Origin: Erythrobacter sp. EC-HK427
Lineage (GTDB): Bacteria > Pseudomonadota > Alphaproteobacteria > Sphingomonadales > Sphingomonadaceae
Length of the DNA: 64,000 nucleotides
Assembly (NCBI RefSeq): GCF_902498745.1
Contig: NZ_LR701479.1
Span: 2,256,881-2,320,880, forward strand
Reading direction: 5' to 3'
Shown: piece after piece, positions 1-64,000 of the stretch
Position numbering within the stretch: the stretch's first letter is position 1
Layout of the letters: every line of letters starts with the position of its first letter
Position numbers and translations under genes: made by a program
Notes under the pieces: model-generated
What the model was told of the DNA's origin: nothing
The model's input: only the letters and a program-made list of their open reading frames with translations
Database searches by the model: none

Positions 1-1
1 G

Positions 2-214
2 CGCAGTCCGATGGTGCAGATGGCTGCGCCCGATCTGCGGCTGAAGGCGGAGGATGGCGGGGCGCAATTGCACGAGATTTCGGTCCGCCCGCAAACCGGG
101 ATGATCGTGCTGTTTCCCAGCTGGCTGCAACACGCGGTGCGCCCGTTTTATGGCGAGGGCACGCGGATTTCCGTGGCGATCAACCTCACCGCCGGGTTGA
201 AGAAGCCGCACTAG
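2..214 (+). CDS. 2OG-Fe(II) oxygenase family protein, C-terminal part
   Basis: This is the 3' end of a gene that starts before the window; the frame is open from base 2. The visible residues include FPSWLQHAVRPF followed by GEGTRISVAIN. This is the usual C-terminal end of the double-stranded beta helix of 2-oxoglutarate/Fe(II) oxygenases: the distal iron-binding His (in LQHAV), then the Arg that binds 2-oxoglutarate (TRIS), then a conserved Asn. It resembles the TIGR02466-type proteins of unknown substrate. The HxD part of the iron site would lie upstream, outside the window. The last 29 bases overlap the convergent lipoprotein gene. Confidence 0.7.
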   Translation, partial: RSPMVQMAAPDLRLKAEDGGAQLHEISVRPQTGMIVLFPSWLQHAVRPFYGEGTRISVAINLTAGLKKPH

Positions 215-626
215 AGGTTAAGCGGCCTTCGTAGGACAGGCGATACTCTTCCGCACGAACGGGCTCGCTACCGGCCATTTGTCCGGGTTCTCCCGAAACG
301 AGGCTTATCGACCATCCCCGCACCCTTTGCGGATCGCCCAATGTCAGTGGCACTGTCTCGCGCCAGCCTGCGCCATCCACGCGGGTTTCGACCACCAACC
401 GACCCGGCCACACGCAGCGCGCGTTGATCGGGCAGCGCGAATCCTCGACAACGCGCATCGGCGTGACAACCACATCGCCCACCGCAACCGGCTGGCGGAG
501 CGCCACGACGCTGCCTGCAGGCATCGGTTCGCCGCCGGTGAGGGTCGGTGCATCCGGCACCGTGGCGCAGGCGGAAAGGGAGAGGGCCTGAGCAAGAAGT
601 GCAGCGTGTCGTCTCATCGATGCCAT
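186..626 (-). CDS. Putative lipoprotein with CPxxxxCxWPG motif
   Basis: A 146-residue predicted lipoprotein. A short basic and hydrophobic signal ends in LSLSAC, with C20 as the likely lipidated cysteine. The mature part has the motif SRCPINARCVWPG (C65, C71), seen in small conserved secreted proteins of unknown function in sphingomonads; the two cysteines could form a disulfide. The first ATG is preferred because AGGGAA lies about 7 bases upstream; a second in-frame ATG is three codons in. The 3' end overlaps the convergent oxygenase gene by 29 bases. Function unknown. Confidence 0.65.
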   Translation of the reverse strand: MASMRRHAALLAQALSLSACATVPDAPTLTGGEPMPAGSVVALRQPVAVGDVVVTPMRVVEDSRCPINARCVWPGRLVVETRVDGAGWRETVPLTLGDPQRVRGWSISLVSGEPGQMAGSEPVRAEEYRLSYEGRLTSSAASSTRR

Positions 627-833
627 AGGGCGCTTCCCTTGCTTTCAACGCGCTGAACGCTTCAGCAAGGCGGGCAAGAGCCACAAATCCGCTTTCCTAC
701 ACAGCGCAATCGGTGCTCGCAGCGAGCCCGTCTTACGATACTGCACACGGGCAAACTTCGCAAACTTGCACTCGTGCGAATCGCAGCATAGGAGCCGGTT
801 TCGAATTCGTATTCGCGAGAGGGAGCTTGCCAG

Positions 834-1721
834 ATGAACACCGCCGAAATGACCGCGAAGATTGCCGCAGGGCAGGGCTTTATCGCCGCGCTCGACCAGT
901 CGGGTGGCTCTACGCCCAAGGCGCTGCGCGGATACGGCGTCGCGGATGACGAATGGTCGGGCGAGGAGGAGATGTTCGGCAAGATCCACGAAATGCGCAG
1001 CCGGGTCATCACGGCCCCCAGCTTTGCCAATGGCAAGGTGATCGGCGCGATCCTGTTCGAACGGACGATGGACGGCATGGTCGATGGCAAGCCGACTGCC
1101 GATGCGCTCAAAGCGCGCGGCGTGGTGCCCTTCATCAAAGTCGATCAGGGGCTGGAGGACGAGGCGGACGGCGTGCAGTTGATGAAGCCGCTCGACAAGC
1201 TGCCCACGCTGCTCGAAAAATCGGTGGCAGCAGGGATGTTCGGCACCAAGATGCGCTCGGTCATCAAGTCCGCCAATTCTGCCGGGATTGCGCAGATCGT
1301 CGCGCAGCAATTCGCCGTCGGCCAGCAGATCATCGCCGCCGGGCTGATGCCGATGCTGGAGCCGGAATACGACATTACTGCGGATGACCGTGCGGAGGGC
1401 GAGGACATCCTCAAGGTGGAAATCCTGAAGCAGCTGGATGCGCTGCCCGAAGGCCAGCAGATCATGCTGAAGCTGTCGATCCCCAAGACGGCGGGGCTCT
1501 ACACCGAATTGCTCGACCATCCCAAGGTGTTGCAGGTGGTGGCGCTGTCGGGCGGCTATTCGACCGATGAGGCCTGCGCCGAGCTTGCCAAGAACCCCCG
1601 GATGATTGCCAGCTTCAGCCGCGGCCTGCTGCAAGATTTGCGCGCCGGACAGAGCGATGCGGAGTTTGACGCGGCGCTGGGCAAGGCGATCGACCAGATC
1701 TGCGCCGCGTCGGTCTGCTGA
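834..1721 (+). CDS. fda: Fructose-bisphosphate aldolase class I
   Basis: 295 residues, the usual length of the bacterial class I (Schiff-base) aldolase that cleaves fructose 1,6-bisphosphate to glyceraldehyde 3-phosphate and dihydroxyacetone phosphate in the cytoplasm. Family marks are the N-terminal AALDQSGGSTPKAL segment, FERTMDG near residue 80, and MLKLSIPK around residues 211-218, which holds the expected Schiff-base lysine (K213). The C-terminal SGGYSTDEAC and ASFSRGLLQDL segments are also typical. The ATG follows GAGGGAGC at good spacing. thiE starts 7 bases after the stop, so the two are probably co-transcribed. Confidence 0.93.
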   Translation: MNTAEMTAKIAAGQGFIAALDQSGGSTPKALRGYGVADDEWSGEEEMFGKIHEMRSRVITAPSFANGKVIGAILFERTMDGMVDGKPTADALKARGVVPFIKVDQGLEDEADGVQLMKPLDKLPTLLEKSVAAGMFGTKMRSVIKSANSAGIAQIVAQQFAVGQQIIAAGLMPMLEPEYDITADDRAEGEDILKVEILKQLDALPEGQQIMLKLSIPKTAGLYTELLDHPKVLQVVALSGGYSTDEACAELAKNPRMIASFSRGLLQDLRAGQSDAEFDAALGKAIDQICAASVC

Positions 1722-1728
1722 GCGTCCG

Positions 1729-2346
1729 ATGTCAGACTGCCAGCTTTACCTGATCTCGCCGCTCGATGTGGGCGGCGATTTCGCCCACCGGCTCGACCGT
1801 GCATTGGCGGCGGGGGAGGGGCTGGCAACCGCGTTCCAGTTCCGCGTGAAGGGCGTTGATCCGCACGAGGCAGCGCGGCTCGCAGCGCCCTTGCTGGAAA
1901 TCTGCCGGGCCCGCGATGTTGCGTTCATCGTCAACGATTCGGTTTCGCTCGCCAAGCGGTTGAAGGCGGACGGGGTGCATTTGGGCCAAGGCGATGGGGA
2001 TGTGCGCGAGGCGCGCGAGGAACTGGGGCGCGAAATGCAAATCGGCGTCACCTGCCACGCCAGCCGCCATCTGGCGATGGAAGCGGGGGAAGCAGGCGCG
2101 GACTATGTCGCCTTCGGCGCGTTCTTCCCCAGCGAGACCAAGCCGAGCGAACACCGCCCGGACGAAGAACTCCTCCGCTTCTGGAGCGGGCTGTTCGAAA
2201 TCCCCAGCATTGCCATCGGCGGCATCACACCCGAAAATTGCCCGCCCTTGATCGAGGCAGGGGCCGATTTCCTCGCGGTCAGCCACGCGGTGTGGGGCGG
2301 GGATGAAGTGGCGGCGATCAACGCCTTTGCCGCAAAGCTAAAGTGA
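1729..2346 (+). CDS. thiE: Thiamine phosphate synthase
   Basis: 205 residues. ThiE joins hydroxymethylpyrimidine diphosphate to thiazole phosphate to give thiamine phosphate. Recognised from NDSVSLAKRLKADGVHLGQ, GVTCHAS, DYVAFGAFFPSETKP and AIGGITPEN, which follow the order of the TIM-barrel family. The open frame extends further upstream inside fda, but the ATG just after the fda stop is the sensible start. In the position usually held by a small residue the protein reads FGAFFPSETKP; variants of this kind are common in alphaproteobacterial ThiE-like proteins, so specificity is inferred. No TPP riboswitch is visible upstream, fitting its place inside an operon. Confidence 0.85.
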   Translation: MSDCQLYLISPLDVGGDFAHRLDRALAAGEGLATAFQFRVKGVDPHEAARLAAPLLEICRARDVAFIVNDSVSLAKRLKADGVHLGQGDGDVREAREELGREMQIGVTCHASRHLAMEAGEAGADYVAFGAFFPSETKPSEHRPDEELLRFWSGLFEIPSIAIGGITPENCPPLIEAGADFLAVSHAVWGGDEVAAINAFAAKLK

Positions 2347-2918
2347 CGCGGCGACGTCTAGCCATACCGCTGCTTGCGCTCGGCTGGCTTGGCGCGATTG
2401 CGGTCTGGATTGCAAGCGGACCGAAGGAAGCGCCTCAAGCCCAAGCCGCCGCCGCCATCGTGCTTGGCGCGGCAGTGGCGAGGGACACGCCCACGCCCGT
2501 ATTCCAAGCAAGGATCGACCATGCCGTTGACCTTCACCGTGAAGGCCGCGTGCAGTATCTGATATTCACCGGAGCACGATCTGAAGACGATACGCTCGCC
2601 GAAAGCGAGGCGGCGCGCATCGCGGCGATTGCAGCGGGCGTTCCGGAAGATGCGATCCTAATCGAAACCCAATCGCTCACCACCATGCAGAATCTCGTCG
2701 AAGCGCAGTCGGTGATGCGCGATGCCGGAATCAGCAGCGCGATTATCGTTTCCGATCCGCTCCACCTGCGCAGGGCCATGGCGATGGCCGATGCGCTCGG
2801 TATCGATGCTCAGCCCAGCGCGACACCTGCAACTCGCTACCGCTCATGGCGCACCAAAGCGCCCTTCTTGATGCGGGAAGTCTATTTCCTGCACCATTTC
2901 TGGTTGTTTGGAGAGTGA
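2343..2918 (+). CDS. YdcF/SanA family (DUF218) protein
   Basis: 191 residues with one N-terminal membrane segment (about residues 5-24) and a DUF218 domain: AAAIVLGAAV near residue 37, YLIFTGARSEDDT, then SLTTMQNLVEAQSVM and SAIIVSDPLHLRRA. The family is linked to envelope or exopolysaccharide functions but its reaction is not settled. It starts with GTG inside the end of thiE: GTG and the TGA stop overlap as GTGA, which suggests translational coupling. The C-terminal half, which should lie in the periplasm, keeps the usual DPLHLRRA motif. Confidence 0.8.
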   Translation: MTRRRLAIPLLALGWLGAIAVWIASGPKEAPQAQAAAAIVLGAAVARDTPTPVFQARIDHAVDLHREGRVQYLIFTGARSEDDTLAESEAARIAAIAAGVPEDAILIETQSLTTMQNLVEAQSVMRDAGISSAIIVSDPLHLRRAMAMADALGIDAQPSATPATRYRSWRTKAPFLMREVYFLHHFWLFGE

Positions 2919-2922
2919 ACTT

Positions 2923-3279
2923 CTATTGCCCCGGCCGGCGCACGCAGCGCAGGCGGCCCGGTACACCATTCTCAATCTTGCGGAGGAAGCCCCGCCCCTC
3001 GATCGCATAGCGTGTGCCGTTGCGCGGGCCGCTTGTCATAGTGACGATATCGCCGCGCCGCAGATAGGTGCCTTCGCCCTGCGGCGAGGAATAGCGCGAG
3101 GCGCTGGTGATGGTGAAGCTCTCTTGCGGCTGCGCCACGCCAACCGCGCCCGCCGCGTCGCCGGGAAGCTCGCAGCTATAGGTGCCGCGCTCGATCGTGC
3201 CAATCTGTTCCTGCGCCATGACAGGAACGGCGAAAACAGCAGCCGAGGCAGCAAGGAGTGAGAATGCGATCCGTTTCAT
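2923..3279 (-). CDS. Secreted protein of unknown function
   Basis: 118 residues. The signal peptide MKRIAFSLLAASAAVFA ends in a likely AQ-type cleavage site (PVMAQ). The mature part has two cysteines, in YSCELPG and RLRCVRR, which could pair. It also has a GTYLRRGDIVTMTSGPRNG segment that looks like a small beta-rich domain. The frame continues upstream for 33 codons, but the ATG in front of the signal peptide is the clear start. It converges on the YdcF-like gene, with only 4 bases between the stops, and diverges from efp. I do not recognise a named family. Confidence 0.65.
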   Translation of the reverse strand: MKRIAFSLLAASAAVFAVPVMAQEQIGTIERGTYSCELPGDAAGAVGVAQPQESFTITSASRYSSPQGEGTYLRRGDIVTMTSGPRNGTRYAIEGRGFLRKIENGVPGRLRCVRRPGQ

Positions 3280-3434
3280 ACTGCCCGCTATAGCAGACGC
3301 GGCTGAGCACGCCATGAACCGATTGCGCGCTATCGCACTGGCGCGATAACGCCGCATCCCGCTTGCCGCGAAGGGCACCAGCGGCTAGGGCGCGGCCAAT
3401 CTTTGAAATTCTGGATAGTAAAGAAGCACGAGCC

Positions 3435-3998
3435 ATGAAGATCAGCGGCGTGGACATCCGTCCCGGCAATATCATCGAATATGAAAAAGGCATCTGGAAA
3501 GTCGCCAAGATCCAGCACACCCAGCCGGGCAAGGGCGGGGCCTATATGCAGGTCGAAATGAAGAATCTGCAGGACGGGCGCAAAACCAATGTCCGCTTCC
3601 GCAGTGCCGATACGGTGGAGAAGGTGCGGCTCGATACCAAGGACTACCAGTTCCTTTATGAAGACGGCGCGATGCTCGTTTTCATGGATACCGACACCTA
3701 CGAACAGATCACGCTGCCGAGCGACCTGTTGGGTGATGCCCGCCCGTTCTTGCAGGACGGAATGCAGGTGAGCCTGGAGCTGTGGGAAGAAAAGCCGATC
3801 AGCGTGCAGCTTCCCACCCAGATCGAAGCGGTGATTGTCGAGGCTGATGCGGTGGTGAAGGGGCAGACCGCTTCCTCCAGCTACAAGCCCGCCGTGCTCG
3901 ATAATGGCGTGCGCATTCTGGTGCCGCCACATATCGAAAGCGGCACGCGGATCGTGGTGGATGTCTACGAACAAAGCTATGTCGGCAAGGCGAGCTAA
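3435..3998 (+). CDS. efp: Translation elongation factor P
   Basis: 187 residues, the normal EF-P length. EF-P binds between the P and E sites of the ribosome and relieves stalling at proline runs. The KOW-like N-terminal domain contains [14 protein letters not shown], with K33 at the tip of the loop that is modified in many bacteria. The C-terminal OB domain ends with the family signature [18 protein letters not shown]. The ATG in front of [12 protein letters not shown] is the family start; the open frame upstream is not coding. suhB follows after 6 bases. Confidence 0.96.
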
Positions 3999-4004
3999 CT
4001 AGCC

Positions 4005-4829
4005 ATGGCCGCAGTTCCCGCAATCATCCGCGTGATGGAAAAGGCTGCCCGCAAAGCGGGGGGCAGGCTTCGCCGTGACTTCGGCGAGGTCGAGCACTTG
4101 CAGGTCAGCCGCAAGGGGCCGAGCGATTTCGTGTCCAAGGCCGACCAAGCGGCGGAGCGCATCCTGTGGGACGAGCTCAAAGTCGCGCGCCCCGGCTGGG
4201 GCTTCTTGCTGGAAGAAGCGGGCGAGTTGGAAGGCGATGCAGACAAGCCGCGTTTCATCATCGATCCGCTCGACGGGACGAGCAATTTCCTCCACGGCAT
4301 CCCGCATTTCGCGGTCAGCATCGCGGTGCAGGAACGCAAGCTGGGTTCGGACGAATGGGGTGATGTGACCGCGGCGGTGGTCTACCAGCCGATCACCGAC
4401 CAGACCTTCTGGGCCGAAAAATCGGGCGGCGCATGGCTGCACGACGGGCGCTTGCGCGTGTCGGGCAGGCGGCATCTCGATGAGGCGCTGATTGCCACAG
4501 GTACTCCGTTCCAGGGGCATGGCAATTTTGCCGAATGGAACCGGATTTACAACGCCATCGGCCCCAGTGTCGCAGGCATCCGCCGCTTCGGCGCGGCCTC
4601 GCTCGATCTCGCCTGGGTGGCAGCGGGCCGGTATGACGGGTTCTGGGAAAGCGATCTCAGCCCGTGGGACACCGCCGCGGGTTGCCTGTTGGTGCGCGAA
4701 GCGGGCGGCTTTGTGACCGACTATCGCGGCCGCTCGCAGGCGATCTGTGATACGCAAGTGATCGCCGGAAACGACCCGCTGCATTCACGCCTGCACAAGA
4801 TCATTGCGGAAGCGCTGAAGGCCAGCTAA
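4005..4829 (+). CDS. suhB: Inositol monophosphatase family protein
   Basis: 274 residues, family length. The metal-binding elements are present: EE at residues 70-71, DPLDGTSNF at 87-95 and the C-terminal WDTAAGCLLVREAGG, which supplies the last metal-binding Asp. It hydrolyses inositol monophosphate or related sugar phosphates with magnesium; in E. coli SuhB also takes part in rRNA transcription antitermination. Which role applies here cannot be told from sequence. It sits 6 bases after efp and probably shares its transcript. Confidence 0.9.
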   Translation: MAAVPAIIRVMEKAARKAGGRLRRDFGEVEHLQVSRKGPSDFVSKADQAAERILWDELKVARPGWGFLLEEAGELEGDADKPRFIIDPLDGTSNFLHGIPHFAVSIAVQERKLGSDEWGDVTAAVVYQPITDQTFWAEKSGGAWLHDGRLRVSGRRHLDEALIATGTPFQGHGNFAEWNRIYNAIGPSVAGIRRFGAASLDLAWVAAGRYDGFWESDLSPWDTAAGCLLVREAGGFVTDYRGRSQAICDTQVIAGNDPLHSRLHKIIAEALKAS

Positions 4830-4851
4830 CCGCTTTTTCCCGCGCTCAGGT

Positions 4852-4936
4852 GCCTCTGTGGCGGAATTGGTAGACGCGCTCGACTCAAAATCGAGTTTCT
4901 TACGAAGTGCCGGTTCGAGTCCGGCCAGAGGTACCA
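4852..4936 (+). tRNA. tRNA-Leu (CAA anticodon)
   Basis: A class II tRNA of 85 nt. The acceptor stem GCCTCTG pairs with CAGAGGT with a G-U at the end. The anticodon stem CTCGA/TCGAG encloses the loop CTCAAAA, giving anticodon CAA for leucine UUG codons. The T arm is CCGGTTCGAGTCCGG. A long variable arm lies between, and CCA is encoded in the genome. Confidence 0.95.
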
Positions 4937-5032
4937 GCGGGATTTGGGCGCATGCGCCCGGCGGGCATGTGCTATTGGCTTGGCGCAATTGGCTTGCTTT
5001 CTGCGCCGCGCTTTGGGAACGGTGCGGGTGAC

Positions 5033-6865
5033 GTGATAGACGCCCCATCCCCCCACGCGATTGCCGCGATGGCGCTCACCGTAATCGTGTTCGCAATGTT
5101 TGTGCGCAACCGCATCTCTATCGAGATCGTGTCGCTGCTCGCCATCGCGATCATTGCGGTGGGGCTGTATTTCTATCCCCTGCCGCACAGCCAGCCGACC
5201 GACGGGCTGGCGCTGGCTTTTGGCGGCTTTGGCCATCCCGCGCTGATTACCATTTGCGCTCTGATGATCCTGGGCCGGGGGCTGGTGGTGACCGGGGCGC
5301 TGGAACCGGCGGCACAGGTTCTGGAAAGGATCTGGAAGTTCAACCTGCAACTGGGAATGCTCGTTTCGCTAATGCTGGCGATGGGCCTTTCGATGGTGGT
5401 CAACGATACGCCGGTGCTGGTGCTGCTGATGCCGATTTTCGTGGCGCTGGCGCAGCGCGGGGCGATGCCCGCATCGAAGACGCTGATGCCTTTGAATTCG
5501 GCGGTGCTCATTGGCGGCATGGCGACCACCATCGGCACTTCCACCAATCTATTGGTGGTGGGGATCGCGAACGATCTGGGGATGCCGCCCATGTCGGTGT
5601 TCCACTTTACGCCTATCGTGCTGATGGCGGCGCTGGTGGCGCTGCCCTATCTCTGGCTGGTCATGCCGCGACTGCTGCCCGACAATTCGCCGGAGCTAAA
5701 GGAAGGCATCCGGCGCTTTTACAGCCATTTGCGGGTGACGCCGGAAAGCCAGCTGGCCAACCGTCATTTCGACGAGATAACCGATATGCTGCCCGACGCC
5801 TTCCGTTTCGAGGAGCGACCGGCGGGCAAGTTCCAGGCCGGCCAGCGGATGCTCATCTCGGGCACGCATGAAGGGCTGGAAAGCGCCATCCGCGTCTTGC
5901 GCGGGCAAGTCGCGCCCGCCTGGGTGGTCGACCAGATCACCGAACAGTCGCGGCACAAGCGTGAGGATATCCAGGTGGTCGAAATGGTGGTGACCGCCGA
6001 CAGCCGGATTGTCGGGCGCACGCTCGCAAGCTCGGGGATTGCCGACCATTACGGGGTCGCGGTGCTGGGAGTGCACAAGCCGAAGCGGCCTTTCGCCGAT
6101 GATGTCGCCGATCTTGGCCGCGACATCCGGATTGCCGAGGGCGACGTGCTGTTGGTGATGGGCCTGTCCGACGGGCTGGAGGCGTTTGTGGCCGGAGACA
6201 GCCTGCTGCAACTGGAAGGTGTACGCGAAATGCCGCGCCGGTCCAAAGCCGTCCTTTCGGCTGCGATTATGTTCGGCGCGGTTGCACTGGCATCGGTCGG
6301 CCTGCCGTGGATCGGGGCGCAGGGGATTTATCTCGTCAAAGTCCCCATCGCGATTTCCGCGCTCGCCGGGGCGATCCTGATGTTTGTGACCGGCTGCGTG
6401 AAGTTTGACCGGGTCGGGCGGGCGCTGTCGGGCAAGGTCATTGTGCTGGTGGCGGCCAGCATCGCCATCGGGCGCATCGTGCTGGAAAGCGGGGCTGCGG
6501 GCTGGCTGGGCGAATTGCTTGCCTCGGGCCTCGTTCATCTCCAGCCTGCTTTCGTCCTGATGGCGGTGATGCTGTTCGTGACTTTGCTGACCAATTTCGC
6601 GTCGAACGCGACCGCGGCAACCGTTGGCACGCCGATTGCCTTTGCCATCGCGACTGAGCTGGGCCTGCCGCCTGAGCCGATGATCCTCGCCGTGCTGTTC
6701 GGGTGCAATTTGTGTTACGCAACGCCGGTCGCCTACCAGACCAATATGCTGATTATGGCAGAGGGGAATTACCGGTTCGGCGATTACTTGCGAACCGGTG
6801 TGCCCTTGGTGATGATTATGGTTGTCACCCTCAGTTACCTGCTGGTGACGACCTACAATATGTAG
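5033..6865 (+). CDS. SLC13-family permease with RCK_C (TrkA-C) domains
   Basis: About 610 residues with two hydrophobic halves around a cytoplasmic insert. Each half has an SLC13-type hairpin and helix break: NDTPVLVLLMPIF with GTSTNLLVVGI in the first, and TNFASNATAATVGTP with CYATPVAYQTNMLIM in the second. The insert (about residues 255-385) looks like two TrkA-C/RCK_C regulatory modules. Such proteins import sulfate or dicarboxylates with sodium; the substrate is not resolved. The frame runs into the tRNA, so the start is later: GTG at 5033 is preferred, with ATG at 4952 as an alternative. Confidence 0.85.
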   Translation: MIDAPSPHAIAAMALTVIVFAMFVRNRISIEIVSLLAIAIIAVGLYFYPLPHSQPTDGLALAFGGFGHPALITICALMILGRGLVVTGALEPAAQVLERIWKFNLQLGMLVSLMLAMGLSMVVNDTPVLVLLMPIFVALAQRGAMPASKTLMPLNSAVLIGGMATTIGTSTNLLVVGIANDLGMPPMSVFHFTPIVLMAALVALPYLWLVMPRLLPDNSPELKEGIRRFYSHLRVTPESQLANRHFDEITDMLPDAFRFEERPAGKFQAGQRMLISGTHEGLESAIRVLRGQVAPAWVVDQITEQSRHKREDIQVVEMVVTADSRIVGRTLASSGIADHYGVAVLGVHKPKRPFADDVADLGRDIRIAEGDVLLVMGLSDGLEAFVAGDSLLQLEGVREMPRRSKAVLSAAIMFGAVALASVGLPWIGAQGIYLVKVPIAISALAGAILMFVTGCVKFDRVGRALSGKVIVLVAASIAIGRIVLESGAAGWLGELLASGLVHLQPAFVLMAVMLFVTLLTNFASNATAATVGTPIAFAIATELGLPPEPMILAVLFGCNLCYATPVAYQTNMLIMAEGNYRFGDYLRTGVPLVMIMVVTLSYLLVTTYNM

Positions 6866-6867
6866 CC

Positions 6868-7416
6868 TTACGATTGCGGCGGCGCGTCGGCGCTGCGGCC
6901 GCTACGGCCAGCGCGGCGCGCGGACTCGGCTTCGATCGATGATTGCTGCTGCGCGCGCTGGGCCGCAGTGCGCGATTCGCTGAGTGCCTCGTCGCTGATC
7001 GATTCGAGGAAGATGCGGTAATCCTCCTCGCTTAGCGCATCGATCCACGATTGGTCATATCCGGGCACCGAGCGGCGTCCGCCCCCCGCTTCGGGCCGGC
7101 GGCGCGGATCGGCTGCGTTGCCACCGCCGGCACCGCCAGGATTGACCGTGGGCGAGCCGTAGTCGCCGCTGGCCTCAGAACCGAAGCCGCCGACAGGGTC
7201 AGCCAGATCATTGCGCACCAAACCTTGCGAATCGGTGATAGCGGCGCTGGCGCGTTGCAGGCGTTCCTGCTCCTGCCGTTCCTCTACGTGCTCCACTACC
7301 GCTTGGCGGTTGCCGTCATCGGCAAACATCGCGATCGCCCCGGTCAGACTGACCGTAGCGACGGCAAAATGCTTGTACATTTTGGCAGGAATCGGAGGCT
7401 TGGTGAGCTTTGCCAT
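6868..7416 (-). CDS. Hypothetical membrane-anchored protein, Gln/Arg/Gly rich
   Basis: 182 residues. A single hydrophobic segment near residues 15-32 is followed by a charged coiled-coil-like stretch (EHVEERQEQERLQRASA), a flexible Gly/Pro/Arg-rich linker, and a C-terminal acidic helix block (WIDALSEEDYRIFLESISDE) ending in an Arg/Ser/Ala tail. This reads as an inner-membrane anchor with a mostly disordered domain. Similar proteins seem to be restricted to sphingomonads. The stop lies 2 bases from the stop of the convergent SLC13 gene. Function unknown. Confidence 0.6.
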   Translation of the reverse strand: MAKLTKPPIPAKMYKHFAVATVSLTGAIAMFADDGNRQAVVEHVEERQEQERLQRASAAITDSQGLVRNDLADPVGGFGSEASGDYGSPTVNPGGAGGGNAADPRRRPEAGGGRRSVPGYDQSWIDALSEEDYRIFLESISDEALSESRTAAQRAQQQSSIEAESARRAGRSGRSADAPPQS

Positions 7417-7608
7417 AGGGTGCCATTACCGCGCATGGGTTAAGGCCTGCTCCGCCAATACGGTTAATGCGCGCTTACCACAGCTGTGAACCACGCCGAT
7501 GATGCATCGCCTTGTAAGCGGGTGTAAAGTTTACCGACATTTCATAGGTCATCGCTAATCCGGCGGATGAAGCGGGGTGGGCCCGCAACAGATTGGCCGG
7601 TCGGAGCG

Positions 7609-8994
7609 ATGATTCGTCTCTTCAAACACTATATTCCCCATGCCGTTCTTATGCTGGGTCTGATCGACTTTGTGCTGCTGTTGGTGGCAGCCGATGCGGC
7701 GTGGAATGTCCGCACGATGCAGATCGGGATCGCCGCGGGGCCGCTGGTCGAGCGGGTGTGGATTCTCGCAGGTTTCGCCATCACCACCCAAACCGCGATG
7801 ATCGCGGTCGGCGTGTATGGCCCTGAGGCGCTGCTCTCGATGCGCTTTGCCGCCGCGCGGCTGCTGGTGGGAATTAGTCTCGCCATTCTGGCGCTGGCGG
7901 TGATCGACTTTATCTTGCCGGGGCAGACCTTCTGGCGCTCAATCCTGCTTTACGCGATGGTGATTGCCTCGGTGCTGCTGGCGCTGAACCGGCTGGTGGT
8001 GGGCAATCTGCTCGGCACCTCGGCCTTCCGCCGCCGCATTCTTGTGCTGGGCGCAGGACACCGGGCAGAGCGGCTCAAAAAACTCGCCGAGCGGCCCGAG
8101 AGCGGCTTCGTTATTTCCGGCTTCGTCAATATGAGCGGAATCCCCTCCGTGCTGCCCGAAGCGGTTGACCGCTCGACCATTTCCGATCTGAGCGCCCATG
8201 TCGCCAGCTTGGGCGCGACCGAAGTCGTGTTGGCGCTGGAGGAAAGGCGCAATGCGCTGCCGCTGAAAGACCTAGTGCGAGTGAAGACCGCAGGCGTCCA
8301 CGTCAACGAGTTCTCCAGCTTCCTCGAACGCGAGACGGGCCGCGTCGATCTCGACACGCTCAATCCCAGCTGGCTGATCTTCTCGGATGGCTTTTCCTCT
8401 GGCCGCGCGATTTCGAGCGTCGCCAAGCGGGGGTTCGACATTGTCGCGAGCCTGCTGCTCCTGCTGCTCACATTTCCGGTCATCGCGCTGTTCGCGATCA
8501 TCGTGAAGCTGGACAGCAAAGGGCCTGCCTTCTTCCGCCAGAAGCGAGTGGGGCTGTACGGCCAGACCTTCGAGCTGATCAAGCTACGCTCCATGCGCAC
8601 CGATGCCGAGAAGGACGGTGCGAAATGGGCCGAGAAAAACGACGTCCGCATTACCCGCGTCGGTGCTTTCATCCGCAAGGTGCGGATCGACGAGTTGCCG
8701 CAGGTGTGGACAGTTCTCGCCGGACATATGAGTTTTGTCGGCCCACGCCCCGAAGTCCCTGCCTTTGTCGAGGATCTGGAAGACAAGCTGCCCTATTTTG
8801 CCGAGCGGCATATGGTGAAGCCGGGCATTACCGGCTGGGCGCAGATCAACTACCCCTACGGTGCCAGCATCGAGGATTCGCGGCACAAGCTGGAATACGA
8901 TCTCTATTACGCCAAGAACTACACCCCCTTCCTTGACCTGCTGATCATGCTGCAAACGCTGCGCGTGGTGCTGTGGCCGGAGGGGGCGCGGTAG
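7609..8994 (+). CDS. XrtA/PEP-CTERM system sugar transferase (EpsB-like)
   Basis: 461 residues of the polyisoprenyl-phosphate hexose-1-phosphate transferase type. N-terminal membrane segments lead to a Rossmann-like domain (RRRILVLGAGHRAERL). The C-terminal catalytic domain starts near residue 272 (KRGFDIVASLLLLLL) and carries FFRQKRVG, LIKLRSMRTDAEKDGA, RIDELPQVW, MSFVGPRPEVP and KPGITGWAQINY. It would put the first sugar on undecaprenyl phosphate for exopolysaccharide. The start MIRLFKHYIPHA fits the TIGR03013 family found with the XrtA exosortase, and the downstream PrsK/PrsR genes support this. The stop overlaps the next start (TAGTG). Confidence 0.88.
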   Translation: MIRLFKHYIPHAVLMLGLIDFVLLLVAADAAWNVRTMQIGIAAGPLVERVWILAGFAITTQTAMIAVGVYGPEALLSMRFAAARLLVGISLAILALAVIDFILPGQTFWRSILLYAMVIASVLLALNRLVVGNLLGTSAFRRRILVLGAGHRAERLKKLAERPESGFVISGFVNMSGIPSVLPEAVDRSTISDLSAHVASLGATEVVLALEERRNALPLKDLVRVKTAGVHVNEFSSFLERETGRVDLDTLNPSWLIFSDGFSSGRAISSVAKRGFDIVASLLLLLLTFPVIALFAIIVKLDSKGPAFFRQKRVGLYGQTFELIKLRSMRTDAEKDGAKWAEKNDVRITRVGAFIRKVRIDELPQVWTVLAGHMSFVGPRPEVPAFVEDLEDKLPYFAERHMVKPGITGWAQINYPYGASIEDSRHKLEYDLYYAKNYTPFLDLLIMLQTLRVVLWPEGAR

Positions 8995-11111
8995 TGGGCA
9001 GCGGCTGGGCCCTGATTGTCTATCTGACGCATCTTGCCGCAGCCGTCGGTGCCAGCGCGCTGGCGCTATGGCTGGCCGCGTTGCAGCGCAATGCCAGCCG
9101 TGCGGCGGCAGTGAACGCGCTGGCAGTGGGCATGATCGCGCTGTGGAGCTTTAGCGCCGCAGGCTTCGGGCGCGGCAGCATCATTACCGAGATTGCGCTG
9201 ATTTGCAGCAATCTGGCGTGGCTGTGGATGCTCTATCGCCTGTTCGGCTATGACGAGCGCGATACCAAGATCGGCCCGATCCGCCCGGTGATCGTGGCGC
9301 TGGGCTTTATCGAGCTGATGCAATTCGGGCTGGTGCTGGCCTATTTCCAGTTCATCGCCGCGCCGCAAGCGCAGGCGCTGATCTGGCAGATATCCTTCAC
9401 CCTGCACCTGCTCTTTGCCGTGGGCGCGCTGGTGCTGGTGCACAACCTGTTTGCCGGAGCCAGCCAGCAATCCCGCCTCAGCCTGCGCTGGCCTGCTGCG
9501 GCGCTTGGCCTGCTGTTCCTGTTCGACCTCAATTTCTATGCCATCGCCTGGCTGGGCGAGGGGCGGCCGCATCTGTTGCAGGATCTGCGCGCTTTCACCG
9601 TGCTGGCGGTGGTGGCGATCCTTGCTTTGGGAGCGACGCGCAAGGAGGCCGAATTGCGCTTCCGCCCCTCACGCAGCTTTGCCTTCCAGTCGATCTCGCT
9701 GCTCGTGATCGGCGCTTATCTGGTGGTGATGGTCGTCGCCGCGCAGGGGCTGGCCTATATCGGCAGCGATTATGGCCGCGTGCTGCAAACCGGCTTTGTG
9801 TTGCTAGCGAGCGTTGCGGCCCTGATGCTGCTGCCGTCCAAGCGGCTGCGCAGCTGGTTGCGGGTGAGCCTGTCCAAAAACCTCTTCCAGCACCGCTATG
9901 ATTACCGGTCGGAATGGCTGCGCTTCACCGATACGATCGGGCGCGCCGGGCCGCAGGCGGCTCCGCTGCCCGAGCGCGCGATCCGGGCGGTGGCGGACAT
10001 TACCGATAGCCCCTCCGGCCTGCTCCTCACCACGCGTGAGGATGGCGGGCTGATGCTCGCCGCGCGCTGGCATTGGAGCGATCTGGAAGTGCCGGGCGAG
10101 GCGCTTTCCGCCGAGGGCGTGCGTTTCTTCGAAGAAAGCCAATTCATCGTTGATATCGACGATCTGCGGCGCGGCACCGAAACCGGAATTCCCGCCGCTG
10201 CCTGCCCCGAATGGCTGCTGGCGAGCGGCCAGAGCTGGGCCATGGTGCCGCTGCTGCATTACGAGCGGCTGGTGGGCGTTGTCGTGCTGGCCCGTCCGCC
10301 GGTTGCGCGGCGGCTTGACTGGGAGGACTTCGATCTGCTGCGCGTGATCGGCCGCCAGCTCGCGAGCTATCTGGCAGAACAATCGAGCCAGGATGCGCTG
10401 GGTGAGGCGCAGCGTTTCGACGAGTTCAACCGACGCATCGCGTTTGTGATGCACGACATCAAGAATCTGGCGAGCCAGCTTTCTCTGCTCGCCAAGAACG
10501 CGGAAAAGCACGCTGACAAGCCCGCCTTCCGCGCGGACATGATCCTCACCCTGCGCAATTCGACCGACAAGTTGCAGGCCCTGCTCGCACGGCTCGGCCG
10601 CTACGGCAGCCTGGGCGGTAAGGAGCGGCAGCAAATTGTGCTGGGTGCCTTGCTGGAGCGGGTCGCCGCGCAATATGCCGCGCGTCACCGCGTTGAAGTG
10701 CTGGCCAACAGCGAATGTCTGGTGACCGCCGATGGCGACGCGCTGGAACAGGCGCTGGTGCATCTGGTGCAGAACGCGGTGGATGCGACAGCGGATGACG
10801 CGCCCGTCTATCTCGACCTGCGCGAAGAGACGAACCACGCGGTGATCGAAATCCGCGATTCGGGCGAGGGGATGTCTCCCGAATTTATCCGCACGCGGCT
10901 GTTCAAGCCGTTTCATTCGTCCAAGCCCGGCGGGTTCGGGATCGGCGCCTACGAAGCGCGCGAACTGGTGCGGGCAATGGGCGGGCGGCTGGATGTCGAT
11001 TCGCGCGAAGGGATGGGCACCCGCTTTGTCATGCGTCTGCCGCTCAGCGCGCAAAGCGACATCATGCGTTCGATGCGCGAGCAGGCGGACGCCAGAAAAG
11101 AGGTTGCATAA
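8994..11111 (+). CDS. prsK: XrtA/PEP-CTERM system histidine kinase PrsK
   Basis: 705 residues. About eight to ten N-terminal membrane helices (residues 1-290) are followed by a GAF-like domain (about 320-470). The kinase core has H-box FVMHDIKNLASQLSLL (phospho-acceptor H487), N-box LVQNAVDATADD, and glycine boxes RDSGEGM and GGFGIGAYEARELVRAMGG. This build and the MHDIKN H-box match PrsK, which pairs with PrsR in genomes that use the XrtA/PEP-CTERM sorting system. GTG at 8994 overlaps the previous stop. The stop also overlaps the prsR start (TAATG), so the three genes form a coupled unit. Confidence 0.88.
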   Translation: MGSGWALIVYLTHLAAAVGASALALWLAALQRNASRAAAVNALAVGMIALWSFSAAGFGRGSIITEIALICSNLAWLWMLYRLFGYDERDTKIGPIRPVIVALGFIELMQFGLVLAYFQFIAAPQAQALIWQISFTLHLLFAVGALVLVHNLFAGASQQSRLSLRWPAAALGLLFLFDLNFYAIAWLGEGRPHLLQDLRAFTVLAVVAILALGATRKEAELRFRPSRSFAFQSISLLVIGAYLVVMVVAAQGLAYIGSDYGRVLQTGFVLLASVAALMLLPSKRLRSWLRVSLSKNLFQHRYDYRSEWLRFTDTIGRAGPQAAPLPERAIRAVADITDSPSGLLLTTREDGGLMLAARWHWSDLEVPGEALSAEGVRFFEESQFIVDIDDLRRGTETGIPAAACPEWLLASGQSWAMVPLLHYERLVGVVVLARPPVARRLDWEDFDLLRVIGRQLASYLAEQSSQDALGEAQRFDEFNRRIAFVMHDIKNLASQLSLLAKNAEKHADKPAFRADMILTLRNSTDKLQALLARLGRYGSLGGKERQQIVLGALLERVAAQYAARHRVEVLANSECLVTADGDALEQALVHLVQNAVDATADDAPVYLDLREETNHAVIEIRDSGEGMSPEFIRTRLFKPFHSSKPGGFGIGAYEARELVRAMGGRLDVDSREGMGTRFVMRLPLSAQSDIMRSMREQADARKEVA

Positions 11112-12475
11112 TGGCCGAACACAAACCCAAGCTGTTGATCGTCGAGGACGATGCAGGCCTGCAGGCGCAGCTGAAATGGGCGTATGAGGATTTCGACGTG
11201 GTGATTGCGGGCGATTACGATGCCGCGATTGCCGCGCTGCGGGCGGAAGAGCCTGCGGTGGTGACGCTCGATCTCGGCCTGCCGCCAGATCCTGACGGGA
11301 CGACCGAAGGCTTCCGCGTGCTCGACACGATCATGGCGATCAAGCCCGACACCAAGGTGATCGTCGCCTCCGGCCATGGCGCGCGCGAAAGTGCCTTGGG
11401 CGCCATCGAGCGCGGGGCCTATGATTTCTACCAAAAGCCGGTCGATATCGAACAGCTCGGCCTGATCGTGCGCCGCGCATTCAATTTGCACGCCATCGAG
11501 CAAGAAAACCGCCTGCTCGCCGCCAAGGCGGGTGAAGGCAACCGGGTGCTGGGCGGACTCATCACCTCGGCCCCCGAAATGGTCAAGGTCGCCCGCACTA
11601 TCGAGCGGGTGGCGAACACCAATGTCTCGGTGATGCTGCTGGGCGCGAGCGGGACGGGCAAGGAATTGCTCGCCAAGGGTCTGCACGAAGCGAGCACGCG
11701 CAAGAGCGGCAATTTCGTCGCCATCAACTGCGCGGCGATCCCGGAGAACCTGCTCGAAAGCGAATTGTTCGGGCACGAAAAGGGTGCGTTCACCGGTGCG
11801 GTGAAGACGACCGAGGGCAAGATCGAGCTGGCCGATGGCGGCACACTGTTTCTCGACGAAGTGGGCGATATCCCGCTGCCCTTGCAGGTCAAACTGCTGC
11901 GTTTCCTGCAGGAGCGCACCATCGAGCGGATTGGCGGGCGCAAGGCGATCACGGTCGACACCCGCATCGTCTGCGCGACGCACCAGAATCTGGAAGCGAT
12001 GGTGGCCGATGGCCGCTTCCGCGAAGACCTGTTCTACCGGCTGGCCGAAATCGTGGTCAAAATCCCCTCGCTGGCAGAGCGGCCTGGCGATGCGACGCTG
12101 CTCGCCAAGGCGTTCATCAAACGCTTTGCGCAGGAAATGAACCCCGCCGTCACCGGCTTCGCGCCCGATGCGCTTGCCGCCATCGACGGGTGGGCGTGGC
12201 CGGGCAATGTGCGCGAGTTGGAAAACCGGGTGAAGCGCGCGGTCATTATGTGTGACAACAAGCTGGTGGGCACCGACGATCTCGATCTGGGGGAGGGCGC
12301 GGAGGAAAGCGCCGATGTGCTCAATCTGAAAGCCGCGCGCGAGAAGGCCGACCGCAAAGTAATCCGCCACGCGCTGGCGCGCAGCGAAGGCAATATCTCC
12401 AACACCGCAAAGCTGCTGGGGATCAGCCGCCCGACGCTCTACGATTTGCTGAAGACCTACGACTTGCAGCAATAG
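11111..12475 (+). CDS. prsR: PEP-CTERM-box sigma-54 response regulator PrsR
   Basis: 454 residues, NtrC type. Receiver domain at residues 1-125 with acceptor D54 in VVTLDLGLPPD. The AAA+ domain (about 150-385) has Walker A GASGTGKE, the sigma-54 contact GAFTGA (about 225-230) and GTLFLDEVGDIPLPLQ. A Fis-type helix-turn-helix closes the protein (SEGNISNTAKLLGISRPTLY). It should activate RpoN-dependent promoters of PEP-CTERM and exopolysaccharide genes on phosphorylation by PrsK. The rest of an XrtA locus is not in this window. Confidence 0.9.
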   Translation: MAEHKPKLLIVEDDAGLQAQLKWAYEDFDVVIAGDYDAAIAALRAEEPAVVTLDLGLPPDPDGTTEGFRVLDTIMAIKPDTKVIVASGHGARESALGAIERGAYDFYQKPVDIEQLGLIVRRAFNLHAIEQENRLLAAKAGEGNRVLGGLITSAPEMVKVARTIERVANTNVSVMLLGASGTGKELLAKGLHEASTRKSGNFVAINCAAIPENLLESELFGHEKGAFTGAVKTTEGKIELADGGTLFLDEVGDIPLPLQVKLLRFLQERTIERIGGRKAITVDTRIVCATHQNLEAMVADGRFREDLFYRLAEIVVKIPSLAERPGDATLLAKAFIKRFAQEMNPAVTGFAPDALAAIDGWAWPGNVRELENRVKRAVIMCDNKLVGTDDLDLGEGAEESADVLNLKAAREKADRKVIRHALARSEGNISNTAKLLGISRPTLYDLLKTYDLQQ

Positions 12476-12500
12476 TCCGCGGCGGGCAAGGCACGCCGCA

Positions 12501-13466
12501 ATGCTTGCCCGCTTGTCATCCTTCTTCGATCCGCTGGTGCGGCTGCTGGTGTTGGCCATCATCCTCGCCAGTATCGTGCCGGTATCGGGCGAGGCTGTGC
12601 CGGTGGCGCGGCTGGTTCTTGATTTGGCGATTTTCCTGCTGTTCCTGCTCAATGGCCTGCGCCTGCCGCGCGGAGACGTGCTGCGCGGAATGCGCGATGC
12701 GCGCTTTCTCCTGCCGCTGGTCGCGTTTGTGTTCGGGTTGATGGGGCTTGCCGGATGGCTCGCATCGGGCGCGGCGCAGAGTGTGCTTCCCGCCAGTATC
12801 GCGCTCGGCTTCATCTTCCTCGGCGTGCTTCCATCGACGGTGCAATCGGCCACCGCCTACACCTCGATTGCGGGCGGCAATGTCGCGCATTCGGTGGTGG
12901 CGGCCGCTGTGCTCAATATGCTCGGCGTGTTCCTCACCGCGCCGCTGATCGCGCTGCTGGCGCGTAGTGATATGCCGGGGATCGACCTTGGCGGGCTGGA
13001 GCGGATCGGGATGATCCTGATCCTCCCCTTCGTCCTCGGCCTAGTGCTGCAAAGCCGGTTGGGCGGCTTTGTGGCTGAGCGGCGCAGGCTGGTCAGCTGG
13101 ATGGACCGCATTGCCATCGCCACTGCCGTCTACATCGCCTTCTCCAGCGCGGTGCGGCAAGGCATCTGGACGATGCTCGATCCCGCCGCGTGGGGCTGGT
13201 TGCTGGCTTTGGTGGCGGTGATGCTACTGGTCGGGTTCGCGGGAGCGTGGCTTCTCGGCAGATTGCTGGGGCTGGAGCGCGGCGACCAAATCGCTTTCCA
13301 GTTTGCCGGGGCGCAGAAGAGCATTGCCATGGGCGCGCCGCTGGCCGCGGTGCTGTTCACGCCGCAAGTGGCGGGCCTCGTTTTGCTGCCGGTGCTGATT
13401 TATCATCTGGTGCAGATGATCGTCTCGGCCCCTCTGGCCGCGCGTTTCAGTCGGCAGTTGTCGTAG
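12501..13466 (+). CDS. Bile acid:sodium symporter family protein (YfeH-like)
   Basis: 321 residues, almost all hydrophobic, with nine to ten predicted helices. The segment GVLPSTVQSATAYTSIAGGN (about residues 113-132) is the ion-binding core motif of the PF13593 branch of the BART/SBF superfamily, and the second half has FQFAGAQKSIAMGAP. Substrates of this branch are not established. It follows prsR after 25 bases and could be read through from it. Its last 20 bases overlap the end of the convergent DUF475 gene. Confidence 0.83.
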   Translation: MLARLSSFFDPLVRLLVLAIILASIVPVSGEAVPVARLVLDLAIFLLFLLNGLRLPRGDVLRGMRDARFLLPLVAFVFGLMGLAGWLASGAAQSVLPASIALGFIFLGVLPSTVQSATAYTSIAGGNVAHSVVAAAVLNMLGVFLTAPLIALLARSDMPGIDLGGLERIGMILILPFVLGLVLQSRLGGFVAERRRLVSWMDRIAIATAVYIAFSSAVRQGIWTMLDPAAWGWLLALVAVMLLVGFAGAWLLGRLLGLERGDQIAFQFAGAQKSIAMGAPLAAVLFTPQVAGLVLLPVLIYHLVQMIVSAPLAARFSRQLS

Positions 13467-14520
13467 AGCCTTCGCCCGCCGCTTCGGCCCGGTTGTGCCG
13501 CACCGACCACCAAAAGCTGAGGCCGATCAGCACCACGCCAATCAGGCCGGTAATCGCTTCGGGAATATGGACGATGGCCGAAGTCAGCATGATCGCGCCC
13601 AGCACGATGATGGCCCAGAACGCGCCATGTTCAAGATAGCGATACTCCGCCAGCGTGCCCTTGCGCACCAGATGGATTGTCATGGAACGCACGAACATCG
13701 CCCCGATGGACAGGCCCAGCGCAATCACGATCATGTTGTTGGACAAAGCAAAAGCGCCGATCACTCCGTCAAAGCTGAAGCTCGCATCGAGCACTTCGAG
13801 ATAGAGGAACCCGCCAAGGCCCGAGCGCACGACAACGCCGCTCGCCTTCTTCGCTTCTTCGCGCATATTGAGATATTCGCCCAGCGCATCGACCGCGATG
13901 TAGGTGACAAGGCCCATCAGGCCCGCGGTCATAAAGGTCAGCGCGTCAGCATCCGAAAGCTGCATGGAGATCACCCAGATCACCAGCAGCAGCAGCGCGA
14001 TTTCGATGGCGGGCAGCGCGGCGACCTTGGTCAGCTGCCGCTCCAGCGCGCCGATCCAGTGCACTTCCTTGTCGGCATCGAAGAAGAACTTGAGCCCGAC
14101 CATCGCGAGAAACGCGCCGCCAAACCCGGCAATCCCGATATGCGCGCCGGAAACGATCTCCTCGTAGCGGACAGGATCGTTGAGCGAGAGGTTCACCGCC
14201 TCGATCGGCCCGATGCCTGCCGCAACCGCGACAATCGCCAGCGGGAAAACGATGCGCGTGCCGAACACCGCAATCGCAATACCCCAGACGAGGAATCGTT
14301 GCTGCCACACCGGATCCATCTCGCGCAGCACGGTGGCGTTGACGACCGCATTGTCGAAGCTCAAAGAGACTTCGAGGATCGAGAGGATCAGGATGATCCA
14401 CATGATCTGCAACACCGCGCCCAGCGTATCGGTGCTGGCAATCGCATACCACAGGCCAAGCCCGAAGCAGATCGCGGTGAAGACAAGCGAGAAAGTGTAA
14501 TAGCGCAGCAGCGTGGCCAT
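13447..14520 (-). CDS. DUF475 (TerC-like) integral membrane protein
   Basis: 357 residues with about nine membrane helices. Two repeated motifs mark the family: EVSLSFDNAVVNATVLREM near residue 50 and LDASFSFDGVIGAFALSNN in the second half. The paired acidic FDN/FDG residues resemble TerC-type proteins, which are tied to metal ion homeostasis or tellurite resistance; the role of DUF475 itself is unknown. The start at 14520 has AGGAAAA just upstream; the frame continues 49 codons further without sense. It lies 40 bases after panB on the same strand. Confidence 0.82.
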   Translation of the reverse strand: MATLLRYYTFSLVFTAICFGLGLWYAIASTDTLGAVLQIMWIILILSILEVSLSFDNAVVNATVLREMDPVWQQRFLVWGIAIAVFGTRIVFPLAIVAVAAGIGPIEAVNLSLNDPVRYEEIVSGAHIGIAGFGGAFLAMVGLKFFFDADKEVHWIGALERQLTKVAALPAIEIALLLLVIWVISMQLSDADALTFMTAGLMGLVTYIAVDALGEYLNMREEAKKASGVVVRSGLGGFLYLEVLDASFSFDGVIGAFALSNNMIVIALGLSIGAMFVRSMTIHLVRKGTLAEYRYLEHGAFWAIIVLGAIMLTSAIVHIPEAITGLIGVVLIGLSFWWSVRHNRAEAAGEGSTTTAD

Positions 14521-14560
14521 GCGGGAGTTTTCCTGAACTGATAAACGGAGTGGAAAGCGG

Positions 14561-15433
14561 TCAGTCTTTGGGCTGATACAGCTGTTCGGGCCCGGGGAAA
14601 CTGCGCGCGCGCACTTCCTTGGCATATTGCGCCGCCGTTTCGCCGATTGTGGCGGCGATGTCGCCATATTTCTTCACGAAACGCGGCACCCGCTCGAACA
14701 TTCCGAGCATATCTTCGGTCACCAGCACTTGCCCGTCGCATTGGGCGGAGGCACCGATGCCGATTGTGGGGCAGGAAATGGACTTGGTGACTTCGATGGC
14801 GATCGGCTCCAGCACACCTTCCACGACCACGGCGAACGCGCCCGCTTCCTCCAAAGCCTTGGCATCGCCGACGATCTTCGCGGCCTCGGCATCGCTCCGC
14901 CCGCGCGCGGCATAGCCGCCCAGCACGTTCACCGCCTGCGGGGTGAGGCCGACATGGCCCATCACCGGAATGCCGCGCTGGGTCAGGAAAGCGACCGTTT
15001 CCGCCATCGCTTCCCCGCCTTCCAGCTTCACCGCCGCCGCGCCGCTTTCCTTCAGCAGCCGCGCTGCGGCGGCAAAGGCGGTTCCGGGGGAGGCCTCGTA
15101 AGCGCCGAAAGGCATATCGACCACCACCACCGCGTGATAGCTGCCGCGCACCACGGCGGCGGCGTGATTGGCCATCATCTCCATCGTGACCGGCACGGTG
15201 GAGGGCAGGCCGTAAATCACCTGACCCAGCGAATCCCCCACCAGCAGCAGATCGCAATGCGGATCGAGCAATTGTGCCTGCCGCGCGGTGTAGGCAGTGA
15301 GCATCACAATCGGCTCTGCCGTCACTCCGTCCACTTTGCGCGCGCGGATCTTGGGAACGGTCAATCGCCGCATCGGGGCGGGCGTTGGATTGGCGCGGCT
15401 GGTGGATGTATCGAGTGTGTAGGTCGTGGACAT
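14561..15433 (-). CDS. panB: 3-methyl-2-oxobutanoate hydroxymethyltransferase
   Basis: 290 residues. PanB transfers a hydroxymethyl group from 5,10-methylene-tetrahydrofolate to 2-oxoisovalerate to make ketopantoate, the first step of pantothenate and CoA synthesis. Family marks are [68 protein letters not shown] and [10 protein letters not shown]. The ATG at 15433 is chosen because the real protein begins shortly before VPKIRARK; the frame extends upstream into the divergent transporter promoter. CoaD, the penultimate step of CoA synthesis, lies 38 kb away in the window. Confidence 0.95.
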
Positions 15434-15524
15434 ACTCCCTCTTAATCGCATCACCCCCTCGACGCGACCCCCATTTCTATGCAGAAGGGAGCGCATACCT
15501 TCGGGGACAAGAGGATATGACATA

Positions 15525-16949
15525 ATGGCACTTACCCAATCGGGTTCGGGGCGCGATGGATGGTCATCGCGCACAGCATTCATTCTTGCAGCTATCGGCT
15601 CGGCGGTGGGCCTCGGCAATCTGGTGCGCTTTCCGGCGGAAGCCGGGGCGAATGGCGGCGGCGCGTTTGTGCTGTTCTACATTCTGTGCATCGTGCTGAT
15701 CGGCCTGCCGGTTCTGCTTTCGGAAACGCTGATCGGCCGCCACGGGCAGGCTGCCGCGCCTGAGAGCTTCCGCAAGGTAGCTGAACAATCGGGCAAGTCG
15801 ACTGCGTGGGAACACGTGGCAAGCCTTGGCGTGTTTTCGGCCTTCCTCGTGCTCAGCTTCTACTGCGTGCTGGGAGGCTGGGTGCTGTATTACATCGGCA
15901 TTTTTGCAGCCGATCTGGTGTCGACCGGGTTGACCGGCCCCGCCTTCCAAGGCGTGCCGTTTGCGGAGGTCGAGGCGCTGTTCCCAGCGATGATCGCCAA
16001 TGGCCCGGTGACGGTCGCCCTTAACATGGCGTTCCTCATCATCACGCTGGCCTTCGTGGCGCGCGGCGTTTCGGGCGGGATCGAGAAGGTGGCGGTGTAT
16101 CTGATGCCGACTTTCTTCGTGCTGCTGATCGCGATTACGATTTACGGCTTTTTCGGTGGAGCGGTGGCGGAGACCTTCGCCTATCTCTTCACCTTCGAGC
16201 CGGAGAAACTGACGGGCGAAGTCATGCTGGCAGCGGTCGGGCAGGCATTCTTCTCGCTGTCTCTGGGTGTGGCAGGCATGGTGACCTATGGCGCCTATGT
16301 CGGCCGCAATGTGAACCTTGCGGGCACGTCGGCGATCATTGCCGGTGCGGATACCGCGGTGGCGCTGATTGCCGGCCTGTGCATCTTCCCCATCGTCTTT
16401 GCCGCCGGGCTGGAGCCGAATGGCGGGCTGGGGCTGATGTTCCAGACGCTGCCGCACGCGTTCCAGGAGATTCCCTTTGGCTCGCTGATTGGCCTGGCCT
16501 TCTTCATCATGGTGGCCTTCGCCGCGCTGACCAGCTCGGTTGCGCTGATGGAAGTGCCTTCGGCCTGGGTGATTGACCGTTTCAAGCTGCACCGTCCGCT
16601 GGCTGTGGGCATTGTGACGGCGGGCGCGGCAGTGCTGGGCACGCTTTCGGCGCTGTCCACCGGAATGCTGTCGGATTTCCACCCGCTCGGCTTCCTGCCG
16701 CTGTTCGAAGAGATGGGCGTGCTCGACACGCTTGATACCTTTACCAGCAAGATCACCATGCCCATCGGCGCACTGCTGACCTCGATCTTTGTCGGCTGGG
16801 TGGCGAACAAGCGGCTGGTGGATAGCGAGAACGGCCTGTCGGGCGGCTTGCACGTCTTCTGGCGTTTCCTCGTCTGCTGGCTGTGCCCGCTGGCGCTGAC
16901 CGCAATCCTGATCGTCGGCATCTTCCCCGGCGTTCTCGGCGGCGAGTAA
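15525..16949 (+). CDS. Sodium-dependent transporter, neurotransmitter:sodium symporter (SNF) family
   Basis: 474 residues with about eleven to twelve helices. The first helix carries the family signature [13 protein letters not shown] followed by [10 protein letters not shown], which forms part of the sodium and substrate sites. Bacterial members such as LeuT and MhsT import amino acids with sodium. The usual W of NIWRFP is V here. RBS GAGGAT precedes the ATG; the frame extends upstream but overlaps the divergent panB start. A strong intrinsic terminator follows 16 bases after the stop. Confidence 0.88.
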
Positions 16950-16965
16950 GCCTGCGTCGAAAGCC

Positions 16966-17006
16966 AAAAAGGCCGCCGTTCCACCTATGGAGCGGCGGCC
17001 TTTTTG
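16966..17006 (+). terminator. Intrinsic terminator after the SNF transporter
   Basis: The stem GGCCGCCG pairs with CGGCGGCC around a loop of about 14 bases, flanked by AAAAA on the left and TTTTT on the right. The A and T tracts extend the stem. It insulates the transporter from the LexA-controlled imuA promoter that follows. Confidence 0.88.
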
Positions 17007-17035
17007 CATCTGCGGTTGCGCAGGTGCTGGATATG

Positions 17036-17050
17036 GAACATAAAGCGAAC
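17036..17050 (+). promoter_or_regulatory. LexA (SOS) box upstream of imuA
   Basis: GAAC-N7-GAAC, the reverse complement of the alphaproteobacterial LexA consensus GTTC-N7-GTTC. It lies 18 bases before the imuA start codon. The same arrangement occurs upstream of dnaE2, including the shared ATA directly after the first GAAC. imuA-imuB and dnaE2 are classical SOS genes, which supports the call. Confidence 0.85.
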
Positions 17051-17067
17051 AAAGGAGTCGAATCGCC

Positions 17068-17871
17068 ATGGATATGGCTGCCACACTGCGCGCATTGCCG
17101 CGTGCGGTGGAGCTGGCGTCTCCCGGTGTCCGCAACACGCGCTGGCAGCCGGGGCGCGCTGCTCCGCTGCATAGCGAGATTTTCGCCCCCGCTGCCGAGG
17201 CAAGCGGCGCGGGCGGGGCGCTGGCGCTCGCACTCGACGGGCTGAGGGCAAGGGCGGCAGCCAATGATGCAGGCGATGCCTCCGCGATAGAGGAGAAGGC
17301 GATCCTCTGGGTGCAGGAGGCACGCGCCATCAAGCTCGGCGGGCGGCCATACCGGGCAGGCCTGCCCGAAGACTGGCGCCACCGCCTGATCCATGTCGCC
17401 GCCAAGACGCCTGAAGACGCGCTTTTTGCGCTGGAGGAGGGCGTGCGGTGCCGTGATTTCGCCTGCGTCATCGGCGAAGTGGCGGGCAATCCGAAGGCCT
17501 TGGATTTCACCGCCTCGCGCCGCCTCAGCCTTGCTGCCGAGAAGCACGGCGTGCCGCTGTTCCTCGTCCGGCTCGATGCCGCGCCCGATCTCAGCTCTGC
17601 CCGGATGCGCTGGCGGCTGCGCGCTGCGCCTTCCGCTCCGCCTTTGTGGAATGCGAGCGCGCCGGGCAAAGCCGCCTGGCAGGCCGAGCTGTTCCGCGCC
17701 CGCAAGCATCCGCCGGGCGAATGGGTGCTGCGCGAGCAGGACGGGCGGCTGGTGCAGCTTGCTCTCTCCGGACAGGCAGAAGCGGAGGGGCGCGTTCCCC
17801 CCGCAAGTGTCACACCCACCGCTCCAGCCTCCGCAATCCTCTCCCCAGCAGGGGAGAGGGCGCATGGGTAA
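17068..17871 (+). CDS. imuA: SOS mutagenesis protein ImuA
   Basis: 267 residues, a RecA/SulA-like accessory protein that works with ImuB and DnaE2 in damage-induced mutagenesis. Matching segments are PLHSEIFAPAAEASGAGGALAL at the N-terminus, ILWVQEARAIKLGG, and DFACVIGEVAGNPKALDFTASRRL with PLFLVRLDA. AAAGGAG lies 10 bases before the ATG and the LexA box just upstream. The C-terminal tail, from about residue 243, is low complexity and is encoded partly by an inverted repeat at 17838-17860; it is probably an addition by repeat DNA. imuB begins 5 bases after the stop. Confidence 0.85.
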   Translation: MDMAATLRALPRAVELASPGVRNTRWQPGRAAPLHSEIFAPAAEASGAGGALALALDGLRARAAANDAGDASAIEEKAILWVQEARAIKLGGRPYRAGLPEDWRHRLIHVAAKTPEDALFALEEGVRCRDFACVIGEVAGNPKALDFTASRRLSLAAEKHGVPLFLVRLDAAPDLSSARMRWRLRAAPSAPPLWNASAPGKAAWQAELFRARKHPPGEWVLREQDGRLVQLALSGQAEAEGRVPPASVTPTAPASAILSPAGERAHG

Positions 17872-17876
17872 ACGCC

Positions 17877-19448
17877 ATGCCAGCACCCCGCCGCATCATG
17901 GCCATCTGGGCGCGCGAGCTGGCGTTCGACCGCTGGCGGCAGGCGCAGGGCTGTAAGCCGGGCGAGGGGGCGGATGCCGAGCCTACCGTCCTCATTGCCG
18001 AGACCGCGCACGGGCCGCGCATAGACGCCGCCAATGCCGCCGGGCGCGCAGCCGGCCCGGCGCGGGGCATGATGCTCGCCGATGCGCGCACGCTCTGCCC
18101 GCAGATCGTGGTGCATCCCGGCGATCCGGCGGCCGATCTCGCTTTCCTTCAGCGGCTGGCCATCTGGGCGCAGCGTTGGGGGCCGTGGAGCGCGATCGAC
18201 GCGCCCGACGGCCTGCTGGTGGATGTCAGCGCAGTGGCGCATCTGTTCGGCGGGGAGCGCCGCCTGCTCGCCGATGTCGCCGCCCGCACCGCCGCGCGCG
18301 GCCTCGTCACCAGCGCCGCTATTGCCCCCACGGCAGGCGCGGCCTGGGCGCTGGCGCATTACGCCAAAGCCGGTGCCACTATCAGCCATGAGGAGGACAT
18401 CGCCGCGCGGCTCGCCGATCTGCCCGTTGCCGCGCTGCGGCTTGATCATGATGTGCTGCTGGTGCTGCGCCGCCTCGGCCTCAAGCGGCTCGGCGATCTT
18501 GCCGGTATTGGCACCGGGCCGACCGGCCGCGACGCGCTGCACCGCCGCTTCCGCAACCGCAAGTCGCCCGCCGCCAACCCGCTGATCCGCATGGACCAGT
18601 TGAGCGGCCTTGTGCCCGAACCGCTGCTGCCGGTCATTCCGGTGACCCAGCCGCTCGTCCAGCGCCGCCTGATGGAGCCGATCCGCCACCGCGACCTGCT
18701 CGACACCGTGCTCGCCGATCTGGCGGAGGACATGGTGCGCGAGTTGGAAGCGCGGGGGCAGGGCGCGCGCCGCCTGCAGCTTGGCCTGTGGCGGGTGGAT
18801 GGCGAGGTGCTGCTGCGCGAGCTCGAACTCGCCGCTGCCACCCGCGATGCCGCGCATATGTGCCGCCTCTTCGCCGCCAAGCTGGACGATGTGGATGCAG
18901 GGTTCGGGATCGAGATGCTGCGCCTGCGCGCCAGTTGGGCCGAACCGCTGGCGCTGGGGCAGGCCGATCTGGAGGCAGCGGCAGAGGCGCATGGCACTTC
19001 GCTCTCCGCCTGCATCGACCGGCTGACGGCGCGGCTCGGGCCGGAGGCGGTGCAGCGGCCCGTGCCCCATGCCAGCCACCTGCCCGAACGCGCGCAACGC
19101 TGGCAGGCGCCGCTGGCCCCCGAACCCGCGATGCAGGGGGAACTCGCCTTCCACACGCGGCCCATCAAGCTGCTCGACCGGGCCGAGCGGATCGCGGTGC
19201 TGGCCGTTTGCGAGGCGGGCTACCCCCATCGCTTCCGCTGGCGCGGCGAGGTGCACGACATCGCCCGCGTCGAGGGGCCGGAGCGCATTGCGCCCGAATG
19301 GTGGCGCGAGCGCGGTGCGACCCGCCTGCGTGACTACTACCGCGTCGAAACCGCCAGCGGCGCGCGCTACTGGCTCTACCGCCTCGGCCTGCCCGGAGAC
19401 GGTCGCGGCGGCGAACCGGAGTGGTTCCTGCAAGGCCTGTTCGCGTGA
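17877..19448 (+). CDS. imuB: ImuB, catalytically inactive Y-family polymerase homolog
   Basis: 523 residues. ImuB is thought to link DnaE2 to the beta clamp and ImuA and is not itself a polymerase. The N-terminal half follows the Y-family fold (PARGMMLADARTLCP, LLVDVSAVAHLFGGE, RLGLKRLGDLAGI) but lacks the acidic catalytic set of active DinB enzymes. The C-terminal half ends with VEGPERIAPEWW and DYYRVETASGARYWLYR, typical of ImuB. The ATG at 17877 lies right behind the imuA stop; the long frame upstream is in the wrong context. Base composition is very GC-rich in third positions, which leaves a long antisense frame open. Confidence 0.88.
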   Translation: MPAPRRIMAIWARELAFDRWRQAQGCKPGEGADAEPTVLIAETAHGPRIDAANAAGRAAGPARGMMLADARTLCPQIVVHPGDPAADLAFLQRLAIWAQRWGPWSAIDAPDGLLVDVSAVAHLFGGERRLLADVAARTAARGLVTSAAIAPTAGAAWALAHYAKAGATISHEEDIAARLADLPVAALRLDHDVLLVLRRLGLKRLGDLAGIGTGPTGRDALHRRFRNRKSPAANPLIRMDQLSGLVPEPLLPVIPVTQPLVQRRLMEPIRHRDLLDTVLADLAEDMVRELEARGQGARRLQLGLWRVDGEVLLRELELAAATRDAAHMCRLFAAKLDDVDAGFGIEMLRLRASWAEPLALGQADLEAAAEAHGTSLSACIDRLTARLGPEAVQRPVPHASHLPERAQRWQAPLAPEPAMQGELAFHTRPIKLLDRAERIAVLAVCEAGYPHRFRWRGEVHDIARVEGPERIAPEWWRERGATRLRDYYRVETASGARYWLYRLGLPGDGRGGEPEWFLQGLFA

Positions 19449-19807
19449 TTCGCTGCCGAGGTGACTGCCTTCGCCTATGTTGCAAACCGCGCAACCTGAT
19501 ACACCTGTTACACAGTCCTGACGGACAAATTTCGCCTGTCCGCAAAGGGCCGCAAGCCCGCGGAAAATTGCAGGAAGGCGGCTGCGAAGGGAGTGTGCCA
19601 TCACCATGCAGGCCGGCCAAGCGCAATCATGGCGTGTAGGAAAGTCCCGTGCCGTGGTCACACAGGCATAGAGGAGCGTTGATGGGACAGGGCCAAAGAC
19701 CGCACTTGGCGAATCTCTCATAAGAACATAAGTAGAACATATGCGTATGATCGATCCGTTTTGGCGGCTTGCCGCATTGGCGGGTGCGCGGTTGGGGGAG
19801 GGTGGCT
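19449..19807. other. Intergenic region between imuB and dnaE2
   Basis: 359 bases without a convincing gene. It holds a small hairpin (CGGACA ... TGTCCG, about 19522-19542), the LexA box at 19724-19738, and a 24-codon open frame at 19741-19815 that overlaps the dnaE2 start. The GGGGGAGG ribosome-binding site for dnaE2 is at 19795-19802. I see no tRNA, terminator with a T-tract, or conserved RNA in it. Confidence 0.5.
19724..19738 (+). promoter_or_regulatory. LexA (SOS) box upstream of dnaE2
   Basis: GAAC-N7-GAAC with spacer ATAAGTA, matching the direct-repeat operator of alphaproteobacterial LexA in reverse orientation. It is about 70 bases before the dnaE2 start. Together with the imuA box it shows that the two halves of the mutagenesis cassette have separate LexA-controlled promoters. 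Confidence 0.85.
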
Positions 19808-22800
19808 GTGCCTGATGCTCACCCGACGCCCGAGAAGCGCCGGATCGCGCTCGATCCTGACAGTATCGCTGCGCCCGCCCGCGCACCGTTTGTCGAGCTG
19901 GGGCTGGTGTCGTGCTTCACATTCCTGCGCGGGGCGAGCGATGCGGTCGATCTGGTGATGACCGCGCGCCAGCTCGGCTATGACGCGCTGGGGATTGCCG
20001 ATGCCAATTCGATGGCGGGCGTGGTGCGCGTGCATAGCGAGGCGAAAACGCTCAAACTGCGTCCGGTGATCGGCACGCGGATCGAGACGGTGGAGGGGCT
20101 CGCCTTCCTCGCTTACCCGAAGAACCGCGCGGCCTATGGGCACCTGTGCCGCCTTATCAGTGCGGGCCGGATGGCCAAGCTGGACGGCGAATGGCAGGAC
20201 AAGGGCGCGTGCGAGATATCGCTGGCAATGCTGGCCGAACATAGCGCGGAGGTGCAGCTGATCCTCCTCCCGCCGCCCGATCTGGCGCGGGTTTTCACCG
20301 TGACGCTGCCGAGCAATGTGGTGCCGTTTCCGGGCTTGGGTTCACGCGGAGACGCGGAGGGGTGGAGAATCGCCGAAGGCGAGAACCGGAATATTCGCTC
20401 GCAGAGGCGCAGAGGCGCAGAGGAGTCGCGCGAGTCCTCTGCGCCTCTGCGCCTCTGCGAGCGTAAAAATGAAAAGCGGCTGCGCCGCGAAGAAGACATC
20501 TCAGAGTCTCCGCGTTTCGGCGTGGGTCAATATCCTTTCTCGCTGCGCGAAATCACCAAACCCTTTCCCGAACTCCTGCGCCACCTTCGCGATGCGCTGC
20601 CGGGGCTGAACCACCTCGCTGCCAGCTATCTTTATCGCGGGGACGACATCGCGCGGATCGAGCGGCTTGATATGCTGGCGCGGGCGAACGGGATGGCGCT
20701 GCTCGCCACCAATGATGTGCATTACCACGCGCCCGAGCGGCGGCCCTTGCAGGATGTGATGACTGCGATCCGCCACAAGACGACGGTGGCGCGCGCGGGG
20801 CAGTTGCTCCACGCCAATGCCGAACGGCACCTGAAGAGCCCTGAAGAGATGGTCGCGCTGTTCGCCCGCTGGCCGCACGCCATCGCCGCCGCACGCGCGG
20901 TGGCAGATGCGTGCACCTTCAGCCTCGACGAACTGCGCTACGAATATCCCGAGGAGATTTATCCCGCCGGCATGGGGCCGCAGGAATATCTCGAATGCGC
21001 CACCTGGTGGGGGGCGCAGGAACGCTATCCCGGCGGCATACCGGACAGCGTATTCAACACGTTGGAACGGGAGCTTGCGCTGATTTCCAAGATGAATCTG
21101 GCGCGCTATTTCCTCACCATCAAGGACATTGTCGATTACGCCCGCACCGGGGTGGAGCCGCCGATTCTGTGCCAGGGGCGCGGCAGTGCGGCCAATTCGG
21201 CGGTGTGCTTCTGCCTCGGCATCACCAATGTCGACCCGGCGCATCACCAACTGCTGTTCGACCGGTTTATCTCCGAAGACCGCAAGGAACCGCCCGATAT
21301 CGATGTCGATTTCGAGCACGAGCGGCGCGAGGAGGTGATCCAATATCTCTACCGCAAATATGGCCGCCACCGCGCCGGATTGTGCGCCACGGTGATCCAT
21401 TACCGCCCGCGCATGGCGATCCGCGAAGTCGGCAAGGCGATGGGCCTGTCCGAAGATGTGACCGGCGCGCTCGCCCGCACCGTGTGGGGCGGGTGGGGGC
21501 GCGAGATCGGGGAGGATCACGCGGCGGAAACCGGGATGGATTTGACCGATCCGCATCTGCGCCGGGTTCTCGCTTTGACGCGCCAAATGGTGGGAATGCC
21601 GCGCCATCTCAGCCAGCACGTGGGCGGCTTCATCCTCACCGAAGGCGCGCTGACCGAGACGGTGCCGATCGGCAATGGCGCGATGCCCGACCGCAGCTTT
21701 ATCGAATGGGACAAGGACGATATCGAGGCCTTGGGCATCCTCAAGGTCGATGTGCTGGCGCTGGGAATGCTGACCTGCATCCGCAAATGCCTCGACCTGC
21801 TCGAACAGCATCACGACCGCGCGCTGACGCTGGCGAGCGTGCCGCGCGAAGATCCCGAAACCTATGCCATGCTGCGCAAGGGGGATTCGCTGGGGGTGTT
21901 CCAGGTGGAGAGCCGCGCGCAGATGAATATGCTCCCGCGCCTGCGCCCGCGCGAATTCTACGATCTGGTGATCCAGGTCGCCATCGTGCGGCCCGGCCCG
22001 ATCCAGGGCGATATGGTGCATCCCTATCTCAAACGCCGCCGCGGGGCAGAGCCGGTTATCATCCCCGCGCCTTCGCCCGAACATGGCCCGCCGGACGAGC
22101 TGTCGAATATTTTGCAGCGGACCTTGGGCGTGCCGATCTTTCAGGAGCAGGCGATGAAAATCGCGCTCGATGCGGCGAAATTCTCCTCCAAGGAAGCCAA
22201 CCGGTTGCGCAAGGCGATGGCGACCTTCCGCAGCCGCGGCATGGTGCACGAATTGGAGGATATGATGGTCGGGCGGATGGTGGCGCGCGGCTATGATCCC
22301 GATTTTGCCGAACGCTGCTTCAACCAGATCAAGGGCTTTGGCGAATACGGCTTCCCCGAAAGCCACGCGGCCAGCTTTGCGCATCTGGTCTATGTGTCGA
22401 GCTGGCTCAAATGCCACTTCCCCGGTGCGTTTGCCTGCGCGCTGCTCAATTCGCAGCCGATGGGCTTTTATGCGCCTGCGCAAATCGTACGCGACGCGCG
22501 CGAGCACGGGGTGACGGTGCTGCCGCCCGACGTGAATTGCTCGGAATGGGACTGCACGCTGGAGCCTGTGGCGAATGATGGATTGGTGCGCTCACAGAGG
22601 CACAGAGGCACAGAGGAGGGCGTGCAATCCGCCGAAGGCGATGAAGGCAGTTTCGCGCAGAGTCCGCAGAGGACGCAGAGGGAAGGGGATGGTGCTATTG
22701 CCTCTGCGTCCTCTGCGGACTCTGCGCGAAATACTGACTGCGCCTGCGGCGCGGGCACGAATTCCTCTGTGCCTCTGTGCCTCTGTGAGCGTCCAGAATC

Positions 22801-23770
22801 CCTCCGCGTCTCCGCGTCTCCGCGTGAATCAAATCCCGACACTGGCCGCCAGGACAAACACCTCGCTCTCCGCCTCGGCTTGCGGCAGATCGACGGGTTG
22901 CCCGAGCACGTTGCCGCGCAATTGCTCGCCGCGCGCGCGGCGGACGGGGTGTTTGCCGATGTAGCCGAGCTGCGCGACCGGGCGCGCATACCCGTCGCAC
23001 ATATCGAGCGGCTCGCCAGCGCCGATGCGTTCGGTTCGATGGATATGAGCAGGCGGCAGGCCCTGTGGGATGCGCGCAGCCTGATCGGCAGCGCCGATCT
23101 GCCGCTGTTCGCCCATGCCGATGAGCGGGACGAGGGGGCCGAACGCCGCCGCGCGATCCTGCCCGCCATGCCGTTATCCGAAGAAGTCGTCGCCGATTAC
23201 CAGACCACACGCCTCAGCCTGAAGGCGCATCCGATGGCTTTCCTGCGCCCCGCCTTGGCCGAGCGTGGCTTTGTGCGCGCCTGCGATCTGCGCAACCGCA
23301 AGTTCCGTTCCATGGTTCACGTCGCGGGCGTAGTGCTGATCCGCCAGCGGCCCGGCAGCGCGAAGGGCGTGTGCTTCATCACGCTGGAGGACGAGACCGG
23401 GGTTATCAATCTGGTCGTCTGGCCCGATCTCAAAGAGAAGCAGCGGCGCGTGGTGATGGGATCACGCCTGATGGAAGTGCGCGGGCGGGTGGAGTATGAT
23501 GACGAGGTGATCCACGTTATCGCCCAACATATGACCGATGCGACGCACCAATTGCACGCCCTCTCCGACGATCTGCTCAATGCACCGCTGGCGCGCGCCG
23601 ATCATGTCACCAGCCCGTTGCCGCAGGGGCGCAATTTGACCAGCCTCACCAGCGAGGAGCGGCGCGACAGGAAGGCTATCCGCCCGCGCGATCTGGTGGA
23701 TGATCTGGGGCACGCGGCACGCCATCCGCGCGATGTGCGGATCATTCCCAAATCGCGGGATTTCCACTGA
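19808..23770 (+). CDS. dnaE2: Error-prone DNA polymerase DnaE2 with two repeat-derived insertions
   Basis: About 1320 residues; family members are usually near 1050-1150. A PHP domain (FVELGLVSCFTFLRGASDA onward) is followed by the polymerase core, with catalytic aspartates in PPDIDVDFEHERREEV near residue 497, and an OB-fold near residues 1168-1250 (VAGVVLIRQRPGSAKGVCF). It carries out mutagenic translesion synthesis with ImuA and ImuB. Two low-complexity stretches, about residues 178-242 and 928-1010, are encoded by palindromic repeat DNA and keep the frame. The start is GTG at 19808 with GGGGGAGG 5 bases upstream; GTG at 19802 is possible. The stop overlaps the next ATG (TGATG). Confidence 0.9.
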   Translation: MPDAHPTPEKRRIALDPDSIAAPARAPFVELGLVSCFTFLRGASDAVDLVMTARQLGYDALGIADANSMAGVVRVHSEAKTLKLRPVIGTRIETVEGLAFLAYPKNRAAYGHLCRLISAGRMAKLDGEWQDKGACEISLAMLAEHSAEVQLILLPPPDLARVFTVTLPSNVVPFPGLGSRGDAEGWRIAEGENRNIRSQRRRGAEESRESSAPLRLCERKNEKRLRREEDISESPRFGVGQYPFSLREITKPFPELLRHLRDALPGLNHLAASYLYRGDDIARIERLDMLARANGMALLATNDVHYHAPERRPLQDVMTAIRHKTTVARAGQLLHANAERHLKSPEEMVALFARWPHAIAAARAVADACTFSLDELRYEYPEEIYPAGMGPQEYLECATWWGAQERYPGGIPDSVFNTLERELALISKMNLARYFLTIKDIVDYARTGVEPPILCQGRGSAANSAVCFCLGITNVDPAHHQLLFDRFISEDRKEPPDIDVDFEHERREEVIQYLYRKYGRHRAGLCATVIHYRPRMAIREVGKAMGLSEDVTGALARTVWGGWGREIGEDHAAETGMDLTDPHLRRVLALTRQMVGMPRHLSQHVGGFILTEGALTETVPIGNGAMPDRSFIEWDKDDIEALGILKVDVLALGMLTCIRKCLDLLEQHHDRALTLASVPREDPETYAMLRKGDSLGVFQVESRAQMNMLPRLRPREFYDLVIQVAIVRPGPIQGDMVHPYLKRRRGAEPVIIPAPSPEHGPPDELSNILQRTLGVPIFQEQAMKIALDAAKFSSKEANRLRKAMATFRSRGMVHELEDMMVGRMVARGYDPDFAERCFNQIKGFGEYGFPESHAASFAHLVYVSSWLKCHFPGAFACALLNSQPMGFYAPAQIVRDAREHGVTVLPPDVNCSEWDCTLEPVANDGLVRSQRHRGTEEGVQSAEGDEGSFAQSPQRTQREGDGAIASASSADSARNTDCACGAGTNSSVPLCLCERPESLRVSASPRESNPDTGRQDKHLALRLGLRQIDGLPEHVAAQLLAARAADGVFADVAELRDRARIPVAHIERLASADAFGSMDMSRRQALWDARSLIGSADLPLFAHADERDEGAERRRAILPAMPLSEEVVADYQTTRLSLKAHPMAFLRPALAERGFVRACDLRNRKFRSMVHVAGVVLIRQRPGSAKGVCFITLEDETGVINLVVWPDLKEKQRRVVMGSRLMEVRGRVEYDDEVIHVIAQHMTDATHQLHALSDDLLNAPLARADHVTSPLPQGRNLTSLTSEERRDRKAIRPRDLVDDLGHAARHPRDVRIIPKSRDFH
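20339..20531. repeat. Palindromic repeat insertion 1 inside dnaE2
   Basis: A perfect 29-bp inverted repeat (20396-20424 with 20435-20463, loop of 10 bases) is built from an 8-nt unit, GCAGAGGC, repeated in tandem. It is flanked by weaker, outer inverted arms: TTCACGCGGAGACGCGGAG at 20341-20359 against an imperfect copy at about 20509-20527. The block is translated in frame as part of the DnaE2 PHP domain (residues about 178-242) and has no stop codon. The flanking protein sequence (VVPFPGLG / PFSLREITKPFPEL) continues as expected for the family. Confidence 0.85.
22589..22836. repeat. Nested palindromic repeat insertion 2 inside dnaE2
   Basis: The outer perfect 29-bp inverted repeat is 22589-22617 with 22763-22791. 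It encloses an inner perfect 31-bp inverted repeat, 22651-22681 with 22701-22731. The outer arms use the 8-nt unit ACAGAGGC and the inner arms a related GCAGAG unit. Directly behind, 22801-22827 holds three copies of the unit TCCGCGTC, the reverse complement of the outer arm of insertion 1. The whole block is read in frame, adding about 83 residues between the polymerase core and the following helix-hairpin-helix region. Confidence 0.85.
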
Positions 23771-24498
23771 TGGCGCGGCGCAAACGGGCGAGGCCCTTCG
23801 CCTGGTTTACCACCGGAAGGGTGGTCGCGGTGCTGCTATGCGTCGCCTTGGCGATTGCGGGGCGGGCGTGGCTGGCGGAAAATCCGCAGCACAATCCGTG
23901 GGCACCGCTCGATCTGCGCGATCCGCCGGGCTGGGCGACCGGCACGAAGCTGGGCGGCTTGCGCGGCGATGTCGCTGCGTGTCACGCGGTGCTGGAGCGG
24001 AGTGGTATCGCCTTCACTGCGCTGCCGCCGACCGGAGAGGCCGCCTGCGCGCGTCCCGACCGCCTGACCAGCGCCGCTCTGCCGCTTGCACCCGCTGCGC
24101 CGGAAATGACCTGCCCGGTGGCGGTCGGTCTTGTCCTCTGGCTCGAACACGGGGTGCAGCCGCTGGCCATGGAAGCCTTCGATTCGCGAATCGCGCGAAT
24201 CGAGCATCTGGGCACGTACAACTGCCGCCGGATGTACAATGCACCGGACGCGCCGTGGAGCGAACACGCGACCGGCAATGCCATCGATATCGCAGCCTTC
24301 GTGCTCGAAGACGGGCGGCGGATCAGCGTGCTGGAGGATTGGCCGGACGAGGGCGAGAAGGCGCGCTTCCTGCGCGATGCGCGCGATGCCGCCTGCCCTG
24401 CGTTCGGCGCGGTGCTGTCACCCGATTACAATGCCGCCCATGCCGACCATCTGCATCTGGATCATGGCAGAAATCGTGCCATCGGCACCTGCCGCTAA
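23770..24498 (+). CDS. Extensin-like C-terminal domain protein
   Basis: 242 residues. One N-terminal membrane segment or signal (residues 16-33) is followed by an extensin-like domain: MTCPVAVGLVLWLEHGVQPL, LGTYNCRRMYN, WSEHATGNAIDIAAFVLEDGR, and C-terminal NAAHADHLHLD. The His, Asp and Cys pattern resembles the metal-dependent D-Ala-D-Ala peptidase (VanY/MepA-like) fold, suggesting a periplasmic role at the cell wall; no reaction is proven for the family. The ATG overlaps the dnaE2 stop, so it is probably co-transcribed with that SOS gene. An intrinsic terminator follows. Confidence 0.85.
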   Translation: MARRKRARPFAWFTTGRVVAVLLCVALAIAGRAWLAENPQHNPWAPLDLRDPPGWATGTKLGGLRGDVAACHAVLERSGIAFTALPPTGEAACARPDRLTSAALPLAPAAPEMTCPVAVGLVLWLEHGVQPLAMEAFDSRIARIEHLGTYNCRRMYNAPDAPWSEHATGNAIDIAAFVLEDGRRISVLEDWPDEGEKARFLRDARDAACPAFGAVLSPDYNAAHADHLHLDHGRNRAIGTCR

Positions 24499-24521
24499 CC
24501 GTAAATCCCTCTCAAACAAAC

Positions 24522-24548
24522 AAAAACCCCCGCCGAAGCGGGGGCTTT
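24522..24548 (+). terminator. Intrinsic terminator after the extensin-like gene
   Basis: The hairpin CCCCGC-CGAA-GCGGGG is preceded by AAAAA and followed by CTTTC, about 25 bases after the stop codon. The A-rich left side means it could also end the convergent small gene on the minus strand. Confidence 0.8.
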
Positions 24549-24571
24549 CAAATTTCGGGATGCCGGTTGCC

Positions 24572-24811
24572 TTACGGGCTGGTCGGCAGATCGTCTTCGT
24601 CCTGGTTCTCTTCGAGCAGGAAGATCGCCCCGCCGATGGCAGCAGCCACAACCAGCAGGATCAGCAGCGTGCCGCCGCCGATATTGCCGCCGTGATCGTC
24701 TTCATCCACCAGCTGGGCGGTGGTGTTGATCGTGGAGATCGGCGCGGCGGCCGATGCAGTGGAACCCAGCAGAAGACCTGCTGCAACGGCGCTGGAAATA
24801 ATCTTTTTCAT
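24572..24811 (-). CDS. Small secreted or membrane protein, unknown function
   Basis: 79 residues. It begins with a signal peptide (MKKIISSAVAAGLLLGSTASAAA), then an acidic linker (DEDDHGGNIGGG), a second hydrophobic helix (LLILLVVAAAIGGAIFLLEE) and an acidic end. This makes a small single-span envelope protein. Similar small proteins with an acidic-Gly linker and one helix are common in erythrobacters. It converges on the extensin-like gene across the terminator. Function unknown. Confidence 0.65.
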   Translation of the reverse strand: MKKIISSAVAAGLLLGSTASAAAPISTINTTAQLVDEDDHGGNIGGGTLLILLVVAAAIGGAIFLLEENQDEDDLPTSP

Positions 24812-25021
24812 CGTGCCCTCATTCTATTGGAGGTGTTTGGTATGCCGCCCCTTTAACGCGGTTGCGAGATGGTGTGAACCCCGTAGCTGTAAAATATGTC
24901 CTCAAATGAGCCAAACTTGGGACGAGTTGTTGTTCCAAAGCCACAAATTTGTTGTGACAAATCGTAACATTATGCGTTCGCAGCATGAAATGTTGCACCT
25001 GCGTCGGAGGGTGCCCCAGAA

Positions 25022-25711
25022 TCACACGGGTTCGAGCGCATAGCCGGCAGAGCGCACAGTGCGGATCGGGTCGCGCACATTATCGAGAGCGATTGCCTTG
25101 CGCAGGCGGCGGATGTGCACATCGACCGTACGCTCTTCGATCTCGCTGCCCGTGCCCCACACCGCATCGAGCAATTGCCCGCGCGAAAAGACCCGGCGGG
25201 GATGCTCCATGAAGAATTTGATTAGCCGGTATTCGGTCGGCCCGACCGCCATTTCGCGCCCGCGCCGTTCCAACCGGTGCGCGACCGGATCGAGCCGCAT
25301 ATCGCCCACTTCGATGGTCTCTCCGGCCAGCGCAGGCCGCACACGGCGCAGCACCGCCGCCACACGGGCGAGCAGTTCGCGGGGGCTGAATGGCTTGGTG
25401 ACATAATCGTCTGCCCCGGTTTCCAGCCCGCGCACACGGTCATCTTCGGATTCGCGGGCGGTCAGCATGATGATCGGAACATGGGCGGTGGCCTTTTCGC
25501 GGCGCAGGCGGCGGCATACCTCGATGCCGCTGACGCCTTCGACCATCCAGTCGAGGATCACCAGATCGGGCGCATCCTCTGCCGCCATCACCAGCGCTTC
25601 CTCGCCATCGGCAGTCACGCGCACGGCGTAGCCCTCGCTTTCAAAGCGGTATTCGAGCAGTTCGGCGAGCGCCAGATCGTCTTCGACTAGCAGCAGTTTG
25701 GGTGCAGACAT
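25022..25711 (-). CDS. phoB: Phosphate regulon response regulator PhoB
   Basis: 229 residues, OmpR/PhoB class. Receiver with acceptor D54 (LVILDWMVEG) and switch lysine in DYVTKPFSPREL. The winged-helix DNA-binding domain ends with SRGQLLDAVWG, RTVDVHIRRLRKAI and IRTVRSAGYAL. Phosphorylated by PhoR it activates PHO-box promoters at low phosphate. The start at 25711 gives the family N-terminus MSAPKLLLVEDD. It is the last gene of the phoR-to-phoB series, and a candidate PHO box lies in the gap after phoU, so it may also be transcribed on its own. Confidence 0.94.
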   Translation of the reverse strand: MSAPKLLLVEDDLALAELLEYRFESEGYAVRVTADGEEALVMAAEDAPDLVILDWMVEGVSGIEVCRRLRREKATAHVPIIMLTARESEDDRVRGLETGADDYVTKPFSPRELLARVAAVLRRVRPALAGETIEVGDMRLDPVAHRLERRGREMAVGPTEYRLIKFFMEHPRRVFSRGQLLDAVWGTGSEIEERTVDVHIRRLRKAIALDNVRDPIRTVRSAGYALEPV

Positions 25712-25759
25712 GATGATTCCCCTCGGTGGCCACGCGGAAGGTGGCACGAGATCTGCGTT

Positions 25760-25777
25760 ATGACAGTTTCATGTCAT
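25760..25777 (-). promoter_or_regulatory. Candidate PHO box upstream of phoB
   Basis: Read on the minus strand, ATGACAT-GAAA-CTGTCAT matches the two 7-bp direct repeats CTGTCAT with a 4-base spacer at 5 of 7 and 7 of 7 positions. It lies about 50 bases before the phoB start, between phoU and phoB. This would give autoregulation of phoB. Confidence 0.6.
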
Positions 25778-25814
25778 ATTTGTTGCAAAGGCCCGCCTGC
25801 TGACGGGAAATCCC

Positions 25815-26480
25815 CTAGCGCTCGATATCGTCGGGATAGGTGCCTGTGGCCGAATAATGCACCATTTCCGCCACATTGGTGGCATGGTCGCCAATCCGCT
25901 CGATATTGCGGGCGACGAACAGCAATTGTGCAGCGCTGCTGATGGTGGCCGGATTTTCGACCATGTGGCTGACGACATTGCGGAAAATACTATCGTAGAA
26001 GGCATCGACTTTCTCGTCCCGCTCGATCACTTCGCGCGCCATCACCGGATCGCGGCTGGCGAAGGCGGTCAGCACGTCGTGCACCATTTCCGCTGCCAGC
26101 TCGCCCATGGCGGGCAGCAGGGTGAGCGGTTCGAATGTGGCGCGGCCTTCGATCTTGCCGATGCGCTTGGCGATGTTCTTGGCGTAATCGCCAATCCGCT
26201 CGACCACGCCGCTGATCTTCAGCGCGGCGACGATTTCGCGCAGATCATCGGCCATCGGCGCCCGCAGTGCCAGCACGCGCACGGCCATCGCATCGACCTG
26301 CGTTTCCAGCGCGTCGATCCTCACGTCCCGGTCGATCACGCGTTGTGCCAGCTCGATATCGCCGGTGACAAGCGCGCTCAGCGCCTCGCTGATGGCGAGT
26401 TCGGCCAGACCGCCCATCTCCGCGATAAGCCCGCGCAGCTGGGTGATGTCTTCGTCAAATGCCTTGACCGTATGGTCCAT
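25815..26480 (-). CDS. phoU: Phosphate signaling complex protein PhoU
   Basis: 221 residues, all-helical, made of two three-helix PhoU repeats. Conserved metal-binding segments are KISGVVERIGDYAKNIAKR in the first repeat and FVARNIERIGDHATNVAEM in the second. PhoU connects the Pst transporter to PhoR and keeps the kinase inactive when phosphate is plentiful. It starts 2 bases after the pstB stop, in the same operon. Confidence 0.95.
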   Translation of the reverse strand: MDHTVKAFDEDITQLRGLIAEMGGLAELAISEALSALVTGDIELAQRVIDRDVRIDALETQVDAMAVRVLALRAPMADDLREIVAALKISGVVERIGDYAKNIAKRIGKIEGRATFEPLTLLPAMGELAAEMVHDVLTAFASRDPVMAREVIERDEKVDAFYDSIFRNVVSHMVENPATISSAAQLLFVARNIERIGDHATNVAEMVHYSATGTYPDDIER

Positions 26481-26482
26481 AA

Positions 26483-27319
26483 TTAGCCGTACCTGCCAGT
26501 GATGTAATCCTGCGTGCGTTGCTGCTTGGGATTAGTAAATATGTCCGATGTGTGTCCATACTCGACCAGATGGCCGAGGTGGAAAAAGGCCGTACGTTGG
26601 GACACACGGGCGGCTTGCTGCATGGAGTGCGTGACGATCACTATAGCATAGTTTCCGCGCAAATCGTCGATAAGTTCCTCGATCTTGGCAGTGGCGATGG
26701 GATCGAGTGCGGAGCACGGCTCGTCCATCAGGATCACTTCGGGATCGACCGCGATGGCGCGGGCAATGCACAGCCGCTGCTGCTGCCCGCCGGAAAGCGC
26801 GGTGCCCGAATCCTGCAGGCGGTCTTTCACTTCCTCCCACAGGCCGGCCCGGCGTAAGCTCTTTTCGACAATCGCATCCAGCTCACCCTTGCCCTCGGCG
26901 AGGCCATGGATGCGCGGGCCGTAGGCGATATTTTCGTAGATCGACTTGGGGAAGGGGTTGGGCTTTTGGAACACCATGCCCACGCGGGCGCGCAGCTGCA
27001 CCACGTCCATCCCGCTGGCGTAGATATCCTCGCCGTCGAGCTCGATCGTGCCGGTGACCTTGGCCGAAGGGATGGTGTCGTTCATGCGGTTGAGGGCGCG
27101 CAGGAAGGTCGACTTGCCACAGCCCGACGGCCCAATGAAGGCGGTTACGAATTCCTGGTAGACTTCGATATCGACATTATCGATTGCCTTCTTGTCCCCA
27201 TAGAAGACCGACACGCCGCGCGCGCTCATCTTCACATTCGTGGGCTCGGCACTTTCTGCCATCTTTTCGACAGGAGCCGTTTCGGCAATCGGGGTCGCGG
27301 CGGTTTCTTGCATCACCAT
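26483..27319 (-). CDS. pstB: Phosphate ABC transporter ATP-binding protein PstB
   Basis: 278 residues. Walker A is GPSGCGKS (63-70), the signature is [17 protein letters not shown], Walker B is [13 protein letters not shown], and a conserved [10 protein letters not shown] segment is typical of PstB. It drives uptake through PstC and PstA. The first 30 residues are a poorly conserved Ala/Glu/Thr extension. The chosen ATG has GAGAAGAA just upstream and lies inside the end of pstA (7-base overlap); a second ATG two codons on is possible. Confidence 0.95.
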
Positions 27320-28563
27320 TTCTTCTCGAAGCGGTTGCGCAGATAGATGGCGAGGCCATTCATCAGCAGGAGGAATATCAATAGCACAATAATCGCTGCG
27401 CTGGTGCGTTCGACAAATCCGCGGTCGATTTCATCGGACCACAGGAAAATCTGCATCGGCAGCACAGTCGCATTGTCGGTGAAGCCCGAGGGCGGCGTTG
27501 CGACAAAGGCGCGCATCCCGATCAGCAGCAGCGGCGCGGTTTCGCCCAGCGCGCGGGCCATGCCGATAATCGTGCCGGTCAGGATACCGGGCAGGGCAAG
27601 CGGCAGCACATGGTGGAACACCACCTGCACCGGCGACGCCCCCACCGCCAGCGCACCGTCACGGATGGAGGGCGGCACCGCCTTGATCGCGTTGCGGCCC
27701 GAAATGACGATCACGGGCATCGTCATCAGCGCCAGCGTCATCCCGCCGATCAGCGGAGCGGAGCGGTAACTGGGGAAGATCGACAGGAACACCGCCATGC
27801 CGAGCAGGCCGAAAATGATCGAGGGCACCGCTGCCAGATTGTTGATCGAAACCTCGATCACATCGGTCCAGCGGTTCTTCGGAGCGTATTCTTCCAGATA
27901 GAGCGCGGCCATCACGCCGATGGGGAAGGCGAGCAGGAGAGTGACGACCATCGTCAAGAGCGAACCCTTGAGCGCGCCCCAGATGCCGACGAGCTGCGGG
28001 TCGGTCGCATCGGCGCGGGTGAGGAAGCCGACGTCGAAATTGTCTTCCAATGCGCCCCGTTCGGCCAGTTGCTGCGCCAGCGGTTGCAGATCGCCCTGGC
28101 CGTCTCCGGCATAGGCGCTGGCGAGATCTTCGCTAGTGGGTAGCCAGAAGGTTGCTTCGCGGCTCAGCACTGCCGGATCGGCGTGGATTTCCTCGGCCAC
28201 CAAACGCCATGCTTCGCCATTGAGGTGTTGTGCACCTTCCGCGCCCAAGGTCTGCTCGGCGCTGAACTGGACGATGTCGCTCAGGCCCTGTCCGCCCAGT
28301 CGCTGGGTTACCTCGGTTGCCGTTAGCTCCTGTTGCGGCAGCGACAGGCCCAGTTGTGCAAAGTCGATATCAACCCGCATTTCGGTGCGCTGGAAGCCGC
28401 CGATGCCGTTGATCGTCATCGTGACCAGCAGAAACAGCAGCACGACCACCGAGAAGACAATCGCCGACAGGCCCAGCGCCTTGAACCGGCGTTCTGCCGC
28501 GTAACGCTTTTTCAGCCGTGCTTCGAATGTAGCGGTGCGGGTGGGGGTGACGCGATCACTCAT
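27313..28563 (-). CDS. pstA: Phosphate ABC transporter permease PstA
   Basis: 416 residues, longer than the roughly 290 of E. coli. After the first helix comes a periplasmic insert of about 150 residues ([15 protein letters not shown] to ARDA-like [10 protein letters not shown]). This is a known alphaproteobacterial form with an N-terminal DUF3333-type domain. The permease core follows: [21 protein letters not shown] and a conserved EAA-like loop in [26 protein letters not shown]. It overlaps pstB by 7 bases and pstC by 8 bases. Confidence 0.92.
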
Positions 28564-29938
28564 AAGCTTCACGGAACCTCTTAACAACGCGCAGGGCGAT
28601 GAAATTGAGCGCCAGCGTCACCAGGAACAGCACGAAGCCGAGGGCAAAGGCGGCGAGCGTTGCCGGATGGTCGAAACTGCCTTCGCCGGTGAGCAGTGCG
28701 ACGATCTGCACCGTCACGGTCGTCATCGATTCAAGCGGGTTGGCAGACAGGTTGGCGGCGGTGGAAGCGGCCATCACGACGATCATTGTTTCCCCGATGG
28801 CGCGGCTGATCGCCAGCATCACGCCGCCGACAATGCCGGGCAGGGCGGCGGGCACCAGCACGCGGCGGATCGTCTCGTTGGTGGTGGCGCCCATAGCGAG
28901 CGAGCCATCGCGCATCGCCTGCGGCACAGCGGCGATGCTGTCATCCGCCATGGAGGAGACGAAGGGGATAATCATCACCCCCATCACCAGACCGGCGGCC
29001 AGCGCGCTCTCGCTCGACGGGTTGGAATAGCCGAGCGCAACGGCGAAGTCGCGGATCGCGGGCGCAATCGTCAGCGCGGCGAAATAGCCGTAGACGACGG
29101 TCGGCACACCGGCGAGAATTTCGAGCATGGGCTTTACCCAAGCGCGCAATTTGGGATGCGCATATTGGGTGAGGTAGATGGCGCTCATCATGCCCAGCGG
29201 GATCGCCACGATCATGGCAATGATCGCGCCGATAAACAGCGTGCCCCAGAACAGCGGAATGGCGCCGTAGCGGTCGCCTTCCACGGCCCCCGTGCTCATC
29301 GGATCGGGGTTCCACTGGAAGCCGAACAGGAAGTCCAGCGGGCTCACCAAACCGAAGAACCGCACCGTTTCGAACACCAGTGTCACTACGATGCCGAAGG
29401 TGGTCAGGATCGCGACCAGTGACGCGATCAGCAGCGCGAGCATCACCAGACGCTCTACCTTGGTGCGGGCGGCAAAATCGGGCTTCAGGCGCAGGAAGGC
29501 CCAAGCCGCACCGGCTCCGGCAACAATCGCCCCGACGACCAGCCCGATGATGCTGTAGCGTGACTGTGCTTCTCGGAAGCGTTCGGCCAGCGCATAGGCA
29601 TCATCATTCAGCACCTGCGAGTTGCTGCCATTGGCGATATTGCGTGCCTCGATCAGGATAGCATCACGGCGCAGGCCGAAATCCGGCAGGCCCTGCGCTT
29701 CGGGGCTGGCCAACACATGGCTGAGCACCAGATTGCCGGAAATGCCGTTCCATATCAGGAACCACAGGATGACCGGAACCACGATCCACAGCGCGGCATA
29801 CCACGCGTGATAGGTGGGGAGCGAAGCGATCCGCCCGTCAGGAGCGGATCGCTTGAACGTCCATGCCCGCGCGCGGGCTACCAGCCAACCGGCCAGACCC
29901 AGCCCGATGGCGAGGAGAAGCGGCAGAACAGGTGACAT
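28556..29938 (-). CDS. pstC: Phosphate ABC transporter permease PstC
   Basis: 460 residues, with an N-terminal extension of about 170 residues that includes extra helices and a periplasmic part before the permease core. The core has KPMLEILAGVPTVVYGYFAAL and the EAA loop AVPQAMRDGSLAMGATTNETIRRVLVPAALPGI. With PstA it forms the membrane channel. It follows pstS after 17 bases and overlaps pstA by 8 bases. Confidence 0.92.
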   Translation of the reverse strand: MSPVLPLLLAIGLGLAGWLVARARAWTFKRSAPDGRIASLPTYHAWYAALWIVVPVILWFLIWNGISGNLVLSHVLASPEAQGLPDFGLRRDAILIEARNIANGSNSQVLNDDAYALAERFREAQSRYSIIGLVVGAIVAGAGAAWAFLRLKPDFAARTKVERLVMLALLIASLVAILTTFGIVVTLVFETVRFFGLVSPLDFLFGFQWNPDPMSTGAVEGDRYGAIPLFWGTLFIGAIIAMIVAIPLGMMSAIYLTQYAHPKLRAWVKPMLEILAGVPTVVYGYFAALTIAPAIRDFAVALGYSNPSSESALAAGLVMGVMIIPFVSSMADDSIAAVPQAMRDGSLAMGATTNETIRRVLVPAALPGIVGGVMLAISRAIGETMIVVMAASTAANLSANPLESMTTVTVQIVALLTGEGSFDHPATLAAFALGFVLFLVTLALNFIALRVVKRFREAYE

Positions 29939-29955
29939 TGCGCGGGGTTACACCT

Positions 29956-30993
29956 CTATTGCAGGTCTTCAGCGGTGAGCGTCGGGAACTCGGTTGTGGC
30001 TGCCGTCATGGCCGCCATAACGTCGTCGCGATTCGGCACCAGACCGATTTCCGCCAGTGGCCCGTCTGCACCCCAATTGGCAACCCAGGTCGCCAGAAAT
30101 TCCTCAAGACCGGGGATCACGCCGATATGGTCGGCCTTCAGATAGATGAAGAGCGGGCGCGCGCCGGGGTAGGAGAAATTGGAGATGTTCTCGTAAGTCG
30201 GCGCGACGCCGTTCATCGACAGGCCCTGCACGCGATCGGCATTGGCATCGAGATAGGAAAAGCCGAAGATACCCACCGCATTCGGGTTGGTTTCGATCTT
30301 CTGCACGATCAGATTGTCCTGCTCGCCCTGATCGACATATTTGCCGTCCGAACGCACTTCGGTGCATATGCGATCTTCTTCCTCTTCCGAAAGCCCTTCG
30401 GGCAGCGGGCCAGCTTCGCAACCGACTTCAAGGATCAGCTCGGTCAGCGCATCGCGCGTGCCCGAGGTGCTGGGCGGACCGTAAACGAGGATCGGCAGAT
30501 CGGGCAGCGACGGGTCGATATCCGACCAGTTTTCCGCCGTCTGCTCCTCGCCATAGGGGTTGGCGGCGATGGCGCGGTAAACGATCTCCGGCGTCAGATC
30601 CATGGTGATGCCGCCCTGCGCGCTGGCGAGCGCGATGCCGTCCATACCCACCTGGATTTCGACGATGTTTTCGACACCATTGGCCTGGCAAGTCGCAAAT
30701 TCGTCCGGCTTCATCCGGCGCGAGGCTTGCGCGATATCAGGCGTGTTAAAGCCGATTCCGCCGCAGAACTGGGCGATACCGCCGCCAGTGCCGATCGATT
30801 CGATATTGGCTGCGGGGAACTGCGGATTTTCGCGGCTGAAGATTTCCGAAATGCGCGTGGCAAAGGGGAATACAGTGGACGAGCCGACCGCATGAATTGC
30901 GTCGCGGCTATCGCCACTCGCACTGTCCTGGCCACCGCAGGCAGTAAGGGCAGTCGCGGCCAGCGCGGCGACGGCGAGGGAGAACTTTTTCAT
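29956..30993 (-). CDS. pstS: Phosphate ABC transporter substrate-binding protein PstS
   Basis: 345 residues. A signal peptide ends in the lipobox LTACGG, so it is probably a lipoprotein. The phosphate-binding segments are IHAVGSSTVFPF near the mature N-terminus and YGPPSTSGTRDALTELIL. It delivers phosphate to PstCA. The start at 30993 gives a normal signal peptide; an ATG five codons earlier is less likely. A candidate PHO box is about 55 bases upstream. Confidence 0.94.
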   Translation of the reverse strand: MKKFSLAVAALAATALTACGGQDSASGDSRDAIHAVGSSTVFPFATRISEIFSRENPQFPAANIESIGTGGGIAQFCGGIGFNTPDIAQASRRMKPDEFATCQANGVENIVEIQVGMDGIALASAQGGITMDLTPEIVYRAIAANPYGEEQTAENWSDIDPSLPDLPILVYGPPSTSGTRDALTELILEVGCEAGPLPEGLSEEEEDRICTEVRSDGKYVDQGEQDNLIVQKIETNPNAVGIFGFSYLDANADRVQGLSMNGVAPTYENISNFSYPGARPLFIYLKADHIGVIPGLEEFLATWVANWGADGPLAEIGLVPNRDDVMAAMTAATTEFPTLTAEDLQ

Positions 30994-31045
30994 GGTCTGT
31001 GATCTCACTTCTGTTTGTGAACTAGCGGCCCTCTATTGCGATCAT

Positions 31046-31063
31046 GCGACAGATTTGCGTCAC
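31046..31063 (-). promoter_or_regulatory. Candidate PHO box upstream of pstS
   Basis: On the minus strand, GTGACGC-AAAT-CTGTCGC: the second half matches CTGTCAT at 5 of 7 and the first half more weakly, with the correct 4-base spacer and a position in front of pstS. It is the weakest of the three PHO-like sites and is supported mainly by context. Confidence 0.45.
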
Positions 31064-31107
31064 ATCGCGGTCTTATTTGCAATCGGGGGCGGTGAATACG
31101 GGAATTC

Positions 31108-32481
31108 CTAAAAATCGAACTCGGCGCGCATCCCGACTACATCGGCATCATAGTCCCGCTCGCCGCCGGGTAGCGCCAGCGGAGCATCGTCATATTGGAG
31201 ACGGCCATAATTGATCTGCAATCGCGTGTAATCGGTGGTTGTCCAGACCAGACTGCCGAAAATGCCGTTCTGGCTGCCGCCGATGATTCCTGCATCGGCA
31301 TCGTTTAGCTCAAGATAGTCATAGCGGAGATTGAGCTGCACCGCGCCGATCCCGCCTTCGCCCATGGGGCTGTTGGGACGGGTGCGGTTAAAGCGCCCGC
31401 CGCGATAGCCGCGCGAATCGCCGGGGGTCAGGAAAATGCCCGCCTCGACAAGCGCGCCGTGGAACACGGCATTGTCCACCATCGGAATGCCTCCGACTTC
31501 CTGCCGATAGGCTTCCGCATGGAGGTGCAGCGGGCCACGGATAGCGGCGAATTCCGCGCCGAGGCCGAATTCGCTGCCTGCTGCGAAACTGCCCGTGTTG
31601 ACGAGGCGATTGGCCGTAAAGTGCACCAGCGGGCGCTGGCGATACCGCACGGTCTCACCAGCGCCGATTTCCGCGTAATGGATCGAGCCGCCAAAATGCA
31701 GCTGCGTATCCCCCACTTCGGGGAAAAATACAGCGCGCCCGTCGACGCTCCACCGGTCGCTGCCGGGCAGCTCGCCCAAATTGTTGGAAAACACACCCGC
31801 CTGCACCAGCACCGGGCCGGAGCCATATTCAGCGGCAACCCCAAGTCGGCGGCTAAAGCCGAATGCGTCGGTAAAGGCAGCGCGTTCGAGGAATGACAGG
31901 AAGCGGCTGCTGGTCAGTTCTTCCATAGATTGGAAATTGTTGAACTGGCCTGCGCTGATGGTTAGATCGCCTGCACCATATTCTATCAGCGCATCGGTGA
32001 TTTCGACTTCGCCGCCTGCGAAGTCCAGCTCCATTTTGTAGGCAAACCCACCGGGAATATTGCCTTCAACACCGAGGCGCGCGCGGCGTGCTTCGGCGTC
32101 GAAACCATCGGCGAGACCAAGCCCGGCGGGCAGGGCAGTCCAGCCCGCATCCAGCATCAGCCGACCGAAGGGCTTGAAGGAGAACCCGTCCTCGCTCTCG
32201 GTTTCAGGCGCTGCGCCCATGCTCAGCTGCGTCGGAACGCTGGCAAAAACGGGTTGCGCCGTTGCCTGATCACGCTCGGCTAGATCATTGGCCAGTGTGG
32301 CGCTCTCGCCCTCAATGGCGTCGAGGCGGGCGTTTACCGCAACCAATTGGGCTGTCAGGCTTGCCACCTGTGCGCGCAGCTCGTCCACCTCGCTTCGCTG
32401 CGACGCGCCCGCTTCCTGAGCGGCAACAGGCGTTGCCACACACGTGAAGGCAGCAAGCGGGAAAGCATAGGCAGCCTTCAT
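31108..32481 (-). CDS. Phosphate-selective porin OprO/OprP family protein
   Basis: 457 residues. A signal peptide ending in VAAQ is followed by a trimerisation coiled coil (EVDELRAQVASLTAQLVAV and on, about residues 30-70) and a long beta-barrel domain. The barrel has RLMLDAGW and RRARLGVEGNIPGGFAYKME, typical of OprO/P porins, and ends with an aromatic C-terminus (AEFDF) for outer-membrane assembly. It is likely the outer-membrane entry for phosphate or polyphosphate, consistent with its place between phoR and pstS and a strong PHO box upstream. Selectivity is inferred, not shown. Confidence 0.87.
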   Translation of the reverse strand: MKAAYAFPLAAFTCVATPVAAQEAGASQRSEVDELRAQVASLTAQLVAVNARLDAIEGESATLANDLAERDQATAQPVFASVPTQLSMGAAPETESEDGFSFKPFGRLMLDAGWTALPAGLGLADGFDAEARRARLGVEGNIPGGFAYKMELDFAGGEVEITDALIEYGAGDLTISAGQFNNFQSMEELTSSRFLSFLERAAFTDAFGFSRRLGVAAEYGSGPVLVQAGVFSNNLGELPGSDRWSVDGRAVFFPEVGDTQLHFGGSIHYAEIGAGETVRYRQRPLVHFTANRLVNTGSFAAGSEFGLGAEFAAIRGPLHLHAEAYRQEVGGIPMVDNAVFHGALVEAGIFLTPGDSRGYRGGRFNRTRPNSPMGEGGIGAVQLNLRYDYLELNDADAGIIGGSQNGIFGSLVWTTTDYTRLQINYGRLQYDDAPLALPGGERDYDADVVGMRAEFDF

Positions 32482-32539
32482 GGGGTGTGTCTCATTTCTG
32501 TCATATGTCCAAAATGTGACCGCGCCCTAGGCGTGTCAT

Positions 32540-32557
32540 ATGACAGATATGTGACAG
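32540..32557 (-). promoter_or_regulatory. PHO box upstream of the porin gene
   Basis: On the minus strand, CTGTCAC-ATAT-CTGTCAT matches the PhoB consensus direct repeat at 6 of 7 and 7 of 7 positions with a 4-base spacer. It lies about 60 bases before the porin start. It is the best PHO box in the window. Confidence 0.82.
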
Positions 32558-32615
32558 AAAAGAATTGCCTGTGGATAGCGCCCGCGTTCAACGGGCGGTG
32601 TTCCAGCGCGCAGGC

Positions 32616-33800
32616 CTATCTTTGCGAGGCGACAGGCAGGCGCACCGACACCGTTGTGCCTTCGCCCAGCGTGCTCTGGATATCGAGCCGTCCGCGATGG
32701 CGTTCGACAATATGTTTGACGATGGCGAGGCCCAGTCCGGTACCCCCGGCGGCGCGACTTCGGCCCGGATCGGTGCGGTAGAAGCGGCGGGTCAGGTGCG
32801 GCAAGTGCTCGCGCGCAATCCCTTCGCCGCGATCGGTGATTTGCACGATGGCCATATCGCGGTCGCCCAGCGCGAGGGACACCGTCACCTTGGAGCCGGG
32901 GGCGCTATATTTGAGCGCATTGTCCACCAGATTGCGGATCAGCTGTTCCAGCTGGCTTTGCGCGCCGCGCACATTGAGCGCGCTTTCTTCCAGCTTGAAT
33001 TCGAGGCGGTCGGCGCGTTCCGGCCCGGCGCCGTCGCGCGCCGCCTGCTGGATCAGCGGCACAAAGTTGATCACGTCGCGCGGCTGGTCGTGTTTTTCCG
33101 CTTCCAGCTTGCTGAGGCTCATCAGATCGTCGATCAGCGATTGTAGCCGCCGCGCTTCCTTGAGCACCGTCTGGTAGAATTTGGCCGTCTTTTCGGCTGG
33201 CAAGTCCGGCCCTGTCTCGTCCAGCGTTTCCATATAGCCAATGATCGAGGCGAGCGGCGTGCGCAGTTCGTGGCTGGCATTGGCGACAAAATCGGAATGC
33301 GCGCGGCTGACGTCGGCTTCGGAGGTGCGGTTGATGAGCTCGACCAGACTGTAGCGCGCATCGATCCGCTGGCAGGTCATCTGCCAATTGCTTTTGGGGC
33401 CGGTCAGCCCTTGCACGGTGACCGAACCTCCGCCTTCGCGCGACAGCAGGTCAATCGCTGCCGGATGCCGCAGCGCCACGCGCGCGTCCTGCCCCAGCAC
33501 GTGGCGGCCGATCTCCTCGCGCGCCTGGGCGTTTGCGACGATAATCCGGTTCTGGTCGAGCAGCAGCACCGGCAGGCCTGAATGTTCCACCAGATCGCGC
33601 ATTCCCGAGGTCGTCAGCGTCAGTCCTTCGGGCTCTGGCGGGCGGAAAACAGGTGGTGGCGGGGCGGAAATCCAGAAGGAGGCGATCCACAGCGCAACGA
33701 TGACGACAGCGAACAACCAGCCGACACCGGAATAGACCAGCGCGCCTCCTGTCAGGAGAGCGATAACGATCCCGGCAATCGGAAAGAATCGTTCCGTCAT
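32616..33800 (-). CDS. phoR: Phosphate regulon sensor histidine kinase PhoR
   Basis: 394 residues. Two N-terminal membrane helices (about 5-45) with almost no periplasmic loop are followed by a PAS-like domain (about 65-155). The H-box is FVANASHELRTPLASIIGY with H177, the N-box RNLVDNALKYS, and the G boxes DRGEGIA and [17 protein letters not shown]. It phosphorylates PhoB when the Pst-PhoU complex signals low phosphate. The start at 33800 avoids a basic upstream stretch. It is the first gene of the pho series; the porin starts 134 bases further on. Confidence 0.9.
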   Translation of the reverse strand: MTERFFPIAGIVIALLTGGALVYSGVGWLFAVVIVALWIASFWISAPPPPVFRPPEPEGLTLTTSGMRDLVEHSGLPVLLLDQNRIIVANAQAREEIGRHVLGQDARVALRHPAAIDLLSREGGGSVTVQGLTGPKSNWQMTCQRIDARYSLVELINRTSEADVSRAHSDFVANASHELRTPLASIIGYMETLDETGPDLPAEKTAKFYQTVLKEARRLQSLIDDLMSLSKLEAEKHDQPRDVINFVPLIQQAARDGAGPERADRLEFKLEESALNVRGAQSQLEQLIRNLVDNALKYSAPGSKVTVSLALGDRDMAIVQITDRGEGIAREHLPHLTRRFYRTDPGRSRAAGGTGLGLAIVKHIVERHRGRLDIQSTLGEGTTVSVRLPVASQR

Positions 33801-33896
33801 GCGCGGTGCTTTGGCGCAGTTGCGTGGCATTTGCCAGCGCCTGCGCGATCGTGTCACATTGTCGGGGGGAGGGCAGCTGTTGCTGCCTGCCATCGG

Positions 33897-33971
33897 TGGT
33901 GACCCCTACGGGAATCGAACCCGTGTTTCAGCCGTGAAAGGGCCGCGTCCTAACCGCTAGACGAAGGGGCC
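33897..33971 (-). tRNA. tRNA-Glu (TTC anticodon)
   Basis: Minus strand, 75 nt. The acceptor stem GGCCCCT pairs with AGGGGTC. The D arm contains TCTAGCGGTTAGGA. The anticodon stem CGGCC/GGCTG encloses CTTTCAC with anticodon TTC. The T arm is ACGGGTTCGATTCCCGT, and CCA is encoded. Confidence 0.95.
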
Positions 33972-34061
33972 ACAAGCGATGGAGCGGCGCAATTAGGCGG
34001 GTGTTGCGACGCGGTCAAGCCCAATTGCGGCGATTATTTCGCCTTTGTTGCACTTTACCGG

Positions 34062-35852
34062 TCAATCGGCCCAAGCCGCGTCTTCCAGATGCAATTCGGC
34101 GGCGGGACGGCTGCCCCAATCGTCGATCTTGGCGCGGCCCGCCAGCCACACGCGCCGCCCCTGCGCACCGTGCAGCAGCGCCTGCCCCATCGGCGTTTCG
34201 GCAGCGCGGAAAGCGATGGCCTTGAAGCGCCCGCCATCCTGCCCCGCAGCTATCACCCGCAAGTGGTCGGAACCGACCACATCGGCCTTCACCAGCGTCA
34301 CCGGCCCCACCGCGATGCGCGGCCCCGGCCAGCCGACGCCATAGGGCCCCGCGCTTTCCAGCGTTGTCACCAGATCGGGCGTCAATCCGGCGGGCGCGAC
34401 GGCGAGATCGAGCGTCATCGCCTGTTCGGCCGAAGCGCGGGCGACCGGCCCTTCCAGCCGCTCTGCCATCCAGTCGCGGAAGGCTTCCATCTGGTCTGCC
34501 GCGATGGTCAGCCCGGCGGCCATGGCGTGCCCGCCGCCTTTCACCAGCAGTCCGCGATCACACGCGCCGATAATCGCTGCCCCCAGATCCACGCCTGCAA
34601 TCGAGCGGCCCGAGCCTTTGCCTTCCGGCCCGTCATCATCGAGCGCGATGACGATGCTCGGCCTGCCCGACTTCTCCTTGATCCGCCCGGCGACAATCCC
34701 AATTACCCCCGGATGCCAGCCGCGCCCGGCGCAGATGACGACAGGGCTGTTGTGCTGCGCGGCGAGTTGCGCCTCGGCCGCTTCCTGCACCGCTGCCTCG
34801 ATGGCGCGCCGTTCTTCATTGAGGCGGGAGAGCTGTTCGGCAATGGCGCGCGCTTCGTCAGGGTCTTCGGTGGTGAGCAGCCGCACGCCCAGCGTTGCCT
34901 CGCCCACGCGCCCGCCGGCATTGATGCGCGGGCCCAGCGCAAAGCCGCAATCGCTGGCCGAGGGCGCGGCTTTCAAGCGGCTGGCATCGATCAGCGCGGC
35001 CATGCCGGTATTGGCGCGCCGCGCCATGACTTTGAGGCCCTGCGCCACAAACGCGCGGTTGAGCCCGCGGATCGATGCGACATCGGCCACCGTGCCCAGT
35101 GCCACCAGATCGAGCAGCGCCATCAGATCGGGCTCCCGCCGGTGCTGGAAATAGTCGCGTTGGCGCAAAGTGCGCACCACCGCAATGGCGAGCAGGAAAG
35201 CAACGCCCACCGCCGCCAGATGGCCGTGCTCGGCCCCCGCATCGCTTTCGTCGAGCCGGTTCGGATTGACCAGCGCATAGCTGCGCGGCAATTCGGGGGA
35301 GCATTTGTGATGATCGACCACGATCACATCGATCCCCGCATCATGCGCCATGCCCAGCGCTTCATGCGCCATCGCGCCGCAATCCACGGTGACGATCAGG
35401 CTCGATCCCGCCTTGCCGATTTTCAGCAAAGCCTCGCCGCTGGGCCCGTATCCTTCGAGCAGGCGATCGGGGATATAATGCTGCGCCTCGTGCCCCAGCA
35501 TCCGCAGCAGTCGGATCAGCAGGGCCGAACTGGTTGCCCCGTCAACATCGTAATCGCCATACACGGTCACCGGCTCGCGCGCGATCACCGCTTCGGCGAT
35601 GCGCTCTGCCGCGCGGTCCATATCGGCGAAAACCGAAGGGTCTGGCAGAAAATCGCGCAGGGCAGGGCGGCGGTGGATGTCGATAGCCTCGCGTGCAACC
35701 CCGCGCGACAGCAGCAATTGCGTCTGGATGTCGTTGCCGAGGTCGGCAATGGCGGCGCCGCCAAGCTGCATATTCCCGCCGCGCCAACTCCAGCGCTTGC
35801 CGGAAAGCGAATGTTCGACCCCAAGAACCGCAAGATGTGCTTCCATCCTCAA
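34062..35852 (-). CDS. recJ: Single-stranded-DNA-specific exonuclease RecJ
   Basis: 596 residues, within the normal range. The DHH phosphoesterase motifs are VYGDYDVDGATSSALL (99-105 and on), TVDCGA, VVDHH (DHH at 180-182) and NPNRLD; the DHHA1 part has ALGPRINAGGRVG, GWHPGVIGIVAGRIKEK and GGGHAMAAG. It degrades single-stranded DNA 5' to 3' in recombination and mismatch repair. The first ATG is used; the third codon is also an ATG. It is transcribed away from the DUF4261-like gene. Confidence 0.94.
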   Translation of the reverse strand: MRMEAHLAVLGVEHSLSGKRWSWRGGNMQLGGAAIADLGNDIQTQLLLSRGVAREAIDIHRRPALRDFLPDPSVFADMDRAAERIAEAVIAREPVTVYGDYDVDGATSSALLIRLLRMLGHEAQHYIPDRLLEGYGPSGEALLKIGKAGSSLIVTVDCGAMAHEALGMAHDAGIDVIVVDHHKCSPELPRSYALVNPNRLDESDAGAEHGHLAAVGVAFLLAIAVVRTLRQRDYFQHRREPDLMALLDLVALGTVADVASIRGLNRAFVAQGLKVMARRANTGMAALIDASRLKAAPSASDCGFALGPRINAGGRVGEATLGVRLLTTEDPDEARAIAEQLSRLNEERRAIEAAVQEAAEAQLAAQHNSPVVICAGRGWHPGVIGIVAGRIKEKSGRPSIVIALDDDGPEGKGSGRSIAGVDLGAAIIGACDRGLLVKGGGHAMAAGLTIAADQMEAFRDWMAERLEGPVARASAEQAMTLDLAVAPAGLTPDLVTTLESAGPYGVGWPGPRIAVGPVTLVKADVVGSDHLRVIAAGQDGGRFKAIAFRAAETPMGQALLHGAQGRRVWLAGRAKIDDWGSRPAAELHLEDAAWAD

Positions 35853-36044
35853 TGCATAGCCGTGGGCGGACGGGCAGGGAAGTGTCTCGGTTCTCGAGCG
35901 AATACGATGGGCAGGGTTTACCGCAAGGCAATCAAATCAGTAGTATTGGAGTGCTGCTTGCGTTCGAATCGACGCGATGGACAGAATACGGCATTGCGCT
36001 GTCCGGTGCAGGGAAGGGTGGAACCAATAGCTAGCGCGCAGACC

Positions 36045-36800
36045 ATGGAAATGGCGAACGCTGTTTGCGCCAGCTCGCTGCTGTTCGCCCCGGGAGAACG
36101 GCCTGCGTCACGGGCTCTGCACGCGGCTGCACAGGCCAGCAACAGTTTCGCTGTCAGCTTCGATCCCGGCGGGGAAAGCGGCCTGCAGGAAGGCTGGGTC
36201 GAACTTGTCGCCAACGGGCTGACTTTCGACCTTACCGGCCTTGCCCCCGGCGCGCCTGACCACCGGCCGCAATGCGAATATGTTTTCGGCATGAACCCGG
36301 CAAAAATGCCCTCCGATTGCGAGGCGATCACGCTGGTGCCGGGGCCGCATTTGACCAGCGGGATGATGGTATTTCCGGTGGTGCGCCTGCTCGCCTCGCT
36401 GACGGCGCAACTCGCCGGTGCGCTCAACGCCCGCAGCGTGGCCTGGCATTCGGCGCGGAGCTGTTGCGCGGCGGACTATTTCACGCAAGGCGTCAATCAC
36501 TGGATCGAAGGCGGGGTGTTTCCCGGCCTCGGCCTGACCGCGCTCAACACGAACGGGCGCGACGGGCTGGAAAGCGAAGGGCTGGCGCTGTTCACGGGGC
36601 AGGAGCTGCAAATCCCGCGCGCGACCTATGACGATCCGGTGGAGGCGGTCAAAGTGGCGCTGCGTATCGTCAACTGGCTGGTGGAACATGGCCGGATCGA
36701 TTCCGTCGAGAGTTTTACCGGCCCCGATGGCGCGCCGCTCTGGCTTGAACCTGTGGAAAACTCTGCCCTTCTCCGCTTGTGGAGGGGAGCACCTGCCTAG
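36045..36800 (+). CDS. DUF4261-like protein of unknown function
   Basis: 251 residues from the ATG at 36045; the frame is open far upstream across recJ, which is a shadow. It has no signal peptide and looks soluble. Recognisable segments are TLVPGPHLTSGMMVFPVVRLL, ARSVAWHSARSCCAADYF, VFPGLGLTALN and SEGLALFTGQELQIP, with a C-terminal helical part. The GxELxI-type motif with the preceding GLGLTALN suggests the DUF4261 family, to which no reaction is assigned. GTG at 36018 is an alternative start. The AHH nuclease gene overlaps its end by 22 bases. Confidence 0.6.
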   Translation: MEMANAVCASSLLFAPGERPASRALHAAAQASNSFAVSFDPGGESGLQEGWVELVANGLTFDLTGLAPGAPDHRPQCEYVFGMNPAKMPSDCEAITLVPGPHLTSGMMVFPVVRLLASLTAQLAGALNARSVAWHSARSCCAADYFTQGVNHWIEGGVFPGLGLTALNTNGRDGLESEGLALFTGQELQIPRATYDDPVEAVKVALRIVNWLVEHGRIDSVESFTGPDGAPLWLEPVENSALLRLWRGAPA

Positions 36801-37414
36801 CCAGGCCACAAGCCATTGGCGCCGCAAGCGCGCTGCAAGGCCGCAAACCCATCCCGTTCCGTTCAATCAACCGGCACGGGTCGCCCGGCTGGCAAGCCGA
36901 TATGCAGCGCCATCATGTGCTGCCGGTGCAATTGCTCCATCTCCCCGCGTTTGCCGCGATGTTCGCGTGCATCGGGCGTCCGCACCTACGGTTTGACGAT
37001 TTCCGCAGCAACGGCTTGCTCTTGCCCGCGACCGTAACCGCAGCGCGGCGAACCGGTATGCCGCTGCATCGCGGGCCGCACCGGCATTACAACGAGCTGG
37101 CGGCAGAACGGGTCGGGCAGATCGAGGGGCACTGGCGGCGGTCGCATATGCGCCAGCCCGACATGGCGCGGTACGAGGCACTGATGCGGCTCGACCTGTT
37201 GCAGCGGGCGCTCAAACGGCGATTGTTGCAGCATGGTGCGCGGCGCTTCGTGCTCAACCGCAAAGACCCGTTCCGCGCCGGGCTCGATTTCTCGCTGCTC
37301 GATGCCTTGGTTGAGCAGTTGTGGCAGGCAAGCGGTGCCGCGCTTTCAGACAGCAGCTTCGAACAGGGGCAATTCCTTCTTGAGCGCCCGCAACCGGTCT
37401 TCGGCACTGTATGA
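36779..37414 (+). CDS. AHH-type (HNH superfamily) nuclease domain protein
   Basis: Up to 211 residues. The core [18 protein letters not shown] (H45, H46) with downstream [18 protein letters not shown] (H97, H101) is the pattern of the AHH/ENDO VII branch of the HNH fold, with paired histidines for metal and catalysis. No signal or delivery domain is visible, so this is a stand-alone cytoplasmic form, not a typical polymorphic toxin. GTG at 36779 is tentative: it overlaps the previous gene by 22 bases and has no clear ribosome-binding site. The 3' end overlaps the convergent kinase gene by 69 bases. Confidence 0.65.
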
Positions 37415-39013
37415 TAGTGCCAATTGATGCTCCAGTCGCCGCGACACCTCGCCCAGCTCTGGCTCGCCGAAGGTGGCGGCAACGCCTGCCAGACGGTGCA
37501 GTTGCCGCGTCAATTCTTCCCAATCGGTTTGCCCCGGCGCGCGGGCCAGCGATTGCCGGAGCTGGCTGACCAGTTGCGATTTGCGCGAGCGGTAACGGTC
37601 TTCCAGCGCCGCACTGGGCTTGGTTGCCATGGCTTCCGGTATTTCCGCCGGTGCAGCGTGCTCCGGCCCCAGCCAGCGCGCCAGCTCACGCGCCAAAGCC
37701 AATGTCGTCACCGGCTTGCCCAGATGCGATTGCATCCCCGCCTCTGTGCAGGCAGCCACATCCTCGGCATAGCAATTGGCGGTGAGCGCGATCACCGGCA
37801 AGCGGTCAGCACCAAAGCCGAGGGCGCGCAGTCGGCGGGTGGCTTCGAGACCGTCCATATGCGGCATCTGCACGTCCATCAGCGCCGCAGCGAAGGGCGC
37901 ACCCGCATCGGCGGCGGCGATGATCGCGGCGATGGCGTCCTCGCCATTGTCGACCAGATGCGCGTCCAGCCCCAGCGTTTCCGCCATCGCCAGAATCAGC
38001 TCCTGATTGATCCCGTGATCCTCCGCGATCAGCACGCGCGCCCCGCGCAGGGCATTCGCGCTTTGCTCCCGCCTCGCTCCGGACGGCGGCGAAACGGGCT
38101 CGGGCAGGGCTGGCGGGGGCAGGGCGGCCACCGCGTGCAGCGGCAAGCGGATGGTGAACTGCGTTCCCACGCCCAGCCGCGATTGCACGCTGATATCGCC
38201 GCCCATCATCCCGACCAGCTGGCTCGAAATCGCCAGCCCCAGTCCGGTGCCGCCATAGGCCCGCGCAATCGCGCTTTCGCCTTGCCGGAACGGCGTAAAG
38301 ATCGCCGCCAGCCTGTCTTCCGCGATGCCAATACCGGTATCGATGACGGACAGCAGCAGCAGGCGGCCATTGCTGCTGTTCTCGATTCGCGCTTCCATGT
38401 CGATGCCGCCGCATTCGGTGAACTTGATCGCATTGCCGAGCAGGTTGAGCAGCACCTGCCGGATGCGCAGCGGATCAAGCTCGATCGTGTTGGGCACCGC
38501 CTCGTCCACCCACATCCCGATCGACAGGCTTTTGGAACGCGCCATCGGCTCCATCAGCTTGATGCAATGTTCCAGCTGCGGGCGCAGCTCGGTGGGTTCG
38601 GGGGCGATGCGCATTTCGCCCGATTCGATCTTCGCGTGATCGAGAATGTCGTTGAGCAATTGCATCATCGCGCGGCCGGAATCGGCGATCAGTTGGACAT
38701 GGCTGCGCTGCGCTTCGTCGAGATCGCTTTCGAGCAGCAATTCGGTAAAGCCGACCACGCCGTTCATTGGGGTGCGGATTTCGTGGCTCATATTGGCGAG
38801 GAAGGCGGATTTGGCCTGCGCTTCGTCGCGCGCAAGCTGGCGGGCGCTGGCCAGCTCGGCCTCCACCGCCGCCGCTTGCGCGCTCTCATGGGCGGAGCGG
38901 GCCGAAGCCTCGGCCGCACGCTGGTGCCGCTCGCGCCAATACAGCCCGGCAAACAGCGCGGCGAGCGCAAGGTGCGCCATCAGCGCGAAATTCTCCAGCA
39001 TCGGGCACACCAT
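37346..39013 (-). CDS. Hybrid sensor histidine kinase/response regulator with Hpt domain
   Basis: 555 residues, three phosphorelay modules in one protein. One membrane helix (about 8-27) and a coiled coil lead to the H-box [19 protein letters not shown] (H77). The ATPase domain has [24 protein letters not shown] and [20 protein letters not shown]. The receiver (about 325-445) has [19 protein letters not shown] with D near 381. A C-terminal Hpt-like module has [13 protein letters not shown], with H near 505. There is no periplasmic sensor domain; the input signal is unknown. The start is tentative: ATG codons occur at residues 1, 5 and 12. Confidence 0.85.
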
Positions 39014-39091
39014 CCATTGCGACGGGCGCTGCGATAGCGGCGATGCCGTTAGCGGCGGGCAAGCGGGAGGCTAGGGAAGTGCCCCTATGGC

Positions 39092-40789
39092 TCAGTAGGG
39101 CGGCGTGCCGGGCCCTTGCGAGGCGGCATTCGCGGCGCTGAGCAAAGCGCGCACGCCCGCGCTCGCCACGTCCTCGTCCATTCCCACGCCCCAGCCCGAC
39201 CGGCCATCGGGCGCAACCCACTCGATATAGGCCACCGCATTGGCGTCAACGCCCGAACCCAACGCGTGCTCGGAATAGTCGGCCACTTCGAAGTCGAGCC
39301 CGAAACTGTCGCGCAAGGTCGCCAGAACCGAGGAGATCAGACCCTTGCCGCGGCCCGACACACGCTGCTCGACGCCATCGACCTCAACCGTGCCGGTAAA
39401 GATGCGCGTGCCGTCCGCGCCCCGGCTCTCCTCGTAATCGACCAGCCTGAAGCGTCGCTTTTCGACTTGCAGGTAATAGGTGGTGCGGAAGCAGTCCCAG
39501 ATATCCGCCGCATTGAGCTCGCGCCCCAGCGCATCGGCCAGATGTTGCACATGGCGCGAGAAATCGGCTTGCAGACGCTTGGGAAGTTTCAGCCCCTGAT
39601 CCTGCTGCAAGACCCAGGCAAAACCGCCTTTGCCGCTTTGCGAATTGACGCGGATCACCGCTTCGTAAGAACGGCCCAGATCGGCCGGATCGATCGGCAG
39701 ATAGGGCACGCGCCAGCCTTCATCATTCTGCCCCTCGCGCGCTTCGAAGCCCTTCTTGATCGCATCCTGATGGCTGCCGGAGAAGGCGGTGAACACCAGT
39801 TCGCCGCCATAGGGGTGGCGCGGATGGACGGGCAGGGCGTTGCAATATTCCACCGTCTCGATCACCCGGTCGATATCGGAGAAATCGAGGCCGGGATCGA
39901 TACCCTGAGTGTACATATTGAGCGCCACGGTCACGAGGCAGCAATTGCCCGTTCGCTCGCCATTGCCGAACATACAGCCTTCGACCCGGTCAGCGCCCGC
40001 CATCAGGCCCAGCTCCGCCGCCGCGACGCCAGTGCCGCGATCATTGTGGGTGTGCAGGCTGATGACTGCCGCCTGTCTGTTGGGCAGATTGCGGCAGAAA
40101 TACTCGATTTGGTCGGCGTAGATATTGGGCGTTGCCGCCTCGACGGTGGCGGGCAGGTTGAGGATGATCGGCCAGTCCTTCGTCGGCCCGACGGCCTGCA
40201 TCACGGCCTCACACACTTCCAGACTGAAATCGAGTTCGGCGGTGGAGAAGGTTTCGGGCGAATACTGGAAATGCCATTTGGTGCCGGGGCGCTTCGCAGC
40301 TTCGTCCACCAGCAGTTGCGCGCCTTTGACGGCAATCGCCTTCACTTCCTCGCGGCTCATCCGGAACACGATTTCGCGCCATGCGGGGCTGACCGCGTTG
40401 TAAAGGTGCACGATGGCCGAATGCGCGCCTTCGAGGCTTTCAAAGCTGCGCTTGATCAGATCCTCGCGCGACTGGGTGAGCACCTGCACCACCACATCGT
40501 CAGGCACCTTGTCCGCATTCACCAGCCAGTTGATGAAGCCGAATTCGGTCTCGCCAGCCGCCGGAAAGCCGACTTCGATTTCCTTGACGCCCAGTTCCAC
40601 CAGCAGATCGAAGAAGCGGGTCTTCTTTGCCCTGTCCATCGGATCGATAATCGACTGGTTGCCATCGCGCAGATCGGTGCTGAGCCAGCGCGGCGGCGCG
40701 CTGATCGTACGGCTGGGCCACTGCCGGTCGGGCAGATCGACCTGCGGGAAGGGGCGGTATTTGGTGCTCGGATCGCGGAGCATGGGCAT
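39092..40789 (-). CDS. leuA: 2-isopropylmalate synthase
   Basis: 565 residues, the longer LeuA type 2. It condenses acetyl-CoA with 2-oxoisovalerate, the first step of leucine synthesis. The TIM barrel begins with STDLRDGNQSIIDPMD and has SLHTHNDRGTGVAAAELGLMAGADRVEGC (metal-binding HTHND). A C-terminal regulatory domain provides leucine feedback. The ATG at 40789 follows the family start MPMLRDPSTKYRPF; the frame upstream crosses the leader region. A short Leu-rich open frame and a hairpin lie just upstream, pointing to control by attenuation. Confidence 0.95.
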   Translation of the reverse strand: MPMLRDPSTKYRPFPQVDLPDRQWPSRTISAPPRWLSTDLRDGNQSIIDPMDRAKKTRFFDLLVELGVKEIEVGFPAAGETEFGFINWLVNADKVPDDVVVQVLTQSREDLIKRSFESLEGAHSAIVHLYNAVSPAWREIVFRMSREEVKAIAVKGAQLLVDEAAKRPGTKWHFQYSPETFSTAELDFSLEVCEAVMQAVGPTKDWPIILNLPATVEAATPNIYADQIEYFCRNLPNRQAAVISLHTHNDRGTGVAAAELGLMAGADRVEGCMFGNGERTGNCCLVTVALNMYTQGIDPGLDFSDIDRVIETVEYCNALPVHPRHPYGGELVFTAFSGSHQDAIKKGFEAREGQNDEGWRVPYLPIDPADLGRSYEAVIRVNSQSGKGGFAWVLQQDQGLKLPKRLQADFSRHVQHLADALGRELNAADIWDCFRTTYYLQVEKRRFRLVDYEESRGADGTRIFTGTVEVDGVEQRVSGRGKGLISSVLATLRDSFGLDFEVADYSEHALGSGVDANAVAYIEWVAPDGRSGWGVGMDEDVASAGVRALLSAANAASQGPGTPPY

Positions 40790-40832
40790 GGGAGATGAAG
40801 CCTTGTTCGACTGGGTTCGGTGCGATGGAGAA

Positions 40833-40884
40833 GCCCTTAGGCGGTGTGCCTGCATGGCGCAGGCAAAACGGCACGCCTAAGGGC
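40833..40884 (-). promoter_or_regulatory. Hairpin between leader peptide and leuA (putative attenuator)
   Basis: A perfect 11-bp stem (GCCCTTAGGCG with its complement, 40833-40843 and 40874-40884) closes an inner stem around TGCCTGCATGGCGCAGGCA. The left arm, in transcript order, covers the last codons and the stop of the Leu-rich leader frame, so a ribosome stalled on the Leu codons would change the folding. No clear U-tract follows, so if it attenuates it may do so by another route than a classic terminator. Confidence 0.5.
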
Positions 40885-40924
40885 GTGTAAGTCGAAGCAG
40901 AAGCAGGCTGCGGGCCGTTTGCAT
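40877..40924 (-). CDS. leuL: Putative leucine leader peptide upstream of leuA
   Basis: A 15-codon frame, MQTARSLLLLRLTRP, ending in TAG 87 bases before the leuA start. Five of 15 residues are Leu, four of them in a row, which is the hallmark of leu operon leader peptides in proteobacteria. Its end lies in one arm of the hairpin at 40833-40884. No good Shine-Dalgarno sequence precedes the ATG, which is the main weakness. A terminator for the upstream gene sits just before, leaving about 40 bases for a leuA promoter. Confidence 0.6.
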   Translation of the reverse strand: MQTARSLLLLRLTRP

Positions 40925-40963
40925 GGGGGCAGGCTTAGCGGGGAAGGGGCAAAGCGTCCAGAC

Positions 40964-41013
40964 ACGAAAACGGGCGCCGCACACATTTTGTGCGCAGCGC
41001 CCGTGTTTCGTGC
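40964..41013 (-). terminator. Intrinsic terminator after the YceI gene
   Basis: A long stem-loop: ACGGGCGC pairs with GCGCCCGT and the inner CGCACA with TGTGCG. On the minus strand it is followed by TTTTCG, and A-rich sequence on the other side extends the stem. It lies 14 bases after the YceI stop and separates that gene from the leuA leader. Confidence 0.82.
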
Positions 41014-41026
41014 AGCAAAGTGTGCG

Positions 41027-41680
41027 TTATTGCTTCTCGAACGCCACAGTAATGTCCAGCACCACTTCGTCGCCGATGGCGGGCACGGCGTAGTTCATGC
41101 CGAATTCGCTGCGCATGATCGTGGTGGTGGCGTGGAAGCCGACCGTGGTGCGCTGGTTGAACGGATTGTCGCCGCTGCCCGAAAACTCGGCGTCCAGCGT
41201 CACCTGGTTGGTCTGCCCGTTCAGCGTCAGATCGCCAATGATATGCGCGGTCGTTTCGCTGGTCTGGTGGATTGCGGTGGAGACGAAGCGGGCATCATCC
41301 GCATCGGGACCAAAGAAGTCGGGCGCGCCGCCATCGGCACCGGGGCGCAGCATATGTTCGCGCAGGCCACTGCTCACCACGGCGAGCGAGTTGATCGGGA
41401 TACGCACATCGACCGATGTGTTCGCCATGTTCTCGGTATCAAGCTCCAGCGTCCCCTCGGCATCGCCGAACAGGCCGAAATAGTCGTTGAAGCCGAAATG
41501 GCTCACCCGCCATTCGACCAGCGTGTGCGCGGGATCGGTGGCGTAGGTGCCGGATTCGACACTGGCGGGATCGAGCGACTGGAAGATCGGCGGATTGTCA
41601 TTGGTGACGGCGAGCGAGGCGGTCGCGCCGAACGCGGCAACCGCGCCGGAAGCGGTAAGAGCGAGAATGGTCTTGCGCAT
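41027..41680 (-). CDS. YceI family periplasmic protein
   Basis: 217 residues with a signal peptide (MRKTILALTASGAVAAFGATASLA). The YceI lipocalin-like barrel is evident from YATDPAHTLVEWRVSHFGFNDYFGLFG, then DARFVSTAIHQTSETTAHIIGDLTLNGQT and a C-terminal VVLDITVAFEK. YceI proteins bind polyprenoid-like lipids in the periplasm; their physiological role is not settled. Transcribed with its own strong terminator. Confidence 0.92.
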   Translation of the reverse strand: MRKTILALTASGAVAAFGATASLAVTNDNPPIFQSLDPASVESGTYATDPAHTLVEWRVSHFGFNDYFGLFGDAEGTLELDTENMANTSVDVRIPINSLAVVSSGLREHMLRPGADGGAPDFFGPDADDARFVSTAIHQTSETTAHIIGDLTLNGQTNQVTLDAEFSGSGDNPFNQRTTVGFHATTTIMRSEFGMNYAVPAIGDEVVLDITVAFEKQ

Positions 41681-41780
41681 GGGGAACTCCTTGAAACCTG
41701 CGTCCCGCGAAGGTGGGGATCACACGCTTAATGTCCAAGGAGGAAAACTTGTTCCGGCCAAGGCGCAGCTTTCGCCCGCC

Positions 41781-42380
41781 CTAGCACGCACCCCACGCGG
41801 TTTCGGCGCGTTCGCGCAGGGCCTCGAGCGTGTATTGTTCCGCTATCGGCGGGCCGCTGCATTCGCGGTAATCGGGATCGCTGGGCAGGCAATTCTCGCC
41901 GCACACCTGCCGCGCGACGCCGGTTGCGCCGTCAATGTGCCAGAAGCGCCCGCCGGGCGTGGCGACAAAGCCGTCCATCCCGCTCGCCATATCTCCCTCG
42001 ACATCGATCAGCGAGGGCACTTCGCTGTCGTAGTCGGGATTGAAGCCCGCATGGGTGTGATAGGTGGCCAGCGGATACAGCGTGCGCACGTCGAAATAGG
42101 TGATGTCGCAGCTTTCGTGATCGCCAACGAGCACGGTGCGCGAGACGATTTCGCCATCGGCATTTTCGGCCAGCAGGCCGCAAAACTCCTTGTCCTCGGC
42201 AAAGGAATCGCGCTGCACGTCCGCCAATTGCGCGCGCGCCGCTTCTTCGATGGCTGGATCGCTGACGGTGCGCGCGTAAACCTCGTTGGCGAGATTTTCG
42301 CTCGACTGGAACAGCACCACCCCCGCCCACAACGCCCCGCACACAAGCAGGGCGATGAGGGTGAAGCGGTTGTCGTTCAT
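41781..42380 (-). CDS. DUF4329-like secreted JAB/MPN-type protein
   Basis: 199 residues. An N-terminal membrane anchor (residues 7-25) is followed by a domain with LATYHTHAGFNPDYDSEVPS: the HxH (H108, H110) and downstream Ser/Asp resemble the JAMM/MPN metal site found in DUF4329 proteins. Later segments are MDGFVATPGGRFWHID and several cysteines (CGENC, C-terminal AC). It could be a periplasmic metallohydrolase, but no activity is known. It lies 19 bases after ilvC on the same strand and may be read from the ilv operon. Confidence 0.65.
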   Translation of the reverse strand: MNDNRFTLIALLVCGALWAGVVLFQSSENLANEVYARTVSDPAIEEAARAQLADVQRDSFAEDKEFCGLLAENADGEIVSRTVLVGDHESCDITYFDVRTLYPLATYHTHAGFNPDYDSEVPSLIDVEGDMASGMDGFVATPGGRFWHIDGATGVARQVCGENCLPSDPDYRECSGPPIAEQYTLEALRERAETAWGAC

Positions 42381-42399
42381 CACACCGCCGGATTAGCCG

Positions 42400-43428
<1,029 letters not shown>

Positions 43429-43821
43429 CTACTGGGTCTGAAGCGTGTAATAAGCGAAGAGGGTGAGCCCTCCGATGATCGTGATAAGCGGCCAGCCGAT
43501 ATGCTTGCCACGGGTGAGAATGCCGTCTGCCAATCCGGCAACCAGATGCGCGGTGCCGATGGCAAGGATCAGCCAGGGCGCATCGATATCGCCATAGGCG
43601 GTGAGGGCGAGCACGGCAGCGACGCCGAACCACAGCACCGCCGTCCAGTGCCAGGCAAACCGCGTGATGCCGCGCGCAAGCGGGCTTTCCATCAGCGGCA
43701 TACCGCTGGCTAGGATCGGCTGGATCAGCCGTTGCTCGCCAAGCACGGAATGCACCAGTGCGGTAATCGCGCACAAGGCAGCTGCCATCAGCAGCAGAAA
43801 AGCTGGATTTACATATTCCAT
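43429..43821 (-). CDS. Small integral membrane protein in the ilv operon
   Basis: 130 residues with four predicted helices. Distinct segments are ALVHSVLGEQRLIQPILASGMP, in a loop after the first helix, and FAWHWTAVLWFGVAAVLAL. Conserved His residues in the ALVHS and FAWHWT segments could bind a cofactor or metal. It lies between ilvN (5 bases) and ilvC (9 bases) in a tight operon. I do not recognise a characterised family, and no role in branched-chain amino acid synthesis is known. Confidence 0.7.
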   Translation of the reverse strand: MEYVNPAFLLLMAAALCAITALVHSVLGEQRLIQPILASGMPLMESPLARGITRFAWHWTAVLWFGVAAVLALTAYGDIDAPWLILAIGTAHLVAGLADGILTRGKHIGWPLITIIGGLTLFAYYTLQTQ

Positions 43822-43826
43822 AGTGT

Positions 43827-44342
43827 TCAGGCCCCTTCGGCTCCACGCATCATGCCAACTATGCCCGAACGGCCGACTTCCACCAAGCCCAGCCCGCGCA
43901 TCAGGCCGACAAAGCTGTCGATCTTGGTGGAGGAGCCGGTGAGTTCGAAAATGAAGCTTTCGGGCGTGGTATCGACCACATTGGCGCGGAAAACCTCGGC
44001 AGTGCGCAGCGCCTCGACGCGGGTTTCGCCCGTGCCGCGCACTTTGACCAGCGCCAGCTCGCGCTCGACATGCGGGCCTTCTTCGGTGAGGTCGATTACG
44101 CGGTGGACGGGCACCAGCCGTTCGAGCTGCGCCTGGATCTGGTCGATCACCTGCGGCGGGCCGCCGGTGACGATGGTGATGCGGCTGATCGCGTGATCCT
44201 CGCTGATATCGGCCACGGTCAAGCTGTCGATATTATACCCACGCGCGGTGAACAGGCCGGTGATCTTGGCGAGAATGCCCGGCTCGTTATCGACGACGAC
44301 GGTAAGGACGTGGCGCTCGGACGCGCGGTGCTGGATTTTCAT
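43827..44342 (-). CDS. ilvN: Acetolactate synthase small (regulatory) subunit
   Basis: 171 residues. An N-terminal ACT domain (LTVVVDNEPGILAKITGLFTARGYNIDSLTV) gives valine feedback on the large subunit. The C-terminal domain has ELTGSSTKIDSFVGLM and GLVEVGRSGIVGMMRG. The gene follows ilvB after a 164-base gap that is filled by a dispersed palindromic repeat. Confidence 0.95.
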   Translation of the reverse strand: MKIQHRASERHVLTVVVDNEPGILAKITGLFTARGYNIDSLTVADISEDHAISRITIVTGGPPQVIDQIQAQLERLVPVHRVIDLTEEGPHVERELALVKVRGTGETRVEALRTAEVFRANVVDTTPESFIFELTGSSTKIDSFVGLMRGLGLVEVGRSGIVGMMRGAEGA

Positions 44343-44349
44343 GAGGCCT

Positions 44350-44486
44350 TCCTCCCCTCCTTTTCAAAGGAGGGGTTGGGGGTGGTTGCGCGGTCGCACG
44401 ACCGCGCTGGTGCTGCAAGCACCACCCCGCTGCGACTAGGCAGCAAGCTGCCAAGTCTCACTGCCCCTCCTATGAAGAGGAGGGGT
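44350..44486. repeat. CCCTCC-type palindromic intergenic repeat, copy 1
   Basis: Fills the space between ilvB and ilvN. It holds several adjoining inverted repeats: CCCCTCCTTT/AAAGGAGGGG at 44354-44375, GCGCGGTCG/CGACCGCGC at 44388-44407, and CCCCTCC/GGAGGGG at the far end. The core ACCCCGCTGCGACTAG (44424-44439) and a following 19-base core with 18 matches recur at 60269-60316. No open frame is plausible here. Confidence 0.75.
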
Positions 44487-44505
44487 GTTGTTGCTGCATG
44501 CTCCA

Positions 44506-46248
44506 TCACACCAAGGCCTTCGCTTCGTCTTCCATCGTGCCGCCGACCAGATCACCGTAAAGCAGCATATCGGTATGCGCCGCACCCGACGGGATCATCG
44601 GGAAGCAGTTCGCATCCTTCGAGACCTGGCAATCGACCATCACCGGCCCGTCATGGTCGAGCATCGCTTGGATGCCCGCATCCAGCCCCGCCTCATCGGT
44701 GATGCGGATGCCTTTCCAGCCGTAGCTTTCGGCGAGCTTCACGAAATCGGGCAGGCTGTCCGAATAGCTGTTCGAATAGCGGCTTTCATAGGTCAGTTCC
44801 TGCCACTGGCGGACCATGCCCATATATTCATTGTTGAGAATGAAGACCTTCACCGGCAGGCGGAACTGGCTGGCTGTGCCAAGCTCCTGAATGTTCATCT
44901 GGATGCTCGCTTCACCGGCGATGTCGATCACGAGGCTGTCCGGATTGCCCAATTGCGCGCCGATAGCGGCAGGCAGGCCGTAGCCCATGGTGCCAAGCCC
45001 GCCGCTGGTCAGCCATTTGTTCGGGCCCATAAAGCCGAAATATTGCGCCGCCCACATCTGGTGCTGGCCGACTTCGGTGGTGATGATCGGATCGCGCTGG
45101 CGGGTGAGGGCAAAGAGCCGCTCGACCGCAAGCTGCGGCATAATCGCATCCTTGCCCGGCGGATAGGCGAGGCTGTCGCGTGCGCGCCAACCGGCGATGC
45201 GGGCCTTCCACTCGCCCAGATCGCGGCATTTGCGATCCCCCCAGCAGGCAATCATCTGTTCCAGCACCGCGCCGCAATCGCCCACAATGCCCAGATCGAC
45301 GGGGACGATCTTGTTGATGCTGGAGCGGTCGATATCGATATGGATCTTCTTCGACCCCGGCGAGAAGGCGTCGAGGCGACCCGTCACCCGGTCATCAAAG
45401 CGCGCACCGATGCACACCATCACGTCGCACTGGTTCATCGCCATATTGGCTTCGAACGTGCCGTGCATTCCCAGCATCCCCAGCCAGTCCGGATGATCGG
45501 CAGCGAATGCACCGAGGCCCATCAGGGTGGAGGTGGTGGGTGCGCCGGTGATCGACTGGAGCTGGCGCAGCAATTCGGTCGCCTTGGGGCCGGAATTGAT
45601 AACGCCGCCGCCGGTGTAGAAAATCGGGCGCTCGGCCTGCGCGATCATCTCGACCGCCTCGGCGATTTCCTCCGGCGCGCCGATCATGCGCGGCTGATAC
45701 CGCTTCTTGCGCGGGGCCGGGCCGTCGCCTTGCAGGGCGGTGGCGATTTGCACGTTCTTGGGAATATCGATCACCACCGGACCGGGGCGACCAGTCGTGG
45801 CGATTTCGAAGGCTTCCTCGATAGTTGCGGCGAGGTCTTCAGGGTCTTTCACAAGATAATTGTGCTTGGTGCAATGCCGCGTCAGGCCCACCGTGTCGGC
45901 CTCCTGAAACGCGTCCGTCCCGATCAAGGGCGTGGGCACCTGCCCGGTGATGACCACCATCGGGATCGAGTCCATATAGGCATCGGCAATCCCGGTTATC
46001 GCATTGGTCGCGCCGGGGCCGCTCGTCACCAATACCACGCCGGGCTTGCCGGTGGAGCGGGCATAGCCTTCCGCCGCGTGCGCCGCACCAGCCTCGTGCC
46101 GGACAAGGATGTGGCGGATGCGCGTGTCGGAGAAAAGCTCGTCATAAATCGGCAGGACAGCGCCGCCGGGATAGCCGAAGACGAATTCCACGCCCTGCCG
46201 TGCAAGGCATTCCACCAATATCGCAGCTCCGCTGCGCTCTTCCGACAC
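44506..46248 (-). CDS. ilvB: Acetolactate synthase large (catalytic) subunit
   Basis: 580 residues, thiamine-diphosphate enzyme that makes acetolactate and acetohydroxybutyrate for valine, leucine and isoleucine. The N-terminal segment FVFGYPGGAVLPIYDEL and catalytic E52 in RHEAGAAHAAEGYAR are present. The C-terminal cofactor site reads VIDIAGEASIQMNIQELG, with Glu (E446) where Asp of the GDG-type metal-binding motif is usual. It then continues FILNNEYMGMVRQWQELTY as expected. A promoter-like TTGACA and a hairpin precede the gene. Confidence 0.95.
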   Translation of the reverse strand: MSEERSGAAILVECLARQGVEFVFGYPGGAVLPIYDELFSDTRIRHILVRHEAGAAHAAEGYARSTGKPGVVLVTSGPGATNAITGIADAYMDSIPMVVITGQVPTPLIGTDAFQEADTVGLTRHCTKHNYLVKDPEDLAATIEEAFEIATTGRPGPVVIDIPKNVQIATALQGDGPAPRKKRYQPRMIGAPEEIAEAVEMIAQAERPIFYTGGGVINSGPKATELLRQLQSITGAPTTSTLMGLGAFAADHPDWLGMLGMHGTFEANMAMNQCDVMVCIGARFDDRVTGRLDAFSPGSKKIHIDIDRSSINKIVPVDLGIVGDCGAVLEQMIACWGDRKCRDLGEWKARIAGWRARDSLAYPPGKDAIMPQLAVERLFALTRQRDPIITTEVGQHQMWAAQYFGFMGPNKWLTSGGLGTMGYGLPAAIGAQLGNPDSLVIDIAGEASIQMNIQELGTASQFRLPVKVFILNNEYMGMVRQWQELTYESRYSNSYSDSLPDFVKLAESYGWKGIRITDEAGLDAGIQAMLDHDGPVMVDCQVSKDANCFPMIPSGAAHTDMLLYGDLVGGTMEDEAKALV

Positions 46249-46275
46249 GATAGCACTCCTCAGTTTTCAACGGGC

Positions 46276-46311
46276 AAAAATGAACCCGGCAAGATTGCTC
46301 CTGCCGGGCCA
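46276..46311 (-). terminator. Terminator-like hairpin between miaA and ilvB
   Basis: On the minus strand, CCCGGCA-loop-TGCCGGG is followed by TTCATTTTTG. It is 28 bases before the ilvB start. It may simply end miaA transcription. It also lies downstream of the promoter-like element at 46334-46362 and so could act as an ilvB attenuator, but no short frame rich in Ile, Val or Leu is visible before it. Confidence 0.55.
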
Positions 46312-46333
46312 TAGTTCCGTTCTCTCGATCCGC

Positions 46334-46362
46334 GAAGTAGCTTTTCGAAAATGTCCTGTCAA
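46334..46362 (-). promoter_or_regulatory. Candidate sigma-70 promoter for ilvB
   Basis: Minus strand: a perfect -35 TTGACA, 17-base spacer, then TACTTC as a weak -10. It sits at the end of miaA, about 85 bases before ilvB. The poor -10 limits confidence. Confidence 0.4.
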
Positions 46363-46365
46363 CAG

Positions 46366-47316
46366 CTAATCGTGAAATAATATGTCGAATTGTGCGCGAA
46401 TATCGACCGTTCTGGAGTCTATACGCGGCCATTCGGGCGGAGGCTGGTTGCGGAACCAGGTGTATTGCCGCTTGGCAAAGTTGCGGGTGGATTGCTGGCC
46501 GAGGGCAATCGCTTCTTCCAGCGTGCATTCGCCGCGACCGAAGCCTGCAAACTCGCGCACACCGATGGCGCGCATAACGGGCAGATCGGGGTCGAGCTTG
46601 CGGGCGAGCAGCGCTTCGACTTCCGCAACAGCGCCATTTGCCGCCATGATCTCCAGCCGCCGGTCGCAGCGATCATACAACCACTCCCGTTCGGGGAGCA
46701 GGACAAGCGGATGCAGGTCGATGTCGCCTGCGATGCTGCCTGCTTTGCGCTTCTGCCATTCGCCCAGCGTGACACCTGTAGACCGAACAACCTCCAGCGC
46801 ACGCGCAATCCGCTGCGAATCCAAGGGTGCGAGCTTTGCGGCGCGTTCGGGGTCTTCTACGCTCAGGGCTGCGTATGCTTGGCTAACGTCCATCGCCCGG
46901 ATTTCCGCACGAATGTCGGGGTCGATGGGAGGGATCGGCGCAATCCCGTCGAGCAGGACTTGCAGATACATCCCGGTGCCCCCGACCAGTACCGGCAACG
47001 CGCCCGCAGCATGGGCGATGGCGATCTCCGCCTTCGCCTTCTCCGCCCAATCCACCGCCGAACACGCCTGCGCCCCGTCCCACGTGCCGAACAGGCGATG
47101 CGGCACGCCCTGCATCTCCTCCTCGTCGGGCCGAGCGGAGAGCACGCGCAGATCGGCATAGACCTGCGCGCTGTCGGCATTGATGACCACCGCACCGCCG
47201 CCGCGCGCGCTTTCCCACGCCTTTGCCAGCCGCACCGCCAGATCGGACTTGCCGCTCGCGGTTGGCCCTGCGATGAGCGCGACCTTGTTTTGCGCAGGAG
47301 TTGCCGAAGTGCTCAT
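46366..47316 (-). CDS. miaA: tRNA dimethylallyltransferase
   Basis: 316 residues. MiaA adds a dimethylallyl group to A37 of tRNAs that read U-starting codons. P-loop GPTASGKS (17-24), then [32 protein letters not shown], and the C-terminal RQYTWFRNQ are all family marks. The ATG at 47316 overlaps the divergent serB start codon by 8 bases; the frame goes on upstream across serB as a shadow. Confidence 0.94.
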
Positions 47317-48190
47317 CGCCCGTCTGATAGCAGACCCCGCCATACTGGAAACCCGTCTCGACGCGATGACGGCGCAGCTTGCGGACGGCGCGGTGCCGGT
47401 GGCCAACGCGGTGATGCGCGAATTCTGCGGTGACGTATTGCAGATCGAAAGCCCGGGCACCGATATGGTGGCGTTCCGCGCTGCGCTGGACGCGCATTTC
47501 CCCGAAAGCGACGCGATTGTGGCGAGCGGGCCCTTCGCCTTTCCGCGCGTGTTCGTCTCGGACATGGATTCGACCATGATCGGGCAGGAATGCATCGACG
47601 AACTCGCCGATTTCGCCGGACTGAAGGAGAAGGTGGCGGACATCACCGAGCGGGCGATGCAGGGCGAGCTCGACTTTGCAAGCGCGCTGCGGGAGCGAGT
47701 CGGTCTGCTCGCCGGATTGGCCGAAAGTGCGATTGACCAGTGCCTCGCCGAGCGCATCCGCCCGACCCCGGGCGCGCAGGTGCTGGTGGAAACGCTCAAG
47801 GCCAAGGGCTGCCGCACCGTGCTCGTGACCGGCGGCTTCCACCATTTCGCCGACCGGGTCGCCGGGCAACTCGGCTTCGAGCGCGTGGTCGGTAACCGGC
47901 TGGATGTCACGGACGGCAAGCTGACCGGCGGCCTCGTGGGCGCGATTGTCGACAGCGCGACCAAGGAAGCGGTCTTGCGCGAGGAAGTGGCGGTTTTGGG
48001 CGAGAACGCCGTCAGCATGGCCGCAGGCGACGGGGCTAACGATATCCCGATGTTGCAGGCGTCAAGCTATGGCATCGCCTATCGCGCCAAACCCAAGGCC
48101 CGCGCCGCAGCTAATGGCTGGGTGGATCGCGGTGATTTGACGAGCTTGCTGAAGCTGTTGGATATTCCGGAGAAGGATTGGGTGGCCTAA
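47309..48190 (+). CDS. serB: Phosphoserine phosphatase
   Basis: 293 residues, last step of serine synthesis. The HAD motif I is [12 protein letters not shown] (D85, D87), motif II/III regions are [15 protein letters not shown] and [25 protein letters not shown]. An N-terminal small domain precedes, as in other SerB proteins. GTG at 47309 is chosen because AGGAG lies 8 bases upstream and it gives the usual start LIARLIADP; an ATG at 47273 would lie deep in miaA. GlyA, which uses serine, is further down the window. Confidence 0.93.
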
Positions 48191-48869
48191 AGCCAGCTGG
48201 CAATCTGTTCGAGCGGCTTCTTCTTGACCGCGTGCTCGGGTACCGTCGCATTCTCGCCCGGCAGGCCTGCGACGATTATCATCAGCGGCTTTTCGTTCTT
48301 TGGACGACCGCACAGATCGCGCAGGAAACCCATGGGGGAGGGGGTGTGCGTCAGTGTCGCCAGCCCCGCATCGTGCAGCGTGGCTATCAGCATCCCGCAC
48401 GCAATGCCGACGCTTTCATTGACGTAGTAATTCTGCGTCTCGCCATCTTCCGCGATCCCGCCGGTGCGCTGGGCGAAGCACACGATGAGCCATGGCGCGG
48501 TTTCGAGGAACGGCTTGGACGCATCGGTGCCGATGGGGGCAAGCGCGCCGAGCCATTCTGCGCTTGCCTTGGGCGCGTCGCCATCCGCGCCGTAAAAGCG
48601 CCGCTCTTCGGCTTCGGCCGCCTCGCGGAGGGCGCGCTTTTTCTCCGGCGAGTGGATGACCGCGAAATGCCACGGCTGGTGGTTGGCGCCATTGGGCGCG
48701 GTGCCCGCCGCGCGAATGGCATGTTCGATCACTTCGCGCGGAACGGGCGCGTCGGAGAAATCACGGCACGAATGGCGGGTCTTCAGTTGCTCGTAAGCGG
48801 CCTTGGCGCGGGCAATGCGCTCCGCATCTGAATAGTCGGGCAGCGGCGGGAAGGGGTGGTGGGTTTGGC

Positions 48870-48882
<13 letters not shown>
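48187..48882 (-). CDS. Nitroreductase family protein
   Basis: 231 residues. FMN-binding marks are [42 protein letters not shown] at the N-terminus, with Arg-Ser/Cys at the start of the phosphate-binding site. Later are [39 protein letters not shown] and LMIIVAGLP. Members reduce nitro compounds, quinones or iodotyrosine; the substrate here is unknown. It overlaps serB by 4 bases at the 3' end and purL by 13 bases at its start, so it is translationally close to purL. Confidence 0.87.
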
Positions 48883-51101
<2,219 letters not shown>

Positions 51102-51177
51102 GGGACGCGCCTTAGCTTCGCCTGCGCCTCCTCGCTAGCCCTTCGGCCCCAACTTCCCCTTAAAAAACTCCGCACGT

Positions 51178-51579
51178 TCAGGGAAAGAAGCGCAGCACCA
51201 CCCAACAACTCACCGCGCTTGCCACGCCGGTGGCGAAGGTGCCCCAAGCGATGTCGGCCACCGAAATGTGCGTCGCCCACACTTTCATCACCGCCTGACT
51301 GGTGAGGTCAAAGGTCGCATAGCAGACCAGACCGAGTAGCGCGCCGTTGAGCAGCGCTTGCAACACATTGCCGCTGTCGATCCCCGGCTTGATGCCAAAC
51401 CACACCATGCCCGCAATATAGATTGTATAGAACGCCAAGGCTGGCCCCATGCGGAAGCTGTCGGCCAGAATTTCTCCGATCACGGGCCGGTAGAGATTGG
51501 GCGCGGCCCAGCGGAGCCAGAAGCTGTCGAGCACTCCGAAGGCAATCGCTGCCGCGATATAGGCAATAATCCACTTCAT
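51178..51579 (-). CDS. DUF2177 family membrane protein
   Basis: 133 residues, four predicted helices. Typical segments are AAIAFGVLDSFWLRWAAPNLYRPVIGEIL and NGALLGLVCYATFDLTSQAVM, with VADIAWGTFATGVAS. The family is widespread in proteobacteria without a known function. The ATG at 51579 with AGCGGG upstream is chosen; the frame extends far upstream through xseB and ispA only as a shadow. It is divergent from xseB. Confidence 0.87.
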   Translation of the reverse strand: MKWIIAYIAAAIAFGVLDSFWLRWAAPNLYRPVIGEILADSFRMGPALAFYTIYIAGMVWFGIKPGIDSGNVLQALLNGALLGLVCYATFDLTSQAVMKVWATHISVADIAWGTFATGVASAVSCWVVLRFFP

Positions 51580-51642
51580 AACCCGCTCCCCTTGGCTTGG
51601 CCTGCTTGACCCCGATGCACGTGCGGGCCAAAGGTTCCCGAT

Positions 51643-51888
51643 ATGGGAGATAGTCCGAACATTGCCGGGATGAGTTTCGAGGACGCGCTGCGGGCGCTCG
51701 AAGAGGTGGTGCGCAAGCTGGAAAGCGGCGAGGCGAAGCTCGATGAGAGCATCGACTTGTACGAACAGGGCGAGAAATTGCGCCAGCATTGCCAGGCGCG
51801 GCTGGATGCGGCGCAGGCGCGGATCGAGAAGATTGTCGCCGGGCCCGACGGCAAGGCGCAGGGCACCCAGCCCTTCGATGCGGACTGA
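51643..51888 (+). CDS. xseB: Exodeoxyribonuclease VII small subunit
   Basis: 81 residues. The all-helical family core is SFEDALRALEEVVRKLESGE, then LDESIDLYEQGEKLRQHCQARL and an acidic tail. XseB combines with XseA to degrade single-stranded DNA. The stop overlaps the ispA start (TGATG), the usual xseB-ispA pairing. Confidence 0.93.
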   Translation: MGDSPNIAGMSFEDALRALEEVVRKLESGEAKLDESIDLYEQGEKLRQHCQARLDAAQARIEKIVAGPDGKAQGTQPFDAD

Positions 51889-52799
51889 TGGAACTCGTTG
51901 TGGCGAATGATATTCTGGGCAGCGGGCTGAAACGCATCCAGCAGGAAATCGACGACGCGTTCGACGCGCTACTGCCGGTGCCGGACGACAATTCGGCGCG
52001 GCTGGTGGAGGCGATGCGCTATGCTGCCATCGGCGGTGGCAAACGGGTGCGCCCGCTGCTGCTGGCGACGGTTGCCGAAATGTATGGGGCGAGCCGTGCG
52101 GCGGCGGTCTATGCGGGGGCAGCGATAGAGGCGATCCACGTCTATTCGCTGATCCACGACGATCTGCCGTGCATGGACGATGATGATACGCGCCACGGCA
52201 AGCCGACGCTGCACAAGGCGTTTGACGAGGCGATTGCGGTGCTGGCGGGAGATTCGCTCCACGCACTGGCGTTCGAGATTCTCGGCGGGCGGCAGGTGAG
52301 CAACGATCCGTGGATCCGCGCCGAGCTTGTCCATGCGCTGGCAAGCGCGAGCGGCCATAAGGGCATGGCGGGCGGGCAAGTGATGGACATCGCGGCAGAG
52401 GAAGTCGGCGGCGATCTCGATCTGCACACGATTACCCGGCTGCAACAGCTGAAAACCGGCGCGCTGCTGTGCGCGGCGGTGGAAATGGGCGCGATCCTCG
52501 CCAAGGTGCCGGAAGAGGGGCGCTCGCACCTGCGTAACTACGCCCGCGATATCGGCCTCGCCTTCCAGATTGCCGACGACTTGCTTGATGAAGAGGGCGA
52601 CGAGGCCAAGGCGGGCAAGGCGCTGCGCAAGGATGCCGATGCGGGCAAAGCGACGTTCGTCAGCCTGATGGGCGTCGACGGCGCACGCTCACAGGCCCAC
52701 GCGCTGGCGGATCAGGCGATCGGCCACCTCGCGAGCCACGGCAGCGAAGCCGACCTGCTGCGCGCGCTGGCACGGTTTATTGTGGAGCGGGACAGGTGA
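51888..52799 (+). CDS. ispA: Farnesyl diphosphate synthase
   Basis: 303 residues. The first aspartate-rich motif DDLPCMDDDDTRHGKPT follows EAIHVYSLIH, and the second is FQIADDLLDEEGDEAKAGK. GGGKRVRPLLL binds isopentenyl diphosphate. It makes C15 farnesyl diphosphate for quinones, carotenoids and undecaprenol. Start and stop overlap neighbours on both sides (TGATG with xseB, GTGA with coaD), so xseB-ispA-coaD form a coupled unit. Confidence 0.93.
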   Translation: MELVVANDILGSGLKRIQQEIDDAFDALLPVPDDNSARLVEAMRYAAIGGGKRVRPLLLATVAEMYGASRAAAVYAGAAIEAIHVYSLIHDDLPCMDDDDTRHGKPTLHKAFDEAIAVLAGDSLHALAFEILGGRQVSNDPWIRAELVHALASASGHKGMAGGQVMDIAAEEVGGDLDLHTITRLQQLKTGALLCAAVEMGAILAKVPEEGRSHLRNYARDIGLAFQIADDLLDEEGDEAKAGKALRKDADAGKATFVSLMGVDGARSQAHALADQAIGHLASHGSEADLLRALARFIVERDR

Positions 52800-53311
52800 G
52801 CGGCCAGCGCATCGGCCTCTATCCCGGCACTTTCGACCCTTGCACGCTCGGCCATGCGGATATTATCCGGCGCGGCGCCAAGCTGGTGGACCGGCTGATT
52901 ATCGGCGTCACCACCAATCCCAGCAAAACCGCGATGTTCACCACCGACGAGCGGATGGAGATGATGGCGGCGGAAGTCGCGCGGCTCGGCCTGACCAATG
53001 TCGAGATTCGCGGGTTCGATGCGCTGCTGATGAAATATGCCCGCCATGTTGGCGCAGGCGTCATCATTCGCGGCCTGCGTGCGGTCGCCGACTTCGAATA
53101 CGAATACCAGATGGCCGGGATGAACCAGCAGATCGATGCCAGCATCGAGACTGTATTTCTGATGGCTGATATCTCGCTGCAACCCATCGCCAGCAAGCTG
53201 GTAAAGGAAATCGCTCTCTATGGCGGCGATATTGCCCCCTTCGTCCCGCCGCAGGTAAAGGATGCGGTGGAGGCACGCGTTGCCGAGATCGGGCGGCGGG
53301 GCGAGTTATGA
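52796..53311 (+). CDS. coaD: Phosphopantetheine adenylyltransferase
   Basis: 171 residues. The nucleotidyltransferase motif GLYPGTFDPCTLGHADII lies at the N-terminus, with IRGLRAVADFEYEYQMAGMN and MADISLQPIASKLVKEIA following. It makes dephospho-CoA from phosphopantetheine and ATP. It starts with GTG inside the ispA end. A palindromic repeat follows the stop after 8 bases. Confidence 0.95.
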   Translation: MSGQRIGLYPGTFDPCTLGHADIIRRGAKLVDRLIIGVTTNPSKTAMFTTDERMEMMAAEVARLGLTNVEIRGFDALLMKYARHVGAGVIIRGLRAVADFEYEYQMAGMNQQIDASIETVFLMADISLQPIASKLVKEIALYGGDIAPFVPPQVKDAVEARVAEIGRRGEL

Positions 53312-53319
53312 TAGGATTT

Positions 53320-53416
53320 TCCCCTCCCGCTTGCGGGAGGGGTCAGGGGAGGGCCTGTCATTATATCACCGCACTTTACATTCCCTCCCCCAGCCCCTCC
53401 CGCAAGCGGGAGGGGA
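53320..53416. repeat. CCCTCC-type palindromic intergenic repeat, inverted pair
   Basis: Two 34-bp units face each other (53320-53353 and 53383-53416, 31 of 34 positions complementary). Each contains its own perfect palindrome, CCCCTCCCGC and GCGGGAGGGG, with the remaining bases GGGGAGGG. The 29 bases between them are AT-richer than the surroundings. It could end transcription of coaD as RNA, but there is no T-tract. Confidence 0.78.
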
Positions 53417-53481
53417 GATGTTCATTGAACTGTCAGCCCGCCGCCACTAACACCGCGGGCATACTGAGGACTTCAACCCGG

Positions 53482-54201
53482 ATGGGATTTATGTTTCGCA
53501 CTTTCGCGCTTTCGGCGCTTGCCGCACTTACGATGGTTTCCACTTCTGCCACGGCGCAGGAAACCAACCTCCAGCCCGCTGTCGAGCAGGTGCAATCGGC
53601 CATTCCGCAATTCGGCGATATGCCGCTGCGCGTCAATTTCGACATGAATGAAGACCGCGAGAACATCCTCCTGCTCGATTTGTCGACCGGAGAGCGGGTG
53701 GCTATCCGTCTGGTCCCGCAATGGGCGCCCAACCATGTTGAGCGGATCAAGACGCTGACCCGCGACGGGTTCTATAACGGCGTTCCCTTTCACCGCGTGA
53801 TCGACGGCTTTATGGCACAGACGGGCGATCCGACGGGCACCGGGCAGGGCGGCTCGACGCTCCCCGATCTGGAAGCCGAATTCAACTTCCTCCCCCATGT
53901 GCGCGGCACCGTGTCGATGGCGCGCGAGGGCGGCAATGAAGACAGCGCGAACAGCCAGTTCTTTATCGTCTTCTACCCGACTTTCGCGCTCGACCGGAAC
54001 TACACCAATTTCGGCCGCGTCATTCACAATATGGCAGCCGTCGACGCGATTTCGCGTGGCGAGCCGCCGGCAAACCCCACGCGGGTTTTGCAGGCTTCCA
54101 TCGCGGCGGACAACATCCCGCAAATGATGCCGCGGCCTGACGCTCCGGCGGAGGATGCAGTCATCACCCTGGATATGCTCAACGCGCCCGCCGGCGAGTA
54201 G
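53482..54201 (+). CDS. Cyclophilin-type peptidyl-prolyl cis-trans isomerase, periplasmic
   Basis: About 239 residues with a signal peptide ending in ATAQ. The cyclophilin domain has DGFYNGVPFHRVIDGFMAQTGDPTGTGQGG, NEDSANSQFFIVF and NYTNFGRVI, the catalytic FHR and the QFF pocket residues. It speeds proline isomerisation of envelope proteins. An extra 40-residue segment (VEQVQSAIPQFGDMPLRVNFD) sits before the domain. ATG at 53491 is an alternative start. queA begins 30 bases after the stop. Confidence 0.9.
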   Translation: MGFMFRTFALSALAALTMVSTSATAQETNLQPAVEQVQSAIPQFGDMPLRVNFDMNEDRENILLLDLSTGERVAIRLVPQWAPNHVERIKTLTRDGFYNGVPFHRVIDGFMAQTGDPTGTGQGGSTLPDLEAEFNFLPHVRGTVSMAREGGNEDSANSQFFIVFYPTFALDRNYTNFGRVIHNMAAVDAISRGEPPANPTRVLQASIAADNIPQMMPRPDAPAEDAVITLDMLNAPAGE

Positions 54202-54231
54202 GCCTTTACCGACCGGTGGGGCGCACGTTCG

Positions 54232-55263
54232 GTGAAGGTTGACCTGTTCGATTTCGATCTGCCGCAAGAGCTGATCGCGCTGCGCCCTGCGGTGCCGCGC
54301 GATGCGGCGCGGATGTTGCTGGTGCGCGGGGACGAGCCGTTTGCCGACAAGGGCGTGCGCGACCTGCCCGATCTGCTCGAACCCGGCGATGTGCTGGTGT
54401 TCAACGACACCCGCGTGATCCCGGCGCAGCTGGAGGGCAGGCGTGGTGAGGCAAAGGTCGGCGTGACCTTGCACAAGCGCGAGGATTTGCGCCGTTGGCA
54501 GGCCTTTATCCGCAATGCCAAGCGCGTGCGCGAGGGTGACGAGCTGGTGTTCGGCGGCGGAGTAACCGCCATTGCCGAAACGCGCCATCCCGATGGCTCC
54601 TTCACGCTGGCCTTCGCGGGCGAGGAGCCGGTTGAAGTGCTGCTCGAACGTGCGGGCAGCATGCCGCTGCCGCCCTACATTGCGGGCAAGCGCCCCACCG
54701 ACGAACGCGACCGCGCGGATTACCAGACGATGTTCGCGCGCGAGGACGGGGCGGTGGCCGCGCCCACGGCGGCGCTACACTTTACGCCCGAACTGATCGT
54801 GGCCCTCGATGCACGCGGGGTGAAGCGCGAGACGATCACGCTCCATGTCGGCGCAGGCACCTTCCTGCCGGTGAAGGCCGAGGATACAGACGATCACGCG
54901 ATGCATTCCGAATGGGGCCGCATCACGGCTGACGTCGCCGCGCGCCTCAACGCCGCACGCGCTGCGGGAGGGCGCATTATCGCGGTGGGCACCACCAGCC
55001 TGCGCACGCTGGAAAGCGCGGCGGGGTCGGATGGCACAATCCAGCCTTTCGCCGCCGACACCGACATTTTCATCACGCCCGGCTATCGCTTCAAAGCCGT
55101 CGACGGGCTGATGACCAATTTCCATTTGCCCAAATCAACGCTGATGATGCTCGTGAGCGCGCTGATGGGCCGCGAACGGATGCTGGCGGCTTACGAACAC
55201 GCCATCGCGCAGAAGTACCGCTTTTACAGCTACGGCGATTCGAGCCTATTGTTGCCTGCCTAG
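54232..55263 (+). CDS. queA: S-adenosylmethionine:tRNA ribosyltransferase-isomerase
   Basis: 343 residues. It turns preQ1 in tRNA into epoxyqueuosine. Family marks: [17 protein letters not shown] at the start, [45 protein letters not shown] and [19 protein letters not shown]. It starts with GTG. tgt, the preceding step in queuosine synthesis, is 3.5 kb downstream on the same strand, separated by other genes. The stop overlaps the end of the convergent lipase gene by 4 bases. Confidence 0.95.
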
Positions 55264-55970
55264 AACCGTACTTGCTGGCCGTAATAATTGCCGCCGCTGC
55301 TGGCGAGATAGCTGACAATGTTCGTCATGCTGTGCGCGTCCATTCCGCTGGTACCGTTGTTGATAATCAGCTCCTCGCCCAGATGGTTGCCGATCGCCTT
55401 GGTGGCGAGCGAGACGGGGTCGTTCCACTGGTTCACGCACAAAAAGCGGTTGGCGGGACTGATCGAATAGCCGAGCTGCGAGGTTGTTGGCGCGTTGAAG
55501 GCCATGCCTTTTAATCCCAGCTCCGCCGCCACCATTTGCGACAAGCCGCCGCCCAGCGAATGGCCCACGACATAGGTGGTGCTGCCATGCCCTGCCGTGC
55601 CGAGCGTATCGCGCACCAACGCAAGTGCTTCGCGAAACTGCCACTCGAGCAATTGGCGGCCGAGCTCGATAGAGATCGCCGCAGCGGGGTTGGTGATATA
55701 GACCGCCAGCGTCACACTGCGTCCCGCAAAGCCTACGTCGGCGGCGAGATCGCGAATGTCGGTACCCGCTTCGCCGCTCATGTCGGTGCCGGCAAAGGCG
55801 ATGATATTGGTCTGGTTCCTGCCGCTGGACTGGCGGTAGAGGCCGCCCTTGAAGCCATTGGAGCGTTCGCGAAAGCTGATGCGGGTGTAATTGGGCACCA
55901 AAACGCTGTTGGATGGCGAATAGATCGCATCGGCCATGGCGGCAAATTCATGGATCGTCGGACAAGGCAT
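55260..55970 (-). CDS. Lipase-like alpha/beta hydrolase (class 3 type)
   Basis: 236 residues. The nucleophile elbow is VVGHSLGGG with S138; an oxyanion segment FAGTD (59-63) precedes it, and the C-terminal [15 protein letters not shown] supplies a possible catalytic His. This is the pattern of class 3 lipases. There is no signal peptide with the chosen ATG (55970), which has GGGGAGAA upstream; the frame continues 58 codons but runs into the divergent ABC gene. Substrate unknown. Confidence 0.8.
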
Positions 55971-56124
55971 CGCATTCTCCCCCTCGAGATGTGCGCGCGA
56001 TTGTTTCGCTGCGGTGCGGCCCGTTGCGCCATGTTCCCCAAAGCAGTGGCCAAGTGCAAGCCCAAATTGTGCTCGCGCGCTTTTGGGCTTGGAGCGGAGA
56101 GCAATCGTCTCCACATTGCGCACG

Positions 56125-57069
56125 ATGGAATCCATTCTCGACATTCGCGGTCTCGAAAAGACCTATTCCGGCGGAGTACAGGCGCTCAGGGGCGTTGATC
56201 TGGCGATCCGCAAGGGCGAGATTTTCGCGTTGCTCGGCCCCAATGGTGCGGGCAAAACCACGCTGATCGGCGCGGTGTGCGGGCTTGTTCGGCCTACGGG
56301 CGGGACGATGCACGCATTCGGGCTCGATATCGCCAAGCACTGGAAGACCGCGCGTCGGCGCATCGGACTGGTGCCGCAGGAACTCAGCTTCGACATGTTT
56401 GATACGGTGATCCGGCAGGTGCGCTATTCGCGCGGAATGTTCGGCTGCCCGCCGGACGAGGCGAAGGTGGAGGAGATCCTCAGAAGCCTCAGCCTGTGGG
56501 ACAAGCGCGATGCGCAGATCCGCCAGCTATCGGGCGGGATGAAGCGGCGGGTGATGATCGCCAAGGCGCTGAGCCACGATCCAGAACTGCTATTTCTCGA
56601 CGAGCCGACGGCGGGCGTCGATGTGGAATTGCGCCGCGATATGTGGCGGCAGATCGACGCGCTGCGCGCGCGCGGCGTGACGATCATTCTCACCACCCAC
56701 TATATCGAAGAAGCCGAGGAAATGGCCGACCGTGTGGGTGTCATCAATGCAGGCGAAATCCTGCTGGTGGATGACAAAGACGCGATGATGGCGCAGCTCG
56801 GCCGCACCGAAGCGCATTTCGAACTGGCCGAGGCGATGGCGGAAGTGCCAACGAGCCTCTCCGCCTATCCGCTGCATCTGGAAAAGGATGGCCAAAGCCT
56901 CGTCTATCGCGGCGGCGACGGGACAGGGAAGGGCAAACGCGAAATCGCAGAACTGGCGCAGGAACTCACCCGCCAGGGCATCGGCTTTACCGGCCTCGAT
57001 ACCCGCGAAAGCACGCTGGAGGATATTTTCGTCGATCTTGTCCACCAGCGCGAAGAGGAGGCGGCGTGA
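56125..57069 (+). CDS. ABC-2 type exporter ATP-binding protein
   Basis: 314 residues. Walker A GPNGAGKT (38-45), Q-loop GLVPQELSFD, signature QLSGGMKRRVMIAKALS, Walker B LLFLDEPTAGVDVE and the H-loop TTHYIEEAEEM. A C-terminal domain of about 90 residues follows, as in DrrA/YadG-type exporters. It pairs with the permease gene that overlaps its end by 4 bases. The substrate is not evident; YadGH-like transporters of the envelope are the closest in form. Confidence 0.9.
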   Translation: MESILDIRGLEKTYSGGVQALRGVDLAIRKGEIFALLGPNGAGKTTLIGAVCGLVRPTGGTMHAFGLDIAKHWKTARRRIGLVPQELSFDMFDTVIRQVRYSRGMFGCPPDEAKVEEILRSLSLWDKRDAQIRQLSGGMKRRVMIAKALSHDPELLFLDEPTAGVDVELRRDMWRQIDALRARGVTIILTTHYIEEAEEMADRVGVINAGEILLVDDKDAMMAQLGRTEAHFELAEAMAEVPTSLSAYPLHLEKDGQSLVYRGGDGTGKGKREIAELAQELTRQGIGFTGLDTRESTLEDIFVDLVHQREEEAA

Positions 57070-57836
57070 TGCATCTCAACCTGCGCGGCGCCTACGCCAT
57101 CTTCAAGAACGAGCTGATGCGGATGTTCCGCACTGCTTTCGGCTCGATCCTCTCACCGGTGATCACCACCTCGCTCTATCTCGTCGTGTTCGGCGCGGCG
57201 ATGGGGCGGCAGGTGGAGACGACCGCAGGCGTACCCTACGGTGCCTTTATCGTGCCCGGCCTGCTGATGCTCACCCTGCTCAGCGAAAGCACCAGCAATG
57301 CGAGTTTCGGGATCTATATGCCCAAATTCACCGGCGCGATTTACGAGCTGCTCTCCGCACCCGTCGGCGTGGTCGAAACGCTGATCGGCTTTGTCGGCGC
57401 GGCGGCGGTGAAGTCTTTGATCCTTGCCGCGATCATTCTGGGAACGGCGGCGCTGATTATCGATTACCAGATCGCCTATCCAGTGCTGGCCTTCTTCTAT
57501 ATCCTGCTGGTGGCGGCGACCTTTTCGCTGCTAGGCTTTATCATCGGGCTGTGGGCGAACAGTTTCGAGAAGCTGCAAATCGTGCCGCTGCTGGTGCTGA
57601 CCCCGCTCACCTTCCTTGGCGGCACGTTCTACACGCTCGAAATGCTGCCCGAGCCGTGGCGCACGATCTCGCTCGTCAATCCGGTGGTTTATCTGGTGAA
57701 CGGGCTGCGCTGGACGTTCATTGGCGAATCCGACCTGCCCATCGCGGTATCGCTGGGGGCGACGCTGGCGTTCTTGCTGGTTTGCGTCGGGATTATCGCG
57801 TGGATATTCAAGACAGGCTGGCGTCTGCGCGAATGA
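57066..57836 (+). CDS. ABC-2 type exporter permease
   Basis: 256 residues, six helices, ABC-2 family. Marks are YGAFIVPGLLMLTLLSESTSNASFGIY, the conserved mid-region LLGFIIGLWANSFEKLQIVPLLVLTPLTFLGGTFY, and NPVVYLVNGLRWTFIGESD. GTG at 57066 overlaps the ATP-binding gene; the ATG right after it is equally possible. It forms an exporter with the preceding ATPase. Confidence 0.9.
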   Translation: MMHLNLRGAYAIFKNELMRMFRTAFGSILSPVITTSLYLVVFGAAMGRQVETTAGVPYGAFIVPGLLMLTLLSESTSNASFGIYMPKFTGAIYELLSAPVGVVETLIGFVGAAAVKSLILAAIILGTAALIIDYQIAYPVLAFFYILLVAATFSLLGFIIGLWANSFEKLQIVPLLVLTPLTFLGGTFYTLEMLPEPWRTISLVNPVVYLVNGLRWTFIGESDLPIAVSLGATLAFLLVCVGIIAWIFKTGWRLRE

Positions 57837-57854
57837 GGCGTTAGCAGGCGCGGC

Positions 57855-59940
<2,086 letters not shown>

Positions 59941-59946
59941 CGCCTA

Positions 59947-60249
59947 ATGCCAAAACTGCCCGAAGACTGTTCCACAATGCCCGAAGTGCGCGAGGGCGTG
60001 GATGCGACCGACCGCGAGCTGGTGGCGCTGCTCGCTCGGCGGTTCGGCTATATGCGCGCGGCGGCCCGCATCAAGCCGAGCCGCGATGTGGTGCGCGACG
60101 AGGAACGCAAAGCGGCGGTGATCGCGGCGGCACAGGCAGAAGCGCGCGCAGCAGGCCTTCCCGAAGCCGTGATCGGCGAAATCTGGGAAGTGCTGGTCGA
60201 AGGCTCGATTGCTTACGAATTTGACGAGTGGGATCGGGTTCGGACGTAA
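59947..60249 (+). CDS. Chorismate mutase, AroQ class
   Basis: 100 residues, all helical. Matching segments are VREGVDATDRELVALLARRFGYMRAAARIK and DEERKAAVIAAAQAEARAAGLP with EIWEVLVEGSIAYE, the standard AroQ three-helix pattern, close to PchB-like monofunctional mutases. It converts chorismate to prephenate for Phe and Tyr. It lies 6 bases after tgt. A palindromic repeat and the rpsD terminator follow. Confidence 0.85.
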   Translation: MPKLPEDCSTMPEVREGVDATDRELVALLARRFGYMRAAARIKPSRDVVRDEERKAAVIAAAQAEARAAGLPEAVIGEIWEVLVEGSIAYEFDEWDRVRT

Positions 60250-60265
60250 TTTCCGGCGTCGAACA

Positions 60266-60344
60266 CCTACCCCGCTGCGACTAGTTCACTACGTTCACAA
60301 GTCTCGCTGCCCCTCCCTCAAGGGAGCGGCAGCGAGACTTGCGA
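60266..60344. repeat. CCCTCC-type palindromic intergenic repeat, copy 2
   Basis: Shares ACCCCGCTGCGACTAG exactly and the next 19-base core at 18 of 19 positions with the repeat between ilvN and ilvB. The 12-13 bases between the two cores differ. Here the right part makes a perfect 14-bp inverted repeat (60298-60311 with 60328-60341) with a smaller hairpin in its loop. Confidence 0.75.
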
Positions 60345-60368
60345 TGCCAATTTTGCGCACCCCACAAA

Positions 60369-60406
60369 CGAAAAGGGCGGCCCCGCAGGACCGCCCCTTT
60401 TTGTCG
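60369..60406 (-). terminator. Intrinsic terminator after rpsD
   Basis: GGGCGGTCC pairs with GGCCGCCC around a short loop, with AAAA/TTTT tracts on both sides, 15 bases after the rpsD stop. The symmetrical tracts make it able to end both rpsD and the convergent chorismate mutase transcript. Confidence 0.88.
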
Positions 60407-60420
60407 CAACACCCGAAGGA

Positions 60421-61035
60421 TTAGCGCGAGTAGAACTCGACCACCAGGTTCGGTTCCATCGTCACCGGATAGGGCACCTCGTCCAGCGTGGGCACGCGGA
60501 TGAAGTTCACCTTGTCATTGCCATCCACCGAAACGTAGTCGGGGATGTCACGCTCGGGCAGGCTCTGCGCTTCGATGACCAGTGCCATTTCCTTGGCCTT
60601 GTCGCCCAGCGAGATCACATCGTCCACATCGCAGCGACGCGAGGCAACGTTGCACTTCACGCCGTTCACCTTGATGTGGCCGTGGCTGACGAGCTGGCGC
60701 GCGGCGAAGATCGTCGGCGCGAACTTGGCGCGGTACACAATCATGTCGAGGCGGCGTTCCAGCAGGCCGATCAGGTTCTGGCCGGTGTCGCCCTTCATGC
60801 GGCTGGCCGCCTTGTAGGTTGCCTTGAACTGCTTTTCGGTGACGTCGCCGTAATAGCCCTTCAGCTTCTGCTTGGCGCGCAGCTGCAGGCCGAAGTCCGA
60901 CATCTTGCCCTTGCGACGCTGGCCATGCTGGCCGGGGCCGTAGGAACGCTTGTTCACCGGGGAATTGGGACGACCCCAGATGTTTTCGCCCATCCGGCGG
61001 TCGAGTTTGTGCTTGGCGCTGGTGCGCTTCGTCAT
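60421..61035 (-). CDS. rpsD: 30S ribosomal protein S4
   Basis: 204 residues. Typical segments are [36 protein letters not shown] and the S4 RNA-binding domain [33 protein letters not shown]. It nucleates assembly of the small subunit body. It lacks zinc-binding cysteines at the N-terminus. It stands alone here, as in other alphaproteobacteria. Confidence 0.97.
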
Positions 61036-61205
61036 GAGACGTATCCTTCAATTTGCTGGGCCACCCCGATGGCAGCCATTCAACCCGGCATCGCACCGCC
61101 TGACCTGCTGCCAGACGCGGCTACCGCTTCACCGGGGTGCGGAGCCAATTTGTCGCGAGGTCGCGCAATTAGCGGCGCGGGCGCGGAAGTCAAGCGGGAA
61201 GCGGA

Positions 61206-61937
61206 TCAATCATCGCCGCGCGGTTGCCGCGCAAGCGTCGTCAGCACCCCGCGCAGGGTGCGCACTTCCAGATGGTTCCAGCCGGGCTTGGTGAGCACCC
61301 CGCGCAAGGTGCGCCGCGTGGTCTCTGCACGGGCTTCGGGGAAGAAATAGTCGCGGGGTTCGAGCATCCGCTCCAGATGCGCGATCAGGCCCTCCAACTC
61401 TCCCTGCGGGGCAGGGGGCAGGAGCTCATCCCGCGTCGGCATGGCCAGATCGGCATTCTTGGACAGCTCATACGCCACCAGAATTACCGCTTGCGCTAGA
61501 TTGAGCGAGCCGAATTCGGGATTGATCGGCGCGGTCACAATGGTGCGGGCCAGCGCCACGTCGTCGGTCTCCAGTCCCGACCGCTCCGGCCCGAACAGGA
61601 AGGCGCTGCGCCCGGCCTGCTGCGGCACTTCGCGTGCCGCCTGTTCGGGGGTCAGCACGGGCTTGGTCACGCCGCGCTTGCGCACCGTGGTAGCGTAGAC
61701 GTGCGCGCAATCGGCCACCGCCTCTGCCGTGGTGTCGAAGACCTGCGCCTGTTCGAGCACGATATCCGCGCCCGAGGCTGCGGGCCCGGCGGACGGATTG
61801 GGCCAGCCATCGCGCGGGGCAACGATGCGCATTTCGGTCAGCCCGAAATTGAGCATGGCGCGCGCGGCCTTGCCGATATTCTCACCCAGTTGTGGGCGGA
61901 CAAGCACAATGACGGGTGGCTCAGCTTCCAGCGGCAT
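61206..61937 (-). CDS. TrmJ-like tRNA/rRNA methyltransferase (SPOUT)
   Basis: 243 residues, SpoU/TrmH fold. Motif 1 [37 protein letters not shown] and motifs 2-3 [46 protein letters not shown] form the knotted SAM site. It most resembles TrmJ (2'-O-methylation of tRNA position 32). The last part carries [26 protein letters not shown], a pattern normal for the family. The start at 61937 overlaps nrdR by 17 bases. Confidence 0.88.
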
Positions 61938-62412
61938 CGCGCCCACCGGCTTCTTCCACGGCGCTGGCAAAGTCCTGGAAATCCTTCGCCTCGCTGAAAT
62001 CGCGATAGACGCTGGCGAAGCGGATATAGGCGACACTGTCCAATTGCCGCAGCCCGTCCATCACCATCTGCCCGATGCGTTCGGAAGCGATTTCGCTTTC
62101 ACCGGCGGTTTCCACCTGCCGCTGGATTCCCGAGACGAGTTGGTCGATCCGCTCCTGCTCGATCCCGCGTTTGCGAACAGCGAGCGCGACCGATTGTTCG
62201 ATCTTGGAGCGGTCAAAAGCCTCGCGCCGCACTTCGCCGCCATCGCTGCCCGATTTGACGACCGTCACCTCGCGTAGTTGCACCCGCTCGAACGTGGTGA
62301 AACGCGCGCCGCACCCCTCGCACTGGCGACGGCGTCGGATCGAGGTGTTGTCTTCGGTCGGGCGCGAATCTTTGACCTGGCTGTTATCATGCGCGCAAAA
62401 GGGGCACCGCAT
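61921..62412 (-). CDS. nrdR: Transcriptional repressor NrdR
   Basis: 163 residues. A zinc ribbon ([10 protein letters not shown] and [14 protein letters not shown]) is followed by an ATP-cone ([32 protein letters not shown]) and a C-terminal [17 protein letters not shown]. It represses ribonucleotide reductase genes according to ATP/dATP levels. No NrdR box pair is seen in its own promoter. In alphaproteobacteria nrdR usually follows glyA, as here. Confidence 0.96.
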
Positions 62413-62418
62413 GAACGC

Positions 62419-62655
62419 TTACGGTCTGACCCGCTTGTAGAGCATGAAGCCCGCGCCCACGACCAAGCCGATGGGCCAGGTGACAATCGGCAGAAGGCCC
62501 GCCGCAACCGCGCCGACGGCAGCGCCGACAGCCACCGGCTTGACCGACGGATGCGAGAGACCCTCGCGCCCCATCGCTTTGGCTTCCTCCACCGCATCCT
62601 TCAGGATGAAGCGGTCAATATCATTATCGTCTCTGCGACGCGGATCGTTCGTCAT
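62419..62655 (-). CDS. Small membrane protein between glyA and nrdR
   Basis: 78 residues. An acidic, polar N-terminus (MTNDPRRRDDNDIDRFILKD) is followed by an Ala/Val/Gly-rich hydrophobic region (SVKPVAVGAAVGAVAAGLLPIVTWPIGLVVGAGFMLYKRVRP) that fits two short helices. It lies 5 bases after the glyA stop and 6 before nrdR, so it is part of the operon. I know of no assigned function. Confidence 0.75.
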   Translation of the reverse strand: MTNDPRRRDDNDIDRFILKDAVEEAKAMGREGLSHPSVKPVAVGAAVGAVAAGLLPIVTWPIGLVVGAGFMLYKRVRP

Positions 62656-62660
62656 CTCTC

Positions 62661-63968
62661 TTACATTCCCGGATAGACGGGGAAATTCGCGCACAATTCG
62701 CCAACTTCGCGGCGAATGCGCTCTTCCACCTGTGCGTCACCATCTTCGCCGTTGCGACTCATCCCTTCGACGACCTGACAGATCATAGCACCGATCTTGC
62801 GGAACTCGGCAGGGCCAAATCCGCGCGTTGTGCCCGCAGGCGTGCCAAGGCGGATGCCGCTCGTCACAAACGGGCTGCGCATGTCGAAGGGGATGCCGTT
62901 CTTATTGCAAGTGAGATAGGCGCGGTCGAGGCCCTTCTCCGCCGCCTTGCCGGTCACATCCATCGCAGTCAGGTCAACCAGCATAGAGTGGTTGTCGGTG
63001 CCGCCCGAAACAATGCGCAGACCATTTTCCTCAATGCTGGCAGCCAGCGCGCGGGCGTTTTCGACCACCGCGTGGGCATAGAGCTTGAAATCCGGCTGCA
63101 GCGCCTCGGCAAAGGCTACGGCTTTGGCGGCGACGATATGCATCAGCGGGCCGCCCTGCATTCCCGGGAAGACCGCCATGTTGAAAGGCTTGGTAAACTT
63201 TTCGTCATTCCACAGGATGATCCCCGAACGCGGGCCGCGCAGGCTCTTATGCGTAGTGGAGGTCACCACATCAGCATGGGGAAAGGGCGAGGGGTGCGCG
63301 CCGCCAGCCACCAGACCGGAAATGTGGCTCATATCCACCATCAGGATCGCGCCGACTTCATCCGCCACCTTGCGGAAGGCTGCCCAGTCCCAGATGCGGC
63401 TGTAGGCGGTGCCACCGGCGATGATGAGCTTGGGCTTGTGCTCTTTCGCGGTCGCCATCACCGTGTCCATGTCGATCGTCTCGCTATCCTTGTCGACCCC
63501 GTAGGCGACCGGATTGAACCACTTGCCGCTCATATTGACCGGCGAGCCATGCGTCAGGTGGCCGCCCGAATTGAGATCGAGCCCCATAAAGGTATCGCCC
63601 GGCTGGAGCAGGGCGAGGAACACCGCCTGGTTCATCTGCGAACCGGAGTTGGGCTGCACATTGGCGAAATTGCAGCCGAACAGCTTGCACACACGTTCGA
63701 TGGCCAGCGTTTCCACCACGTCCGCATAGTCGCAGCCGCCGTAATAGCGCTTGCCCGGATAGCCCTCGGCATATTTGTTGGTGAACACGCTGCCCGCGGC
63801 TTCGAGCACGGCTTTGGAAGCGATGTTCTCGCTCGCGATCAGTTCGATCTTGTCGCGCTGGCGGGCGAGTTCCTTGTTGATCGCTGCAGCGATATCGGGA
63901 TCAGCCTCGGCCAGGCTGTCGCTCCAGAAGCGGGACATATCGGGCGTGATGATTTCTTGGGTAGCCAT
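62661..63968 (-). CDS. glyA: Serine hydroxymethyltransferase
   Basis: 435 residues. It interconverts serine and glycine and charges tetrahydrofolate. PLP-enzyme marks: [78 protein letters not shown] with the PLP lysine in [10 protein letters not shown], and a C-terminal [17 protein letters not shown]. The ATG at 63968 gives [11 protein letters not shown]; the frame continues to 63998. It begins the glyA-small membrane protein-nrdR-trmJ-like operon. Confidence 0.97.
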
Positions 63969-64000
63969 AGGGGGTTCCGTTTCAGGAGAGCTTGTCAACG

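Follow-up and report, generated by a model that had tools for sequence, protein, structure and literature searches.

The dnaE2 gene of Erythrobacter sp. EC-HK427 contains two blocks of nested inverted repeats within its reading frame, which raises the question of what these structures are and how they came to lie inside a protein gene. The window analysed here is the whole stretch of 64,000 nucleotides from contig NZ_LR701479.1 (positions 2,256,881 to 2,320,880); its genome is designated G000, other G numbers denoting the compared genomes. On balance, we favour reading the dnaE2 insert as a concentric three-layer palindrome, formed by gene-less copies of a nuclease-linked mobile element family.

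Layered palindromes within dnaE2

The dnaE2 frame corresponds to a 1333-aa ORF in the open-frame listing, which NCBIfam identifies as an error-prone DNA polymerase at 1357.3 bits, over a cut-off of 939. For the second block (22589 to 22836), the initial annotation had described a perfect 29-nt inverted repeat enclosing a perfect 31-nt one, in frame and followed by a third run of 8-nt units. Both repeats were located, the ORF continues uninterrupted through the block, and the third run consists of three units (about 22801 to 22829). Comparison with the relative G021, in which both outer arms are present, identifies it as the 3' half of a third layer, O1, that lies outside the other two. Block 1 (about 20340 to 20530) has a similar layered plan. 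The features are as follows.

19769 to 23770, + strand: dnaE2, error-prone DNA polymerase, frame open across both inserts
20340 to 20360, + strand: block 1, outer (O1) 5' arm, GTTCACGCGGAGACGCGGAGG
20370 to 20382, + strand: block 1, 5' small hairpin TCGCCGAAGGCGA
20396 to 20429, + strand: block 1, inner (M) 5' arm (locus L022, 1526-1559)
20430 to 20463, - strand: block 1, inner (M) 3' arm (locus L022, 1560-1593)
20476 to 20488, + strand: block 1, 3' small hairpin GCGGCTGCGCCGC
20500 to 20530, - strand: block 1, outer (O1) 3' arm, degenerate (locus L022, by eye, limits approximate)
22589 to 22617, + strand: block 2, M 5' arm (29-nt repeat)
22630 to 22640, + strand: block 2, 5' small hairpin CGCCGAAGGCG
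22651 to 22681, + strand: block 2, I 5' arm (31-nt repeat)
22701 to 22731, - strand: block 2, I 3' arm
22740 to 22752, + strand: block 2, 3' small hairpin GCGCCTGCGGCGC
22763 to 22791, - strand: block 2, M 3' arm
22801 to 22829, - strand: block 2, 3' half of the outermost (O1) layer, without a 5' partner in G000

In block 2 the two small hairpins thus occupy the space between the M and I layers. When mismatches were allowed, its arm pairs lengthened to 37 nt (92% identity) and 34 nt (97%), and folding of the block as DNA gave z = -17.06, with none of 200 shuffles equally stable. A unit-pair pattern tolerating two mismatches matched the whole window 10 times against 5.4 expected, which is not above chance, and stricter unit patterns were therefore adopted. 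A stricter pattern gave 4 matches in the window against 0.05 expected, all of them in block 1, and four exact unit-pair matches within block 2 form inverted-repeat pairs. A phage collection queried with the 248-nt insert returned no match.

Both blocks are insertions, as had been proposed, since the corresponding dnaE2 loops are short in most relatives of the genus. Loop 2 measures 300 nt in G000; among the 28 other genus loci that could be read, 20 have a loop of 12-69 nt and eight one of 90-312 nt. The loops look permissive, in line with the suggestion of relaxed constraint, because other palindrome families fill several of them in other species of the genus. The proposal of successive layering stood only as regards insertion, and the stepwise order stays a candidate reading: among 29 readable loci, none had a loop 2 with just the outer or just the inner layer.

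Nesting is not confined to G000: other genomes also have palindromes that enclose a second one, with O1 outside M in some cases and M outside O1 in others. The inner and outer palindromes have one common centre: across 13 nested pairs, which are not all independent, the left and right gaps are almost equal (combined p 7e-6). Layered elements are also present in the one-contig genome G010, where the GxxExxY gene described below is absent.

Most GxxExxY nuclease genes lie between inverted arms

Further copies of the repeat, whose existence the initial annotation had made a test of its reading, do occur in G000, where 17 related loci were examined and the family numbers about 20 copies. Of the 17, all but the two dnaE2 inserts lie outside long open frames. 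Each arm is a row of about three 8-9-nt units (CRCRRAG), inverted between the two arms of a pair, and looks like a protein-binding array; palindromes built of CACAGAG, CGCGGAG or CACGAAG units were found in many phyla. High copy number was rejected: in a sample of G000 taken at even intervals and totalling 400 kb, there was one unit cluster (a palindrome), against one hit in a shuffled copy. The small hairpins were rejected as abundant independent REPs, this sample containing two hairpins and zero pairs.

A fuller form of the element, consisting of an arm, a GxxExxY gene and an inverted arm, lies in G000 at C2:2155369-2155820, which precedes the window by about 101 kb. M arms surround both this gene and gene-less copies. 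For the O1, I and O2 arm types, G000 lacks a matching gene. The gene scores 124.1 bits against cut-offs of 35 (TIGR04256) and 22 (PF13366), and PF13366 (PDDEXK_3) is its sole match in Pfam. The PD-(D/E)XK residues D62, E72, K74, Q86 and Y90 are invariant in 23 aligned sequences, an alignment from which L118 and L119, which seem to lack the catalytic D, were excluded. The fold is nearest to Cas4 and lambda-type exonucleases; a PDB sequence search found nothing at E 1, and PADLOC and PHROGs gave only weak Cas4- and RT-associated matches. No paper linking GxxExxY to flanking arrays was found in the open-licence literature searched.

The gene and the arms are associated. In the genus, nine TIGR04256 genes were found in 6 of 40 genomes, and all nine lie between inverted unit arrays. 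In a coordinate-based flank test, with intervals elsewhere in the same loci as controls and two of 139 loci having too little flank, the 99th percentile, set from 1214 control intervals, was surpassed by 110 of the 137 testable loci and the control maximum by 69; 27 failed, including one of two archaeal loci. A control with mismatched flanks was discarded because all arms resemble one another. The fabD-fabG gap measures 0-43 nt in 11 gene-less genomes with a readable fabD end, against 490 and 496 nt in two GxxExxY carriers (L251, at 698 a reading artefact, and 16 unreadable rows being excluded).

Of 14 named genomes with the gene, 11 showed dispersed arrays, in a scan whose reversed-pattern control partly reads the same arrays and so offers no clean background; the same holds for another array scan, with a control almost as high as the pattern, while in two further scans the controls were near zero. 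Arrays accompany the gene in five of six genus carriers and occur in one of the 34 other genomes. Across the phylum, at least three array hits were present in 26 of 43 gene carriers (the other 17 having fewer) and in 18 of 354 genomes without the gene; inside single families, gene and arrays are only weakly associated (p 0.056 and 0.09). In three of those 18 array-bearing gene-less genomes the hits are confined to one strand, and the broader Pfam model PF13366 matched in none of the 18. Arm type clusters on the GxxExxY protein tree (8 changes against a shuffled mean of 14.0), with the outgroup contributing to this overall clustering and O1, M1 and O3 not clustered individually.

Proposed movement of the palindromes and competing readings

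In the mechanism that we propose, a small nuclease of the Cas4/RecB type, with a PD-(D/E)XK core, would recognise the unit arrays or their hairpin and cut there, and the short palindromes would spread through copying or repair. Fresh copies would preferentially enter palindromes already in place, at their centre, giving rise to nesting, and those in dnaE2 would occupy two loops that tolerate in-frame inserts. More tentatively, and with a fair chance of being too broad a claim, GxxExxY may define a widespread class of mobile palindromes, in which a Cas4-like nuclease would recognise its own 8-9-nt arrays and insert gene-less copies at the apex of hairpins already present.

Alternatively, the palindromes could be structures kept by the host, such as terminators, regulators or protein-binding sites, with GxxExxY merely one of several enclosed things and no nuclease-driven movement. 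The near-absence of the G000 loci from long open frames fits this proposal, as do the arrays in genomes without the gene and the persistence of arms and small hairpins where spacers differ; according to a 2026 survey (PMC13155455), perfect inverted repeats generally combine conserved arms with more spacer substitutions. In the G000 group the inter-arm spacers are mostly unrelated, which is odd for recent copying, and their similarity is if anything overstated because the comparison counted masked letters as matches. Nevertheless, the gene-arm association rises far above control intervals, and in G461 the GxxExxY gene is flanked by two almost identical whole palindromes, the inner part being strongly common to four of seven other copies. 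Layered in-frame inserts, in loops of which most relatives have only short versions, are also hard to explain as host sites, and we consider this explanation unlikely. Still less probable is that another enzyme moves the palindromes and that GxxExxY is a passenger or regulator, as might be suggested by the array-bearing genomes lacking PF13366 and by an arm pair in G183 (L352, by eye) around a different short ORF. Against it stand the nine of nine genus genes located between arms and the result of a transposase search that covered Y1 only: PF01797 has no match in G000 and the RAYT-type Y1 domain occurs in just 3 of 40 genus genomes. RAYT was ruled out as the mobiliser because G000 has no Y1 domain.

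A further possibility, which has more in its favour although we do not prefer it, is that the dnaE2 layers go back to a single ancient insertion within the genus, since lost in most lines, and would therefore be uninformative on repeated insertion. Layered inserts occupy both loops in 2 of 30 aligned genus loci, from the non-sister species G000 and G021, with the same loop 2 order (O1, M, I), and G020 has a single-layer palindrome in loop 1 and an 11-nt M-like stretch in loop 2. However, the dnaE2 core tree places G000 with G024 and G002, and G021 with G020 (supports 100/99 and 100/100), and in both G024 and G002 an unrelated palindrome occupies the two loops.

Comparison with known systems

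The nearest parallel to the nuclease-linked family is the REP/BIME and RAYT system. PMC2817692 describes RAYT (TnpA-REP) as a small gene of nuclease type, flanked by a pair of palindromic repeats in inverted orientation, in genomes with related gene-less palindromes; repeat type is tied to gene type, and the gene stays at one place as its repeats change. GxxExxY is alike in each respect, including its position between inverted repeats. The enzymes differ, RAYT being a Y1/HUH (IS200/IS605-like) transposase and GxxExxY a PD-(D/E)XK nuclease, as do the repeats, the GxxExxY-linked arms being 8-9-nt unit arrays in few copies and nested on one centre; by eye, the arms showed no REP-like GT(A/G)G head. 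Rickettsia palindromic elements, as presented in PMC10969869, also lie in frame in protein genes. In-frame insertion is infrequent in the G000 family, which differs further in its layered arms and link to a nuclease gene. Like MITEs, the G000 elements are short, gene-less and share inverted ends (M arms) with a gene-bearing relative; they differ in having unit arrays as ends and no known transposase. The gene enclosed in the fuller element clearly belongs to the GxxExxY family (TIGR04256/PF13366), a name that gives only a motif.

These observations suggest that the repeat family enclosing a small nuclease gene is a little-noticed kind of mobile DNA. They provide a testable role for widely distributed nucleases whose family is named after a motif, and account for the palindromes of CACAGAG, CGCGGAG and CACGAAG units across many phyla. 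From the centre that nested copies share, the predicted target is the hairpin apex, a prediction open to in vitro testing. The pairing of GxxExxY with palindromes may solve, by means of a different enzyme fold, the same problem that RAYT solves for REPs. If the wider class is real, genomes would gather concentric nested palindromes, at times within protein loops, and a REP/RAYT-like system would have arisen independently, on another nuclease fold, in many bacterial phyla and perhaps in archaea.

Layered palindromes in two loops of dnaE2

The two inserts of dnaE2, which encodes an error-prone DNA polymerase, are inserted palindromes nested on the same centre, with arms made of inverted arrays of 8-9-nt units. 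In loop 2 (block 2), the perfect 29-nt and 31-nt inverted repeats reported in the initial annotation were confirmed, and both are in frame, the dnaE2 reading frame being uninterrupted. The layers are as follows, the arm families being named O1, M, I and O2 in the present analysis.

22589-22617/22763-22791: perfect 29-nt inverted repeat, block 2
22651-22681/22701-22731: perfect 31-nt inverted repeat, block 2
Block 2: I inside M, with small hairpins in the gap between these two layers; of the surrounding O1, the 3' half only
Block 1 (loop 1): O1 around M, with hairpins between

The arm-finding script detected the M arms of block 1 and missed its degenerate O1 arms. Folded as DNA, block 2 gave a z of -17.06; on the Pfam map, the finger and HHH domains flank loop 2. 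Just upstream of dnaE2, window positions 17646-19448 hold a Y-family polymerase-like ORF (Pfam IMS, IMS_C, DUF6504), an arrangement like that of imuB-dnaE2 cassettes.

A dnaE2 search of 61 genomes found a match in 60, and 30 loci among the matches listed were aligned. Loop 2, readable in 29 of them, measures 300 nt in the genome under study (G000) and 312 nt in G021, 12-69 nt in 20 loci and 90-180 nt in the remaining seven. G021 carries layered inserts in both loops, with both O1 arms present in loop 2. Because G021 has 24 nt more than G000 between the conserved Trp codon and the M arm (manual count), the 5' O1 arm of block 2 has likely been lost in G000. In G020, the sister of G021, loop 1 contains a single M palindrome of one layer, and an 11-nt piece of loop 2 resembles M. 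In a dnaE2 core tree with the loops removed, G000 groups with G024 and G002 (100/99) and G021 with G020 (100/100); given this separation, the layered inserts of G000 and G021 would be independent, or else repeatedly lost.

Perfect inverted arms of at least 10 nt occur in 8 of 30 loop-1 and 7 of 29 loop-2 sequences among the loci listed, several belonging to other palindrome families (e.g. CCCCTCCCGC..GCGGGAGGGG), seen in the following loci.

L049, L050, L053, L068, L071, L073: dnaE2 loops of G024, G002, G010, G009, G034 and G016, respectively

Since foreign families occupy the same loops in other species, these two loops look, from sequence comparison, like general acceptors of palindromes.

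Dispersed copies and a gene between arms

The palindromes form a dispersed family. The initial annotation had read block 2 as a record of successive insertions; related sites across G000 were recovered by BLAST and unit patterns. Long open frames (at least 100 codons on both sides) surround only two of 17 G000 loci, the dnaE2 inserts; the 17 take in the gene unit described below and a single one-sided array. An even 400-kb sample added one palindrome, and there is one further I array, for a total of about 20 copies in an incomplete census.

Nesting also extends to other copies: a script run on 38 loci found 13 nested pairs in 12 of them, and layer plans in G034, G021, G010, G006 and G016 comprise O1 around M, M around O1, M around I and single layers. 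Left/right gaps in the 13 pairs (33/31, 37/35, 31/34, 41/44, 34/34, 29/28, 33/31, 9/18, 8/10, 65/69, 46/39, 8/14, 48/40) were more equal than under uniform placement (combined p 7e-6, the pairs not all being independent). In the G000 group, spacers between arms are largely unrelated, whereas arms and hairpins persist. Four gene-less elements were read in G454, with a second inverted repeat in two by script and in all four by eye.

One G000 arm pair encloses an ORF of 142 aa, a GxxExxY gene (TIGR04256/PF13366, PDDEXK_3) of the PD-(D/E)XK nuclease family. The genus has nine TIGR04256 genes, in 6 of 40 genomes; inverted arrays flank all nine (scores 20-31), and six stand just before fabG (assigned by NCBIfam in G000, by resemblance elsewhere). 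Across 30 loci among the matches listed (39 genomes matched; FabD recognised by motif only), the fabD-fabG gap is 0-43 nt in eleven gene-less genomes with a readable fabD end and 490 and 496 nt in two carriers. Arm families at this position vary from species to species. At L078, between fabD and fabG of G022, an in-frame stop interrupts the domain of GxxExxY at an early point, with the arms still present.

Association of arms with GxxExxY genes

Such arms are strongly associated with GxxExxY genes beyond the genus. Above the cut-off were 43 of 397 phylum genomes, and a genome-contig scan gave at least 80 loci, the best 80 being taken, whose titles span many bacterial phyla and two archaea (found via conserved peptides of seven proteins, and so not a random sample). 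For each locus, the top-scoring inverted repeat formed by the two 250-nt flanks was compared with 1214 control intervals (99th percentile 17, maximum 23): 110 of 137 testable loci exceeded the percentile (49/59 whole-genome, 61/78 contig loci) and 69 the maximum. Of the two archaeal loci, L222 passed (20) and L157 failed (11). Fourteen of the best 80 genomes were picked by eye because their arms were suitable; array hits occurred in 11 of these and numbered five or more in ten. In G461 the gene sits between two nearly identical whole palindromes, whose inner part (including a hairpin, possibly a separate repeat) is common strongly to four of seven other copies, moderately to one and not to two. 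In L118 and L119 (G445, G384) the GxxExxY domain is part of a long frame (624 codons) without flanking arms (scores 10, 12); L118 lacks the catalytic Asp (by eye).

With three hits or more defining an array-bearing genome, the counts were as follows.

Array-bearing genomes among carriers and non-carriers of the gene
Genus: 5/6 vs 1/34
Phylum: 26/43 vs 18/354 (overall p inflated by relatedness)
Family f46: 18/22 vs 9/17 (p 0.056)
Family f1: 5/8 vs 3/13 (p 0.09)
Outside f46 and f1: 3/13 vs 6/324 (p 0.003)

The PF13366 profile matched none of the 18 array-only phylum genomes; in three of these (G439, G328, G297) array matches are confined to one strand. A protein tree of 21 rows showed clustering by arm type (8 changes vs a shuffled mean of 14.0; 0/200 as low); the outgroup counted there as a single label, M2 and O2 were the only types clustered when taken singly, and few branches had good support. 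Elsewhere, L352 (G183 C159) has a different short ORF inside an arm pair in a genome without PF13366, L351 (G131 C34) has unit arrays within tandem repeats of an open reading frame, and L345 (G199 C1) has another palindromic repeat (CCGTCATGCCGG...) inside arm pairs; G199 shows 111 and 5 array hits and no PF13366 match.

The nuclease and its proposed part in spreading the palindromes

All 23 aligned GxxExxY sequences share the residues D, E, K and Q...Y. Among structural matches to the predicted model (mean pLDDT 94.5), Cas4 SSO0001 came first (best E 2.0e-3, probability 1.00; no match below 0.001), followed by AdnAB and lambda-type exonucleases; PADLOC gave weak matches to an RT-associated PD-(D/E)XK protein and Cas4.

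TIGR04256 or PF13366 turned up in one paper of the open-licence PubMed Central literature, where GxxExxY had passing mentions only, PDDEXK_3 together with inverted repeats had no report, no paper linking the gene with flanking arrays was found, and the unit sequences gave unrelated matches only. Features used for comparison came from PMC2817692 (RAYT) and PMC10969869 (RPE), and a remark on arms and spacers of inverted repeats from PMC13155455.

The many array-bearing genomes without the gene, and the spacer divergence in the G000 group, do not fit easily with movement by the nuclease. In the reading proposed here, the nuclease would be the agent that spreads the palindromes, and hairpin apices may be the targets.
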